A program made the translations under genes and the position numbers. Below, piece after piece: positions 1 through 64,000 of a DNA stretch of 64,000 nucleotides. Source of the stretch: Ophiura sarsii (lineage: Eukaryota; Echinodermata; Ophiuroidea; Amphilepidida; Ophiuridae); contig CM069446.1 of the NCBI GenBank assembly GCA_035610835.1, positions 67,875,062 to 67,939,061 of the forward strand. The letters run 5' to 3'. A model generated the notes under the pieces. It searched no databases, had not been told where the DNA came from, and saw only the letters and a list, made by a program, of their open reading frames with translations. Numbering within the stretch: position 1 is the first letter of the stretch; every line of letters begins with the position of its first letter.

Positions 1-148
1 AATACAATCTACTAGTGTGATAGATGTGCAATGTGATCTTGAAGGACGTTATATTAGCATTCATCCGCCATCTGGGAAAGCTTTGATTTTGTGTGAGGTG
101 AAGTCCTCCCCTGGAGCGTGTACTGCCACTGACGAGGGTAATACGTAA
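1..148 (+). CDS. F-type lectin (FTP) domain, last exon, partial (block A copy)
   Basis: Read from base 2, the translation contains IQSTSVIDVQCDLEGRYISI and then a short tail ending at TAA (146-148). It matches, with few substitutions, the last FTP exon at 35655-35890, and the similarity continues about 25 bases downstream. The domain is a secreted fucose-binding beta-sandwich in its family (established knowledge). The exon is cut by the window edge. Two endings are possible: the in-frame TAA, or a splice donor after base 137 (AGG|GTAATA), which would keep the phase-1 pattern of the complete gene. The preserved Cys pair of the terminal strands suggests this copy is not obviously decayed. Function in sugar binding is inferred only from the family. 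Confidence 0.7.
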   Translation, partial: IQSTSVIDVQCDLEGRYISIHPPSGKALILCEVKSSPGACTATDEGNT

Positions 149-737
149 TGTGGTATAAACAAATTAACAGCTTTATGTCCTGATTTGTGCATTTTACACC
201 ATCTAAGATTCGAATTAGCATATCGCAATAATTACTTGTTCTACCCCATAACAAGTATATAACTTCTGAAAGGAAATCTCACAAAGAATCCGAATATGAT
301 ATTGGAATTTAGATATGACCTAATGCTTACATGTTTTGAATAAGAATGTTAAACGACAATCGATTTTTGTTTCTCCATATTTTGATTAAAGATCAATAAT
401 ATTTTGATGCCTATTCCAATCATAATGTTACTGTGCATAATTGTTCCTCGTGCAATTACCCATCAAAACATAATGGTTGTCAAGGGTAACTTGTTGAAAT
501 ATACTATATCGGGAAGTGAATGAGCATAAACGTTTAAATTTCATATTTTTTAGAGTTTACAAATATATTGGATTAGGTATGAACCCGATCCAGATTTAAA
601 TGCCATTTTTGAATTCCCCGATTTGAGAGCTTTACAAAAATGTATGATTTTGCTATCATCGGTTTAATACTTTTTTGTTATATTCATGTAAGTAAAACTG
701 ATGAATTATGGCAATTTATTTGTGTAGCGAATAGGGA
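149..737. other. non-coding flank, nothing recognised
   Basis: The first ~25 bases match the flank of the block B exon (to about 35920); then the two blocks diverge. The rest is AT-rich with no gene, RNA or clear repeat boundary that I can support. Confidence 0.5.
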
Positions 738-1299
738 GAAATACAATACAATACAATACAGAAAGCATTAATTGCGCCATTTCCAAAAGGCTCAGAGCGC
801 TTACAAGATAAAACCTTAAAATTACAACTTAAACTACAAAATGTGAGTGTAACTTGAGCATAGTACGTACAATATATTATAGCAATTACAAAATAGATTA
901 GAAACAAAATATAAACAGAAAAACTGTTTAAGGGAACAAATGAGTTTATGGAGCTTTTTTAAACACACTTGTAGATGATGATTGTCTAATACAGATAGGT
1001 AGCTTATTCGACTCTTTTGACGCACAAACTGTGAAAGTTCTATCACCAGCTAGAACTCTAGTGATAGGGTATTGAAGACGTAGATAGTCATTAGAAGATC
1101 GGAGTGGTCTCTTTGGAACATATAATGATAAACAATTTGACAAGTAGATTGGTCCTTGGTTATGAAGACATTTATAAACACACAGAAGTAATTTAAAGAT
1201 GATCCTTTGGCGTATTGGAAGCCAATGCAGTGATTTTAAAAGCCAATGACAATGCAATCGATTCATGATTACAATTGTAACATGATAGTTTACACGTTT
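738..1299 (-). mobile_element. 5'-truncated L2/CR1-type LINE, 3' end
   Basis: On the minus strand an open frame carries the reverse transcriptase C-terminal signature of jockey/CR1/L2 elements (LHWLPIRQRIIFKLLLCVYK, followed by an RSS.. stretch and a GDRTFTV motif). The 3' UTR contains a GCGCT-rich stretch and ends in a short tandem repeat, TGTAT repeated four times (740-760 on the plus strand), the usual tail of this group. The body stops near 1299, exactly where an unrelated tandem duplication begins, so it is truncated. Non-autonomous remnant. Confidence 0.75.
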
Positions 1300-2531
1300 G
1301 TTAAAACCATGGAAGAACGATAGAATATAAAACAATCTATAAAATGAGAGCAAAATCATGTTTGTTCCATACAGGGATGAGGAGTTATTGTAAATTGAAC
1401 GTAGAATTGGGAACATATTCTATATTCCCCATAGAGATTGTACACAGCGCAAACCGCCACCGCAGCCACCGCCACCACCCCTGACTTTCGAAATATAATC
1501 AATCATATCTCAGACAAACAGTTATAGAAATAGCTGATTTATTCACACAATGTAGCTATATAAACAGGCTTTCGAATGACACCTAAGCCATGATAGCTCT
1601 ACCACATTTAGTTGTTGAGTTAAACAGAGAGAGATGGATGATTCGTCACCAAAAATGCAACGCCACCACCCTTTTTGGGTGGTGACTGGTGAGTTCAAAA
1701 CACGTGGCCTTATAATACTATACCCCGCTTTGTAGAGATATACACCTAGCACAAAAAGTCCCTGGCCAGGCGTTTTGATGTTGGCTAATCCAAAATCTGA
1801 GATATACATTTCATGAACACATTTCTTCTACGTAGTTTGATACCTCATTCATAAAAAACGAGTGGATATTGTTGATGTTATGATTGTTTAATCGACCACA
1901 ACTACCAACTCAGTTCTTGCACTAAAATTGGTTAAAACCATGGAAGAACGATAGAATATAAAACAATCTATAAAATGAGAGCAAAATCATGTTTGTTCCA
2001 TACAGGGATGAGGAGTTATTGTAAATTGAACGTAGAATTGGGAACATATTCTATATTCCCCATAGAGATTGTACACAGCGCAAACCGCCACCGCAGCCAC
2101 CGCCACCACCCCTGACTTTCGAAATATAATCAATCATATCTCAGACAAACAGTTATAGAAATAGCTGATTTATTCACACAATGTAGCTATATAAACAGGC
2201 TTTCGAATGACACCTAAGCCATGATAGCTCTACCACATTTAGTTGTTGAGTTAAACAGAGAGAGATGGATGATTCGTCACAAAAAATGCAAGGTGAGTTC
2301 AAAACACATGGCCTTATACTATACCCCGCTTTGTAGAGATATACACCTAGCACAAAAAGTCCCTGGCCAGGCGCTTTGATGTTGGCTAATCCAAAATCTG
2401 AGATATACATTTCATGAACAAATTTCTTCTACGTAGTTTGATACCTCATTCATAAAAAACGAGTGGATATTGTTGATGTTATGATTGTTTAATCGACCAC
2501 AACTACCAACTCAGTTCTTGCACTAAAATTG
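1300..2531 (+). repeat. tandem duplication, two ~0.6-kb copies
   Basis: Copy 1 is 1300-1930 and copy 2 is 1931-2531, both starting GTTAAAACCATGGAAGAACG. They are nearly identical except that copy 1 has about 30 extra bases around 1661-1690 (CCACCACCCTTTTTGGGTGG). The end of the unit (about 1810-1930) is related to 5262-5375, and the segment 1731-1806 occurs in inverted form at about 5477-5562, so the unit contains dispersed repeats. Open frames inside are short and run through repeats. Confidence 0.8.
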
Positions 2532-3647
2532 GGTTTCAATGGGATATCCTTGCTAAGTGTGTGATTACGCATTAAAAATTTGTTTGTACCGACTCCCTGT
2601 CGATGCCTGTCACCTATTCATCCCAATGCCTGACTGGTTGAGATAGCACATCGTGGAAAAATCAATCAATGATGGAAACCAATTGAAAATTCCCACGTTA
2701 AACTGCCGATAATGAGCTCATTGACATTCATGAGGTGATTTACTACGGCGATTTTACATAGGAATTCTGACTTGCTCGATAAAATCATGAATTGTTATGC
2801 TTTTGAATCACAAATCTTAATAGGAAACATGAATGTATTGGTATGTTTTTACTCTTTTTCTGGTTATGATATATTTGTATGTTGGTGTTATAATAGCTTT
2901 AGGGTTGCTATTTTTATTCGATTTTTATTTCTTTTTACTGTTGTGGTTTTAAATCAATGAGCTGTTGTATATTTTCCTGCTCATATTTTATAGTGCCCTT
3001 TTTATTATAAATGTAATTATGTTATGTTATGTATAAAATGTAAAATGAACACAAAGAAATGGTGATGGGGTCTGCACATGGATTACGTTCTTATGTTTTT
3101 AGTATACTTATACGCACTGCCCTCAATAGTCGAGAAATGGTAATAATGTTGCCGTTGATTGCCACATCCGGGTAATTTGTGAAAAAATGCCGGACATTTC
3201 ATCCATAAAATGCATAACACTTTGAAGAGTGGGACTAAGGCTATCGGCTGGCATACTTTGGGGATAGCATACTATTTAAAAGGCCAGTCAGTAAGGTGGG
3301 GAACACCGATGTCATGCGAAATACGTGAAACTTCGTACTTGCGGATGGCATTTCTCAAAGAGAGATGTTTTAATCACAGAATAAGTCTTTGTAGCTGATA
3401 AAATGTGTTTCAAGCTTTCCATTGATATCAAATATGTGGTATTTACCAGCCAAATAATGGGTTAAAAAAGGAAAACAAGGTAAACCTTTAGATTTGACCT
3501 TTAGTAAGGGATGTACAGCAATGTACAGTCTCATAGTAATCATAGTAAAGGTACATGTACTTTTCCATGCATTCTTTCTTTACTACATTATAATATGGCA
3601 TGTACCATAGGAATAGTAGATACAGAAGGGATATCAATGATCCATGA
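2532..3647. other. unassigned AT-rich sequence
   Basis: No coding exon with splice signals, RNA gene or repeat structure was recognised. Two 62-codon open frames are unremarkable for this length. Confidence 0.4.
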
Positions 3648-3651
3648 TTAA

Positions 3652-4047
3652 AGGGGCACTTAGAGATGTTGGAGACTGCGCCCTTAATTATGATAAAAAC
3701 AGGGATTAGTATATTCTTATAATTGTATTACATGTATGAACTTACACCTATAAGGATTAAGAAAAATCAGCCCTCTTTGTACAAGAAAACGTCGATTCAA
3801 AAATGCTCGTAGAGCCGCGACGAGCATTTTACGTCCGACAGTATTCCCCTGCAGTACGCGTGATACCTAACGCGAACCATATTTGCATAGAGGGCGTATT
3901 TCAATAAATAGCGATGATATTGTTTTAATCAAGTTTTGCTGTGTTTTTGTTAGTAGATACAACAATAATGGCAATTTTTAATGTTCATCTTGTATTCTGA
4001 AGTAACTTTTTAAACATTTAAAGTTTTCAACACCACTTAATGTCCCT
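3652..4047. mobile_element. probable TTAA-type MITE
   Basis: The ends are inverted: TTAA-AGGGGCACTTAG at the left and the complement of TTAA-AGGGACATTAAG at the right, each bordered by TTAA. TTAA duplications are typical of piggyBac-like transposons (established knowledge). The interior holds a strong hairpin at about 3801-3830 (AAATGCTCGT and ACGAGCATTT). No transposase frame, so non-autonomous. The terminal match is short and imperfect. Confidence 0.5.
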
Positions 4048-4051
4048 TTAA

Positions 4052-5100
4052 AGCACTAATCACATTGTCGATCTTTAACATGATTGTTATTTAAATCCTA
4101 TTATAGAGACCAGTCGCCTATTGCTTTACACGTTATGCATAAGTCTGTTGAATTTCGCGGGTTCGTTTTATTTGTCTTCCACAAACTTTGTTCACTCTGT
4201 GTATGAACATTGGTACGTGACCGTACTAAAGTAACATAGGGCACAATGACATAAGTGTATGTGGTCAATGCCCTGATTGTGCTAAACAAATGTTGTGGAG
4301 GAATAAATTCAACTAACTATATCCTTGGTGTTAATGGTCCTTTGTCCACTAACGGGCACAACCCGAAATCGATCGCACAATATTATTTCCTTTTCGCGTT
4401 CGTCACATTATTATCCACAGTTCATTGTGGTGGTTATATGTAGAGTAAATCCTTTCCGTATTCACTATTTACCCACGTTCTGTTTTAAACCTATTAAATA
4501 TCGGCGATATATAGGGATGTGGAGATCCAGTTTAGTTTTATAGCATCATGGTTGCCCTCAAGAGTTTATTTCCGAAGACGATTACAAATTAATGTATTGC
4601 TCAGCCGTACGGTGTCATACGGTCAACATATATGCCGCAAACTGTAGCTAAAAGTATTGTACGGGCGTTCAAGTTCAACATTATGTGCGACGGTGTGCGA
4701 CTTCATGACAATTAGCGAAAAACTACTTATTTTTAATTAGGCTATTTTTATGCCTTCGCGGCCAAAAAAAGGGTGCTGTCCACCTGCAAACAGTTGTGTT
4801 TTCAATGTATCGGGCTAATTTATTGTCCTGAGTTGTGATCTAGGAGGCATATATCGCTGTGCTTTAGGAAACATTTATGGCAACACTCTTGCGACATAAT
4901 GAGGGGATTAACAGGGACATACTTGGTTTGAATGCAGCCAAACAACCTTCTATAGGCGATCTAAATTTAGTATTTACAGAATCTTACTGAATCAATATTT
5001 TCTGTGCGCAACTCATTAACATAGAGGTGAACTCTGGCTGACATTCGTTTTTATGTCGTTGGTAAGTAGTTATATAACCTTGGGGTCAATCCAATTTCTT
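4052..5100. other. unassigned sequence
   Basis: Nothing supportable: short open frames only, no splice-flanked exon, no clear inverted or tandem repeats. Confidence 0.4.
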
Positions 5101-5167
5101 GGATACATCCAGAAAACAAATTATGGGCGATAGAGGGCATGGGTCACAACTTATACTTCTAATGTAT

Positions 5168-5562
5168 GTGTCTGATGGCTCGATACTTTGTTGACAATAC
5201 AGTGATAACTGGCAAGCTTTAAGGGAGGAATACTTTTGCGCGGCAGTGTACATTAAATGGGCACATTTCTTCTCCGTAGTTTGATACCTCATTCATAAAG
5301 ATCGAATTGATACTTTTGAAGTTATGATTTCAATAACCTCAAGAAACGACAACAAAGTTGCACTAGAATTGGTTTCCTATGGGACACAATGAACTGGTAA
5401 TTGGATCTGATGGCTTATTACTTTGTTGACAACACAGTGATAGCTTGCAAGTTTCCAGGGGAAATACTTTTGCGCGGCAGTGTATATCTCAGATTGTTGG
5501 TATTTTGGATTAGACACTAACACAGCACCTGGTCAGGGACTTTTTGTGCTAGGTGTATTGCG
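5168..5562 (+). repeat. dispersed repeat, two direct copies
   Basis: The segment CTGATGGCTCGATACTTTGT..GCGCGGCAGTGTA occurs at 5168-5252 and again at 5407-5490. The part between (5262-5375) resembles 1820-1930, and 5477-5562 is the inverted counterpart of 1731-1806. This looks like an old transposon family with scattered pieces; ends are not resolved. Confidence 0.6.
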
Positions 5563-5627
5563 TCAGTGGACGTATTCTAATGCTCACAACCTATCATCAT
5601 GCGCGTGAGTGCAACAAGATGTTATTA

Positions 5628-6474
5628 CACTAGCAACCAGAAGTATTAGGACACCTTGCAAGCTGCAAATGCAGAGAAAACACTGGAAATCTATTGAACT
5701 ACTGTGTTAGCTTTTTGGTATTCTAGGGTTATAAAATTATTGGAAAGTTCTTAAAAGTTTGTTAAAATAAATTTGGTATGATATTCCTACTTAAGACATT
5801 ATTATTTATAAGGCAAACAAATGTGTAACAATATTTCAGTGATGAAGGTTTTTTGCATTGATACATGTATATTTCGTTTATTTGAGTCAAATAGCTTGAC
5901 AAATATTCTTAAGTCATGATGAAATGATAGCCCTATGTAGTGAGCCCAGGTTATGTGGGTGCTATGAACACGTACAGATCATTTGGTTGGTTTCCATTTA
6001 AAATATGAAAGTAAAGGTGTCAAAAATGAAACTAAATTTCCCTTCCAAATATCTTATTATGAAGATGAATGAAGAAATCAGGAGTCAATATGTGTGAGAG
6101 ATTAAAGACATGTGACAATACGGGATTAGTTTTACTTGAGTGAATCCATTGACAAACAATGGAGAAAGGTTTTTTGAAAGGAAGTCAAAATTGTCAGACT
6201 ACCCACCATAGGATTACATTGCTATATCGAGGTTGATAAATTATTCATGAGCTATTTCCAAGGGGAAATTTGTATGGGGATTTGAGGAAGGCACATGTTT
6301 TCTTCAATTCCATGCAATTGAATTAGCAGATGTTGTAGGAACATGAATTTATTAATGAGAAGAGATTCAACAACACATTTGTTTAACTCGTAGTGAAATA
6401 TTACACTCCAAATTGAATATATGGGATGATTTTGACACCATAACCAAGTGTCCTAATACTTTTGGTTGCTAGTG
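5628..6474. mobile_element. Tc1/mariner-like non-autonomous element
   Basis: Terminal inverted repeats read CACTAGCAACCAGAAGTATT at the left and CACTAGCAACCAAAAGTATT on the opposite strand at the right, continuing into AGGACAC at both ends. The element is bordered by TA on both sides (5626-5627 and 6475-6476), the target duplication of the Tc1/mariner superfamily. It is 847 bp and contains no transposase frame, so it would depend on a transposase supplied elsewhere. Confidence 0.85.
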
Positions 6475-6734
6475 TATTTTTTAACGTAAACTAAAGATGG
6501 GCTGACATGTGACGTCACGCCGGGCATTTGGTCGCCAGTTGCCATTGTTCTTTGCCCGGCGGTGTGCGCGCGCATCCTGTTTTTGTTTAGGACCCGTGCT
6601 TTTAAAACTCGCGTCAACGCATTATAAAGGTCAATAAGGCATTGTGGATGTTGTGGTCATATGCTATTTACTCAAGCGGTATAATACCAGTCCCTTCGAC
6701 CATCTATAAACACTTGCTGTATTAGATTATACTA

Positions 6735-7926
6735 AAGTGCTCAACAAAAGAAAGTCATACGCTTTGTTTAGGTCCTTTAGAGTGACTTTCGATTATGTTT
6801 TGACCAAACAGGCTAGATAGACATTTGGATTAATCTCTTTGACACAATTTGATTTGATACCAACCACCTAACAACAAAGATAAACTATGATTAAAACCAT
6901 TTAAAGAAATTGTATCACTTTTCACATTTCACATTTTCAATACACTACGCGGAAAGAAAAGACCAATTGTTATGTCCCGTGTGATCGCGGGCTTATTCAA
7001 ATTCAAACTGTTTTGCATGAGTGAAGGATATGAAAGTAAAGGAATATGGAAAATTGTTATTACAAGAATGGTGGACATACATCATTTTGGACATATTGGA
7101 CACATTAAACAGCCCTGTCTACAATACAAGATCTTCATTTGCATCATATCGGTGCAATTAATTTGAGTTGACAGAGTCAACAGTATTTTATGTTACATCA
7201 ATCTGAAACAAGAAAAACGGACTGAAAAAAATGTGTGTTATTTGAAATGCTTCATTGATATCTACAGCTAACCCAAACCAAACCAAGGTGTATATAATGC
7301 TTGGTACAATTCCAAGCAGTTTAATGCAATGCACTTTATGTTCGGAATCAAATGTCCCGCACATTGGTGTACGACCCAACGCATGATTGTACTGTGCGGT
7401 CGATAGCCCACCTGGTCATTAATAGTGTCAGTGTCACATCCCTTTCATCCCGCGTAATATATTAAAAATGTGAATTTTGAAAAGGGACAATTTTTTAAAT
7501 GGTGCTAAGGCGACGAAAAAAAACCCTGTTTTACGGGTGGCCGGACCTGTCAAGTAGGGTCGGTCTGTCCGGCAGGGGGGATTTTTGGGTTTTTTACCTA
7601 AAATGTCACCGAAAACTGTAAAAATCTGGATTTTTTTTTCTCGACGGATTTTCGGCCAAAAAACGGCTGATTTTACATGATTTGAAAAATGAATCAAATT
7701 AAAAAAATTAAAAAATGCAAAAAGCGGGTCGGTCGGGGATTTTCTTCGCCTAATCATGGTTCATCTTCGTTGTTAGGGGGCATATTGGTCCAGAATTGTG
7801 CCAAAATAATTCATCCAAATGGCTATCTACCCTGTTTGGTCAGGAAATAATCGAAAGTCACTCTAAACTTATTCCAAGCTCTAAAGGACCAACACAAAGT
7901 GTATGACTTTCTTCTGTTGAGCACTT
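6735..7926. mobile_element. TA-flanked inverted-repeat element (block A copy)
   Basis: Long terminal inverted repeats of about 100 bp start AAGTGCTCAACAAAAGAAAG and end with the complement, bordered by TA (6733-6734, 7927-7928). A shorter relative with intact ends is at 40844-41272, and a 5'-truncated copy is in block B (about 36220-37480). No transposase frame is visible. A second transposon is nested at 7509-7750. Family: TA-target DNA transposon, probably Tc1/mariner-related (inference). Confidence 0.8.
7509..7750. mobile_element. nested TAA-flanked MITE (Harbinger-like)
   Basis: The element starts GGCGACGAAAA and ends TTTTCTTCGCC, bordered by TAA on both sides (7506-7508, 7751-7753). The interior has an inverted CCCGTAAAACAG / CTGTTTTACGGG motif. 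The related host element at 41104-41130 reads GGTGCTAATGATTTATC without the insert, giving a direct empty site. Three-base TWA duplications fit PIF/Harbinger (established knowledge; assignment inferred). Further copies are at 37062-37305 and 43396-43654. Confidence 0.8.
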
Positions 7927-7949
7927 TATTAATACGATGTATATTTTTG

Positions 7950-10900
7950 GAAAGGATATGACGGTCAGATAATCCTTTTTTTTATAAATAATTAAAATAT
8001 TTCAGTTTTAACAATTATACATGTGATGTTTGGAATTTGTGATGGCCATGCAGAATTTTCAAATGGCGTCCATCATTAAACTTATCAGAATTTAGTCTCT
8101 CAGATACTTCTTTGTTAAAAAAGTGAAGGAAAGAAACATAATCGTTTTCTCATTCCTGTATGTAACGTTTGATAGTTGGGTTGATTTTCCAACTCAACGT
8201 TTTAAGGATAAATAATTAATTGTTAGCAACACATGCTATGATTGGAATTTTTAAAGGCCATGTAATGTAAAAAAGAATGTGCGGGGTTTGTTTCAAATAA
8301 TGTATAAGTGTTAAAAATGTTAAGGACAAAGATATTATGATTTTCCTATGACTGTTTATAGCATTTAATCATTGGGTTGATTTAAAGATAAACACACTTA
8401 AAAAGATTTCGTTTGTTCAAATATTTCTTAAATGTTAAAAAAATGTCGTTTTCATGCCTGTATACATGGTATATAGCATTTAATAATTTTGGATTGATTT
8501 TCCAACTCAATGTTTTAAGCATAAAATATTTCATTTTTAACAACATATGTGATTTTTTATATGTGATGATTGGAGTTTTTGATGGCCATGCAGAATTTTC
8601 AAATGGCGACCATCATAAAACTTATCAGAATTTAGTATCTCAGATATTTCTTAATATGTTAAAAAAGTGAAGGAAAGAAACATAATCGTTTTCTCATTTC
8701 TGTATATAACGTTTAAACAATGGGTTGATTTTCCAACTCAACGTTTTAAGGATAAAATAATTAATTTTTAGCAACACATGCGATGATTGGAATATTTGAT
8801 GGCCATGCAGAATTGGCAACTCGTGTCAACCATACAACTTAAGCATAATGTGTGGGTTCTTTTTCAAATATTTCCTCTAAGTGTTAAAAATGTAAAGGAA
8901 ATTATGATTTTCTCGTGACTGTTGAAAGCATTTAATTATTGGGTTGATTTAAGGATAAACACACTTTGAAGTGTTTTAAAACAGACTTCGTTTGTTCAAA
9001 TATTTCTTAAATGTTAACAAATGTGGTTTATCTCATGCCTGTATATAGCATTTAATAATTTTGAATTGATTTTCCGAATCGTTTGAAGGATAAAAAATAC
9101 AATATTTTATTTTTAACAACACGTGTGATGATTAGAATTTTTATTGGCCATACAGAATTGTCAACTCGTGTCTAACATACAATTTAAGCAGAATGTGTGG
9201 TTTTTTCAAATATTTCCCAAGTGTAAAAAGTGAGAAAATAAAAATAATCGTGTTCTCATTCCTCTATGTAACGTTTAATCGTTGAGTTGATTTTCCAACT
9301 CAACGTTTAAAGGATATATTAATTCGTTTTTAACAATGATGATTGGAATTTTTGATATCCATGCATAATTGGCAACTCGTGTCCAAGATACAACTAAATC
9401 AGAATGTGTGAGGCTTGTTTCAAATAATGTATAAGTGTTAAAAATGTTAAGAAAAAATATATTATGATTTTCTCATGGCTGTTTATAGCATTTAATCATT
9501 GGGTTGATTTAAGGATAAACACACTTAAAAAGACTTCGTTTGTTCAAATATTTCTTAAATATTAAAAAAATGTCGTTTTCTCATGCATGTATATAGCATG
9601 TATATAGCATTTAATAATTTTTGAATTGATTTGACAACTCATCCTTTGAAGGATGAAAAATATAATATTTTATTTTAAATAATATTTTTAATAAAACATT
9701 ATATAATTTTTGATGGCCATGCAGAGTTGTCAACTCGTGTCTACCATACAACTTAAGTAGAGTGTGTGGGGAGTGTGTGGGGTTTTTCAAATATTTCTCA
9801 AGTGTTAAAAATTGTAAGGAAAGAGATATTATGGTTTTCACAATGCAGAACTCTGGAATAATATTCCACTTCATGTGAAAAATGCAGAGACTATATTTCA
9901 GTTTAAGAAATCCTTAAAGACTCATTTGTTCACAAAGGCTTTTTAATTGTAGTCCATATCCATGTATTTGTTTGTTATTATGTTTTTATGTTAAAGCGCT
10001 TAGGGATCTCGATGTTAGGCGCTATACAAATATGGTTATTATATTATATATATTATTATATTATATATTATATATATTATATTATATTATATTTATTATA
10101 TATATAGCATTTAATCATTTGGGTGAATTTTGGATAAAATAATTCCGTATTATTCAATTTTTGATGGCCATGCAGAATTGGCAAATTGTGACATCATAAA
10201 ATGTATGCAGAAATCTCTTTTTCTTCAAAAAATCTTAATTGTTCAAAATTTAAAGGAAAGAAAAAATATGATTTTCTCATGGCCGTACAATGTATATAGA
10301 ATTAAATAATTGGGTTGATTTAAGTATAAGTTAATTCCATTTTAACAACACATGTGAAGTTGGGAGTTCTTGATGACCATGTCGAACTATAAAATGTAAT
10401 CATGATTTGCTCTTTCAATATTTCTTAAATATTACAAAATGAAGGAAAGAAAAAAATAGGATTTTGTTATGCTTGTATATAGCATTAACGCAACGTTTTA
10501 AGAATGAAATATTTCAATTTTAACAGCACATGTGATATTTGGAATTTTTGATGGCCATGCAGAATTGGCAAATCGTATCCATCAGAAAACTTCAGCAGAA
10601 TGTGTTCTTTCAAATATTCCTAAATATTAAAGAAATTGAAGGAAAGACAAATTATGGTCTTCCCATGCATGTATAGCATAACTTTGGGTTGATTTTCCAA
10701 CTCAATGTTTTAAGGATAACTATTTCAGTTTTAACAAAATATGTGATGTTTGGAATTTTGGATGGCCATGCAGAATTGGCAAATCGTGTTCATCATAAAC
10801 CTTAAGTAGAATTTGTTTGTTTTTCTTCAAATATTTCTTAATTATAAAAAATGTTAATGATAGACAAATGATGGTTTTCTCGTGTGCATGTATATAGCAT

Positions 10901-12605
10901 TATTTGTTATTTTGAATATTTCCTAAATGTTAAGAAAGTGAAGGCAAGAAAAGGTATGGATGTCCCATGTCTGTATATAGCATTTCATAATTTTGAGTTG
11001 ATTTTCCAACTAAACGTTTTAAGGATGAATATTTCAGTTTAACCAACATATGTGATGTTTGGAATTGTTAATGGCCATGCAGAATTGACAAATCGTGTTC
11101 ATCAATAACCTGAATCAGAATGTGTTTGTTTTTCTTCAAATATTTCTTAATTATAAAAAATGTAAAGGAAAGACAAATTATGGTTTTCTCGTGTGCATGT
11201 ATATATAGCATTATTTGTTATTTTAAATATTCCCTAAATGGTAGGAAAGTGAAGGCAAGAAAAAGTATGGTTTCCCGTGCCTGTATATAGCATTGAATAA
11301 TTGTGAGTTTATTTTCCAACTCTACGTTTTAAGGATAAATATTTCAGTGTTAACGAAGCATGTGATATTTGGAATTGTTGATGGCCATGCAGAATTGACA
11401 AATCGTGTTCATCAATAACCTGAATCAGAATGTGTTTGTTTTTCTTCAAATATTTCTTAATTATAAAAAATGTAAAGGAAAGACAAATTATGGTTTTCTC
11501 GTGTGCATGTATATATAGCATTATTTGTTATTTTAAATATTTCCTAAATGGTAAGAAAGTGAAGGCAAGAAAAAGTATGGTTTCCCGTGCCTGTATATAG
11601 CATTGAATAATTGTGAGTTTATTTTCCAACTCTACGTTTTAAGGATAAATATTTCAGTGTTAACGAAGCATGTGATATTTGGAATTGTTGATGGCCATGC
11701 AGAATTGACAAATCGTGTTCATCAATAACCTGAATCAGAATGTGTTTGTTTTTCTTCAAATATTTCTTAATTATAAAAAATGTAAAGGAAAGACAAATTA
11801 TGGTTTTCTCGTGTGCATGTATATAAAATTATATAGCATTATTTGTTATTTTAAATATTTCCTAAATGGTAAGAAAGTGAAGGCAAGAAAAAGTATGGTT
11901 TCCCGTGCCTGTATATAGCATTTAATAATTGTGAGTTTATTTTCCAACTCAACGTTTTAAGGATAAATATTTCAGTGTTAACGAAACATGTGATGTTTGG
12001 AATTGTTGATGGCCATGCAGAATTGACAATTCGTGTTCATCAATAATCTGAATCAGAATGTGTTTGTTTTTCTTCAAATATTTCTTAATTATAAAAAATG
12101 TAAAGGAAAGACAAATTATGGTTTTCTCGTGTGCATGTGTATATATAGCATTATTTGTTATTTTAAATATTTCCTAAATGGTAAGAAAGTGAAGGCAAGA
12201 AAAAGTATGGTTTCCCGTGCCTGTATATAGCATTTAATAATTGTGAGTTTATTTTCCAACTCAACGTTTTAAGGATAAATATTTCAGTGTTAACGAAACA
12301 TGTGATATTTGGAATTGTTGATGGCCATGCAGAATTGACAAATCGTGTTCATCAATAATCTGAATCAGAATGTGTTTGTTTTTCTTCAAATATTTCTTAA
12401 TTATAAAAAATGTAAAGGAAAGACACATTATGGTTTTCTCGTGTGCATGTGTATATATAGCATTATTTGTTATTTTAAATATTTCCTAAATGGTAAGAAA
12501 GTGAAGGAAAGAAAAAGTATGGTTTCCCATGCCTGTATATAGCATTTAATAATTGTGAGGTGACTTTCCAACTCAACGTTTTAAGCATAAAATAATTCAT
12601 TCTTA
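7950..12605 (+). repeat. satellite array, ~210-bp monomer and ~310-bp variant (block A)
   Basis: Tandem units share GATGGCCATGCAGAATTG, CAACTCAACGTTTTAAGGAT and TGTATATAGCATTTAATAAT. In the left part many units are ~210 bp (for example 8580 to 8801, 10161 to 10371, 10549 to 10760). From about 10760 onward the period is ~310 bp (GATGGCCATGCAG near 11069, 11379, 11690, 12008 and 12319) because each unit contains a second, diverged copy of the TTTCAAATATTTCTTAA..GCATT portion. These last units are almost identical, showing recent homogenisation. Open frames crossing the array simply repeat with the unit and are not genes. Confidence 0.9.
9838..10110 (+). mobile_element. LINE 3' tail inserted in the satellite
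   Basis: The frame NAELWNNIPLHVKNAETIFQ, running on to a stop at about 9945, is the extreme C-terminus of an L2/CR1-type ORF2. It is followed by a 3' UTR with AAGCGCTTAGGGATCTCG..GGCGCTATACAAATATGGTTA and a TATTATA-type short-repeat tail to about 10108. Severely 5'-truncated. The satellite continues on both sides. Confidence 0.8.
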
Positions 12606-12959
12606 ACAACACAGTTCAGTTCAGTTCAGTTCAGTTCAGTTTTATTTTCACCATATTACATGATACATCAGACAAGCAAATTTTAAGAAAATATAGGTGG
12701 GGAAAACCAAAAGGAGCACAGCTCGAAATATATTGGTCACCCTGATAATTTCATAATAAATATGATAGTTTAGAAGTACTACAAAGAAGACGACTACAAA
12801 CAAAAGACAGGACAGGAAATGTGTAAACAAGACCGGACAGGACATGTGCAACTAAACACTAAAGTGTAGGCAGTAATGATGGCATCAGCTATAACATGAT
12901 AATAATTATCTCATGTGGTAAAATTTCTCATGTGGTAAACTTTACAAATGACTAATTGA

Positions 12960-15900
12960 TTATTGGTAATATGAAAGAAGATATAACTTAAACTTCCTTT
13001 TAAAAACATATGGTGATTTGGCATTTTTAAACTTGCTATTCACTGAATTCCATAGCAGAGGGCCTTGTCTTCTTATCGTATGTCTGGCTAAATCATAGTT
13101 AAAATTAAAGGGACGATATAATGAAGAAATGCGTGTTGGGTAGCTATGGATTGATCTATTTTTAATGAAATAATCGGTAAAAGTATCGGGAAGATTGTTG
13201 AATGCGTGATTATACATAAATAAACAAAGAGTCAGCTTGTGAATATCATAAATTGTCAGGGTATTAAACTTCTTAAATAACGGCGGGGTATGCTCAAGCC
13301 AGTGAGAATTCGAGCATAGTCTCATAATTCGTTTTTGTTTAAGGTGGATTTTGTGGAGATTGGTGTTATTTGAATCTGCCCAAATCAAATTACAATAAGA
13401 CAAATGGGGAATCACAAGAGTATTGTATAATGAAAATAATGTATTGGAGGGGAGAATATCTTTAAGGCGATACATAATGCCACAATACTTGGACAAAATA
13501 TTAACAACATTTGAAGTATGCTTTGACCAGGTTAGAGAATCATCTAGAAGTACACCGAGAAACTTTGTATATGAAACCCTAGATATTTCAATTCCATCAA
13601 TACAAATATTCAAATCATTGTACACACGATTACTGTGTCTGTTTTTAAAGATGATATAATTGGTTTTATCAATATTCAACGACAACTTATTGGCTTTAAA
13701 CCATAATGACATATTATCTAATTCCCGGTTAACAGTAGTAATTAAATCAGGAAGGTTGGCATGTGATACAATAACATTGGTATCGTCTGCGTAAGTTACA
13801 AAAGTAAGTTCATCAGAGGAGAAAGCAATGTCATTTAAGAAAATAATAAAAAGTAAAGGACCTAAGACTGAACCCTGTGGCACACCACAAGATATATTAC
13901 GGTATGACGACTTATGATTATTGAAGCAAACATACTGAGACCTATGAGAGAGGTAACTCTTGAACCACTCGAAGGCACTTCCTCTGACACCATAATGGTG
14001 AAGTTTTGCAAGAAGAATGTCATGGTTAATGGTGTCGAAGGCCTTCGAGAGGTCCAGGAAGATTCCCATTGTATGTAACCCTTTATCGAGGTCTGCAGCG
14101 ATCTTATCATATGTGTTAAGGAGTGCCATGTAAGAAGAGAGTTTTTTTCTGAATCCAAATTGACAGTTATGAAGCAAGTTATGGCGTTCAAGAAAATCAT
14201 ATAATCTTTTATGAATGATTTTTTCAAAAATTTTAGAAAACACGGGTAAAACTGAAATAGGACGATAATTATTACATAAAGTAGCATCACCAGATTTGTG
14301 AATGGGAACTACACGTGCAACTTTAAGTTCATCCGGAACAATACCTGAACTTATAGACAAATTGATAATATGAGATAATGGCTTTTTAATATGATTACAA
14401 ATGGTCTTCACAATGTGTGGTTTAATGTCATCGAAACCACTGCTAGTACCAGTTTTGAATGAGGAACAAATATCAACGACTTCCTCACCATCAGTTGGAG
14501 ATAAGAAGAGAGAATTCATTGGTGAGGGAACTGAAGTGAGAAAGTCGCTGACATTTTTAGGAGTAAAAGGAATTTTACTAGCTAAATTAGGACCAATATT
14601 AACAAAGAAATCATTTAGGCCATCGGCAATTTGTTGTGAGTCAGAGACAATAGAACCGTTAATAACAAAAGAATCGGACAAAGACTTCTTCCTTCTGTTT
14701 CCCAAAAGATCATTCAGGATACCCCAAGTCTTTTTAAGGTCGCGTTTATGCTCATCAAGCAAGTTACAGTAATACTGCTTTTTAGATGCACGTATAATGG
14801 TAGTCAGCTTGTTCTTATAGTCCGACAATGCACGCTTTTTGGAAGCAGTTTGTGAAGATCTGTACTTCCGATATAGTTTGTCCTTTCTGTTGATAGACTT
14901 GAGGATTGCCTTGGTGATCCATGGTTTCTGAGGAAAGCCTTTAGCCTGAGATATACGCTTATACTTAACAGGAAAAGATCGATTATACATATCATTGAAT
15001 TTTGTTGCAAAATTAGAATAAGCATTCGTGGGAGAAGAATCATTCATAATATGATCCCAATCAGTTAGTTGGAGCAAATTCTTAAAACATCTAATATTAT
15101 CCTGGTTAAATGAACGACAATTTATATATTTGGGACTGTGATTGATGTTTAAATCAATACAGTCTGTAACTTGAAAAACAGGATAGTGATCAGTTATGTC
15201 ATTAACAAAAATGCCCGACTTGATCTGCTTACTAAGAACATTGGTGAATATATTATCAAGAATAGTAGCCGAGTTTTTGACGATACGCGTAGGTCGATCT
15301 ATGAGAGGAAACATATCATGAGAATAGAAATTGTTCACAAAATCATTAACCTTGTTGTCGGTGTCATATTGAAGAATATCAAAATTAAAGTCGCCGGAGA
15401 TATAGCATAATTTATTTTCAAGTGATATACGATCTAAACAGTTCGACAGATCGGAATTAAAAGAATCAACATCTGTGCGATGGGCACGGTACACATTACC
15501 AATTATAATATTTTTGGAATACCGACATATTATTTCAACAAAAACGGATTCGGAGTGATCTATATCATTTCGATCAGTTTGAATCAAATTTAAATCAGGT
15601 CTAACTTTGAATGACAACGAATTATGAACATAAAGAGCAGTGCCACCACTTCTTCTATCTTGCCGAGGAATACTTATTAAATTATAATTAGAAATGTCGA
15701 TACTGTTGTCCTTAAACCAGGTCTCGGACAATGCAATTATCGAAAAAGTGAAATTCAAATTTGAAATGAATGAATTAACGAGATCCTGATTCTTATTAAA
15801 ACTACGGACATTTAGATGTAGAATTGAGAACCCTGATTTAAACGACAAATTAAAGTCAGATGATGGATCAAACACGTAGTTGCAAGAATTTGATGTGCTA

Positions 15901-16217
15901 AGATTTTGAAGATAATCATGCGACCTATCATTGATACCGACTTCAAATAAGAATGGATTGAACTTTAAATCTAACAACTTATTGTAATCATGTGAATTGT
16001 CAAAGTAACGTATAGTAAATAGAAATTCACCATCATCAAGAATATGATTAAAAGGAAAAATATCACCAGAGCATTTACTACAAAACCAATTATTGTCATC
16101 AAGATTACCATAAACACATCTTTTATGATACATACATCTACAGAACTTACATTGAATAGACTTATTGCAATTCGCATTATAAATACACTTACTACATTGA
16201 TTACACTTAACCATCAC
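12960..16217 (-). CDS. LINE ORF2: PHD-like finger, endonuclease, reverse transcriptase
   Basis: 1085 residues, intact. Residues 5-49 form a PHD-like zinc finger (Cys5/Cys8, a further Cys at 11 or 17, Cys23/Cys26, His31/Cys34, Cys46/Cys49). An AP-like endonuclease follows: LHLNVRSFNKN, SETWF, GDFN near residue 275 and ITDHYP. The reverse transcriptase has NNYRPISVLPVFSKIFEK, LDLSKAFDTINHD near 720, GVPQGSVLGPLLF, and the catalytic YADD near 808. The C-terminal region ends with the YPTR..LWNSVNSKFK type motif of the CR1/L2 group. The protein would nick target DNA and prime reverse transcription from the cut (target-primed reverse transcription, family knowledge). The N-terminal PHD-like finger in ORF2 rather than ORF1 is worth noting. 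No frameshift or stop was seen. Confidence 0.93.
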   Translation of the reverse strand: MMVKCNQCSKCIYNANCNKSIQCKFCRCMYHKRCVYGNLDDNNWFCSKCSGDIFPFNHILDDGEFLFTIRYFDNSHDYNKLLDLKFNPFLFEVGINDRSHDYLQNLSTSNSCNYVFDPSSDFNLSFKSGFSILHLNVRSFNKNQDLVNSFISNLNFTFSIIALSETWFKDNSIDISNYNLISIPRQDRRSGGTALYVHNSLSFKVRPDLNLIQTDRNDIDHSESVFVEIICRYSKNIIIGNVYRAHRTDVDSFNSDLSNCLDRISLENKLCYISGDFNFDILQYDTDNKVNDFVNNFYSHDMFPLIDRPTRIVKNSATILDNIFTNVLSKQIKSGIFVNDITDHYPVFQVTDCIDLNINHSPKYINCRSFNQDNIRCFKNLLQLTDWDHIMNDSSPTNAYSNFATKFNDMYNRSFPVKYKRISQAKGFPQKPWITKAILKSINRKDKLYRKYRSSQTASKKRALSDYKNKLTTIIRASKKQYYCNLLDEHKRDLKKTWGILNDLLGNRRKKSLSDSFVINGSIVSDSQQIADGLNDFFVNIGPNLASKIPFTPKNVSDFLTSVPSPMNSLFLSPTDGEEVVDICSSFKTGTSSGFDDIKPHIVKTICNHIKKPLSHIINLSISSGIVPDELKVARVVPIHKSGDATLCNNYRPISVLPVFSKIFEKIIHKRLYDFLERHNLLHNCQFGFRKKLSSYMALLNTYDKIAADLDKGLHTMGIFLDLSKAFDTINHDILLAKLHHYGVRGSAFEWFKSYLSHRSQYVCFNNHKSSYRNISCGVPQGSVLGPLLFIIFLNDIAFSSDELTFVTYADDTNVIVSHANLPDLITTVNRELDNMSLWFKANKLSLNIDKTNYIIFKNRHSNRVYNDLNICIDGIEISRVSYTKFLGVLLDDSLTWSKHTSNVVNILSKYCGIMYRLKDILPSNTLFSLYNTLVIPHLSYCNLIWADSNNTNLHKIHLKQKRIMRLCSNSHWLEHTPPLFKKFNTLTIYDIHKLTLCLFMYNHAFNNLPDTFTDYFIKNRSIHSYPTRISSLYRPFNFNYDLARHTIRRQGPLLWNSVNSKFKNAKSPYVFKRKFKLYLLSYYQ

Positions 16218-16647
16218 ACTGCCAACTTTGTACTTCTAAGGCTACACACGAATATATTTATGAGTGCAAAAACAAAGGAGGGGAAAAGAAAGATTTAATA
16301 TAAAGAGTTTTGTAAAAATAAAAATAAAAACTCGGGAGGGAAGAATGAATGGGGACACGTCCAGCACAAACAAAGGATTAATTCAAAGGACACTGAAAAT
16401 GATGCACACAAAATATACTAAGTTCGACCTCAAAACATAACATAAATAGAAGGGTCAAATAGAAGGCGAATCTTCCGCACGAGGGCCAATGAGAATCATT
16501 GTCAAATAACGTCATAATTATACAGAGAACGAAGACCAAATGCATTTGAATGATGGAATATGTATGACAGTTCAGCACAAACAAAAAATAAAGTTTTATT
16601 TGAGTTTGTTTGTATTTGTACGGGGGCAGAGTTACTTGGTAGTCAAG

Positions 16648-17343
16648 TTAAAATCCTAGATCAGTAAATGCTTTCGGATCATAAAGTTTGCCATCTATGA
16701 ATAGCTTCACTGTAATTCCTGTGGTCTTAATGGTGGCCTTCTTTCCTACTGAGACTGCTCGGTGCTTGATAGGTAGTAGCTTTCGACGCTCTTGTTGCAT
16801 CTGCATAGGTAGGTGAGGACTGATTCCAAACTTTGTCGTCGAGTTTTTCAGTTTAAACGCCATCTTGAGGACAGAATCGCGGTCTTTCATTAACACAAAC
16901 TTTACTATGATGGGTTTAGGGTTGGAGTTTGTTGATCGGGTTGGCAGTCGATGTACATTTGCCAATAACATAGTGTTAGCTTTATCATGTGTTAGTTCTT
17001 TACTTAAGAACTCTCGAATAACTGCTTCACAATCTTCATCACGGGTTTCCCTCACGCCATAAAAGAGAAGGTTCGCTCGTTTGCTATATAGTTCGGTGGC
17101 AACACGTTCTTGTTTCAATTTATCTATTTCGCCGGATAGTTGATTTCGTAACTGGGGTATTATGTCCACTTTAATATCTGTAATATCTTTATCTAGCGAT
17201 TCAACACTGAGCTTAAGATCTGTCACATCTGTGTTTAACTCTTTCAGTTCGGATTTCATGTTGTCGATCTGCATTGATAGGGCAGCAAAATTTTGCTTGT
17301 TTTCATCTCTCATGGTGAGGAGGAGCTGCTTCATTTCATCCAT
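16648..17343 (-). CDS. LINE ORF1: coiled-coil / RRM-type RNA-binding protein
   Basis: 231 residues. Residues 1-85 are a heptad-rich coiled coil (MKSELKELNTDVTDLKLSVE and following). Residues ~90-175 carry an L1-ORF1p-like RRM (SKRANLLFYGVRETRDED, then a PIIVKFV strand). The C-terminal part has HLPMQMQQERRKLLPIKHRA, typical of the ORF1 C-terminal domain. Such proteins form trimers that coat the element RNA and act as chaperones (family knowledge). The frame is intact and lies 430 bp upstream of ORF2 in the same orientation. The start Met at 17343 precedes the coiled coil directly. Confidence 0.88.
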   Translation of the reverse strand: MDEMKQLLLTMRDENKQNFAALSMQIDNMKSELKELNTDVTDLKLSVESLDKDITDIKVDIIPQLRNQLSGEIDKLKQERVATELYSKRANLLFYGVRETRDEDCEAVIREFLSKELTHDKANTMLLANVHRLPTRSTNSNPKPIIVKFVLMKDRDSVLKMAFKLKNSTTKFGISPHLPMQMQQERRKLLPIKHRAVSVGKKATIKTTGITVKLFIDGKLYDPKAFTDLGF

Positions 17344-17797
17344 GATTATAAATTTGATAAAAAGTTAGTACAGGTGACAAATTACTGAATTTAGTCTGTA
17401 ATCTGCTAAGGAGCGTGTAAACAGTTGAGTGAGCGTGTCAGGTAGCGTTACAGAACGTACAGCAGTGCATACGATACAAGTCTATAATAACCTCCGCAGA
17501 GCACAAATCAATGGGAGTCACCCACGCGTGAAAACAAACAGCTTGAATATGGCGGGTACTGAATCATACACATGACGAGTGTTCTATACAGCACAGTATA
17601 GCAGGAAAGTGAATCCAGAATTCACTAATTTATGCAATATTTATAGTGTTATTTGACATACCAGTGTGATGATATTGTTCACTGTGATTAGGAGAAGATT
17701 GTCCATGTTTCATAGTTCAAATACACATGCTGACATGCTAGCCACTACGGTTGTTTCCCTCACTTCCAAGAGCTACGTGTTGTTGTGTGTAGCCGCC

Positions 17798-18220
17798 ATG
17801 TTATGTTTGGTGTTTATTGATGGCCATGTCGATATGGGAAATCGTGTTTATTACCAAATGTAATCAGAATTTGTTCTTTCAATATTTCTTAAATATTACA
17901 AAATGAAGGCAAGAAAAGTTAAGGTTTTGTTATGCTTGTAATAGCATTAAGCAGTCTGTCTCGCGATCTCATAATAGTGATCAATTTGTTGACGTAAATA
18001 AGTGTTATTGAACAGCGCCATCTATCGGTGATCTATCGGTTAACTCAAACGGCGTTATAAGGACAAGATAATTCAATGTAATAGAAACATGTGCTGTTTG
18101 GAATTTTTAATAGCCATGAAGAATTGCCAAGTCGTGTCCATTATAAAACTTGAAGAAAGAATTTGGGTTATTTTTGTTCAAATATTTTTAAATGTTAAGA
18201 AAGTGAAGTAAAGGAAAATT
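17798..18220 (+). repeat. satellite remnant right of the LINE
   Basis: ATGTTATGTTTGGTGTTTATTGATGGCCATG resumes the monomer interrupted at 12610. Diverged units run to about 18220. An ATAGTGATCAATTTGTTGACG segment near 17968-18060 interrupts the pattern. The segment AATCGTGTTTATTACCAAATGTAATCAG (17840-17868) and AGTGAAGTAAAGGAAAATTATG (about 18203) act as unoccupied counterparts of MITE insertion sites in block B. Confidence 0.8.
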
Positions 18221-20410
18221 ATGACCCATCACATCGAAACAGATAAGTTGCTGGCAAAACTTAATTGTATTTGAAGAAAGAACCGTGGCGGCCATCGTCG
18301 GTATACAGACATTTTAAAAGGATTTAATACCTCACAAGATGCACCAAATCTGCGTTTGATGTTCTATTTCAATAGGTTAGTCGTTTTGGGAGACAACTGG
18401 TCTGTCTTGAAGTGTTGGGTTACAGTTATGTTATTCATGCCTGTGTATAGCATTTAATAATAATTATAGTTTCAAAGTAAAAGAGATTTATTAAAGCAAA
18501 AAAGACAAAAGAAAACAAGATCAAAATGTTTTCTCTGTCAAGACGCAATTGTTGTGTGCTTTATTGACTCACTTGTGGTAATAGGGGTTGTAATTGATCA
18601 ATGCATTACGGAGACAGTCTACTATTAACCCTCCATTTCGCCAAAACGACAACATATTTTGTCATAACTTCCCCATTGAAATACGTGTAAAAAGGCCATA
18701 TTTCAAGACACCTTTTCTGCCCTCTGGTTATGGCATACTTATCATCTATTTTCAGTAAAGTATACACTTTAACTGGATCCTGATTTCATTAGGGGTTTAT
18801 ATCAAACTAGATTTTCCGAAACGGATCCGCAAACAGCGCCATCACTTTTCGCGTTTTCTGACATGCCTGTTTTCTGGCATGCACTATTTAGGTCGATAAA
18901 TCAAAATATCGCATTTTATAATTGTACGTGCAATGGATACCAGGAATAGACTAGGTCTCATTTGTTCATTTAAATTAAATTACCCGATAACATCACATTG
19001 TCAAGCTTAGCCTTTCATGAACTATAATTACAGGACTACACGAATTGCGCATTGATTTGGTGTGGTACTCCCATATACAGACGATGGCCGCCGCGGTATT
19101 TCAATTTAGCCAAAGAATACTTTCACAACATACCAGCAACACTGGCTTGAACGAAAAAGTTTAAAATGTATTTATATGAACAGAAATAATAATTCCATTG
19201 TTTAACTAATAGCATAAAACACGTAATAAAGACAAATGAAAAAGAAGAAAAAAAATAGCGATAGCGGGAGTCGAGCCAACGTGATATGGGATCATGTGTT
19301 ATTGATTACCGCCTTGTAGTTCCATCTCCAGGAAAATGTGTGCACATGACGCATGACGGTGGAAAGTACGTGAACGCTGTGCAATCGATTCACAGGAGAC
19401 CGACGCCCTCTCTAGCTTGCTCCGCTATGATATTTCTGGGATTCTTATTATTGGTTGGTATTAATATGATACTATGCCCATCATATTCGGAGATGGGTGT
19501 AAATCACAGCGCAATTATTACATTTAGATAATTATGTATGTGTGTAACATGGGATTAAATTAACAATCTGTATTATCCCGGGATTCTCAAAGAAGGAAAA
19601 AATTACCCTTAACAAAGATTATAGCTCGACGAATCATACTAATAGCAAAGGAATAGGTCCTCAAGACAGAGTTTAGACTGGAAAATGTAAGAAGTAATTG
19701 TGTGATTCAGTTTTGTTGGTAAATTTGTCTGATAGACCTAACTATTATCGGCCACCCTTAGCGCGGATTCGAGTTATTCTCTGAAATTGGTGATTTTGTT
19801 ACCCTTAGAACGGGCCCGCGTTGTGGTTGGAAAAAGTACCCTTATTCCGCGTTTTTATTCACGCGGATGATTACAACATTATACCTGACTGCCCCCTCCC
19901 GAATATATTATAGAATACAGAATCCTATGCTAACACTTGCTGCTTATTCCGTTAGAATACGAGGATCGTAGAGCACTCGTGGAACAACTATATTCTAGCA
20001 TGTTAATTATAATGGGATTGAGGTTGAGCATCCCATGTTACATACCATGTTATTCTAAATGTTTTGGCTGCATTATCTATTAATAAAAGAACAACGAACA
20101 TGTTTAACATGAGAACGGAAATAAATTGAATGACAGAGTGTTGCTTCATTCAGGCAAAGGTTTTTCAGGCAGAAATCCGAGGATGCGGGGGTGTCCATGA
20201 AGTTCTTCCGTTATTCGCCCCGGGGGTGTAATTTCACCCCTTTTTGACCTTTAACATGTTTGAAGAAGAAATGGATGCTTGGTGAGAAAAACAGGGGGAA
20301 AGAAGAAAAGTTAACAAAGAACAATCATTTTTAAAAACAACAGTGATGAGATGTTTCCATATCATAATGTAAAATGAGTTAGGCAATTATCGAAGCAGGC
20401 TGACGATATA
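18200..20410. repeat. duplicated segment shared with 43663-47070 (block A side)
   Basis: 18200-19230 is collinear with 43663-45195 (for example GTGGCGGCCATCGTCGGTATACAGACATTTTA in both). 19262-19525 is collinear with 46366-47060 (CCAACGTGATATG..GTGAACGCTG). 19526-20410 has no clear partner and no gene that I can support. Open frames are short and not conserved between the blocks. Confidence 0.75.
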
Positions 20411-20414
20411 TAAC

Positions 20415-21130
20415 TTGCTCTCTCAAAAAGTTAGGAAACCTTTTTCAATCAAGTATATTTTTATTATTTATTACCCTCTTTGTATATGTTATTTATCAAT
20501 GGAAAGCTGAAGTGTTCCTCTTTAAAATTATACCACATTTGCAATGATTACATGTTGTTAAATTTGGCCACATGAATGAGAATGAGGCAAAGTCACAAAT
20601 CAAATGTGCCAAAATTACCTTTATCTGTGCTTAACAGTCAATAGGTAATGATCAATAATCAAACCGGCCATGCTAGAGAATCATGAATGGTTTACCCAAA
20701 GATTTGCACTAGTGAGCACAACACACAAGTTAACCCTTATCTCTTTAGAAAACCATTGTTTGGGTATTTGCAAGACTGGGTTAACAGGTGGAAGGTAAGT
20801 GATGGAAGGTTTAGGCCTACAACTTGTAATTTTTTCTAAGACTCGGTAAACGTTTCAAGATTAAGATGTTGTCTTGCTTGTTTTCATTACAGTGTCAATT
20901 TGTTTGTTCACACGACAGTAACACAAAATGGCTAATTTTGGCACATTCGATTTGTGACTTTGTCTCATTCTCATTAATGTGGCCAAGTCCAGCGACGTCA
21001 TCATTGCACATTTGGTATAATTTTAAAGAAGAACACTTCAGCTTTCCATTGATATGCAACATAATACAAGAAGGTAATAGATAATAAAAATATACTTGAT
21101 TAAAAAGGTGTCCTAACTTTTTGTGAGCAG
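20415..21130. mobile_element. fold-back element with ~215-bp inverted arms
   Basis: The left end reads TGCTCTCTCAAAAAGTTAGG and the right end is its near complement (CCTAACTTTTTGTGAGCAG). The arms remain complementary for about 215 bp, for example AGCTGAAGTGTTCCTCTTTAAAATTATACC against GGTATAATTTTAAAGAAGAACACTTCAGCT. Block B lacks it: GTATATATATAGTTAGGAGG (about 47062) corresponds to the joined flanks. No protein is encoded. Target duplication is unclear because the flanks are AT repeats. Confidence 0.8.
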
Positions 21131-23090
21131 TTTAGTTAGGAGGGGAAGGTTGAACATACATGTAGCTCTGGTACCGAGCTGCGAGCGTAGCGAGATGCGA
21201 CCAAGGTTTAGAGGGGCACACAGTTTTGGGCTATTGAGGAGGCACGAGTCTGGTGCTACATACAGGTAACTGTTCAGTAACATTGTGATTAACATGATAT
21301 AATGTATATGAGATTATATTTCCCTCTATTTCAACAAGTTGATCATGTAGATGTCACTGAAACTGTGCACAATCATGGCATTATGTGGCCACCGAGTGGA
21401 AGTTGAGTAATAGTAGCGTAAGGAAAACATGGACAGCTTTAGAATTGGGGCAGGATTTGGGCAAAGCACGGCAAGGCAGGGGGAATAATTGTGATTTTCT
21501 GAAAGAATAGACAACCCCCCCCCCCCCCCCTCCCTGTTTGGATGATGCTTATTAATAGCTCTCTCTTTACAACCGATGTGAATGCATTTTAACACTTTCC
21601 ACGCGGCAGGCGTTTGCAGACGACATTCCAAGATTTCACAAATGTTTCAAACATGTCAAAATTGTTTGATTTTAGTACCATATTTGGAAACACCATGAGA
21701 AATGCATTAAATTAGGTACAAACATTGTATTGGTTCAGTAGGGGAAAGCGGGGAGTGTTCGCCCCATTTTCATCTGAAATGGCCTTGAGACGTCAATTTT
21801 AAAGCTTGAATGAACCTATTGACATTACATGAAAGATTGATATATTGGCTACATACGACCACAATTTCAGTGGCCCCAGGCCTTACAGTAAAGGAATGAG
21901 CAAAGAATAAAGACAGGTGTCAAAAATGGTGGACTTGCCCCAACCCCGGGGCAGGTTCGTCCATGGGCGGGGCAAGTTCGCAATGGTGTCATAATTAGGC
22001 TTCATAAAGTAGTATGTTATGCAATGTGATTTTCTTCTAAAATAACATTTAGATATTCCACAATTTAAGGGTGGGGTCATTTTTACGGAATATACTCGTT
22101 TAGAAATTTAAAATCATAATAAATACCACATTTAAAAATGTTATCGCCTAATGTTAGTGCTACTTCCATTCCAGATAGGTTTTTTTTATAATTACAAATA
22201 GGCTACAGGAGATAATTTACCATTTTGAAATTATACAAAATCTTAATCATATAAATCCCCATTGCATTGGCGAACATGCCACATAGCACAGAAAGTACAT
22301 TGACCAGATAACTACGTGTCATGTCTCACATACAATGACATTTAAACATCTTCTGTACGAATATTTTTAGATTTTTGTTGTTGGTTCGCTCCCTATTTTG
22401 AAGGCCAGGTTTTCTACACGATTGAAAAATACCAATGACTGAACTTACTTTATACTTCCAGTTCCACGCTTTATTCAAACTAAGTGTTCAGACGTGTCCA
22501 CTGATGCAGTACAATAAACTATTTGGTAAAGTATGAACTACCAATGACTGATCACTTCAACTTGCTTTATATTTCCATGCTTTACTCAAACTATAAAGTG
22601 TTCCGACGTGTCCAATGATGCAGTACAATAACTTAATAAATTATTTGGTAAAATATGAAATATGCAGTAAATGAGAGTATCATGCATGATATGTACAAGC
22701 ACTCAACAGGCAATATACAAGCACTCAACAGGCAATGCTGTACTTAATCATGGCGGGAATCATGGCAGAAGCAGACAGCAAATAATGTAGTCATGGAAAC
22801 GTAATGTAAGACCGCGGTAAAGTTAGGAGCATATTATAAATTATAAATTAGACATTCTTATGAATCAAACATACACCCTAGGGTCACCTGAGGTCGTTTT
22901 AGAATTTCCCAAAAATATGAAAAATGTAGACATTCGTTATTTTATTCACCAATGGTAATGAATTTAATAAAAGATATATTCTATATAAGACTGGGCGAAT
23001 TATTTAAGTTTACCCAATCGCAATAATCATGTGGATCCTAACCAATGCTTCTTAGGGGAAGGGTAATAAATTAAGTATGGTACAGGGTGT
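21131..23090. repeat. duplicated segment shared with 47071-51775 (block A side)
   Basis: 21131-21590 matches 47071-47500 (GGTACCGAGCTGCGAGCGTAGCGAGATGCGACC in both). 21588-22810 matches 49560-51365 (TCAGTAGGGGAAAGCGGGGAGTGTTCGCCCCATTTTC). 23027-23090 matches 51703-51775. It includes a poly-C run at 21513-21530, a TTAA-type dispersed repeat at 21588-21770, and two ~100-bp direct repeats at about 22460-22640 (CAGACGTGTCCACTGATGCAGTACAATAA). No gene recognised. Confidence 0.8.
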
Positions 23091-23417
23091 CCGTGTCCGC
23101 TATACCCTTAGCTCTCTCTTAAACATCCATGTGGATATCATATACAATGCGTAAAGGAAACAAAGCAGAGTACATCCTTATCCTTGCAATTTAAGGATAA
23201 GTACCAGCTACATGGTGAAGCTTTTACACATACGATCCCTTGGATGTCATTTAATACAATTCATCAGGGATAGATATGATGTTCATCAGCATAATATAAA
23301 TATGAAAAAGACAGCGAAGAGGAGAATCGATGACAAATACAAGAGCTTATGAAATCCACGGCTGAGCATATATACTTACCGCAGTGGAAAGAATGTGTGG
23401 TCATCTTTCAATAAATA

Positions 23418-23857
23418 CACTCGTCCAAAGAAGTTCCTTGCCACTTAGTAAAGTCCAAATATTTCAAATAATATTTAATAGAATATATATAATTGTATAT
23501 CAAAATAAGCAGAAAGTAATACTCTAACAGCTTAACATCGAATTTAGACATGATCACTCATGCATGGCAGATCCCATTCACTTGACAATGGCAAGGTCTG
23601 TGGAAGAAGATTGCAAACAATTGGATATTAAATGTTAATGTGAATGATTGAACACAATATGAACCTTACCATTGCCTAATGAATGTGCTCAGCCATGCAT
23701 GAATGCGTACATCTTAATTTCATACAGACATGATAGAGAATTATTGTCTGCTTATTTTGACATGCAATTGTTTAATTTATATTAAATATTTATGTGAAAT
23801 ATTTGAACTTCAATATTTGAACTTCAATGAGTGGCAAGGAACTTCTTTGGACGAGTG
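23418..23857. mobile_element. TA-flanked MITE, 440 bp
   Basis: A perfect 28-bp terminal inverted repeat begins CACTCGTCCAAAGAAGTTCC at the left (to 23445) and occurs as its exact complement at 23830-23857. TA borders both ends (23416-23417 and 23858-23859). The interior has further imperfect complementarity. No transposase frame. Perfect termini suggest recent activity of the family. Confidence 0.9.
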
Positions 23858-24202
23858 TATAATCTTCATGTAACGGTGTGCTATATGGAAAAAGCAACAT
23901 AAAACGTTACGTAACAATAGTGGTGTCATACTAAGAGGTTATCGTCAGGTCCAGCTACTCTCCTTTCCGCTGAGTATTTGTAAAGTCTTCCAAATATGTC
24001 ATGTGGACAGTAGACGAGGAGGCAGATACTCAAATATAGAAAGTGCTCATACATACAACAAAGAACTGTGATAGTCGTAAACTTCCGTCAACTGAGGGTC
24101 ATGCCTTTAAGTTACATTATTCGTAGTGTCCATCAAAATGCTATGGAAACGAGCTGCAAAAGTGACTTCACAACTACCAGACCTCGTTTCGCACGGGAGT
24201 AA

Positions 24203-24435
24203 GGGATGGCATCCAGATTCGTACGGATTGAAAACCCTAGATTGGAGAGGGTAAACGCACTGGGATAAACGGACAGTTTTGTGAAGATAAACGAAACGCG
24301 GTTAAACAATGACCAACCAATACGTGTTTAACAATGCTTAGCGAACGCATTGAACAACTCCCGTGAACGGACAGCCAGTGCGTTTACCCTCTCCGATCTA
24401 CGGTTTTATATCCGTACGAATCTGGATGCCATCCC
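24203..24435. mobile_element. TAA-flanked fold-back MITE, 233 bp
   Basis: Arms of about 60 bp: GGGATGGCATCCAGATTCGT at the left and its complement at the right, continuing through GAGAGGGTAAACGCACTGG. TAA lies immediately outside each end (24200-24202, 24436-24438), as in PIF/Harbinger-type elements. Nearly all of the element is stem. Confidence 0.85.
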
Positions 24436-27149
24436 TAAAGAATTGTGTTGTTTAGTTAAAGCAAGGTATTAGCAAACCAATAACGAAAGCATCCATAACC
24501 AGCTATAGAGTCGATAAAACACAAAATCAAATGCAATTGCCCGAAGGGCTATTGTCTCAGAGGGTGCATGTGTGCAAAGTCTAATGCAAAATCTTCCATT
24601 TCGTGCTAGTGTAGGGCAGATCTTAAGGAGTGTCATAAGCAGAAGAAGAAGTAGAAGAAAAGATAAAAGACCGACCGACCGACCGATCGTCTGACCGACC
24701 CTCGTGAGAGTTCGGTTCGCCCGTAGAACAGGATTTATTGGTCGCCTTTATATAAACCTATCGGGAATGCACCTCGACTTCAAAAAGAAAGAAGGTCATT
24801 TTGAGGGCTACAGATATTGGGCAAGGACAAAAAAGGACAAAAAAATCCAGGGGTCAACAAAAAATAGAAAACAACATCTTATTGGCAAGGCGACTCGACA
24901 TCGAACTTGGCCTTCTACTTCCGCCTGTGAAGTAACTCAATATAAGCATAAAAACAGACAGTTTGATTTTGCCGAATAAAAAACCTGGACCAGACTGTTA
25001 ACTTCATTGTCGCAATTATTGCAAGCAATATAACGTACGACGTATAATAAGAAAATTTGATATCATGTGAAACACTATTTCTTTACTAATAGGTTGGGTT
25101 GATGAATTCTGCTTAATTTGCCGTGTCTGTTGCCAATTGCCATTCACTAAAATCTCAAATATTTGATAATCCAATAGAACATCATCAACATTTATAAGTT
25201 AGCCAGCGGTCGCTACTACTCGCTAGTGTTTCCATGGAGCTTCATTTGGAAATTTGGATAGTTTGCCATTTTCCTTTCAATCGTAAAATGAACAAGCCAA
25301 ACCATAGTGATAATACGAATAACTTGTACTTATATTTAGATATTTGATTATTTTTATTTTATAGTGGGTTTTATCAAGAATCTCTTCAAATACATCTGGA
25401 GGTGTAAGTGGCGTTTATGAATTATGAGTTGAACATAAATGCGGTATTTCTATGCTTTAATAAAACTGACTGTGATCTTAAAGGACAAATGAACGTATTG
25501 AATCTGAATCTGAACGTCCAAACGTCTATATTGTTGGTATGATGTTAACTCTCATTTGACCTTGATACAGATAATGTCCATCAGTCTTGACGTATGTACC
25601 ATTGTTCAAAATATCATATGAATTCAGGAACAGGACAACTTATGTTTGTTAACTAGGGATATTTCTACCAGAAAATAATAAAAATGGGAATATGTTAGGG
25701 GGTCAGGGGTCAAGCTCTCAATTTGAGGTCTGGGGCTCCTACTACTAGTAGATTCATAAACTCTGGCGTATCAGTTTCGATTTGGGCGTTAGAGGAACCC
25801 ATTTTGGCGTTAGAGGAACCCATTTTGACCAATGACGAAACAGCAGTACTTGTATTATAGATGGTCATGTTTTGGGCTACATTTGTGATACAGGGGTCAG
25901 TTCATGAAATATACCTCCTCTCGCAGTTTCAGTAGAATATATCAGCATGTTTACATTTAAAGTGTATGAAATCATATATTTGAAACGCTTATAATCTAAG
26001 GATTAAAAATATTATAACTCGAAATCAAATATACAGGGTGAACTAAACATTATGCAGGGTGTAACTATTAAAATTGTATACAAAATGATTGTTTTCTTTT
26101 TATCTTCCATTGTCTAAATACAGGACCTATTTAAAGGCTTGGCATGTTATTGTTGTAATTGAGTAAATTACCCATCCAGCCATATACAATATTAATTGGT
26201 CAGCTTATTAGAATAAAAATATACAGGGTGGTCAAAATACAAAATTGTAAATACTTGAAAAAATCACTTAATTATGCAAATACAAATTAGGACTAATTGC
26301 TATTACATCCAAATCAGAGCCTTGATAACTCTTTTCATTTTTCCTGCAAGTACAATTTTGAAACCTAGACAAAATGAATTTGTGACTATATATGCACATG
26401 GTTCATCCCACTTCGTTAATCAGATTTGAAAATTAGTTAATTAGCTCAATTGATAATCTAAGTAAATGATGTAAAGCATTGTTGCATCATTTAGAACTAA
26501 ACTGACATAAGACTAAGAATTAGAATGCTGTATTACAGGACAACGGTCCATTTTCACCCATGTATTAAGCGATTATCTCCTTACCTCCTCCTCCTCCTCC
26601 TCCACTTCCCCTCCTCCACTTTCTCAACCACCCTGACTAATTATGCTTTAACGAGATGTATTAAATAAATCAAAGTGATGGCATTTTTCTCTCTTCAGAT
26701 TATTAAAGGGTAATAAATTTCCATTAAAATAAGCCCAAACACAAGTCAATCTGGCGTAGAGGGTTACACAAATACAATAGCCTCAAAGACAAAAAATAAT
26801 TAAAATGTAACAAAACCGCCTTTTATGGATTCCGACGTAAAAAAAGTGACCAGATGTTATTATTTGCGCTCCATAATCAAATGCTATCCACGATAGTGTG
26901 GCTTTAATTAATAGTGTCGATCATAGCTTTACAAATCACGAAAACCGAATACTTAATCAAACAACTTGAAATATGTTATCCCTTTGGAAGCGGTCACCAC
27001 AATAAAAACAAATCGACCATCATCGACCGTATACAGGTTTCTAAAGATAAATATTATGTTTGTCATTTTACCCATTCATAATTGAGTGGATACTTTTTAG
27101 CTTTCCATTAACGATTTTCAAAATTGAGATGATTCGATTGTTGTGATGT
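24436..27149. other. no gene recognised; simple repeats and short dispersed pieces
   Basis: Contains a CCGA-type short repeat (24672-24690), a CCT-type repeat (26585-26605), and two ATACAGGGTG motifs (26032 and 26222) like mariner-type ends but without a convincing partner. About 25690-25790 resembles 54640-54715 (GGTCAGGGGTCAA..CTGGGGCTCCTACTA). The 91-codon open frame at 24704 starts in the short repeat and shows no domain. Confidence 0.45.
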
Positions 27150-27354
27150 CTAGTTGTCGTCGAGAGAGTTGTGACGTTGATAAAAATCGCTCCAGAAGAC
27201 CGTCTTAGTTTGTGTTACAATTTGAAACATCATTGATAAATCATAGTTTGTCAAAAGGTTGGGGACGCTTGCTTTCTTCATCAGACCTAACACTATGCTG
27301 CCTTCTGACATCCATCGTGTTATGTGGTATATGTATGTTGCAAGTGGGGGTTTT
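27150..27354 (-). other. unassigned open segment downstream of the hammerhead
   Basis: On the minus strand, an AG acceptor-like site (TCACCTAG) precedes an open segment containing PLATYIYHITRWMSEGSIVL and ending at a stop near 27150. I do not recognise a family. It lies ~95 bp downstream, in the same orientation, of the hammerhead ribozyme at 27495-27450, so it may be a remnant of the element that carried the ribozyme. It could equally be chance; coding status is unproven. Confidence 0.2.
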
Positions 27355-27449
27355 CTAGGTGAGTAAATATAATGTAGTCTTGAAAAGGTTAGCGAATATA
27401 ACCGCATATATATATTTAATAATATCAAATAAAACACTTTTTATTTGGC

Positions 27450-27495
27450 AGTTTGCTACCTTGGGTTTCTCGCTTACGCGATCGTCAGGCAAACT
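27450..27495 (-). ncRNA. type I hammerhead ribozyme (solitary)
   Basis: Minus strand, 5' to 3': stem I strand AGUUUGC, core CUGACGA, stem II UCGC with GUAA tetraloop and GCGA, core GAAA, a two-base-pair stem III (CC-CAA-GG), cleavage triplet GUA, then stem I strand GCAAACU. Stem I is 7 bp and stem II 4 bp, both perfect, and every invariant core base of the hammerhead is present. The very short stem III matches the minimal hammerheads known from Penelope-like elements and animal retrozymes (established knowledge). Predicted cleavage falls between 27457 and 27456 on the minus strand. Activity is inferred, not shown. Confidence 0.88.
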
Positions 27496-27821
27496 AAATG
27501 TTTTCCTTCCATACAACGAAGTCAGTGAGAAAAATATTCCCAGTACGCGAATAATACATATTTTGAAATATTTTTGGATACCAGATCATTTAGAGTAAAA
27601 TCCGGCATATCCTTTGTATAAGCTATAAACTAGTGTAAAGACCCCATTACAATACACTAATTAAGTAACAGTTTAAATGTTAAAGCATTGCCGCCTATTT
27701 CTTGAATACAACTTTATTTACCAGATTGCGTATTCATTGTTGTTAGAATCACATTCCTACCCATAGCGAAAAAAAGGTTACCGGGTGACTACCTAGCCGG
27801 TACCTTTCCGATGCCTCAAAT

Positions 27822-28076
27822 GAGTCCCCAGAAAGGCACCAGCAAACATGAGCTCCCAGGAAGGCATCAGCAAACTTACTTTCTGAAAATGAGTCCCCAT
27901 GAAGGCACCAACAAACATAACATAATGAGCTCCCAGGAAGGCACCAGCAAACTTAGTCTCTGAAAATGAGTCCCCAGGAAGGCACCAGCAAACTCATTCT
28001 CTGAAAATGAGTCCCCAGGAAGGCACCAGGAAACGTAGTCTCTGAAAATGAGTCCCCAGGAAGGCACCAGCAAATG
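27822..28076 (+). repeat. minisatellite, ~50-bp unit, about six to seven copies
   Basis: Units of the type GAGTCCCCAGGAAGGCACCA followed by GCAAACTTAGTCTCTGAAAAT. The minus strand is open across it and would repeat LLVPSWGLIF, a by-product of the repeat rather than a supported protein. Confidence 0.9.
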
Positions 28077-28669
28077 GTCAAAGGTCAAGGCAAAAGATCA
28101 CATGATGACCATCTGCTATTTCAATTTTGCTGTTGTCTGCCCTATAGCAGTGATCATGGCAGTTGTGATGTGGAGCATATATGATGGATATTTTGGTTCC
28201 TTTTGAAGGTATTTGACAATTGTATGTGAATTGTGAATCCCTATTGTCTAAAGAACAGTTATGTGGAATATATGTCACTGGAATTGTATTGTAGATGACT
28301 AAAATGTGTAAAATATAGTAAGCTTAATAAGCTACATATAAGTAAGCTACACTTACATTATATAGACCATGTAAATTTGGCTTACCTCTAATGGTCACTT
28401 CACTTTAAGTGATGTGGATAAGTGTTTGGGTGATGTTTTGAATGAATCTGGTGTGAGGGGTGGGGGTGTGTTGGTATTGGGTGATGTATTTAGAGCCTAG
28501 AATGGATTAAGGGTGCACAACACTAAGTGTTTGGGAGATGTTTGGAATTTGGTGTGGTTAAATAAGTACGAACACCCAGAGTGGACATGGTAATTTTTTG
28601 TTTATGTACGTACATGGTAAAAATAATAATATATTACGTACGTATGTGATATTACTACGTAGGTACGTA
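28077..28669. other. no gene recognised
   Basis: AT-rich sequence with a palindromic TACGTACGTA-type stretch at 28604-28670. No exon, RNA or transposon end that I can support. Confidence 0.4.
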
Positions 28670-28850
28670 AATATATCAATTAATAATGAATTAATTAATA
28701 ATAATCAATTAACTAATTCATTTAATTAATTAATTACAAATAAATTAATAAATTAATTAATAATGAATTCATAAATTAATAAATTAAATTGATAATTAAT
28801 TGTAATAACTTAATAACATTAATAAATAAATAATTATTTAATTAAAGGTG

Positions 28851-28881
<31 letters not shown>

Positions 28882-29015
28882 TAACAATGAATTAATTAAT
28901 ATTAATCAATTAAACTAATTAATTTTAAATAATTACTTAAATGAATGAATTAATTAATTAATTACTAATTAATTACTTAAAATAACTAACTAAATTAACT
29001 AAACTAAACTAACCG
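28670..29015. repeat. low-complexity ATTA tract with (AATC)n
   Basis: About 350 bp made of ATTAATTA-like words, including an uninterrupted AATC tetranucleotide run at 28852-28880. Likely a slippage-prone simple-sequence region; no coding content. Confidence 0.9.
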
Positions 29016-29539
29016 TATTCCAAAGTTTAAGTTGCATAACTCTTAATGGTTCTCATTTTAGTGAATAACTGCCAAAGGTGGTTTCTGTCACCTTGTGCTT
29101 CTAAAATAAGAACCATTGGAATACGACTATTTTAAGGATGACCCTTCATGTAGAATAGAATACATCAAGTTGAAAATCAGGCCAGCAAATGGAACACCTA
29201 CTTTAACATCCATGTATTAGGTATGTATAGTTTTTGTATAATATTATACAGGATTGCTTCAAGGTATTATAGAACTTATAGTGTGTAATAAACATGTGTT
29301 AGAACTTTATTTACCCATGTAACAATCAGGTCAGTATAGTTTTTGAGGGGCATAATTGGTTAGAATGTATGTTTCTTTTTTACTGACCACTTTGCATATT
29401 ACATGCACACATCAAAAGCTGGCCACTGAATCTGACGACGACTATAGAGCTCCGGTTTAGTTGGAGTCTATACATCTATTGATTCTCAAATGATTACCAG
29501 ATATGTTAAATATGAAATACTAATTTGCATACATTTGCA

Positions 29540-29912
29540 TATTAGCCACCAGGTGACCATCCGCTGACCACCCGATGGCCATCTGATGCCTACTAATTTG
29601 CATGTGAAAATTTATCGGATGACCACCCGGTGGCTACCCGGTGGCCATCCGCTACCTCATGGTACCCGGTAGCCCTCAGATGCCACATGGTTAACAGTTA
29701 CTTATTGGTTCCCATGCAAAGGCACCTGGTAGCTACCAGGAACCTAATTTGCATAAATTAACATATAAGGCACCAGGTGACCACAATTTGCATGTGAACA
29801 TTTATCCGATGGCCATCTGATGGCCACCCGGTGGCCATCCGCTACCTCATGGTTTACAACCATCGTAGTAGTACCTGGTGGCTACCCGGTGGTCACCGGG
29901 TAGCCCCCAGCA
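29540..29912 (+). repeat. GC-rich degenerate minisatellite
   Basis: Repeated words GGTGGCCATCCGCTACC, GATGGCCATCTGATG and ACCCGGTGGC. Two larger copies are recognisable (about 29545-29665 and 29745-29855, both with AATTTGCATGTGAACATTTATC). The motif ACCGGGTGACTACC at about 27780 shows the same family near the 27.8-kb minisatellite. Confidence 0.75.
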
Positions 29913-30247
29913 ACGTCCCTTTTTTTGCTATGGGTATGGTTGCTTTTGCTTTCCTAAAAATTGCAGTTTCATGAGATTTTATTTTCCTGGAATTCTCATA
30001 AATCAGGATCTGTCGGCAAATCAAAGGTGCCGCATTTATGTGATACGTAATTTTAACATAGGCTAAGCTTTTGTCGGTAAGATCCCCATTACTTTAAAAT
30101 CCCGAGCTACGCAACTGACCGCAGAATTTGTAAATCAACAAGGACAAGGGGACGACAGTAATAACAGTGATGAATAAGCGTCGTAGACAATTCTAAAATA
30201 AAAATGTTATATTTCATATACTGAACAATTTAGGTAACAACTACATA

Positions 30248-30614
30248 CAGGTTCTTACATACTTTGGGATTGTAATATTTAGCATTATTTCAATTTTGGC
30301 CAGCTCAAAGGTTAAGGAAAACCGTTGAATAATGCATTTTATTGCTACCAATCGGCAGCTTTTGTCACAAAGGCTGCCAATTGGCAGCTTTTAACGATTG
30401 TTAGTATGTTGACCAGGAAAAAAACCAAAGTATTGCCGAATCATTGTATTTTTGAACACATTTTGGCAGGACAAAATATCAACAATTGTCAGAAGCTGCC
30501 AAAAAACTGCCAATTGGCAACAATAAATATAGATTTTAACGCTTTTTTGTTATTTTGGCCAGTGAAAATCGATAAATCACTAAAGAATACAATCCCAAAG
30601 TATTTCAGAACCTG
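30248..30614. mobile_element. fold-back MITE just upstream of the first visible lectin-gene exon
   Basis: CAGGTTCTTACATACTTTGG at the left pairs with CCAAAGTATTTCAGAACCTG at the right, and the arms continue with TTGTAATATTTAG / CTAAAGAATACAA. Inner inverted copies of GCTGCCAATTGGCAGC occur at 30356-30395 and 30490-30525. The right end lies only 46 bp before the exon at 30661, so the element supplies most of the branch-point neighbourhood of that intron (inference). Confidence 0.8.
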
Positions 30615-30660
30615 TTATATACTGATTCATAAACAACTCAATATTTTATGATCATTACAG

Positions 30661-30936
30661 TGTGTTTCTTAGCTGATGTGTACGGTCATGTTTGTATTCT
30701 CCGCAAAAGGCCAGACCCTTCTAACGGCGATGCAATTCGCTGGACCCTTTCTTACGACGACATATGCCTCTGTCAGATGGTTTTTACGTTAAATGGGTTG
30801 TCACAGTTTTGCCCGCCAACAACCACACCAATCGATTCTAGGTTCTGGTTCATGGATTCTCCTGTTCCGCTTACTTCGCGTGAGAACTGGAATACAGAAT
30901 CTTTAGATTTAATGTTAAATCGAACCAGACTTTGCG
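30661..30936 (+). CDS. HYR-lectin gene: exon of unrecognised Cys-containing module
   Basis: Acceptor ATCATTACAG|TG at 30660 and donor G|GTAAGT at 30937 bound 276 bp (92 codons), phase 1 at both ends. The translation runs CFLADVYGHVCILRKRPDPS, later SYDDICLCQMVFTLNG, and ends in TRLCG; it has six cysteines (counting the first) and an NRT glycosylation sequon. I do not recognise the fold; it is not an obvious EGF, sushi or SRCR module. Symmetric phase-1 exons are the classic unit of exon shuffling in secreted animal proteins, and the next exons have the same phase, so I place it in the same gene. Earlier exons, including a signal peptide, are not visible. Confidence 0.6.
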
Positions 30937-31760
30937 GTAAGTTTTTAAAGGTGAAAAGTACATTCATGTCAAATTAACACTTATTTGCGTAATAGCTGTA
31001 TTAACTTTGCCAGGACTCGACAAAGGTATTGTCTATATTGTTGCTGTTTTTTTTCTTTTTAACCGGTGGTCAAACCGTTTATTTCACTCCGTATAAACTT
31101 GAAATACTTGTCTCAAACACTACGAACGTGTTTCTTTCTGCTGGGGCACTGCAAAAAGTAAACGCTAACAAACGCTAAGTTTCAATCGGTCCGTTTAATC
31201 CCCCCTGTTTCTACTCGCGAAAAGTTACCGCTAAGTTTATCGATCCTAGTCGATGGGCCACGACATTTGACCTTTTGTAACACCAAACAATGCCACCGCA
31301 CCTGAAAAAGATTGCTTCACGATAATGTGTATAACCCAGCGTGACAAGGTTCACGGCGCAAACCGCTAAGAATCACCTTTCTGTTTCTTTTGGGTTTATT
31401 GCCGATTATTGCCGGTTCCAAACCTGGTTTATGAAGATTTTTGGGATTACCAAAAATACCGATTATTGGAAAACATGAAAATCCCAGACCAGTTCTCCAT
31501 TTAGGTGGACGAACGCAGGGATGGGACATATACTGAACACAACAAGAAAACAAAACAGACATGTTAAATCATTAAAAATAGATATCTATATACGGTAAAA
31601 GGGACCTGTCCTGCAGTAAAACATTATGATTGAACGTTGAGAGTTGGATAATTGTCCCGTGAGTTCCTTGTGAACATGGAACATTGAGAAAGATGAAAGA
31701 ATAGATAGTTTGGTGATGTTGTAGTAGTGGGGCTATTGCACTGTTTATTTTTACTTCTAG

Positions 31761-32015
31761 ATAAGGAATACCCTAATATTCGTGGTATGCCACCGAATGT
31801 TACATTAACTACCGACAAAGGAACGGCTAATACCAAAGTATTCTGGACAGAGCCAACAGCCAGCGATTATTATGGCACACACGACACTTTATACAGCCTA
31901 ACATCCAGCCACAAACCAGGAGTAGTTTTAAGTATTGGGGACACCGTAGTGACATATACAGCTGTAGACCTCGCAGGCAATGCAATAACAAAGTCTTTTG
32001 TAGTTAACATCAAAG
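31761..32015 (+). CDS. HYR-lectin gene: HYR module 1
   Basis: 255 bp (85 codons), acceptor TTACTTCTAG|AT and donor AAAG|GTGAGT, phase 1 at both ends. The translation has the hyalin-repeat pattern: a PPNVTLTTDKGTANTKVFW segment, WTEPTASD, SSHKPGVVLSIGDTVVTYTA and DLAGNAITKSFVVNI. HYR modules are immunoglobulin-like extracellular adhesion domains; their length is about 80-85 residues, as here (family knowledge). One exon equals one module. Confidence 0.9.
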
Positions 32016-32541
32016 GTGAGTGATATGGTCCGTGCATGATTACACTTCATCGATTTTCACTTAAAGAAGCAAGATCTTCTTCCGTGCAGGGATTTTACTC
32101 ATGTTAGTACTTAACACTTTCCACGCGGCATGTGTCTGCAGACGACATTCCAAAATGTCACAAACTGTTGAATTTCATTACCATATTGGAATAATCATGA
32201 GAAATGAATTAACATAAGTACATTGGTTCAGTACTCCTTGAGATAGACCTTACAAGTTGGGAATAGTTTCTGTGTTAAGGTTACATTTATATGTTAGCCC
32301 ACATCAGAAGCAACATCAAATTACATGCAATGCCTAGCCACTTTCACAAGGCACGCCAGACCGTCTTTATCTTCAATCTTCAAACTGAATATCATATTTA
32401 TTTATTTTTTGTAGATCGATCGACTTAAGACAATTATATTCGGAAAACAACCCAAAAATAACCAATAGAGCGCAAAGTTTACCTTGTAATAACATTATTG
32501 ATATTTCATGATATTGCAAAATGTCGTTTCATTCTCTGCAG

Positions 32542-32790
32542 ATATTGAAAATCCAGTCATCGCTGGCGCAGCTGATGTGATGCACATAATTACAGCATGT
32601 GCAGATACTGCCACCGTCAACTGGACAGAACCTGCAGCTACCGATAATTCTGGATATTTTACTTTACTCTCAAGTCACGTGCCAGGGCATTTGTTCCCGT
32701 ACGGAGTAACTTCTGTAAATTACACGGCTGTGGATCCTTCGGGAAATGAAGCGTCCATTAGTTTTATTGTGACCGTCATGGTAGGAACAG
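32542..32790 (+). CDS. HYR-lectin gene: HYR module 2
   Basis: 249 bp (83 codons), acceptor TTCTCTGCAG|AT and donor ACAG|GTAATA, phase 1 at both ends. It shows VNWTEPAATDNSGYFTLLSS, PYGVTSVNYTAVDPSGNEAS and a terminal ISFIVTV strand, the same plan as module 1. An alternative donor at ATG|GTAGGA (32781) exists but would break the phase pattern. It lies 526 bp after module 1; the intron contains a TTAA-type dispersed repeat (32108-32245). Confidence 0.9.
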
Positions 32791-34278
32791 GTAATACTTT
32801 AATAAGACAATTTACAAGTCTGCCAGTATTTGATCTAGTTCCTCCAACATATATGGAGAGGTCAACCTTGTGACGTACATCTATGTGCATTCCTCCGAAC
32901 ATTTTCAGGACATCCAATATTCTGTCATTTGTCTTCGAAACTGGTTCTGATTTGGGTTGTCACACCCTTTGATATTAATTTCAATTACTAAAATAATCCT
33001 GTGACCACAAAAGCTAAGCTTAGAAAAGTTTCAGGGTGGACTTTGGAACTTTGAGGTTGTTTTTCGAAACGCAAAGCTCCAGGAACCTAGAAATTACAAA
33101 ATGCCGCTACCAGTCATCTTGGAATTAGGAAAAATCCACGATGGCCGCCAGCTGTGATATCGAAATGTTCATATTGACATGCAGGCCTATATTCTATCCA
33201 TTCAAGACTATCGTGTAGTTTTTCATTCCAACCATTTTTTCCCGTAATAGAAAATATTTTACCTTGAATGATCCAAGTGAAATGCCAGCGCTTAAGGAAC
33301 ACTTTGCAAATCGTGAGGCAACAACAGCATACTACGTTTTTAAGTTTTTTGTTTGTTTGTTTGCTTTGGGGTTTTTATGGGGGAGGGGAGATTCGAATAT
33401 TAAATTGAAAATGGAATGAAAATAAATAATTCAAATAGACTCTTTTCATAATAAAGATGTTTTTGTTTTTTGAATCAAATGTAAGACATTTGTTCTCAAT
33501 ATGACCGTTGGTCATTTGGTGACCATAACGGGTTTATTCCAGGTTAATGGATATAACCATCAATGGACCGAGAGAGCCTGAATTGTATTCCAACACATAA
33601 AATTGTCAAGAACAACATCATAGGATGCAAGTTCGAAGATTAAATAGTTCAGAATTTGAAAATGAAGATGCAAACATTGTAACATGACAAATGACGGCCA
33701 TCTTAGATTCCTTACTAAAGACAACTCCTGAATCAAGAAACAGACCAATATAATATATATTAGTTTTACCATATACAAAACAGATTTTTTTTAGAAACCT
33801 TATCCAACTTTCAAATTCTTACCTCAAGAATTTCTGGACCAATACTAGGCGTGTTTGTACTTATTTCAATGCAATTCTCATGGTGATTCCAAATATGGTA
33901 ATGAAATGTAATACTTCTGACATTGTTTAAACATTTTGTGAACATTTGAAATGTCGGTCGTCTGCAGACGCCTGCCGTGTGGAAAGTGTTTAATATTATG
34001 GAGGTTTATTATTAAGAGCTGATTTTCTTGGTATGTAATTCAGTGCCAGAATCTAATCTCAAGAATTTGACGACAATAACAATAGTTTGTATCATTCAGA
34101 TTGAACGTATCATCATATCGGTATCATCATCGTCATCCTCATCATCAACATCGGTATTATCATCATCGTCGATAGTATCGTCGTCGTCGTCATTGTCATT
34201 ATCGTTCTCATGAATGATTTATTAACATTCTACTCTCTTATCATTTATTATTTTGGTGTAAAACATTTCAACAAACAG
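32791..34278 (+). other. intron between HYR 2 and the lectin domain
   Basis: No further exon is supported. It contains an inverted TTAA-type dispersed repeat at 33836-33998 (CTGCAGACGCCTGCCGTGTGGAAAGTGTTTAA on plus) and an (ATC/GTC)n microsatellite at 34110-34205. Confidence 0.6.
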
Positions 34279-34398
34279 ACATTATTCGATGTGGGAAGAC
34301 AAGTCAAAGCAGTACAACTGGCGCTTACAAATCTGAGAAAGCTATTGATGGGAACACTGATCGGAACATGAACCATGGATCTTGTGCTAAAACGAATG
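34279..34398 (+). CDS. HYR-lectin gene: F-type lectin exon 1
   Basis: 120 bp (40 codons), acceptor AACAAACAG|AC and donor AATG|GTGAGG, phase 1 both ends. It contains RCGKTSQSSTTGAYKSEKAI and DGNTDRNMNHGSCAKTN, the N-terminal strand and the AxDGNTD calcium-site loop of fucolectin/tachylectin-4/pentraxin-1 (FTP) domains. The family usually has a His two residues after the Cys of the SC..TN motif; here that position is Lys. Confidence 0.92.
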
Positions 34399-34450
34399 GT
34401 GAGGAGTAATGTTTTGTATACTTTTGTCGCCACCTCGTACGGGCTTACTA

Positions 34451-34574
34451 CACTGCTAAAATGTTGAGTAAAACGTTTACTCAACGTTGAGTAACTATGC
34501 AACAGTTCAACAGTTGAGTAAAAATGCCCAATATGTTCAATAGTTAAGTAAAAATGCCCAACATTTTAGCAGTG
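34451..34574. mobile_element. TA-flanked 124-bp MITE in the lectin intron
   Basis: A 16-bp perfect inverted repeat, CACTGCTAAAATGTTG, bordered by TA at both ends (34449-34450, 34575-34576). The interior consists of repeated GTTGAGTAAA / TTTACTCAAC palindromes. It sits between lectin exons 1 and 2, 52 bp after the donor. Confidence 0.9.
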
Positions 34575-35035
34575 TACAGATAACACCCGTCAGACGGCCC
34601 ATTGACGGCTTTAAGACAGTTAGTGGTGGCAATACGGGGGAATGGGAGACACCCTCTTACCCATCACGACCCCCCCCCCCCCCCCCCACACTTGCCTCAG
34701 TTCAGCTCAAGTCTCATCCCATTTTGGTCCACAATACAATCGAAAATGTTGATTTCTAAAATCAAAATTACCTAACATTAGCTTCAAATTGGTCTAATTA
34801 AGGCTCACCTGGCGCGCATTTGGCCCGAATTTATATTTTCTTGCGCCACCTAGTTTTCTTTCTTCTTTACCCCCCTCCCTCCCCTCCCCACCAATTGTTG
34901 ATGCAGGTGTGATTTCCTTTTAACGCACCAATGTACCCTCTGACCATGACAACAACTTATACCTATCTTCTCATCAGACTGCATGTTTTGTCCTTTATTG
35001 AATAATATCTCTATCTTAACTTAAAATTGTAACAG

Positions 35036-35125
35036 TCGATTCCGGAGCCCAATGGTGGATGGTTGACCTAGCAGTCAGTGTGTGTGTTGGTAAAGTGGTT
35101 ATCTACAACAGACAGGATGCCAACT
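35036..35125 (+). CDS. HYR-lectin gene: F-type lectin exon 2
   Basis: 90 bp (30 codons), acceptor TTGTAACAG|TC and donor AACT|GTAAGT, phase 1 both ends. It encodes GAQWWMVDLAVSVCVGKVVI followed by YNRQDAN: the WW-x-VDL core strand and the N-R-x-D part of the sugar-binding signature. The family motif is RxD followed four residues later by Arg or Lys; across the next junction this copy has Tyr there. Confidence 0.92.
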
Positions 35126-35282
35126 GTAAGTTATCTTCGACGGCTTGCAATAGCTTACCACTACCGTATTAAAGTAAATATATTCTTAAAATTAATAACA
35201 ACATTGTCTAATTTCAGACCAAATTAAGGCAATTTTACATTGAGAGCCCAACTGTACGCTCGCCCTAGATGTTTGTCTTTAC

Positions 35283-35332
35283 ACCCCCCCCCCCCCCCCC
35301 CCCACCCCCACCACCACCACCACCACCACCAA
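35283..35332. repeat. poly-C followed by (CCA)n in a lectin intron
   Basis: A run of about 20 C is followed by CCA triplets. Together with the next microsatellite it makes both strands open over ~380 bp, but those frames are low complexity (poly-Val or poly-Thr) and are not genes. Confidence 0.9.
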
Positions 35333-35499
35333 ATGTTGCATGTTGATGCAGGTATGATTTCCTTTTAACGGACCAATGTACCCTCTGACCACGCTCCCTC
35401 CAGGTTTTTTCTTCTTTTCAATTACGCTATATATACTATGTACGCAAATCCAAACTATTGATACATATCGTCGATTGATTAAAATCGTTGTCGTCGTCA

Positions 35500-35625
35500 C
35501 CACCACCACAATAACCACCACCATAACCACGATAACTAGTACCATAACCACCACCATAACCACCACCATAACCACTACCATAACCACCACCATAACCACC
35601 ACAATAACCACCACCATAACCACAC
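35500..35625 (+). repeat. (CCACCATAA)n microsatellite in a lectin intron
   Basis: About 13 imperfect copies of a 9-bp unit, ending some 30 bp before the acceptor of the last lectin exon. Confidence 0.92.
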
Positions 35626-35654
35626 TGATGTGTCCATTTTTATTCTTGACATAG

Positions 35655-35890
35655 CTCACTACCTAACGGGTGCAGTAGTTCGAATAGGACAAGATCCTGG
35701 CAGGAACAATTCAGACTGCGGTCCTGGTATTAGCTCAGCAACAATACAATCTACTAGTGTGATAGATGTGGAATGTGATCTTGAGGGACGTTATATTAGC
35801 ATTAATCTGCCATCTGGGAAATTTTTGATGTTGTGTGAGGTGAAGTCCTACCCTGGAGCGTGTACTGCCACTGACGATGGTAATACGTAA
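35655..35890 (+). CDS. HYR-lectin gene: F-type lectin exon 3 (probable last exon)
   Basis: Acceptor TTCTTGACATAG|CT at 35654. The translation begins SHYLTGAVVRIGQDPGRNNS (the Ser codon is split by the intron), continues with DCGPGISSATIQSTSVIDVE and ends LPSGKFLMLCEVKSYPGACT plus a short tail to TAA at 35888-35890. Together the three exons give a 145-residue FTP domain, the normal length. A donor after 35879 (G|GTAATA) is a possible alternative and would keep phase 1; conservation of both the stop and the donor-like bases with the copy at 1-148 leaves this open. Expected to be secreted, perhaps an adhesive or recognition lectin with HYR stalk modules (inference). Confidence 0.88.
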
Positions 35891-36465
35891 TGTGGTATTA
35901 ACAAATTAACAGCTTTATGGCCATATGGACATGTGTTTTGAACTCACCACCCATTTTTGGTCACGAAGCCTCCATCTCTCTCTATTAACTCAACAACTAA
36001 ATGTGGTAAAGCTATGGTTGTGGTGTCATGTGAAAGGGGATATGTTTCTTTTTTCTTTTTTCTTCTTTTTTTCCCCCATGCGTCCTTTCGCGCGCCACTC
36101 GCTCTGATGCAATGCATCACAAGTGGCGCGCGCGCCACCATTTGAGAAGGCCTGGTGTAAAATATTAAAATCTGGACATGCAACGGGAAGGGTGGCGAGT
36201 TCAAAACACAAGGCCATACACTACGCGGGAAGAAAAGACCAATTGCTGTATGTCCCGTGTGATCGCTTCGCATTTCCCCTCAATGCACGGGCTGATTCAA
36301 ATTCAAACTGTTATGCACGAGTGAAGGATTTGAAAGTAAAGGAATATGGAAAATAGTTATTACAAGAATGGTGGACATACAAGATATTGAAATTTAAGAG
36401 TTTGGACACATTAAACAGCCCTGTATACAATACAAGATCTTCATTTGTATCATATCGGTGCAATA
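35742..36465. repeat. start of duplicated block B
   Basis: 35742-35920 matches 1-175, including the last lectin exon. About 36220-36465 matches 6944-7155 (ACTACGCGGGAAGAAAAGACC..). The 6.7 kb present between these points in block A is absent here. Low-complexity T-rich sequence with inverted GGCGCGCG motifs lies at 36045-36140. Confidence 0.8.
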
Positions 36466-36699
36466 GGTTGGAGCGGACCTACGTCATGCCAGTGAAAACA
36501 ATAAAATGCCGGTGAAAACAAAAACAAAAACAACTTGCGCAGATCAATCAATTAAGGCAACCGCATATTGCGCCTACCGCGAATCAAGTGCGTAACGATT
36601 AGCGTTGAGTGCGTGAATGGAATGTTTTGCTTTTGAAACACGGGTTGCAAAGTAAATTTGCTCACAATAACTCAAAGCACCCGTATGTCCGCGCCCTCC
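36466..36699. mobile_element. 234-bp insertion with short inverted ends
   Basis: The left end GGTTGGAGCGGACCTACG and right end CGTATGTCCGCGCCCTCC are imperfect complements, bordered by TA. Block A reads straight through (CGGTGCAATTAATTTGAG at about 7150), so this is an insertion in block B after the duplication, or a loss in block A. Confidence 0.65.
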
Positions 36700-37482
36700 T
36701 ATTAATTTGAGTTGACAGAGTCAACAGCATTTTATGTTACATCAATCTGAAACAAGAGAAACTCACTGATGTGTAAATGTGTGTTATTTGAAATGCTTCA
36801 TTGATATCTACAGCTAACCCAAACCAAACCAAGGTGTATATACGTCTTGGTAAAATTCCAAGCAGTTTAATGCAATGCACTTTATGTTCGGAATCAAATG
36901 TCCCGCTCATTGGTGTACGACCCAACGCAGCGTAGTGTGCACGATTGTACTGTGCGATCGATAGCCCACCTGGTCATTAATAGTGTCAGTGTCTCTTTCA
37001 TCCCGCGTAATATATTAAAAATGTGATTTTTGAAAAGGGACAATTTTTTTAATGGTGCTAAGGCGACGAGAAAAAAACCCTGTTTTACGGGCGGCCGGAC
37101 CTGTCAAGTAGGGTCGGTCTGTCCGGCAGGGGCGTTGTTGGGATTTTTGGGCTTTTTACCTAAAATGTCACCAAAATCAGAGCAAAAATCTGGATTTTTT
37201 TTTCGACGGATTTTTACATGATTTGAACAATGTATAAAAAAAAATTAAAAAAAATGCAAAAAGCGGGTCGGTCGAGCCCGTAAAACAGAGGGGATTTTCT
37301 TCGTCTAATCATGGTTCATCTTCGTTGTTAGGGGGCATATTGGTCCAGAATTGTGCCAAAATGATTCATCCAAATGGCTATCTACCCTGTTTGGTCAGGA
37401 AATAATCGAAAGTCACTCTAAACTTATTCCAAGCTCTAAAGGACCAAAAAAAAGTGTATGACTTTCTTCTGTTGAGCACTTT
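36700..37482. mobile_element. truncated TA-flanked element (block B copy of 6735-7926)
   Basis: The right part and right terminal inverted repeat (CTTTCTTCTGTTGAGCACTT) are the same as block A; the left terminus is missing. It contains the TAA-flanked MITE at 37062-37305. Confidence 0.75.
37062..37305. mobile_element. TAA-flanked MITE, same site as 7509-7750
   Basis: GGCGACGAGAAA at the left and TTTTCTTCGTC at the right, TAA on both sides. It occupies the position homologous to 7509-7750, so the insertion is older than the A/B duplication. The inverted CCCTGTTTTACGGGC / GCCCGTAAAACAG arms are better preserved here than in block A. Confidence 0.82.
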
Positions 37483-37529
37483 ATTAATACGATGTATATT
37501 TTTGGAAAGGATATGACGGTCAGATAATC

Positions 37530-40500
37530 CTTTTTTTATAAATAATTAAAATATTTCAGTTTTAACAATTATACATGTGATGTTTGGAATTTGTGATGGC
37601 CATGCAGAATTTTCAAATGGCGTCCATCATAAAACTTATCAGAATTTAGTCTCTCAGATACTTCTTTGTTAAAAAAGTGAAGGAAAGAAACATAATCGTT
37701 TTCTCATTCCTGTATGTAACGTTTGATAGTTGGGTTGATTTTCCAACTCAACGTTTTAAGGATAAATAATTAATTGTTAGCAACACATGCGATGATTGGA
37801 ATTTTTAAAGGCCATGTAATGTAAAGAAGAATGTGCGGGGTTTGTTTCAAATAATGTATAAGTGTTAAAAATGTTAAGGACAAAGATATTATGATTTTCC
37901 TATGACTGTTTATAGCATTTAATCATTGGGTTGATTTAAGGATAAACACACTTAAAAAGACTTCGTTTGTTCAAATATTTCTTAAATGTTAAAAAAATGT
38001 CGTTTTCATGCCTGTATACATGGTATATAGCATTTAATAATTTTGGATTGATTTTCCAACTCAATGTTTTAAGCATAAAATATTTCATTTTTAACAACAT
38101 ATGTGATTTTATATATGTGATGATTGGAGTTTTTGATGGCCATGCAGAATTTTCAAATGGCGTCCATCATTAAACTTATCAGAATTTAGTCTCTCAGATA
38201 CTTCTTTGTTAAAAAAGTGAAGGAAAGAAACATAATCGTTTTCTCATTCCTGTATGTAACGTTTGATAGTTGGGTTGATTTTCCAACTCAACGTTTTAAG
38301 GATAAATAATTAATTGTTAGCAACACATGCTATGATTGGAATTTTTAAAGGCCATGTAATGTAAAGAAGAATGTGCGGGGTTTGTTTCAAATAATGTATA
38401 AGTGTTAAAAATGTTAAGGACAAAGATATTATGATTTTCCTATGACTGTTTATAGCATTTAATCATTGGGTTGATTTAAAGATAAACACACTTAAAAAGA
38501 TTTCGTTTGTTCAAATATTTCTTAAATGTTAAAAAAATGTCGTTTTCATGCCTGTATACATGGTATATAGCATTTAATAATTTTGGATTGATTTTCCAAC
38601 TCAATGTTTTAAGCATAAAATATTTCATTTTTAACAACATATGTGATTTTTTATATGTGATGATTGGAGTTTTTGATGGCCATGCAGAATTTTCAAATGG
38701 CGACCATCATAAAACTTATCAGAATTTAGTATCTCAGATATTTCTTAATATGTTAAAAAAGTGAAGGAAAGAAACATAATCGTTTTCTCATTCCTGTATA
38801 TAACGTTTAAACAATGGGTTGATTTTCCAACTCAACGTTTTAAGGATAAAATAATTAATTTTTAGCAACACATGCGATGATTGGAATATTTGATGGCCAT
38901 GCAGAATTGGCAACTCGTGTCAACCATACAACTTAAGCATAATGTGTGGGTTCTTTTTCAAATATTTCCTCTAAGTGTTAAAAATGTAAAGGAAATTATG
39001 ATTATTATTTTTCTCGTGACTGTTGATAGCATTTAATCATTGGGTTGATTTTAGGATAAACACACTTTTTAAGTGTTTTAAAACAGACTTCGTTTGTTCA
39101 AATATTTCTTAAATGTTAACAAATGTGGTTTATCTCATGCCTGTATATAGCATTTAATAATTTTGAATTGATTTTCCGAATCGTTTGAAGGTTAAAAAAT
39201 ACAATATTTTATTTTTAACAACACGTGTCTAACATACAACTTTAAGCAGAATGTGTGGTTTTTTCAAATATTTCTCAAGTGTAAAAAGTGAAGGAAAGAA
39301 ACATAATCGCGTTCTCATTCCTGCATGTAACGTTTAATCGTTGAGTTTATTTTCCAACTCAACGTTTAAAGGATATATTAATTCATTGTTAACAACGCAT
39401 GCGATAATTGTAATTTTTGATAGCCATGCAGAATTGGCAACTCGTGTCCAAGTCCAAGATAAAACTAAATCAGAATGTGTGAGGCTTGTTTCAAATAATG
39501 TATAAGTGTTAAACATATTAAGGAAAAATATATTATGATTTTCTCATGGCTGTTTATCGCATTTAATTATTTAGTTAATTTAAGGATAAACAAACTTAAA
39601 CATATTTCATTTGTTCAAATACCTCTTATATGTTAAAAAAATGACTGTATATAGCATTTAATAATTTTGGATTGATTTTCCAACTCAACATTTGAAGGAT
39701 AAAATAACTAATTTTTAACAACAAATTTGATGATTGGAATTTTTGAAGGCCATGTAGAATTGACAACTCGTGTCCATCGTACAACTTAAGCAGAATGTGA
39801 GGCTTGTTTCAAATATTTTATAAGTGTTAAAAATGTTAAGAAAAAGGATATTATGATTTTCTCATGACTGTTTATAGCATTTAATCATTGGGTTGATTTA
39901 AAGATAAACAAACTTAAACAGACTTCGTTTGTTCAAATACCTCTTAAATGTTAAAAAATTGTGGATTTTTCATGCCTGTATAGCATTTAATAATTTTGGA
40001 TTGATTTTTTCAACTCAACGTTTGAAGGATAAAATAATAATTTTTTAACAACAAATGTGATGATTGGAATTTTTAAAGGCCATGCAGAATTGTCAACTCG
40101 TGTCCACCATACAACTTAAGCAGAATTTGTGGGGTTTGTTTCAAATAATTTATAAGTGTTAAAAATGTTAAGGAAAAAGATATTATGATTTTCTCAGGTA
40201 TATATAGCATTTAATCATTGGGTTGATTTAAGTATAAACAAACTTAACTTAACTTCGTGTGGTCAAATACCTCTTAAATGTTAAAACAAATTGTGGGTTT
40301 TTTTCATGCCTGTATATAGAATTTATCAATTTTGGGTTGATTTTCCAACTCAACGTTTTAAGGATAAAATAATTCATGGTTAACAACACACGGGATGATT
40401 GGAATTTTCAATGGCCATGCAAAATTGTTAATGTGTGGGGTTTTTTTCTTCAAATATTTCTTAAGTGTTAAAAAATGTAAAGAAAAGAGATATTATGATA

Positions 40501-40835
40501 TTCTCATGAATGTTTATAGCATTTAATCATAGGGTTGATTTAAGGATAACCAAAACTTAAGCAGACTTCGTTTGTTCAAATATTTTGGGTTGATTTTCCA
40601 ACTCAATGTTTTAAGGATAAATATTTCAGTTTTAACAACACATTTAATGTTTGGAATTTTTGATGGCCATGCATAATTGGCCAATTGTGTCCATCATAAA
40701 ACAGAATTTGTGTTTTCAAATGTCAAGGAAAGATAAATTATGGTTTTCTCATGCCTGCCTGTATTTAGCATTTATAATCTTGGGTTGGTTTTCCAACTCG
40801 TATTTTTGATGGCCATGCATGGCGAAATGGCAAAT
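37530..40835 (+). repeat. satellite array (block B)
   Basis: The same ~210-bp family as block A. A 540-bp compound unit present once in block A (8041-8580) is present twice in tandem here (37597-38136 and 38137-38676 approximately), pointing to unequal exchange after duplication. Repeated open frames beginning MFKYFLNVKKMSFSC are products of the repeat. Confidence 0.88.
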
Positions 40836-40843
40836 CGTGTATA

Positions 40844-41272
40844 AAGGGTTCAACAAAAGAAAGTATACCACTTTGTTTATGTCAAGAAGAAAGGGCCAAT
40901 TGTTAACACACACATGCCGTATTTATCCCGTACTGATCACCGCGCATATCCCTCAATGCGCGGGCTAATTCAAATGTAAACTGATGCATGGGTGAAGGAT
41001 TTGAATGTAAAGGAATGTTATGGATGGGTAGAACATGGACAGATTAACCAAATCTTCTCGAGCTGTGTATTGAAAACGCGACTTTTGAAAATGGGATATT
41101 TTCCTTTAAATGGTGCTAATGATTTATCTTTGTTGTTAGGGGGCACATTTGGTATCAAATTATGCCTAAAAGATTCATCTAAATGCCTATCTAGCCTGTT
41201 TGGTCAACAACAAATTAAAATTTACTCAAAATGACATAAACAAAGTGGTATACTTTCTTTTGTTGAACCCTT
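40844..41272. mobile_element. TA-flanked inverted-repeat element, 429 bp
   Basis: A 41-bp terminal inverted repeat starts AAGGGTTCAACAAAAGAAAG and is perfect or nearly so at the right end, bordered by TA. It is inserted in a satellite monomer (CAAATCGTGTA | TTATAAAATGTAATCAG). It is a relative of 6735-7926 and lacks the nested TAA-flanked MITE at GGTGCTAATGATT (41117). Confidence 0.9.
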
Positions 41273-41316
41273 TATTATAAAATGTAATCAGAATGTGTTC
41301 TTTCAATATATCTTAA

Positions 41317-42374
41317 AGGAGGGGTCCCGCAAGCACAACATTGTGCATTATATGTTAGAAAAATAACTATCGAGCTCAACTTTTGTAATTATATGGCACA
41401 AAACATCACACAAAAACGAATAAAAACCACCATCTCTCAACATGCAATGTTTTAAAATTCGCGGCGATCGAAAGTCCGGGTGTCGATGAACTCATAGCTA
41501 TACAATGCACATGCTCAAATTTGAACACCGAAAATCATGACGTTATCTACACCGCGACTTTCGATCGCCGCGAATTTAAAACATTCCATGTCAGTTTGTA
41601 TCCGTTTTTATGACTAGTATGTTGATTTGCTCTACAGGGTGAGTCAAAAAAAAGTTTACCCTAATTGAAAAAATCTAAAAAAATATTTCTGACCACAAAA
41701 TCAAGACAAACAAAACTTTACATGATTGCGCCATTTCTTTGCTACCATCTGGAATAAAATCACGCTATTTGATAATACCGTTAAGTAATTATGACTATTT
41801 CTGTACAGTACCTGTTTTTTCACCTAAAACACGGTTTTTAATTTCGAGCTTAATAATGTTTACTAGGATTATGATGTAAAGCATTACACATCTTGTTTAT
41901 TAAAAGAATTAAGTAGACAATAGACTTGTTCAAAATTGTCTCCTAATAGATTAAAACAATAGACAGCTTTAAGGCCTATTTATGACACAATTACCACACT
42001 TTAATCATTTCATAACAAAGGAATTGATCCTTTTGCTGTCGGTTTTGTAATTTTTTATTGGTCGTATCTTATGAAATATAACGGTCAAGATCTGGAAGCG
42101 TGTTCGGACCTTAAATTGGTCACTTTTATTCAAAACAGCGTAAAATAAGTTTCCCTCAACCAATCTAAACCAGATAAAATTCATATTAAAGCTAATTAAT
42201 TTGTCTTCATAGCGTAGTAAATTGTTTTGAAAACAAACGAAAACTTTTCTAAAATAAATCGCTGAAGTTGAGTAAACTTTTTTTTTGACTCACCCTGTAT
42301 ATAATTACACAATTTGGGCTCCATAATTATTTTTCTAACAAATGATGCTCAATTTGTGCTTGCGAGACCCCTCC
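41317..42374. mobile_element. TTAA-flanked (piggyBac-like) element, 1058 bp
   Basis: The ends read AGGAGGGGTCCCGCAAGCAC and the complement of GTGCTTGCGAGACCCCTCC, with TTAA on both sides (41313-41316, 42375-42378). The monomer elsewhere reads TTTCTTAAATATTACAAAATG without an insert, an empty site. It contains a strong internal hairpin (AATTCGCGGCGATCGAAAGTC at 41456 and its complement at 41554-41577) and a nested mariner-type element (41635-42297). No transposase frame. Confidence 0.85.
41635..42297. mobile_element. nested Tc1/mariner-type element, 663 bp
   Basis: CAGGGTGAGTCAAAAAAAAG at the left and the complement CTTTTTTTTTGACTCACCCTG at the right, bordered by TA. CAGGGTG ends are typical of mariner-like transposons (established knowledge). 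It lies inside the TTAA element. No intact transposase is seen. Confidence 0.88.
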
Positions 42375-42476
42375 TTAAAATATTACAGAATGAAGGAAAG
42401 AAAAATTAGGGTTTTGTTATGCTTGTAATAACATTAACTCAAACGGCGTTTTAATCAAAAGATAATTCAGTGTTAA

Positions 42477-43262
42477 GGAGGAATTAGGGGTTGAGAGGTC
42501 TTATATGCCGGTTTTTGTTTTTTTAGGCTTTTAATCACAGCCCAGATAATTAGCTTTCATTTGCTTTAAAAATGAACAAAATCGGATATTCCTCTGCAAA
42601 GTTATGATATATTTTGGGCGTCGAAGTCCGTCGCGAAGTCGAAAATTTCGTATATCAACGGATGTATATAATTCTTATGTATTCGATTGTTTTAAGTATC
42701 TCATTTCTGGTCAAAAATGTCATAATTTATTTGATTACTCTAATAATTAATGCATTTAGTGTTCTAAGATGCCTTAAATAAGTGAAAACTTCATTTTTAA
42801 ATACAATGTAGTTAATTTGATACAAAAAATGACGATTAATTACCTTTAATGAGTATTAATTATTCGTATTTACTTATGACCCGACTTTTAACCGACGATA
42901 TCTCCGTAACTAATTTCGACCATTTTGCGACCGTGCGCGCAAAATATCTGGAAAATTTGGCCAGAATACTGTTAATAAGATAAGCTTTAGAATGAACTAG
43001 AATGGAGACTCTAACCCTATGAGAACATATTTTTTTACATCTTCGTAAAAAAAAGAACACAAAATCAAATACTTACCCTAGTTAATAGTGTCCAATTGCT
43101 TTGATCCTTGTTCATTCTATAGCTTTATCAATCAGATTTCATTTGCTCTTTGTCCCATTACTCAACCTACAACAAGTACATACCCAATTAACATTAACAG
43201 TACCTTTAATATGGGAAAAAAATTAGATTTAGTAAAATGTGCTCTCAACCCCTAATTCCCCC
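42477..43262. mobile_element. TTAA-flanked (piggyBac-like) element, 786 bp
   Basis: GGAGGAATTAGGGGTTGAGAG at the left against GGGGGAATTAGGGGTTGAGAG on the opposite strand at the right (20 of 21), with TTAA immediately outside both ends. The satellite consensus TTCAGTGTTAACGAAACATGTG (12285-12305) is the exact unoccupied site. Non-autonomous. Confidence 0.93.
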
Positions 43263-43266
43263 TTAA

Positions 43267-43395
43267 CGAAACATGTGATGATTGGAATTTCTAATAGCCA
43301 TGAAGCATTGGCAAATCGTTTCCATTATAAAACTAAAAGAAAGAATTTGGGTCTTTTTGTCCAAATATTTCTTAAATGTTAAGAAAGTGAAGTAA
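43267..43395 (+). repeat. satellite remnant between MITEs
   Basis: CGAAACATGTGATGATTGGAATTTCTAATAGCC continues the monomer interrupted at 42476 and matches 18082-18210 of block A. Confidence 0.8.
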
Positions 43396-43654
43396 GGCGA
43401 ATTTTTTTGCCGAAAATCAGTCGACATTTTTTTTTAACCATTTAAAAAAAAATTAAATTGGCCGAAAATCTTGTCGAAAACATTTGTTCACACATTTTTA
43501 AAAAAATTCCCGATTTATGCAGATTTTGGTGACATTTAAGGATTAAAAAAAAAAAAAATGAAAAATGAAAAGAAAAAAAACCCAAAACCCGACCGACCGA
43601 CCCTAATTGACAGGTCCGACCGCCCGTAAAACAGAGTGTGTTATTTTCGTCGCC
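43396..43654. mobile_element. TAA-flanked MITE, opposite orientation copy
   Basis: Ends GGCGAATTTTTT and TTTTCGTCGCC with TAA outside. Block A has the unoccupied site (GTGAAGTAAAGGAAAATTATG at about 18203), so this copy inserted after the block duplication, unlike the copies at 7509 and 37062. CCCGACCGACCGACCC and CCCGTAAAACAGAG mark the family. Confidence 0.85.
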
Positions 43655-43662
43655 TTAAGGAA

Positions 43663-45339
43663 AATTATGACCCATCACATCGAAACAGATCAGTTGCCGG
43701 CAAAACTTATTTGTATTTGCAGAATAGAACCGTGGCGGCCATCGTCGGTATACAGACATTTTAGAAGGATTTAATACCTCACAAGCTGCACAAAATCTGC
43801 GTTTGATGTTCTATTTCAATAAGTTTTTGGGGACACAACTGGTCTGTCTTGAAGTGATGGGTTACATTTATGTTTTTCATGCCTGTATATAGCATTTAAT
43901 AATATTGTTTTAAAGTAAAAGAGAAAAAAGAAAACAAGATCAAAATGTTTTCTCTGTCAAGATTGTTGTGTGCTTTATTGACTCACTTGTGGTAATAGGC
44001 TTTATTAAAATTATATTGATTTTAGGGAAAGTTTGTGTCCATTTGCCTTTTAGCCTAGAATGAGTCCTTCAGCCTTCTAACATATCGTATGTTCGACGTT
44101 AATGGGGCTTGTTATGTACTTCTATATCAATTTACACCCCGGCCCGCAGGGGACCCGGGACATGGCGAGGACCGGGAGTGTAGCGGGGACGTATAAACAA
44201 CGTTGCTTGCTATCATGCAGGGGCGTATAACTGGGCGCGAATTTATTAACCGTAAACAACATTTGGTCAAACATTGTATACATGTATACAATCAGTCTCA
44301 TCATGTATACTTTACGCTTTATTCCGTCAAGGTATCAAATGTTGTTTACGGTAAATAATATCGCAACCGGGACGTACCGGGGACTTACATCACTGAAAAT
44401 ATGAATACCCTTGGTCCCGTCTGGGGAGAGTGGGACTGTAACAGTGACGTTCGCTCATCCTTGGCTAAGAGGGGCCGGGACTGTAGCGGGGACGTGCACA
44501 AAATGTTGCCCGTCCTGCGGGGAACGTACGTAATTTGTACGTCCCGGCCCAAATCCCCGCTATTTACTCCTGGGTCCCCGGGCGTTGTAATTGATAAATG
44601 CATTACGGAGACAGTCTATTAACATTCCATTTCGCCACAATGACAGCATCTTTTGTCTTATACATGTAGTGTATAATAAGCAAATAACGTCCCCATTAAA
44701 ATACGTGTAAAAAGGCCATATTTCAAGACACCTTTTCTGCCCTCCGGTTACATTTATGGCATATAATACTTGTCACCTATTTTCAGTAAAGTATAAACTT
44801 TAATTCAAGCCTGATTTCATTAGGGGTTATCAAGCTAGATTTTCCGCAACGGACCCACAAACAGCGCCATCACTTTTCGCATTTTCTGGCATGCCAGTTT
44901 ACCATTGTAGGTGCAATGGATACCGGGAATGGATAGGTCCCATTCGTTCATTTTAATACAAAAATACCATCCCCGGAGAATAAATTCATCCGAAAACATC
45001 ACATCGTCAAGCTTAGCCTTTCAGGAACTATTACAGGATTACACGAATTGCGCATTGATTTGATGTGGTGCTCCCATATACAGACGATGGCCGCCGCGGT
45101 ATTTCAATGAATACTTTCACAATATACCGGCAGCACTGGCTTGAACGAGAAAAGTTAAAAATGTATTTATATTATCAACAGAAATAATAATTCCATCGAT
45201 TATCATCATTTAGTTTAATTTGTAGCACAACCTCATTATGTGTGTTACAGCGCTATTTCAAATTTAATGTTATCCACACGTGTGTTACGATCTTCTAAAC
45301 AACCTGAACACACTGTAGTATGAAAAGGTTACCGACATA
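43663..45339. repeat. duplicated segment (block B) with a GC-rich insertion
   Basis: Homologous to 18200-19230. Relative to block A there is an insertion at about 43999-44582 with repeated GGGACTGTAGCGGGGACGT words and a fold-back of ~130 bp inside it (44238-44368: TTATTAACCGTAAACAACATTTG against CAAATGTTGTTTACGGTAAATAA). 45200-45339 is unassigned. Confidence 0.7.
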
Positions 45340-45728
45340 CAGATTTGATAGATTGTTAAAATGATTACGCATTTATATTGCTAGACATATGGGATTTCAG
45401 AATATGTATGCCAATTAAAACCTAGTAGTGCCATACTTCAAGTACTTGTAGTATGATATTCAAAGTTCATGGTTTGTGCTTAGATTTAATATGAATTGAA
45501 AAAACAAATATACAGATCTAGTTGCGCTGATAAACTATATGGGCATGCATAAAAATATCTGAGTTTTAATTCACATTAATTCTAAATTGTAAACACAAAC
45601 CATGAACTTTGAATATCATCATACATTGTTTATGCATGGAATAATGACACTAGTAGGCATACTTGTTCTGAAATGCCATAATTCTAGCAATTTAAATGCG
45701 TGATCTTTTTTGAAATCTATCACAGTCT
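45340..45728. mobile_element. fold-back MITE, ~390 bp
   Basis: TAGATTGTTAAAATGATTAC at the left pairs with GTGATCTTTTTTGAAATCTA at the right; the arms continue through GCATTTATATTGCTAG. Inner arms (CAAAGTTCATGGTTTGTG at 45460-45477, with its exact complement at 45597-45614) show that nearly the whole element is self-complementary. Confidence 0.82.
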
Positions 45729-47502
45729 GGTTGCCGACAGCGCCGCTAGCGTTGAGAACTGCTGTTGCCGGGGTAGACCAAGAAAACGATCGATAGCGAA
45801 TAACAATAAACTGTGTGCATGGTGTGAGCTGCTTCCTATCTCCTATGGTATACTAGTCTCAGACCGGGATTATATAATTATGGGATAGGTCACTCCTCAG
45901 ACAAAATTTCGCCTACTAAAACCAAATTCACGGGTGAAGTTTTTATAGGGGCGCACTATCATGGTCGTAGCAATTCAGACGACATAATACGTGGTGGTTT
46001 TTATAGGCTCAAAATATGATTTGTGGCGTAGAAATAGTATATCAAAATTGGTTATTTAAAATTAATTTACGTAGCACAAAATACGAATTTTAAATTGTGG
46101 ATGGCTTCGTCTGGCAGTGACAGAGGAGGGCGTGGCGTTATTTGCATTTCATGAATATTGTAATCAGATCAATTTTGAAGGACGCCGGATCGCGACTATC
46201 ACATCGTGTGAGGTCATGAATAGTAATGGCTGAATATTCATTCACAACGAATGATTGACAGTTTACGCTTAACTTCTGGGTGAAGGACTGATAGAGTGCG
46301 CTATACTGTAAAACAAAATCTCAACAATAGGCAGATATGAGAGTCACCCTCCTGTCAGAGCAGAAGGAGAACCAACGTGATATGTTATCATGTTTTATCG
46401 AGTACCGTCTTGTAGCTCCGTCTCCGGGAAAATGTGTGCACATGTACGCATGAACGGTGGTAAGTACGTGAACGCTGGGCAATTGATTCACAGGAGACTG
46501 TCGCCCTCTCTAGCTTGCTCCTCTGTGCCGGTGGTTTCAGTCAACATTGATTACGCATGATCGTTCCAAAAATCGCGAAAGGGGGGGGGGGGGGCTCAAT
46601 ACCGTGTCCGCGGAAATTTATGTCCGCAATTTCCCAAAATTATGGGTGTTTTTTGAAGCTATGTCCGCGATTTCAAATAGGGGTGTTTTTTGACGAGGCT
46701 ATGACCGCGAAGAAGAAAAAAAAGTTATTGTGTCATATCAAATTGTCCTGGGTAAACTAATAGGAAAAAGAGGTATTTTGAACCAGATGTGTCCTCGATT
46801 TTTCGCAAAAAGGGGAACTTTTTAGAAAGTGTCCTGGAAATGGTGAAAGAGGGGGTTATTTTCAGAAAGAAATGTTCCCAAAATTGTCCGCGAAATGCTG
46901 TCAAATAGGGGGGTATTTCAAGATCTTGGAACGATTATGTATTACCCCTCTGAATACGAAGAAAGAACACCGGGACTCTGTGATATTACTGGGATTCTTA
47001 TTGTTGGTATGTGCATCACATTCGGAAATTGGTGTAAATCACAGTGCAATTATTACATCTAGATGTATATATATAGTTAGGAGGGGAAGGTTGAACATAC
47101 TGGTAGCTCTGGTACCGAGCTGCGAGCGTAGCGAGATGCGACCAATGTTTAGCATGTTTAGAGGGGCACACAGTTTTGGGCTATTGACAGTAACAGTTCA
47201 GTAACATTGTTATTAACATGATATAATGTATAATTATGGGATTATCTTTCCCTCTATTTCAACAGGTTGATCATGTAGATGTCACTGAAACTGTATAACA
47301 TCATTTAGTATGTGACCACCGAGTGGAAGTTCCGTAATAATAGCGTAAGGGAAACATGGACAGCTTAAGAATTTGGGGAAGGATTTGGACAAAGCACAGC
47401 AGGGCAGGAGACTAATTTTGATTTTCTGAAAGAATTTACAACCCCCCCCCCCCCCCCCCCCTCTCCCTGTTTGGATGATGCGTATTAATAGCTCTCTCTT
47501 TA
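45729..47502. other. duplicated flank, no gene
   Basis: 45729-46365 is unassigned. 46366-47060 and 47071-47500 match block A segments at 19262-19525 and 21131-21590. A G-run (46569-46582) and a C-run (47442-47461) are simple repeats. The extra ~430 bp at 46560-46980 (GTCCGCGATTT-type degenerate repeat) is absent from block A. Confidence 0.6.
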
Positions 47503-49210
47503 TGGAAGAATCACATGTATCCGTGTGAGCTGGGCGGCCGTTTCCCGTCCGTTGAACACGTTCAGGGAACTTTGCAGGCCACCGGAGTTTTGAACATGCT
47601 CAAAACTCCTGGCGGGTGAGTAAAAGCGGCGGCGAACGATGAGAGCCCGGTATAAAGACGGTATAAGGACGGCGCACCCGTTCGCACCCATTTCGCACCC
47701 GTTTCGCGCCCGTTTCGCGCCCATTCGCAGGGCGGTGATGGACGGTGATGAACGTCGACCATCTTAGCGACGGGCTGTGAATGGCCGTATGCAGCCTGAT
47801 AACCGTTCGCGAAACGGACTCTCAGCAGAAATGTTGCAACTTTCTAAATGTAAAAGAGCTAAAACTCACTCTTTCGAGAGCTCTAGGCGGGACAGCTCTT
47901 TTTTGGGGGAGTGAAGTTCACTCTTAAAAGAGCGATTTTCACTCTAAAGGAGTTAAAATCACTCTGAAAAGAGTGGAAATCACTCTTTAAAAAGAGTGAA
48001 AAATTACTCTTAAAAAGAGTGAAAAATTACTTTTAAAAAAAGTGAAAAATCACTCTGAAAAGAGTGAACTTCACTTCTTAGAAGAGCCGTCCTTCCTAGA
48101 GCTCTCACAATAGTGAGGTTTAGCTTTTTTACAGTTAGAGAGTATTATAGATGTTGGTCGTAAACGAAGGGGCGAGCTTGAGCGCTTAGCTTAAAAGGGC
48201 GGTTTGATGATGTAATCAAGACGTTTCGGCTGGTACCCAGGCGTTCCGACCGGTTAGGAGCCGGTATGGAGGTGGTATGCACACGGTGAGGACACGGTGA
48301 GAACGGTAAGCTAGACCTGTATGAGGCCGGTGAGCCAGGTACCAGGCCGGTCAGAACCCGGAACAGACCTGGTGTAGAGCGGTATGGACCGAGGACCGGT
48401 GAGGAGGTGTTATGCACCCGGTGAGAACGGCAAGCTAGCTACGTATGAGAACGGTGAGCCCGGTACCAGTTCGGTGAGGACCCCGCATAGACCCGGTATA
48501 TAACGGTATGGACCCGGTGACCACCAACAAAACTCAATGCACCCGGTGACATTTTTTACTGATTGTTTGGACTCTTTGATTTTCTATTAGACGGTATTAA
48601 GTGGTCGCCTACCATTACCGCCCTGCGAACGGGCGCGAAACGGGTGTGCCGTCTTTATACCGTCCTCAAACCGAGCTCTTACCGTTTGCCGCCGCTTTTA
48701 CTCACCCGGCAGGAGTTTTGAGCGTGTTCAAACTTCCTGCCGGGCGCGGATGGCCGGCGATGTCCCCGGCAACGTGTTCAACGGGCAGGAAACGGCCCAC
48801 CGTCTGACATCACCGTGTGCCGCCGTCTGCTCCAATTTGTCACACGGTAATGGGCCGGCCAGCTCACACGGATACATGTGAGTACAAATGTATTTTACAG
48901 AGATTCCCGGAATGTGAGCGAAGCGGCGAGCTTCAGCACTCAGCTTATACAGGGCAGTTTGATGACGTTATCAAGGCGGTTCGGTCGGTACCCAAGCGTT
49001 TCGGCTGGTGAGGACCTGGTGAGGAGGTGGTATGAGCCCGGTTCCAGGCCGATAAGGACCCGGTATATAATAGTATGAACCCGGTGACAAAACAAAAATC
49101 AATGCGGCCGTTGACATTTTTTGCTGATTGTTCACCGTGTTGGACTCTGTTGTTTTTCTACAAGACGGTAAGGGGCCGCCCAGCTCACACGGATACATGT
49201 GATTCCCCCA
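47503..49210. mobile_element. TTA-flanked DNA transposon, 1.7 kb, GC-rich, non-coding
   Basis: Terminal inverted repeats of about 35 bp (GAATCACATGTATCCGTGTG continuing GAGCTGGGCGGCC, and the complement at 49165-49205), bordered by TTA (47500-47502, 49211-49213). Block A preserves the empty site (CTCTCTTTACAACCGATG at about 21563). The interior contains a hairpin array (47848-48134), a GGTGAG/GGTATG-type minisatellite (about 48230-48540) and further inverted copies of the end near 48840-48890. No transposase frame; GC content is well above the surroundings. Confidence 0.82.
47848..48134. mobile_element. MITE-like array of short perfect hairpins
   Basis: Outer arms TGTAAAAGAGCTAAAACTCA and TTTAGCTTTTTTACAG are complementary, as are inner GAGAGCTCTAGG / CCTAGAGCTCTC. 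Between them 6-8 units such as TCACTCTTTAAAAAGAGTGA repeat, each itself a hairpin. It lies inside the 47503-49210 element. Confidence 0.8.
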
Positions 49211-50622
49211 TTACAACCGATGTTTGTTGGGTTTTTATACACGGTCGACCATACGGACACACGCCTGGGTCTTGAAGGGACCAGGCTCTAGCAAAAGGCT
49301 CGGGCCATGCTTAAAAAGCCTATAAGCATGCTGAAAAGAGCCACTCCCAACAAATAAAGTTAACAATTTTGCTGTCAGCCCTCGGACATGAGAAAAGAAT
49401 AGTCTTGATCCAATCTCATTTGCCACAAAGGCATATAATATTCAGATAATTTGCTGTGTCGTCTTTTAATTTCCACTACAAAGTTGTATATCAACTGTTT
49501 CATGAAGCAATATTTAAATGGCGTGAGGGAATTGTATAGCTTAAGTGGTTTAAACCAAGTTGTGAATGCATTTTAATACTTTCAACGCGGCGGGCGTAGA
49601 CGACATTCCAAGATTTCACAAATGTGTCAAAAATGTCAAAATTGTTGAATTTCATTACCATATTTGGAATCACCATGTGAAATACATTACAATAGGTACA
49701 AACATGCCAAGTATTGGTTCAGTAGGGGAGAGCGGGGAGTGTTCGCCCCATTTTCATTTGAAATGGCCTACAAAACGTCAATATTTAAAGCTTGAATGGT
49801 CTTATTGACATTAGATGAAAGATTGATATCTTGGCTACATACGATCACAATTTCAGTACCCTAGGCCTTACAGTAAAGGAAGAAATAAAGGATAAAGACA
49901 GGTGCCGAAAGTGGTGAACCTACCTTGACCCCGCGGCAGGTTCGTCCATAGGCCGTGGCAAGTTCGCCATGGTGTCTTAATTAAGCTTCAATAAGTAGTA
50001 TGTATCAAATAGATATACACATTTGTTATGCAATGTGATTTTCTTCAACAACAAAAAATTAGAAATTACACAATTTAAGGATGGGTCATTTTTACGGATT
50101 ATACTCGTTTAGAATTTAAAAATTATAATAAATACCACATTTAAAAATATAATCGTCTAATGTTAGTGCTACTCTATTCCAGATAGCTTTTTTTATAATT
50201 ACAAATAGGCTACAGGAGGAGAATAACAATTTTGAAATTATACAAAATCTTAATCATGTAAATCCCCATTGCATTGGCGAACATTCCCCATCATTAAAGA
50301 GCGACTGTGCCCCATAGCACAAAAAGTACATTTACCTGATAACCGCGTATGTATGTCCCACATACAATGACGGGTTTATAACTACTACATCAAATCCATA
50401 ACCGATCCCATACGTACCAAATAAGTATTTACATTTAAAACATCTTCTGTACAAATATTTTTTGGGTTCAATCCCTATTTTGAAGGCCAGGTTTTCTAAA
50501 CGATTGAAAAATACCAATGACCTGATCACTTCAACTTGCTCTATACCATGCTTTAATCAAACTAAGTGTTCAGACGTGTCCACTGATGCAGTACAATAAA
50601 CTATTTGGTAAAATATGAATTA
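49211..50622. repeat. duplicated segment (block B), matches 21563-22640
   Basis: TTACAACCGATG (49211) resumes the block A sequence; an insertion of about 330 bp (49222-49556, bounded by TGTTTGTTGGG and CCCAACAAA inverted words in its left part) follows, then collinearity with 21588-22640. No gene recognised; the open frames are not conserved with block A. Confidence 0.75.
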
Positions 50623-51110
50623 ATGATAATAATAATAATCATTTATAAAGCGCATTAAACAAGTGGTATCTATGCGTATCTATAACCTTCATTGGTTGCC
50701 AATACGGGAGCGCATCAAATTCAAAATATGCATGTACGTTTTCAAATGTCTTCACGGCAATGCACCAGATTACCTTACGGACTTCCTCTCCCATATACCA
50801 AAATCTGTTACCGGACCCATCACACGTTCTTCATCTGATTCCTCTCTTCTTTATGCTCATGTGGGAAAAAATCGCATCGGGGATTAATCATTCTATGTGT
50901 CGGCACCCTTTGTGGAACAGCCTCCCCAGAAATATCAGGGAGACATGTACATTGCCTACCTTCAAGAAGGTGTTGAAGTCACACTTCTATCCTTCATACT
51001 GACTCAATTTGCATTGTTTATTTATGTATTTATTTATTTATTCTTTATTCATGGCGCTTTGATCAATTTGGAAAGGCGCCTTATAAATGTTGTTTATGTA
51101 TGTACAACTA
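50623..51110 (+). mobile_element. LINE fragments, degraded
   Basis: The plus strand at about 50665-50887 encodes LHWLPIRERIKFKICMYVFK and following residues, the ORF2 C-terminus of an L2/CR1-type LINE; the frame is then broken and resumes in another frame (about 50897-51000), followed by a GGCGCCTTATAAATG-type 3' UTR. At 50623-50660 an inverted LINE-like 3' end (ATAATAATAATAATCATTTATAAAGCGC) abuts it. The whole is inserted between two ~100-bp direct repeats that are adjacent in block A. Confidence 0.7.
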
Positions 51111-51775
51111 ACAAACTACATGTACTAAAGACCAATGACCGATCACTTGCTCTATACTTCCATGCTTTAATCAAACTAAGTGTTCAGACGTGTCCAATGA
51201 TGCAGTACAACTATTTGGTAAATATGAAATATGCAGTAAATGAAGGTATCATGCATGAACAAGCACTCAACAGGCAATTTTGGAATTAATCATGGCGGGA
51301 ATCATGGAAGAAGCAGACAGCAAATAGTGTGGACATGGAAACATAATATAAGACCGCGGTAAAGTTAGTATGACTTATAGCACGACGCAGAGCAGCTGCC
51401 GAGTGCTATAAGGAATTAATAGCACTCATCGACAGTACTATTTAGTGATGATTTATGTGGCAGAACTCTGCTATACACACCCATGCACACCCCGACGCCT
51501 CAATTCATATACACACAACTTTCACAGTAGGACACCTCTAACTCTTAAGTTTGTATTCAAGCAACACTGATAAAGATAAACAACCATCTACTAAACACAC
51601 CCACCAAGTTGGGATATAATTACAGTGCTGTAATTAATCAGGTTATTTAAGATGTCAAATTAAAAACACTCTCAAGCTGTACTATAAGTGAAATCATGTG
51701 CAATCATGTGGATCCTAATCAATGCTTCTTGGGGGAAGGGTATTAATAAAGCATGGTAGAGGGTGTCCCAAAATG
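51111..51775. repeat. end of duplicated block B
   Basis: Matches 22560-22830 and 23027-23090 (ATCATGTGGATCCTAA.CAATGCTTCTT). The homology to block A is lost after about 51775. 51370-51700 has no block A partner. Confidence 0.7.
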
Positions 51776-52074
51776 ATTAACACCGGGAAAGGTGCTTTTA
51801 TTTAGTCATGGATGCCATTGTTATCGGTCTGAGAGCTTATGCTTTTAACATCTACATAAATGAAGCTTTCTGAAGAATTTATAATTTTAAAAATATTTTA
51901 AATATAGACTGTTTTAAAAAAATGGTACATTCCAAGTTTGACCAAAATTACCTTTTTTGAAACGCATAACATAATAGACTATGTTCTGCACAAGCTTAAT
52001 TTAAATGATACACAGGTAATTTTCTTTGTCCTCTTTTGATTTCCACTAAAAAATTAATAGATTAAAAGTGACCC

Positions 52075-52300
52075 GTGTCACGCTGGATTCTACGCATTGT
52101 GAGGCCGTCTTTTTCAGGTGGGCGGCATTGTTTGGTATAACGAAGGGTCAAAATGTCGTGGCCCATCGACTAGGATCGATAAACTTAGCGGTAACTTTTC
52201 GCGAGTAGAAACAGGGGGATTAACAACTTACCGTTACATCTTACCGTTAAATCTTACCGGTGCCCCAGTAAAAACACGCTCTTGGAGGGTTTCAAACTAG
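52075..52300 (-). repeat. dispersed repeat, inverted relative to 31130-31345
   Basis: CGTGGCCCATCGACTAGGATCGATAAACTTAGCGGTAACTTTTCGCGAGTAGAAAC is the complement of 31205-31265. Similarity extends ~220 bp, to GTCACGCTGG here and CCAGCGTGAC at 31337. The 31-kb copy lies in an intron of the lectin gene. Confidence 0.8.
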
Positions 52301-52789
52301 TGACATTTAAATTACAGGGACGGTTATTCCGGTATTTTCAATTGATATGAAGCTATGTGTCTCGGATTTAAATATTGTTACATAAATCGCGTCGGTGAAT
52401 TCATGCAGTAATTTAAGTCGTTCAAAATGTTTGAAAGATTTGAATTTCCACCGACGCGATTTTTCTAAAGATAGTTTATATTACACTACATCCAGTAGAC
52501 ACAAGTTGTTTTCTCAACCGGCTATCAATACCTAGATTCTAAGCGTGCTTTTAAAACATACAAGTCATAGGTTACCGGTGAGAGCGCGACAGATATAGTA
52601 AACGTTTTGAACATTATTTCAATACAGACGATCATCCCTGCTTTTGATTATCTCTGTTCAAACGTACGTTGGCGCACATTTCCATTTGCATAATTAATTA
52701 GGCCCACTATTAATATATTTAAACAATTTATTGAGTGTGACTAATTAATTACGCAAAAACAAGTGAAGAATACATTACAACTGCGGACA

Positions 52790-52955
52790 TGCTATGGTGT
52801 TTCCCGGAGGCACTCACTGAAATTCTTTTTTGGTAGTGCATTGTTACCAAACAAATCGCCACGAAACCCACGGGATTCGACCCCGGACCCTCCGATCACC
52901 ACGCCGCGTCCCTAACCACTGATCTATATAAGCTGCCAACGCGGCCATTTCGAAC
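52790..52955 (-). mobile_element. tRNA-derived SINE head
   Basis: On the minus strand a polymerase III B box (GGGGTCGAATCCC, about 52871-52884) lies downstream of an A-box-like TAGATCAGTGGTTAGGG (about 52909-52925), with a variable middle as in a tRNA. Sequence beyond the B box does not close a tRNA acceptor stem and continues as a body, so this is a SINE or tRNA pseudogene rather than a functional tRNA gene. Confidence 0.6.
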
Positions 52956-54122
52956 CCACATAATATTAGCTAGGACGATGACGTCATCGGGTCAATGCTG
53001 TAGCATGCGCCTGGACATTGTTTTGGGCCGTATAGAATCGTAGTGTCTACATTAAGAAGGTTAGGGTTAACAGGCACGGAAATTGCGTGTTTTAACCCTA
53101 ACAGCAGGCTATGTTTTTGTGTGGAAACCGGGGGAGGGGGACAAAGTATTATTTTTTTACCCAACAAATGTATTCTATACATTTATTAATATATTGCTTC
53201 AAATTTGTATCTAGCGCCATCAGCACTCTTTTTTAATTAATTTCTCTTCATAGAGAACAATTGTTTTAATTTTCATTGTTTTAACTTTCAATTTCAATCC
53301 TCACAATGATATAAATACTATCCTTTTGCAAAAAACAATGAGCTACACATGATTTTTTATACCATTTCAAATCAGAGCCAATCTTGGTCTACCCCTTAAA
53401 CATGTACTATCTACTGTACTGAAGACAGCAAACTGTTAAAATATAACCTGGGCTTTTTGGGTCACACCGATTAATCTTTTAGGACTGAATGTGGTAAGAA
53501 GAAGTAACAGTGTCCATTTTAGTCATTATAATGTTAATTTACATCTTTTCACTTGCTTTTGTAATTGTTACAACAAAGTTCACAGTGCTCAACTTTGTTA
53601 GTGAATTTCAAGCACTTTGGTAGCAGACTTATCTAAATATCATCAGAAAAATGAAGCGAACGATATCTAAACACACCAGCATAGAGCAACATGCAGATTT
53701 CACTAAATGGTTTCCCTATACGTTTACATGTAAAAGGGTTGTTACAAAAGCCCATTTCTCGCTTATAAAGCGACTGGATTTCTCAATTTGAAATTTTCCT
53801 TGAATGTCATGATATCTTTGATCATTTAATCAAAACAATTATATATGGTATCCCCGAAAGTTCCGAGAAATTAGCCCTCATAGTTGGAAAACTGGTGTAG
53901 CGCCTTCATTTATCCGAAACAGTTGAGGAATGTTGCCAGAACATTTATAATCAAAATGCATCCATAAAAGTTAAAACCTACAAAATGCATTGAAAATATT
54001 TCTTTTTGCAGTGTGGTATTTATAGGTAATAGTCCTAAAATCAGGATTAAACTACAACTTTAGTCATTTGGGAGCAATAAGTACCATTTCTGATTATAAT
54101 CATTGGGCCACAGGATGCCCAG
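52956..54122. other. no gene recognised
   Basis: Nothing supportable apart from short AT-rich palindromes. Confidence 0.4.
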
Positions 54123-54476
54123 CTGACAAAAAAAGTTTGATTGACTTCTGCAAGGACTGAAATTAATTACTGGTGTGGAATCTTCAGGGTTCCTACGTAC
54201 CATCTATTGAAACAATTCATTTTTTCCAAATTTCATTTTTCTCGGCAATCGATCAGTGCCCTTTAAAATTGCCATTTCTTTCGCCCCTCGCGGGAAATTA
54301 ATTTCATTGTTCCATCAATTAAACTAGAATAAGCTCAATTTGTCGGGCGATTGTAAAACACGTACACGCATGCGCGCGTACGTACGCACGTACGATTGAT
54401 CATTCTGTATTCTCCCTACTACTTGTACCATTTATTATTTGTAATGCAATACAAGGTCAGATACGTGACCTGAGGC
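54123..54476 (+). repeat. 354-bp direct repeat, copy 1
   Basis: Apparently identical, without gaps, to 58952-59305. It starts CTGACAAAAAAAGTTTGATT and ends GATACGTGACCTGAGGC. It includes an alternating purine/pyrimidine palindrome (CGTACGTACGCACGTACG, ~54375). No TG..CA termini or primer-binding site, so an LTR is not supported. Confidence 0.92.
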
Positions 54477-55794
54477 TTAGGCCTCAAACGACAGACCCGA
54501 CGTTGTTCTAGGTCATTTTGTCTCCGTGAATATATGGGGGAAACAGGTATTGCAAATAACATGAATTCGCAAGAGAATCATAAGAGCAAGACCATTTATT
54601 CTTGTAGACAAGATATTATAAAGTATTCCTTTTTGAGTATGTTCGGAGGTCAGGGGTCAAACCCTTTTAAAGCAGAATTTAGAGTTCTGGGGCTCCTACT
54701 AATACATGGCTTCATCAACTGACTGCAAGCGCGGAAGAATAGGCTAATTGATATAGCGACTGATACACATACTTCTTGCCAAAACGGTGATGAAACGTGC
54801 GAGGAATCATCGATTTCGCACTATCCATGCCTGATCATTTCTTCACAAAAATTTAAAAAAATTAAACCACTAAAATAACACCCGACAATAAGTGTAATTT
54901 ACATTGGTTATAAAAAGGAGAAATTATGGTTAATTTTTTTTCCCAACATTTTTCTCCCAACATTTAGAATTGACCCCGATTTATAAAGTGCGAGGGCGCA
55001 CTGCGGTAAATAGCAAAACAAAGATCAAATTTGTTTAATTGCGTAGCTCAAAAATTAGGAAGCGTTTATTCCTGCTGAAATATAATCAAAACAAGACCTT
55101 TGATCTATTAATATACATCGAAGTATACATCACTTTCACTTCATAAAAATGTTTAGTATTCAAAATTGTGACCAAATTCAATTTTTTTTTTACCTTAAAA
55201 ATCCAATTGCTTAAAATTAAACAACTTTACATTTTTATGAAAATAAATAAAAATGCGATCCAAAGTTGAGCCAAAAAGTTGTTAGTGAAATTTGATACCA
55301 AAAATGGTTTCTCTGACTCATTTCCCTTTCAAAAATGTATACTTTTACATAGGCCTACATCACATTTGTAGTTCCAAAGTTACAGCGCTTGATAAACTTC
55401 TTATAAAAAGGGTTAACACCCCCCTTAAATGGTCACGTCGTATTATTGATTTAGGAAATAATAGTGGCTGAAACCCTCATTTTCTGAATATGTGACAACT
55501 TTGTAATTTTGCTGTTTAAGACAGTTGTTTGTCAATGTAGACACTACTCTTGCAACATTTCACTTTGCAATTGCAATCTACACATTTAAATACTCTGCTT
55601 ATAGATGTCAGAGACTGGTTTTGATGAGTTATCAAGGCATATCCTATTAGTAGGAATATTTTAAGACCTTAATCTTCATAAAAGACTTTAAGATTGACCT
55701 CAAGATCACTCTTTGAAACGTGATCGTTCAGATTCCGCGGGAGTTCAACTCGGTTTTAATACCCAAAGTGGACGGTTCGAGGTTGACGGTCTTT
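54477..55794. other. no gene recognised
   Basis: Contains a short piece resembling 25690-25790 (54640-54715). Otherwise unassigned AT-rich sequence. Confidence 0.4.
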
Positions 55795-55983
55795 AGTCTA
55801 TTTGGCCATCTCGAGACAGTGACGTAACTGCGTATTCTACAAATTGCAGCACATAACGCGCGCGCCTACTTTTGGCGCTGGCCTATACACGCGAGCGTTC
55901 AAAGACGGAATATACATACGCGTGCGTAAAAGCTGCGCCTGTTAAGTTACGTCACTGTCCAGAGGAAGCCAAATAGAGTATAG
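55795..55983. mobile_element. small fold-back element, ~190 bp
   Basis: CTATTTGGCCATCTCGAGACAGTGACGTAACT at the left pairs with AAGTTACGTCACTGTCCAGAGGAAGCCAAATAG at the right with a few mismatches. The loop is CpG-rich (GCGCGCGCC). No convincing target duplication. Confidence 0.7.
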
Positions 55984-56559
55984 TATGTATGACAGGAAAG
56001 GGCCTCTCTCTGCACCCTGACCCCTTCACCAACCTACACCCACCACCGCCTTCACTTCATCCCCACCTCACATCCTCAACCCCAACCCTTATTATACTTA
56101 GCAATGCTTAGTGGAGATGCAGTATTGTCATTCTAAACAGTGTTTTTATCTCATACTCATCTTATTGTTTCTTACGCTCATCAGCCTATACGCTGATGAT
56201 GAGCGCATCATACGCTCATCAGCCTATATACGCTGATGATAATCGCAGATATAAAATACTATTTGAAAGGAGTTGTCCTTTGTTTATCGATATACATGCT
56301 AGCTCGCCTATCTGTTAAAAGCAGACCGTGAAAAATAAAACGTATAAAAATAAACAAAATTAAAAAAACTAGAGTGCCCTTTTTATGATCTCGTGACTGA
56401 TTCCGTCAATATCAAACAATGCACCCGATTTTATATTTCGATTTCTATTCAACGTAAATCATCTATATACTAATTTTCGGAACATTGCCTGATTAGATAG
56501 TTCAATAATAATTTTACACTCGCGTCCCTCTTAGGTAGATAGTTCAATGCCTTAATTTT

Positions 56560-56920
56560 CCCGTTTTCAGACATGCGCAGAAAGGATCACAGATGAACAT
56601 CGCCACCTTCTCCCAGAGAAGAGATCGATTAACCACAACCTCCGTCGCAGCAACATATTTCCTCAACCATTGTGCAATACCAACAAATACCAAAAATCCA
56701 CCATTCCTTACATCATAAAAAAGCTCAATGGCGTTTTGGATGATTAATGTATTAATGTATTTTGCTGATGTCTGTATTTCGTTGCAATATTTTTATGCAT
56801 GTATTTTTGATATTTATATATATATATATTTATATTGTAAAGCCGGCTTTTTCAGCTTATGCTGCCTGCTGCTGGCTATTTTTATACCGTGAATAAATAA
56901 ATAAATAAATAAATAATCCG
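56560..56920 (+). mobile_element. LINE 3' remnant with (AAAT)n tail
   Basis: Short open segments resemble the extreme C-terminus of LINE ORF2 proteins (NIFPQPLCNTNKYQKSTIPY, then IIKKLNGV). They are followed by a TATATATTTATATTGTAAAG 3' region and a run of AAAT at 56891-56916. Strongly truncated and possibly frameshifted. Confidence 0.55.
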
Positions 56921-57564
56921 AAATGTTGAATTTCTTTTACTCGGGTAGCTACTGTTCGGACAAAAATTGTGGTTTTCGGAGTGAGTGATGACATATGGTC
57001 TTCACTCAAAATATTTTCATCAGGGATAAAGCTACGTTTCTGTATATGCAGTTGCTTGTTATTCCTAAGATCGCATGAGTAACAAGCATTTATACGGGAC
57101 TATACGTCCGACAAATAAAAATATTTCACGACATTTTCTAATTGTAAACAACAAACTGTTACACAGATCTTAAAGTGACACTTCCACATTAGTATCATAG
57201 GTGAACGCGGAGTTTGATAACGATAAAGAAACTGACGGTACTATTACCAACCGTTCCTATGTTGTTGCTGCGCGACCGCGTTTTAACATGGCGCACGTGA
57301 TTCGGCGCACACGTAATGACGCAGACAAAGTGTGTACGCGGTTTGTGGCGCAAGCTGTACCGTTGTTTACGAGGCAGGTTGAACTGCAGGCAGTCCGTTG
57401 CTCAGCAGTGTATACCGCACAGTACAATTATACAAGATAACGAGAGCAAGACATAAACAAAACATTAATCATAAAGCCAGGGTATACAAGACCTTTATTT
57501 TAATAAAGAAACTTGGAGCAAGGCGCAAACCGTATCCAGGATAACATGTATTAAAGTGACTGAA

Positions 57565-57705
57565 GTGGCTGAAGAAAAATACATTTGATGGAGTCACCCA
57601 TGCAGTTGAAACTCAATTTGATGGAGTCACCCGTGCAGGTCACCACATTTGATAAGGAGTCACCCATGCAGTTTTGTAACTCCATTTGATGGATTCACCC
57701 ATACA
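57565..57705 (+). repeat. minisatellite, four ~40-bp copies
   Basis: Units of the type CATTTGATGGAGTCACCCATGCAG with variable spacers. The CpG-rich stretch just before it (57200-57430) has a 79-codon open frame but no recognisable domain. Confidence 0.8.
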
Positions 57706-57949
57706 TATGGGTAATTAATGAATGTTTTGACTTAATAACATGTTATATACAATGATCTATTCTAAACATGAATATAATCATGATTGGGGGAGAGACCACA
57801 TCAGACGGTTCAGGAACTGGCTTTCGTGTTTCTCATGGGCCGTTTGACAGAGAGTTATACGCCATCAAATGCTGCAAGAAGGGTGCCTGTCAATCATGAT
57901 TACAATTAATTGTAGTAGTATAGATAATGGGGGTTCTTGAACACAAACA

Positions 57950-58385
57950 TTTCTGTAGAACACCAATGTTTTGATTTGTTCCCTTTATATCAACCCTTAA
58001 ACAGGCAACCTGAAGTTGAAATTCGGCTATATTTCTGAACACCCATTAAAACAGCTAAATACCAGTTTTGAAATTCGGGAGCCCAATCATTTTTTCCTCT
58101 TATATAAGCTTTTTAACTAGACAAAAAAATGAAATTCGGATGTTTTTTTTCGTAAAACAGCAATGTTTTATTTGTTCTCTTTATATCAGCTTTTTTACAG
58201 GGTTTTACAATTTTAAATTCCGATACTGGAACACAAAATATTTTGTAGAACACCAATGTTTGTGTTTTTTCTTTTATATAAGCTTTTTGAGTAGATATAA
58301 AAGTTGAAATTCGGATGTTTTTTTTCTGTAGAACACTAATGTTTTAATTTGTTCCTTTTATATTAGCATTTTAGATGTGATAATT
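57950..58385 (+). repeat. degenerate ~100-bp tandem repeat
   Basis: Four diverged units share GTAGAACACCAATGTTTT, TTGTTC.TTTATATCAGC and GTTGAAATTCGGATGTTTTT. The open frame across it is a product of the repeat. Confidence 0.75.
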
Positions 58386-58439
58386 TATTTTGGAAACTTC
58401 TGTTTTTTAAATTAAAAAAAGAGTTTTTATAAAAACACC

Positions 58440-58735
58440 TTACTCTGTTAATTCCAAAGATTGAAAATTTAATCTAAAAGATTTACTTTTCAATCTTTCA
58501 CAGATTGCCGTGAGGGAACAAACTTTTAAGTTTGACATTCAATCTTTTTTGGGATTGGAAGGTTTCAATCTGGAAAAGATTGAAGAAATCAATCTATTAG
58601 ATTGATACGTTTAATCTAATTTGGATTGAAAATTTTCCAATCCAGAATTTTTATTGAACTATTCAATCTATTGGATTGAAAGTTTCAATCGTTTTTCGAT
58701 TGAAAAGTTGTCAATCTGTAGTAAAATATTGATAT
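58440..58735. repeat. array of short hairpins (TTCAATCT / AGATTGAA)
   Basis: About 20 copies of AATCT or its complement AGATT arranged as adjacent small palindromes, for example CAATCTATTAGATTG and CAATCGTTTTTCGATTG. The architecture resembles 47848-48134 but with a different word, and outer ends are weakly complementary. Probably a MITE family with internally amplified hairpins. Confidence 0.75.
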
Positions 58736-58951
58736 TTTCGCACAAACGAATAAATGACAGGCAATTGGAAGAACAATATCATTGGGCTTTTTATTAACAT
58801 TCTCAAAAGAAATTGTTCATGTGTACAGTTTTTTTTGTGAATTAATGTTCTTACTTGCCATTAATTATGAAATAGTTTATGTTGCAGATCGAATCATTTG
58901 TTGAAATGTATAAATATACAATCCAAAGTGTTACGAAACCAATATGACCTA

Positions 58952-59305
58952 CTGACAAAAAAAGTTTGATTGACTTCTGCAAGGACTGAAATTAATTACT
59001 GGTGTGGAATCTTCAGGGTTCCTACGTACCATCTATTGAAACAATTCATTTTTTCCAAATTTCATTTTTCTCGGCAATCGATCAGTGCCCTTTAAAATTG
59101 CCATTTCTTTCGCCCCTCGCGGGAAATTAATTTCATTGTTCCATCAATTAAACTAGAATAAGCTCAATTTGTCGGGCGATTGTAAAACACGTACACGCAT
59201 GCGCGCGTACGTACGCACGTACGATTGATCATTCTGTATTCTCCCTACTACTTGTACCATTTATTATTTGTAATGCAATACAAGGTCAGATACGTGACCT
59301 GAGGC
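58952..59305 (+). repeat. 354-bp direct repeat, copy 2
   Basis: Identical as far as I can read to 54123-54476 (offset 4829 bp, no indels). Its right end abuts the first base of the virus-like segment. Confidence 0.92.
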
Positions 59306-60409
59306 ATTAAAACTTCATCATTTGTAAAATGTTCAACGTGATGGTCTATGAAATGTTGAACTATTTCCATTTTTGTTAAGTTCTCTGTTGTAAAGACTAA
59401 TAATACCTAATTGCTTAATTACTATACCTATATTAACTAATCTACTAGAATTAATATTATGTTGTCCCATTTGTTCACCATTTATCCACACAGAAAGTTT
59501 ATTTTTATTATATTGAAAACTAAAATGATTAAGCTGTGTGATGTCTACAATGTGGGTTATAGCATTTTCATTAGTTATAACATTATCAGTAATTGCATAT
59601 TTAAAGCTTTTTTCTGTCCACAACATTGATAGAGATTTAAGTTTGGTTAGTAGGGTTAACAAATATTAAAATGGAACTATTGTTTTCTAATGGTGGAGAC
59701 TTTCCAGGTCGTGCTGAAAAGAACAAAGTCCACGGTGCTGAAAAAAGCTGCGGAGTAAAATCAATATTAAGTCTAGAGTTTAATTGCATAAAACCTAAAC
59801 CATTTAATATACCATGATTGGGTTTGGTAGCAAAGTTATATCATAAGATGTTGCGATCATTTGTGGACTGTTATTAATGTAGCTTCATTGCTACCTTCAT
59901 TGCCGTGTTAGATTTCATCCTGAAGTCCTCTATCCAAATTGATTTTTTGTCTTGCTCTAACGGAGATGTATGCTTTAGTACCATCATCTTCAGGTAGTAC
60001 AAGATATATTACTAAAACTTTTTGGCCTGGTATTATGTTCGTGTTGTTCTAAACTATGTACGTATTATTATGAATTTTTCGTTTATTTACAGCGTCTGTC
60101 TCGTCCACAGGGTCTCCAATTTCTTTGATTGTGTTGTAGTTCATTATAATATTTCCTGTCATTGTTCCACCAGCTTTGCTTAATTTTTCTGTATTGAGGC
60201 GTGATATTAAATCTGAAACAAACCTGGCAGTCGCGGGCATGATGTCTTTGACTTGGTTCACCTAAATTGATAATTTTGTGTTTCCCCATATCGAGGTTTT
60301 GTGTATCATGTGTATGTTGGATATTATTACTAATGGTGGTTTTTTTTAAATTCTGGATAACCCCAAAGGGGTGAGTGAGCTCTGTGATTAGATTTGTATA
60401 TGATTCCAA
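59306..60409 (-). pseudogene. fibre-like protein of a virus-like element, frameshifted
   Basis: Minus-strand fragments in different frames: near 60409-60260 MGKHKIINLGEP, near 60261-60060 SKAGGTMTGNIIMNYNTIK with GDPVDETDAVNK, and near 59640-59340 a segment with NKNKLSVWINGEQMGQH and ISLYNREL. The first two are repeat motifs of trimeric tail-fibre proteins (the GGTMTG..GDP..DAVNK type); the last resembles the end of a LamG-like jelly-roll. At least three frame breaks are visible, so it is an old, inactive copy. Assignment to a Polinton/adintovirus-like element rests on motifs and neighbours only. Confidence 0.5.
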
Positions 60410-60761
60410 GTTATATGGATCTTTATATTGATACCATCAATGGTTATAATAATTTGATTGTAATTGCATCAGAGGATTTACAATTAGGTCTGAATAATAA
60501 AGTTAACAAGATGAACAACCAATTGCACAATTTGATTCACCTCCAGAATTTGATTTGCCTCAAAAAGTTGATTTACCTGAAGAATTTGATTTACCTCAAA
60601 AAATTGATTTACCTCAAAAATGTAATCCACCACTGGAAGTAGACGATTCAAAAATTAAAAGTAAACTTACACAAGATGAACTTACACACGATGAACAAAA
60701 GTTATTACTTATTATAGGAGGTGCCATTATTAGCACTGGTGTTATTTGGTTTTTGAACTAA
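60406..60761 (+). pseudogene. proline-rich membrane-anchored protein of the virus-like element
   Basis: An early segment in one frame (YNNLIVIASEDLQLGLNN) continues after a break near 60510 in another frame as degenerate repeats of DLPQK/DLPEEF, then KLTQDELTHDEQ and a C-terminal hydrophobic segment LLLIIGGAIISTGVIWFLN, a single predicted membrane anchor followed by a stop. It is divergent from the fibre-like gene, whose start it overlaps. One frameshift is evident. Function unknown. Confidence 0.45.
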
Positions 60762-61830
60762 AATTGATTTTTGAACTAAAGTTAATAAGAATTACAAGCA
60801 TTCATAAATGTTCAGCCACAAATCCAACAGTTTTTAATACAAAACTTATAACGCTGCCTATAATTCCAGGTAATATATGCTACTAACATTTTTTCTCCTA
60901 GTTTTAAAAGCAATGTAGCTATGTTTTGAAGTGGAGGTTTTATCCAGCCTTTGACACCTGGTTCAGGTTTTGGATTTGGATTTGGATTTTGTTTTGGATC
61001 TGGTTTGGATTTGGACTTGGCTTAGGATTTGGACTAGGATTTGGACTTGACTTAGGACCAGCTCCAGTAGCTAACAAAATGTTCTTGTTTGCTTTCGCGT
61101 CCACCAATAAGGTGCTTAACAGCTGTTCTCATATATCCAAGTGAACGGTCTAATCCAGCTAATTCACGAAAAGGTAATGAGCCTTCAGGATCAAGTTGAA
61201 GTTCTGTTTGAGCTCCAGCTTCAGGACCAAGCTGAAGTTCTGTTTGAGCTCCAGTGTCTAGAAACTTATTTAGTTTTGTTTCAACTCTTTGTACATCGCG
61301 TAGTTCGATGTTTTCCTGAGTACTAACTGCGATGTCATTTTTTATTTCATTTAGCGCTTGTCGTTGTTTTGGTGGTAATTCTGGTTTAGCATTTTGGGTA
61401 TATATAGTTTATAACTCCAAGAACATCTCTAACAAAAGCAACACCACCCTCACCATATTGTCTCGCTACGGTACTAAGTGCAAGATAATTATTTGGATTT
61501 TTTTTATCTGTCAGCCTAATTCTTTTACCATCATATTTAACATAAACCTGCTTTGTTTTTGGATCTTTTGTAATGAATCCCCCAGACTCCAAAAATATTT
61601 TTTATCAAAATTATACCCTTTTTGTAATACATTTTTATAAAAGTCAATTACTGCTTGAGCATTTACATTAGCAGAAAGCTCAGTCCCAGGTGCATTTGGC
61701 AAATTACTAAATGCTGTGTCTACTTGGGTTTCTTGATTAGTATTTTGATCAAAAGAACCATCATCTAAATTAACGTTAGTAGGTTCATCAAAATCATCAA
61801 CTTCATTTAAATGAACCTCTGTTAAAATAT
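60735..61830 (-). pseudogene. structural-type gene of the virus-like element, several frameshifts
   Basis: Consecutive minus-strand segments in shifting frames: LSANVNAQAVIDFYKNVLQK (about 61670), YVKYDGKRIRL then NYLALSTVARQYGEGGVAFV (about 61540-61420), PPKQRQALNEIKNDIAVST (about 61375), two TGAQTELQLGPEA-type repeats (61200-61260), a Pro-Asn repeat (60960-61060), and LPGIIGSVISFVLKTVGFV (about 60875-60805), a hydrophobic end. The order and the lack of stops within each piece argue for one original gene of about 350 residues. I cannot name it. Four or so breaks make it non-functional. Confidence 0.45.
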
Positions 61831-61880
61831 ATATATATATATATATAAAAATTCAAAGTTTAGACCTTCCGAGAAAGGGA

Positions 61881-61923
61881 GTCGTTACTCTGAGTTTCAT
61901 GCTTAACGCAATCGTCAGACGAC
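61881..61923 (-). ncRNA. hammerhead ribozyme, repeat unit 1
   Basis: Minus strand: stem I GUCGU / ACGAC (5 bp), core CUGACGA, stem II UGC-GUUAA-GCA flanked by a U-U mismatch, core GAAA, stem III CU-CAG-AG (2 bp), cleavage triplet GUA. Predicted cut between 61886 and 61885. Same order and same minimal stem III as the hammerhead at 27450. Confidence 0.82.
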
Positions 61924-62235
61924 AAGGATACTGATTGTGTGACTGGTTACCCCTAGACTAGATTAGGATGCATACACTTTCAATGGTGTTTAATCACTGA
62001 AAGTGTATCACACTTCTCTAGCCCGTAAGCCAACCAGACCATTTTCTCAGGACCGGTCTAAAAGCTTCGAGATAGCTTAAAAGTGCTCAACTGATAAAAA
62101 GTCAGGAGCATAACATAAAATGTCATGAACATCGAATCGATTTCATGGGCAGACTATCTTTCGAATCAAAGTGCTCAATTCCAATAAAGGAAGAGCTATA
62201 TAAAAATTCAAAGTTTAGACCTTCTGAGAAAGGGA

Positions 62236-62278
62236 GTCGTTACTCTGAGTTTCATGCTTAACGCAATCGTCAGACGAC
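62236..62278 (-). ncRNA. hammerhead ribozyme, repeat unit 2
   Basis: Sequence identical to unit 1 over the 43-nt motif, 355 bp away. Predicted cut between 62241 and 62240 on the minus strand. Confidence 0.82.
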
Positions 62279-62590
62279 AAGGATACTGATTGTGTGACTG
62301 GTTAACCCTAGACTAGATTAGGATGCATACACTTTCAATGGTGTTTAATCACTGAAAGTGTATCACACTTCTCTAGCCCGTAAGCCAACCAGACCATTTT
62401 CTCAGGACCGGTCTAAAAGCTTCGAGATAGCTTAAAAGTGCTCAACTGATAAAAAGTCAGGAGCATAACATAAAATGTCATGAACATCGAATCGATTTCA
62501 TGGGCAGACTATCTTTCGAATCAAAGTGCTCAATTCCAATAAAGGAAGAGCTATATAAAAATTCAAAGTTTAGCCCTTCCGAGAAAGGGA

Positions 62591-62633
62591 GTCGTTACTC
62601 TGAGTTTCATGCTTAACGCAATCGTCAGACGAC
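62591..62633 (-). ncRNA. hammerhead ribozyme, repeat unit 3
   Basis: Identical 43-nt motif, again 355 bp on. A substitution nearby (GCCCTT for GACCTT at about 62572) lies outside the ribozyme. Confidence 0.82.
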
Positions 62634-62945
62634 AAGGATACTGATTGTGTGACTGGTTAACCCTAGACTAGATTAGGATGCATACACTTTCAATGGTGTT
62701 TAATCACTGAAAGTGTATCACACTTCTCTAGCCCGTAAGGCAACCAGACCATTTTCTCAGGACCGGTCTAAAAGCTTCGAGATAGCTTAAAAGTGCTCAA
62801 CTGATAAAAAGTCAGGAGAATAACATAAAATGTCATGAACATCGAATCGATTTCATGGGCAGACTATCTTTCGAATCAAAGTGCTCAATTCCAATAAAGG
62901 AAGAGCTATATAAAAATTCAAAGTTTAGACCTTCCGAGAAAGGGA

Positions 62946-62988
62946 GTCGTTACTCTGAGTTTCATGCTTAACGCAATCGTCAGACGAC
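62946..62988 (-). ncRNA. hammerhead ribozyme, repeat unit 4 (partial unit)
   Basis: Complete motif in the truncated unit at the 5' end of the minus-strand array. The array ends only about 8 bp upstream of its stem I, so a transcript entering from the right would meet a ribozyme almost at once. Confidence 0.82.
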
Positions 62989-62999
62989 AAGGATACTTG

Positions 63000-63263
63000 T
63001 CATACTTTTTATATAGTTCTGTTTGGGTTTTAACTCAAAAGTACAATTCAGTTTTAACTGACTTTAGAGAGCGAATAAAATGGATAGCATTGTTTTACTG
63101 TAAAGATAAAGATAGGCTTGTTGAGGCATTACGCGAAAATGATGTAATACAATCAACAGAAAAGCAAAAAGAAATGCGTGATAAATTAGCTAAACATAAA
63201 CATTCTAAATTAATTTTGACAACTGAACAGCCAACACATTTGTATTGGGAAAAATGTTATTAA
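63000..63263 (+). pseudogene. possible packaging-ATPase C-terminus of the virus-like element
   Basis: The open segment includes FRERIKWIALFYCKDKDRLV, RDKLAKHKHSKLI and a terminal WEKCY. The general plan (a W/F-ALFYxKD stretch, a charged helix, then KHSKLIL) recalls the C-terminal part of FtsK/HerA (A32-like) packaging ATPases of Polinton- and NCLDV-like viruses, but the Walker motifs would lie in sequence that is absent here. The apparent start lies inside the retrozyme array and is not real; the gene was truncated by it. Low certainty. Confidence 0.3.
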
Positions 63264-63975
63264 AAGATATATGATTACTGAAATATATAAGCTTACTAAT
63301 ATTATATTAAATATTTATGCTATAATAATTATGATATGGTTAGTTGTAAAAATGTATCAAATAAAAAAATGTTTTAATTATGTGACAGTCTTTAACTTAC
63401 ACACCCTAGATGACAGGGCCAGGATGTTTACTCAGCATCTGTGCTGTCACTCACCACTGGCAAACCACATGTTTGACCAGCACTCTGCCTAAATCACAAC
63501 AAATCCACAATGCTCATACTTTTCCCATATTTTATATCCCAACGGGTACAGGTAAGCCAAAGATCTTTAATTATATTTGTAGTACTTAAGTTTAACTATC
63601 ATTTGTGATAATTATGTACTGTAACTCTCAGTTTTAGGCCCAATCTAGCTCTGTTTAGATCCAAGTTTGCTCATGATTTGCTACACTAAAACAAAGCAAT
63701 GTGTGCCTAGACTCTATGCACAGATACTGGGGTCAATGACAAATACAGTGTGGTTTACCATGACTCTCTAGGAGTTACAAATCTGTGTTTATAATATTTT
63801 AGACAGCACTGGTATTTGATTTTAATTAGTTTAATATTAGCCAACAAATGTAAATGAGTAAATGTATTATTATTAGGTGTAAACTATTTCTATGAGAATG
63901 TTCTATCGGTTACAATTTCAATTAGTAAATATGATCGTAGGCGCTTGCGATTGGTAAAGATACATGTACTTACTA
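63264..63975. other. unassigned right end
   Basis: A small hydrophobic open frame (63271-63410) could be another remnant of the virus-like element. From about 63390 the composition changes and nothing is recognised. Confidence 0.35.
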
Positions 63976-64000
63976 CAGTGGCGGATCCAGGATTGAAATT
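63976..64000 (+). mobile_element. possible hAT-type terminal repeat at the window edge
   Basis: CAGTGGCGGATCCAGGATT resembles the common CAGTGGCGGATC.. terminal inverted repeat of hAT-family elements (established knowledge). The rest lies outside the window. Confidence 0.45.

Follow-up and report, generated by a model that had tools for sequence, protein, structure and literature searches.

What is the tandem array of hammerhead-bearing repeats in this stretch of Ophiura sarsii DNA, and how did it come to lie there? The window analysed here (the whole stretch of 64,000 nucleotides from contig CM069446.1) carries the array at 61842-62997, where TRF resolves 3.3 copies of a 355-bp period with 99% matches, that is, three full 355-bp units with partial ends. 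The sequence-only reading that raised the question had proposed an animal retrozyme array with an exact 355-bp period, three full units and a partial fourth, all of which TRF and the sequence bear out; its bounds of 61847..62996 needed correction to 61842-62997. Our answer, to which we give a probability of roughly 0.7, is that the array is one insertion of a non-autonomous element, made when a Penelope-like enzyme cut the target and both of the resulting ends served to copy a single RNA circle. The kind of element, a metazoan retrozyme, is already known; the insertion mode is the new part.

The unit and its hammerhead motif

We numbered the unit in RNA sense from R1 to R355, with R1 (62240) the base after the predicted cut and the third full unit in RNA sense (61886..62240, minus strand) as reference R. 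The features used below are as follows.

61842..62997, minus strand: whole retrozyme array in RNA sense, with its 5' end at R309 (62997), three full units and its 3' end at R44 (61842), from TRF, segment mapping (locus L001) and the sequence
62596..62950, minus strand: full unit R1-R355, first in RNA sense
62241..62595, minus strand: full unit R1-R355, second in RNA sense
61886..62240, minus strand: full unit R1-R355, third in RNA sense, reference R
62946..62988, minus strand: hammerhead motif, predicted cleavage between 62951 and 62950
62591..62633, minus strand: hammerhead motif, predicted cleavage between 62596 and 62595
62236..62278, minus strand: hammerhead motif, predicted cleavage between 62241 and 62240
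61881..61923, minus strand: hammerhead motif, predicted cleavage between 61886 and 61885
61842..61848, minus strand: site A (R38-R44, TTATATA), putative reverse-transcription start and the end used at this locus, from the 3'-end pile-up and flanks; recurs within the array at +355, +710 and +1065
62110..62116, minus strand: site B (R125-R131, directly after GACATTTT), second putative start, internal at this locus, from the 3'-end pile-up and flanks; recurs within the array at +355 and +710
61826..61841, no strand: (TA)n tract adjoining the array 3' end, from which R41-R44 are indistinguishable

The units are nearly identical (unit 2 differs from unit 1 at two positions and unit 3 at four), have a GC content of 0.394 (39%) and code for nothing: the longest stop-free stretch on the 355-nt circle is 61 aa, there is no long ORF, and the reverse transcriptase (RT) plus GIY-YIG ORF of an autonomous Penelope-like element (PLE) is absent. 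Short reading frames lie on both sides of the array (59300-63500 of the window), and a Pfam search of six reading-frame pieces from this region returned no families.

An identical 43-nt motif occurs at four places on the minus strand, once in every full unit and once in the partial one, spanning R318-R355 and R1-R5 and reading GTCGT-CTGACGA-TTGCGTTAAGCAT-GAAA-CTCAGAGTA-ACGAC, with CUGACGA, GAAA and GUA in the order first noticed. Stem I has the 5 bp and stem II the 3 bp (UGC/GCA) initially read, the latter above a U-U mismatch at the stem base that we add here, while stem III has 3 bp rather than 2 when A15.1-U16.1 is counted (AU, CG, UA). The type I hammerhead core (CUGANGA, GAAA, stems I-III, UH cleavage site) is thus present in every unit, with a weak stem II, and cleavage is predicted after GUA (before ACGAC), between R355 and R1. 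Scanning the window for the core letters with stems I and III, stem II being optional, recovered the four array motifs and one other at 27448-27496; the same scan of the reversed window gave none. That other motif is a second hammerhead, with stems I, II and III of 8, 4 and 3 bp, inside a short dispersed element on the minus strand at 27406-27549. The genome has at least 44 matches to it (40 of 395 candidates scored), most of the dispersed ones starting at 27549 and ending near 27420-27406, which suggests a hammerhead element of 130-145 bp whose 5' side is fixed.

A check against the Rfam hammerhead models, which had been proposed for the minus strand, failed to support the motif: neither at the gathering level nor at E up to 10 was there a hammerhead match in the array. 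The same search on nine loci with other hammerhead motifs likewise gave no hammerhead match, even for locus L093, whose stem II is long, G-C based and well paired; the Rfam test is therefore insensitive here, and we do not count the negative for the array as a refutation. Comparison among motifs is the stronger argument for a ribozyme. We tabulated 13 motifs from the sampled loci and from strings of a genome search; the table is a selection, in which four motifs are given without stem I letters, point variants have no entries of their own, and strings lacking a plausible stem II (one at L065, the pair C1:5903949 and C1:5967892, and C1:9607589) are left out. Across these 13 the core is kept and stem II varies in sequence and length with its pairing preserved (e.g. 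UGC/GCA, UGGACAA/UUGUCCA, CGAC/GUCG), its base being U-U in 8 and a base pair in 5. A generic U-U pattern matched the genome 3123 times, against 72 for the backwards pattern, and its G-C version 965 times, against 25; neither pattern demands stem II. The core was also sought in viral contigs, with no matches. In the lowest-energy fold of the 355-nt circle some hammerhead pairs are missing, and forcing all of them costs 5.4 kcal/mol. The axolotl hammerhead HHR_Amex2, which also has U-U at the base of helix II, is described in PMC7229834 as showing weak cleavage when monomeric and stronger cleavage when dimeric, and by analogy we would predict weak monomer cleavage for the array unit.

Other repeats lie elsewhere in the genome and the window. 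A sister family (L074 1091-1871, L059, L040 and L046) is 73-81% identical to parts of the unit, has a repeat period of about 337 bp in L074, and carries a hammerhead whose stem II is long (UGGACAA/UUGUCCA) and likewise has the U-U. Two satellite arrays in the window, at 10603-12607 and 39349-40582, have 310- and 330-bp periods and look related to each other through a common stretch, ATTTTCCAACTCAACGTTT; scanning both for hammerheads found none.

Copies in the genome

Searching the genome (1.57 Gb in 748 contigs) for further copies, as had been suggested, yielded 465 matches to the 43-mer at up to 3 mismatches and none to the backwards pattern. Among these 465, the places listed are the first ones, exact matches on contigs C1-C7, and a further search for copies scored 40 of 1414 candidates. 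From 98 loci we dropped 23 as repeats of the same place, leaving 75, which comprise 112 aligned segments of at least 88% identity (segments below this were left out of the end counts) in 85 insertion groups when joined over 40 bases, or 84 when joined over 60. The segments range from partial units to 10.3 units. Some loci look like later-duplicated copies (two in L039; L069/L070; L074/L075; possibly L042/L043), so that the counts below are not all independent events.

Two fixed 3' ends and the insertions they bound

Where do these copies begin and end? In RNA sense, 88 of the 112 segments from the 75 sampled loci have their 3' end at R38-44 (54 segments) or R125-131 (34 segments), where 4.4 would be expected by chance; only 6 of 112 5' ends fall in the same 14 of 355 positions. 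This polarity is evidence, independent of the motif, that the hammerhead strand is the transposing RNA. Both sites contain ATTTT(T)AT and lie 82-85 nt apart on the unit (R41/R44 to R126), the spread reflecting the uncertainty caused by the (TA)n flank. Beyond sites A and B the first 20 flank bases are 87% and 91% A+T, against 63% in far flanks, and (TA)n is common among them. The 5' ends are scattered, with pile-ups at R311-319 (28/112) and R34-36, and many 5' joins lie in TA- or T-rich surroundings and resemble microhomology. The pile-up at R311-319, just before the hammerhead, is partly an artefact insofar as most loci were found by a motif that starts at R318; candidate causes are the start of a transcript, a stop imposed by structure and TA microhomology, besides, in part, this way of finding loci. 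Genome-wide counts of short patterns (760 across the cut, 473 for R318-R353, 203 for R165-R200) are confounded by sister families and variants, the first pattern apparently being common to sister families and the last lowered by subfamily variants, and so are silent on a 5' pile-up at R1.

Some of the insertions are two-headed. We found 24 head-to-head joins and no tail-to-tail join within 60 bases, and wherever both outer 3' ends could be classified, one was A and the other B (15/15, or 16/16 with the three-piece L065; the chance of 15/15 if ends were drawn independently is 1.4e-5). In 9 of the 24 joins at least one 3' end lies outside both sites. Non-simple duplications of at least 8 bp flank 10 of 84 groups, two of these ten being duplicate copies of one insertion (L039), compared with 0.65 on average, and never more than 4, over 20 shuffles. 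The readable duplications measure 8-17 bp, bases shared with the element ends included. Four of the ten surround A/B two-headed insertions (L044, L061, L071 and L076) and thereby show the two halves to be parts of a single event. At the array in the window, one side of which is the (TA)n tract, no informative target duplication was found. The inner head-to-head joins of L044, L061, L076 and L036 lie near the 5' border of the hammerhead, where the stretch TCGTC-GACGA is nearly self-complementary and might aid the joining of two cDNAs.

These ends bear on whether the array is ordinary satellite DNA, amplified at the DNA level by unequal crossing over or extrachromosomal circles and scattered by chance, with the hammerhead as decoration. 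Tandem, non-coding, AT-rich and near-identical units are what such a history would give, but the fixed and polar 3' ends (88/112) with varying 5' ends, and the duplications around head-to-head halves, are not, and we consider the satellite explanation very improbable. The distribution of variants among units, described next, also speaks against it.

A probable single template per insertion

If both halves and all units of an insertion were copied from one circle, they should share variants. We took 21 subfamily sites (R53-R306), each with variants occurring in 4 or more loci, and compared adjacent units within an array: 3 of 896 comparisons were discordant, against 258.1 expected from the pool. 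Five further shared-variant sites beside site A (R32-R46), first left out of this test, were discordant in 17 of 272 comparisons, with 18.8 expected; our post hoc judgement is that these reflect either changes that arose repeatedly or noise from aligning the AT run, and with all 26 sites the figure is 20 of 1168 against 276.9 expected. Full concordance (20 sites) was seen in 40 of 42 adjacent unit pairs vs 368 of 2511 pairs between loci. The halves of two-headed inserts were fully concordant in 13 of 14 loci, vs 36 of 172 between loci, at R53-R306 without R127, which was dropped because it lies at an insertion end; this test left out L039 and loci with fewer than 3 shared sites, and its one exception is L042, with differences between the halves at 4 of 9 sites. 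Restoring R127 gives 8 discordant comparisons out of 167, of which R127 itself accounts for 4, and the full set of 26 sites gives 11 out of 246, spread over 7 of 24 loci.

The longest sampled array, L097, has a single private difference in 3650 positions over its 10.3 units, and in arrays with sites seen in at least 4 units all nine variable sites (9/9) are single-unit changes, so that no stepwise spread is seen, on what are few sites; stepwise spread is what the satellite explanation would call for. The sequence-only reading had ascribed the near identity of the units to recent formation or homogenisation. The near identity stands, but in view of the shared variants and concordant halves it is better explained by one-template copying than by later homogenisation. 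A single circle copied by both primers is, most simply, what the shared variants suggest.

A PLE enzyme might instead copy linear multimeric transcripts of existing arrays, with the hammerhead incidental to the choice of template. In vitro, an anole PLE with a mutated hammerhead is still able to insert, and its RNA serves as substrate mainly in unprocessed form, as reported in PMC11167929. Among the minor bases within our arrays, 19 of 50 are also found in another locus (several lying in the AT run close to site A), which would fit a linear multimer template from a young homogeneous array. Many short copies span the predicted cut, implying a template uncut there, but this count is biased, the loci having been found by the motif, and a circle also predicts copies spanning the cut. 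Near-perfect identity over 10.3 units (1/3650) needs, moreover, a step from monomer to multimer, which a circle provides. Linear templates therefore seem to us unlikely, and we retain the single circle.

Which enzyme?

PLEs are abundant in this genome, where at least 149 GIY-YIG matches passed the cut-off among the 150 candidates scored out of 1426, and a search with a PLE protein returned many copies with open frames of more than 900 aa. Many copies have uninterrupted frames of about 924 aa with near-equal scores, perhaps a young PLE family; the PLE protein of Amphiura filiformis, the best organism-named match, reaches at best 62% identity in this genome. In one PLE family, the eight best-scoring copies have their 3' ends beyond the ORF, at one or other of two positions separated by 76 nt: CAATA in 3 of 8 (short) and CACCATTA in 5 of 8 (long). 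Scanning the eight sampled PLE loci (L099-L106, mostly 3' parts) for hammerheads found none, and the unit shows no real similarity to them (best matches 17 and 12 nt, E 3.4). In one of them, L105, a 548-aa open frame (150-1794, plus strand) combines an SRCR domain (residues 50-139) with the GIY-YIG end of a PLE, through chance fusion or capture.

Published PLEs have head-to-head pLTRs and 8-10-bp target-site duplications (TSDs), and one of their inverted ends may bear a tail of 31 bp, as given in PMC3846280. For the inverted junctions that paper discusses self-priming on an antisense template; we infer instead that they arise from priming on both DNA ends. According to PMC11167929, PLE reverse transcription starts internally at two sites, with both strands extended, on AT-rich DNA. 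The unit's insertions are built like those of these GIY-YIG PLEs: head-to-head inverted ends, a tail on one side and a TSD are all found, together with two internal start sites, AT-rich targets and, by implication, the cutting and extension of both DNA strands. The tail is longer here (82-85 nt, as opposed to 31 and 30-40 bp in published PLEs), and the two ends use different sites, whereas in the anole PLE assay of PMC11167929 the start site was equal on both DNA strands. Unlike GIY-YIG PLEs, the retrozyme unit codes for nothing. Its insertions work like PLE inserts, but it is not a PLE.

Target-primed insertion with 5' truncation is also LINE-like, and a LINE-type non-LTR enzyme could in principle mobilise the retrozyme in place of a PLE. 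The window itself contains an open frame of 1091 aa (12960-16235, minus strand) that includes a reverse transcriptase domain (RVT_1), and a 238-aa frame on the same strand at 16648-17364 may be the first ORF of that element. Against LINEs, none of the 112 3' flanks has an A8 run in its first 12 bases, and the resident PLE family has two 3' ends 76 nt apart. PLEs as portrayed in PMC3846280 and PMC11167929 show the two-ended inserts, one-sided tail, TSDs near 8-10 bp and AT-rich targets that are seen here. A LINE-type enzyme is, in our judgement, a decidedly unlikely source, and the evidence points to a Penelope-like one.

Comparison with known retrozymes

Judged by its sequence, the array is a metazoan non-LTR retrozyme, as defined in PMC7229834 (Cervera and de la Pena 2020). 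The 355-bp unit is short (within about 150-450 bp), low in GC and non-coding; dispersed copies and multimers abound (465 copies, up to 10.3 units in the sample); and TSDs exceed 4 bp where duplications are readable (10/84 groups). With its type I hammerhead and co-resident PLEs, this upholds the original proposal of an animal retrozyme array. The metazoan retrozymes described in PMC7229834 (350-390 bp in mussel, 330 and 350 bp in axolotl) similarly have one type I hammerhead per short, low-GC tandem unit, TSDs of more than 4 bp when present, and PLEs in the same genome, and the U-U at the base of helix II recurs in axolotl HHR_Amex2. Expression, cleavage and circles have been demonstrated for them; for the unit here cleavage and circles are predicted from the sequence. 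Plant LTR retrozymes, as described in the same paper, share the hammerhead, the circular RNA (predicted here) and the non-autonomous habit, but differ in their type III hammerheads, LTRs, 600-800-nt circles and 4-bp TSDs.

What this genome adds is the fixed A and B ends, the two-headed inserts and the one-template test, which PMC7229834 does not describe; its main text makes no mention of inverted, truncated, head-to-head or microsatellite. The open-access literature searched yielded no description of two-ended, two-site retrozyme insertions. Autonomous PLEs have been named as likely retrozyme helpers on the basis of co-occurrence and shared hammerheads (PMC7229834, PMC7761336), and a 2020 review states that metazoan retrozyme repeats have no conserved motif revealing the mobilising retrotransposon (PMC7761336).

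A model for the insertion

We propose that a minus-strand transcript of an array would be cut at each hammerhead after GUA and that a host ligase would close the 355-nt monomer into a circle. A PLE endonuclease/reverse transcriptase would cut both strands of a target that is AT-rich and often (TA)n, and the two exposed DNA 3' ends would prime on the same circle at two internal positions, site A (R38-44) for one and site B (R125-131) for the other. By travelling round the template several times, each polymerase may produce identical tandem units. The two cDNAs would then meet head to head, or one of them would be attached straight to the target, in many cases through TA-rich microhomology, leaving a short duplication around the insert (8-17 bp in readable cases). 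A more specific version, which we put at slightly short of even odds, has the PLE enzyme (perhaps as a dimer) hold one circle and hand A and B each to one DNA 3' end of the staggered cut, so that both strands are copied at once in rolling fashion and joined head to head.

For retrozyme biology, the anatomy of the insertions points to PLE machinery and yields two start sites, and variants shared within arrays are genomic evidence for one template per array, most simply one circle. For PLE biochemistry there follows a prediction: on a single RNA, copying from one DNA end should begin at a different site from copying from the other. If true, this two-primer, single-circle mode would explain why PLE and retrozyme insertions carry a tail on exactly one side.
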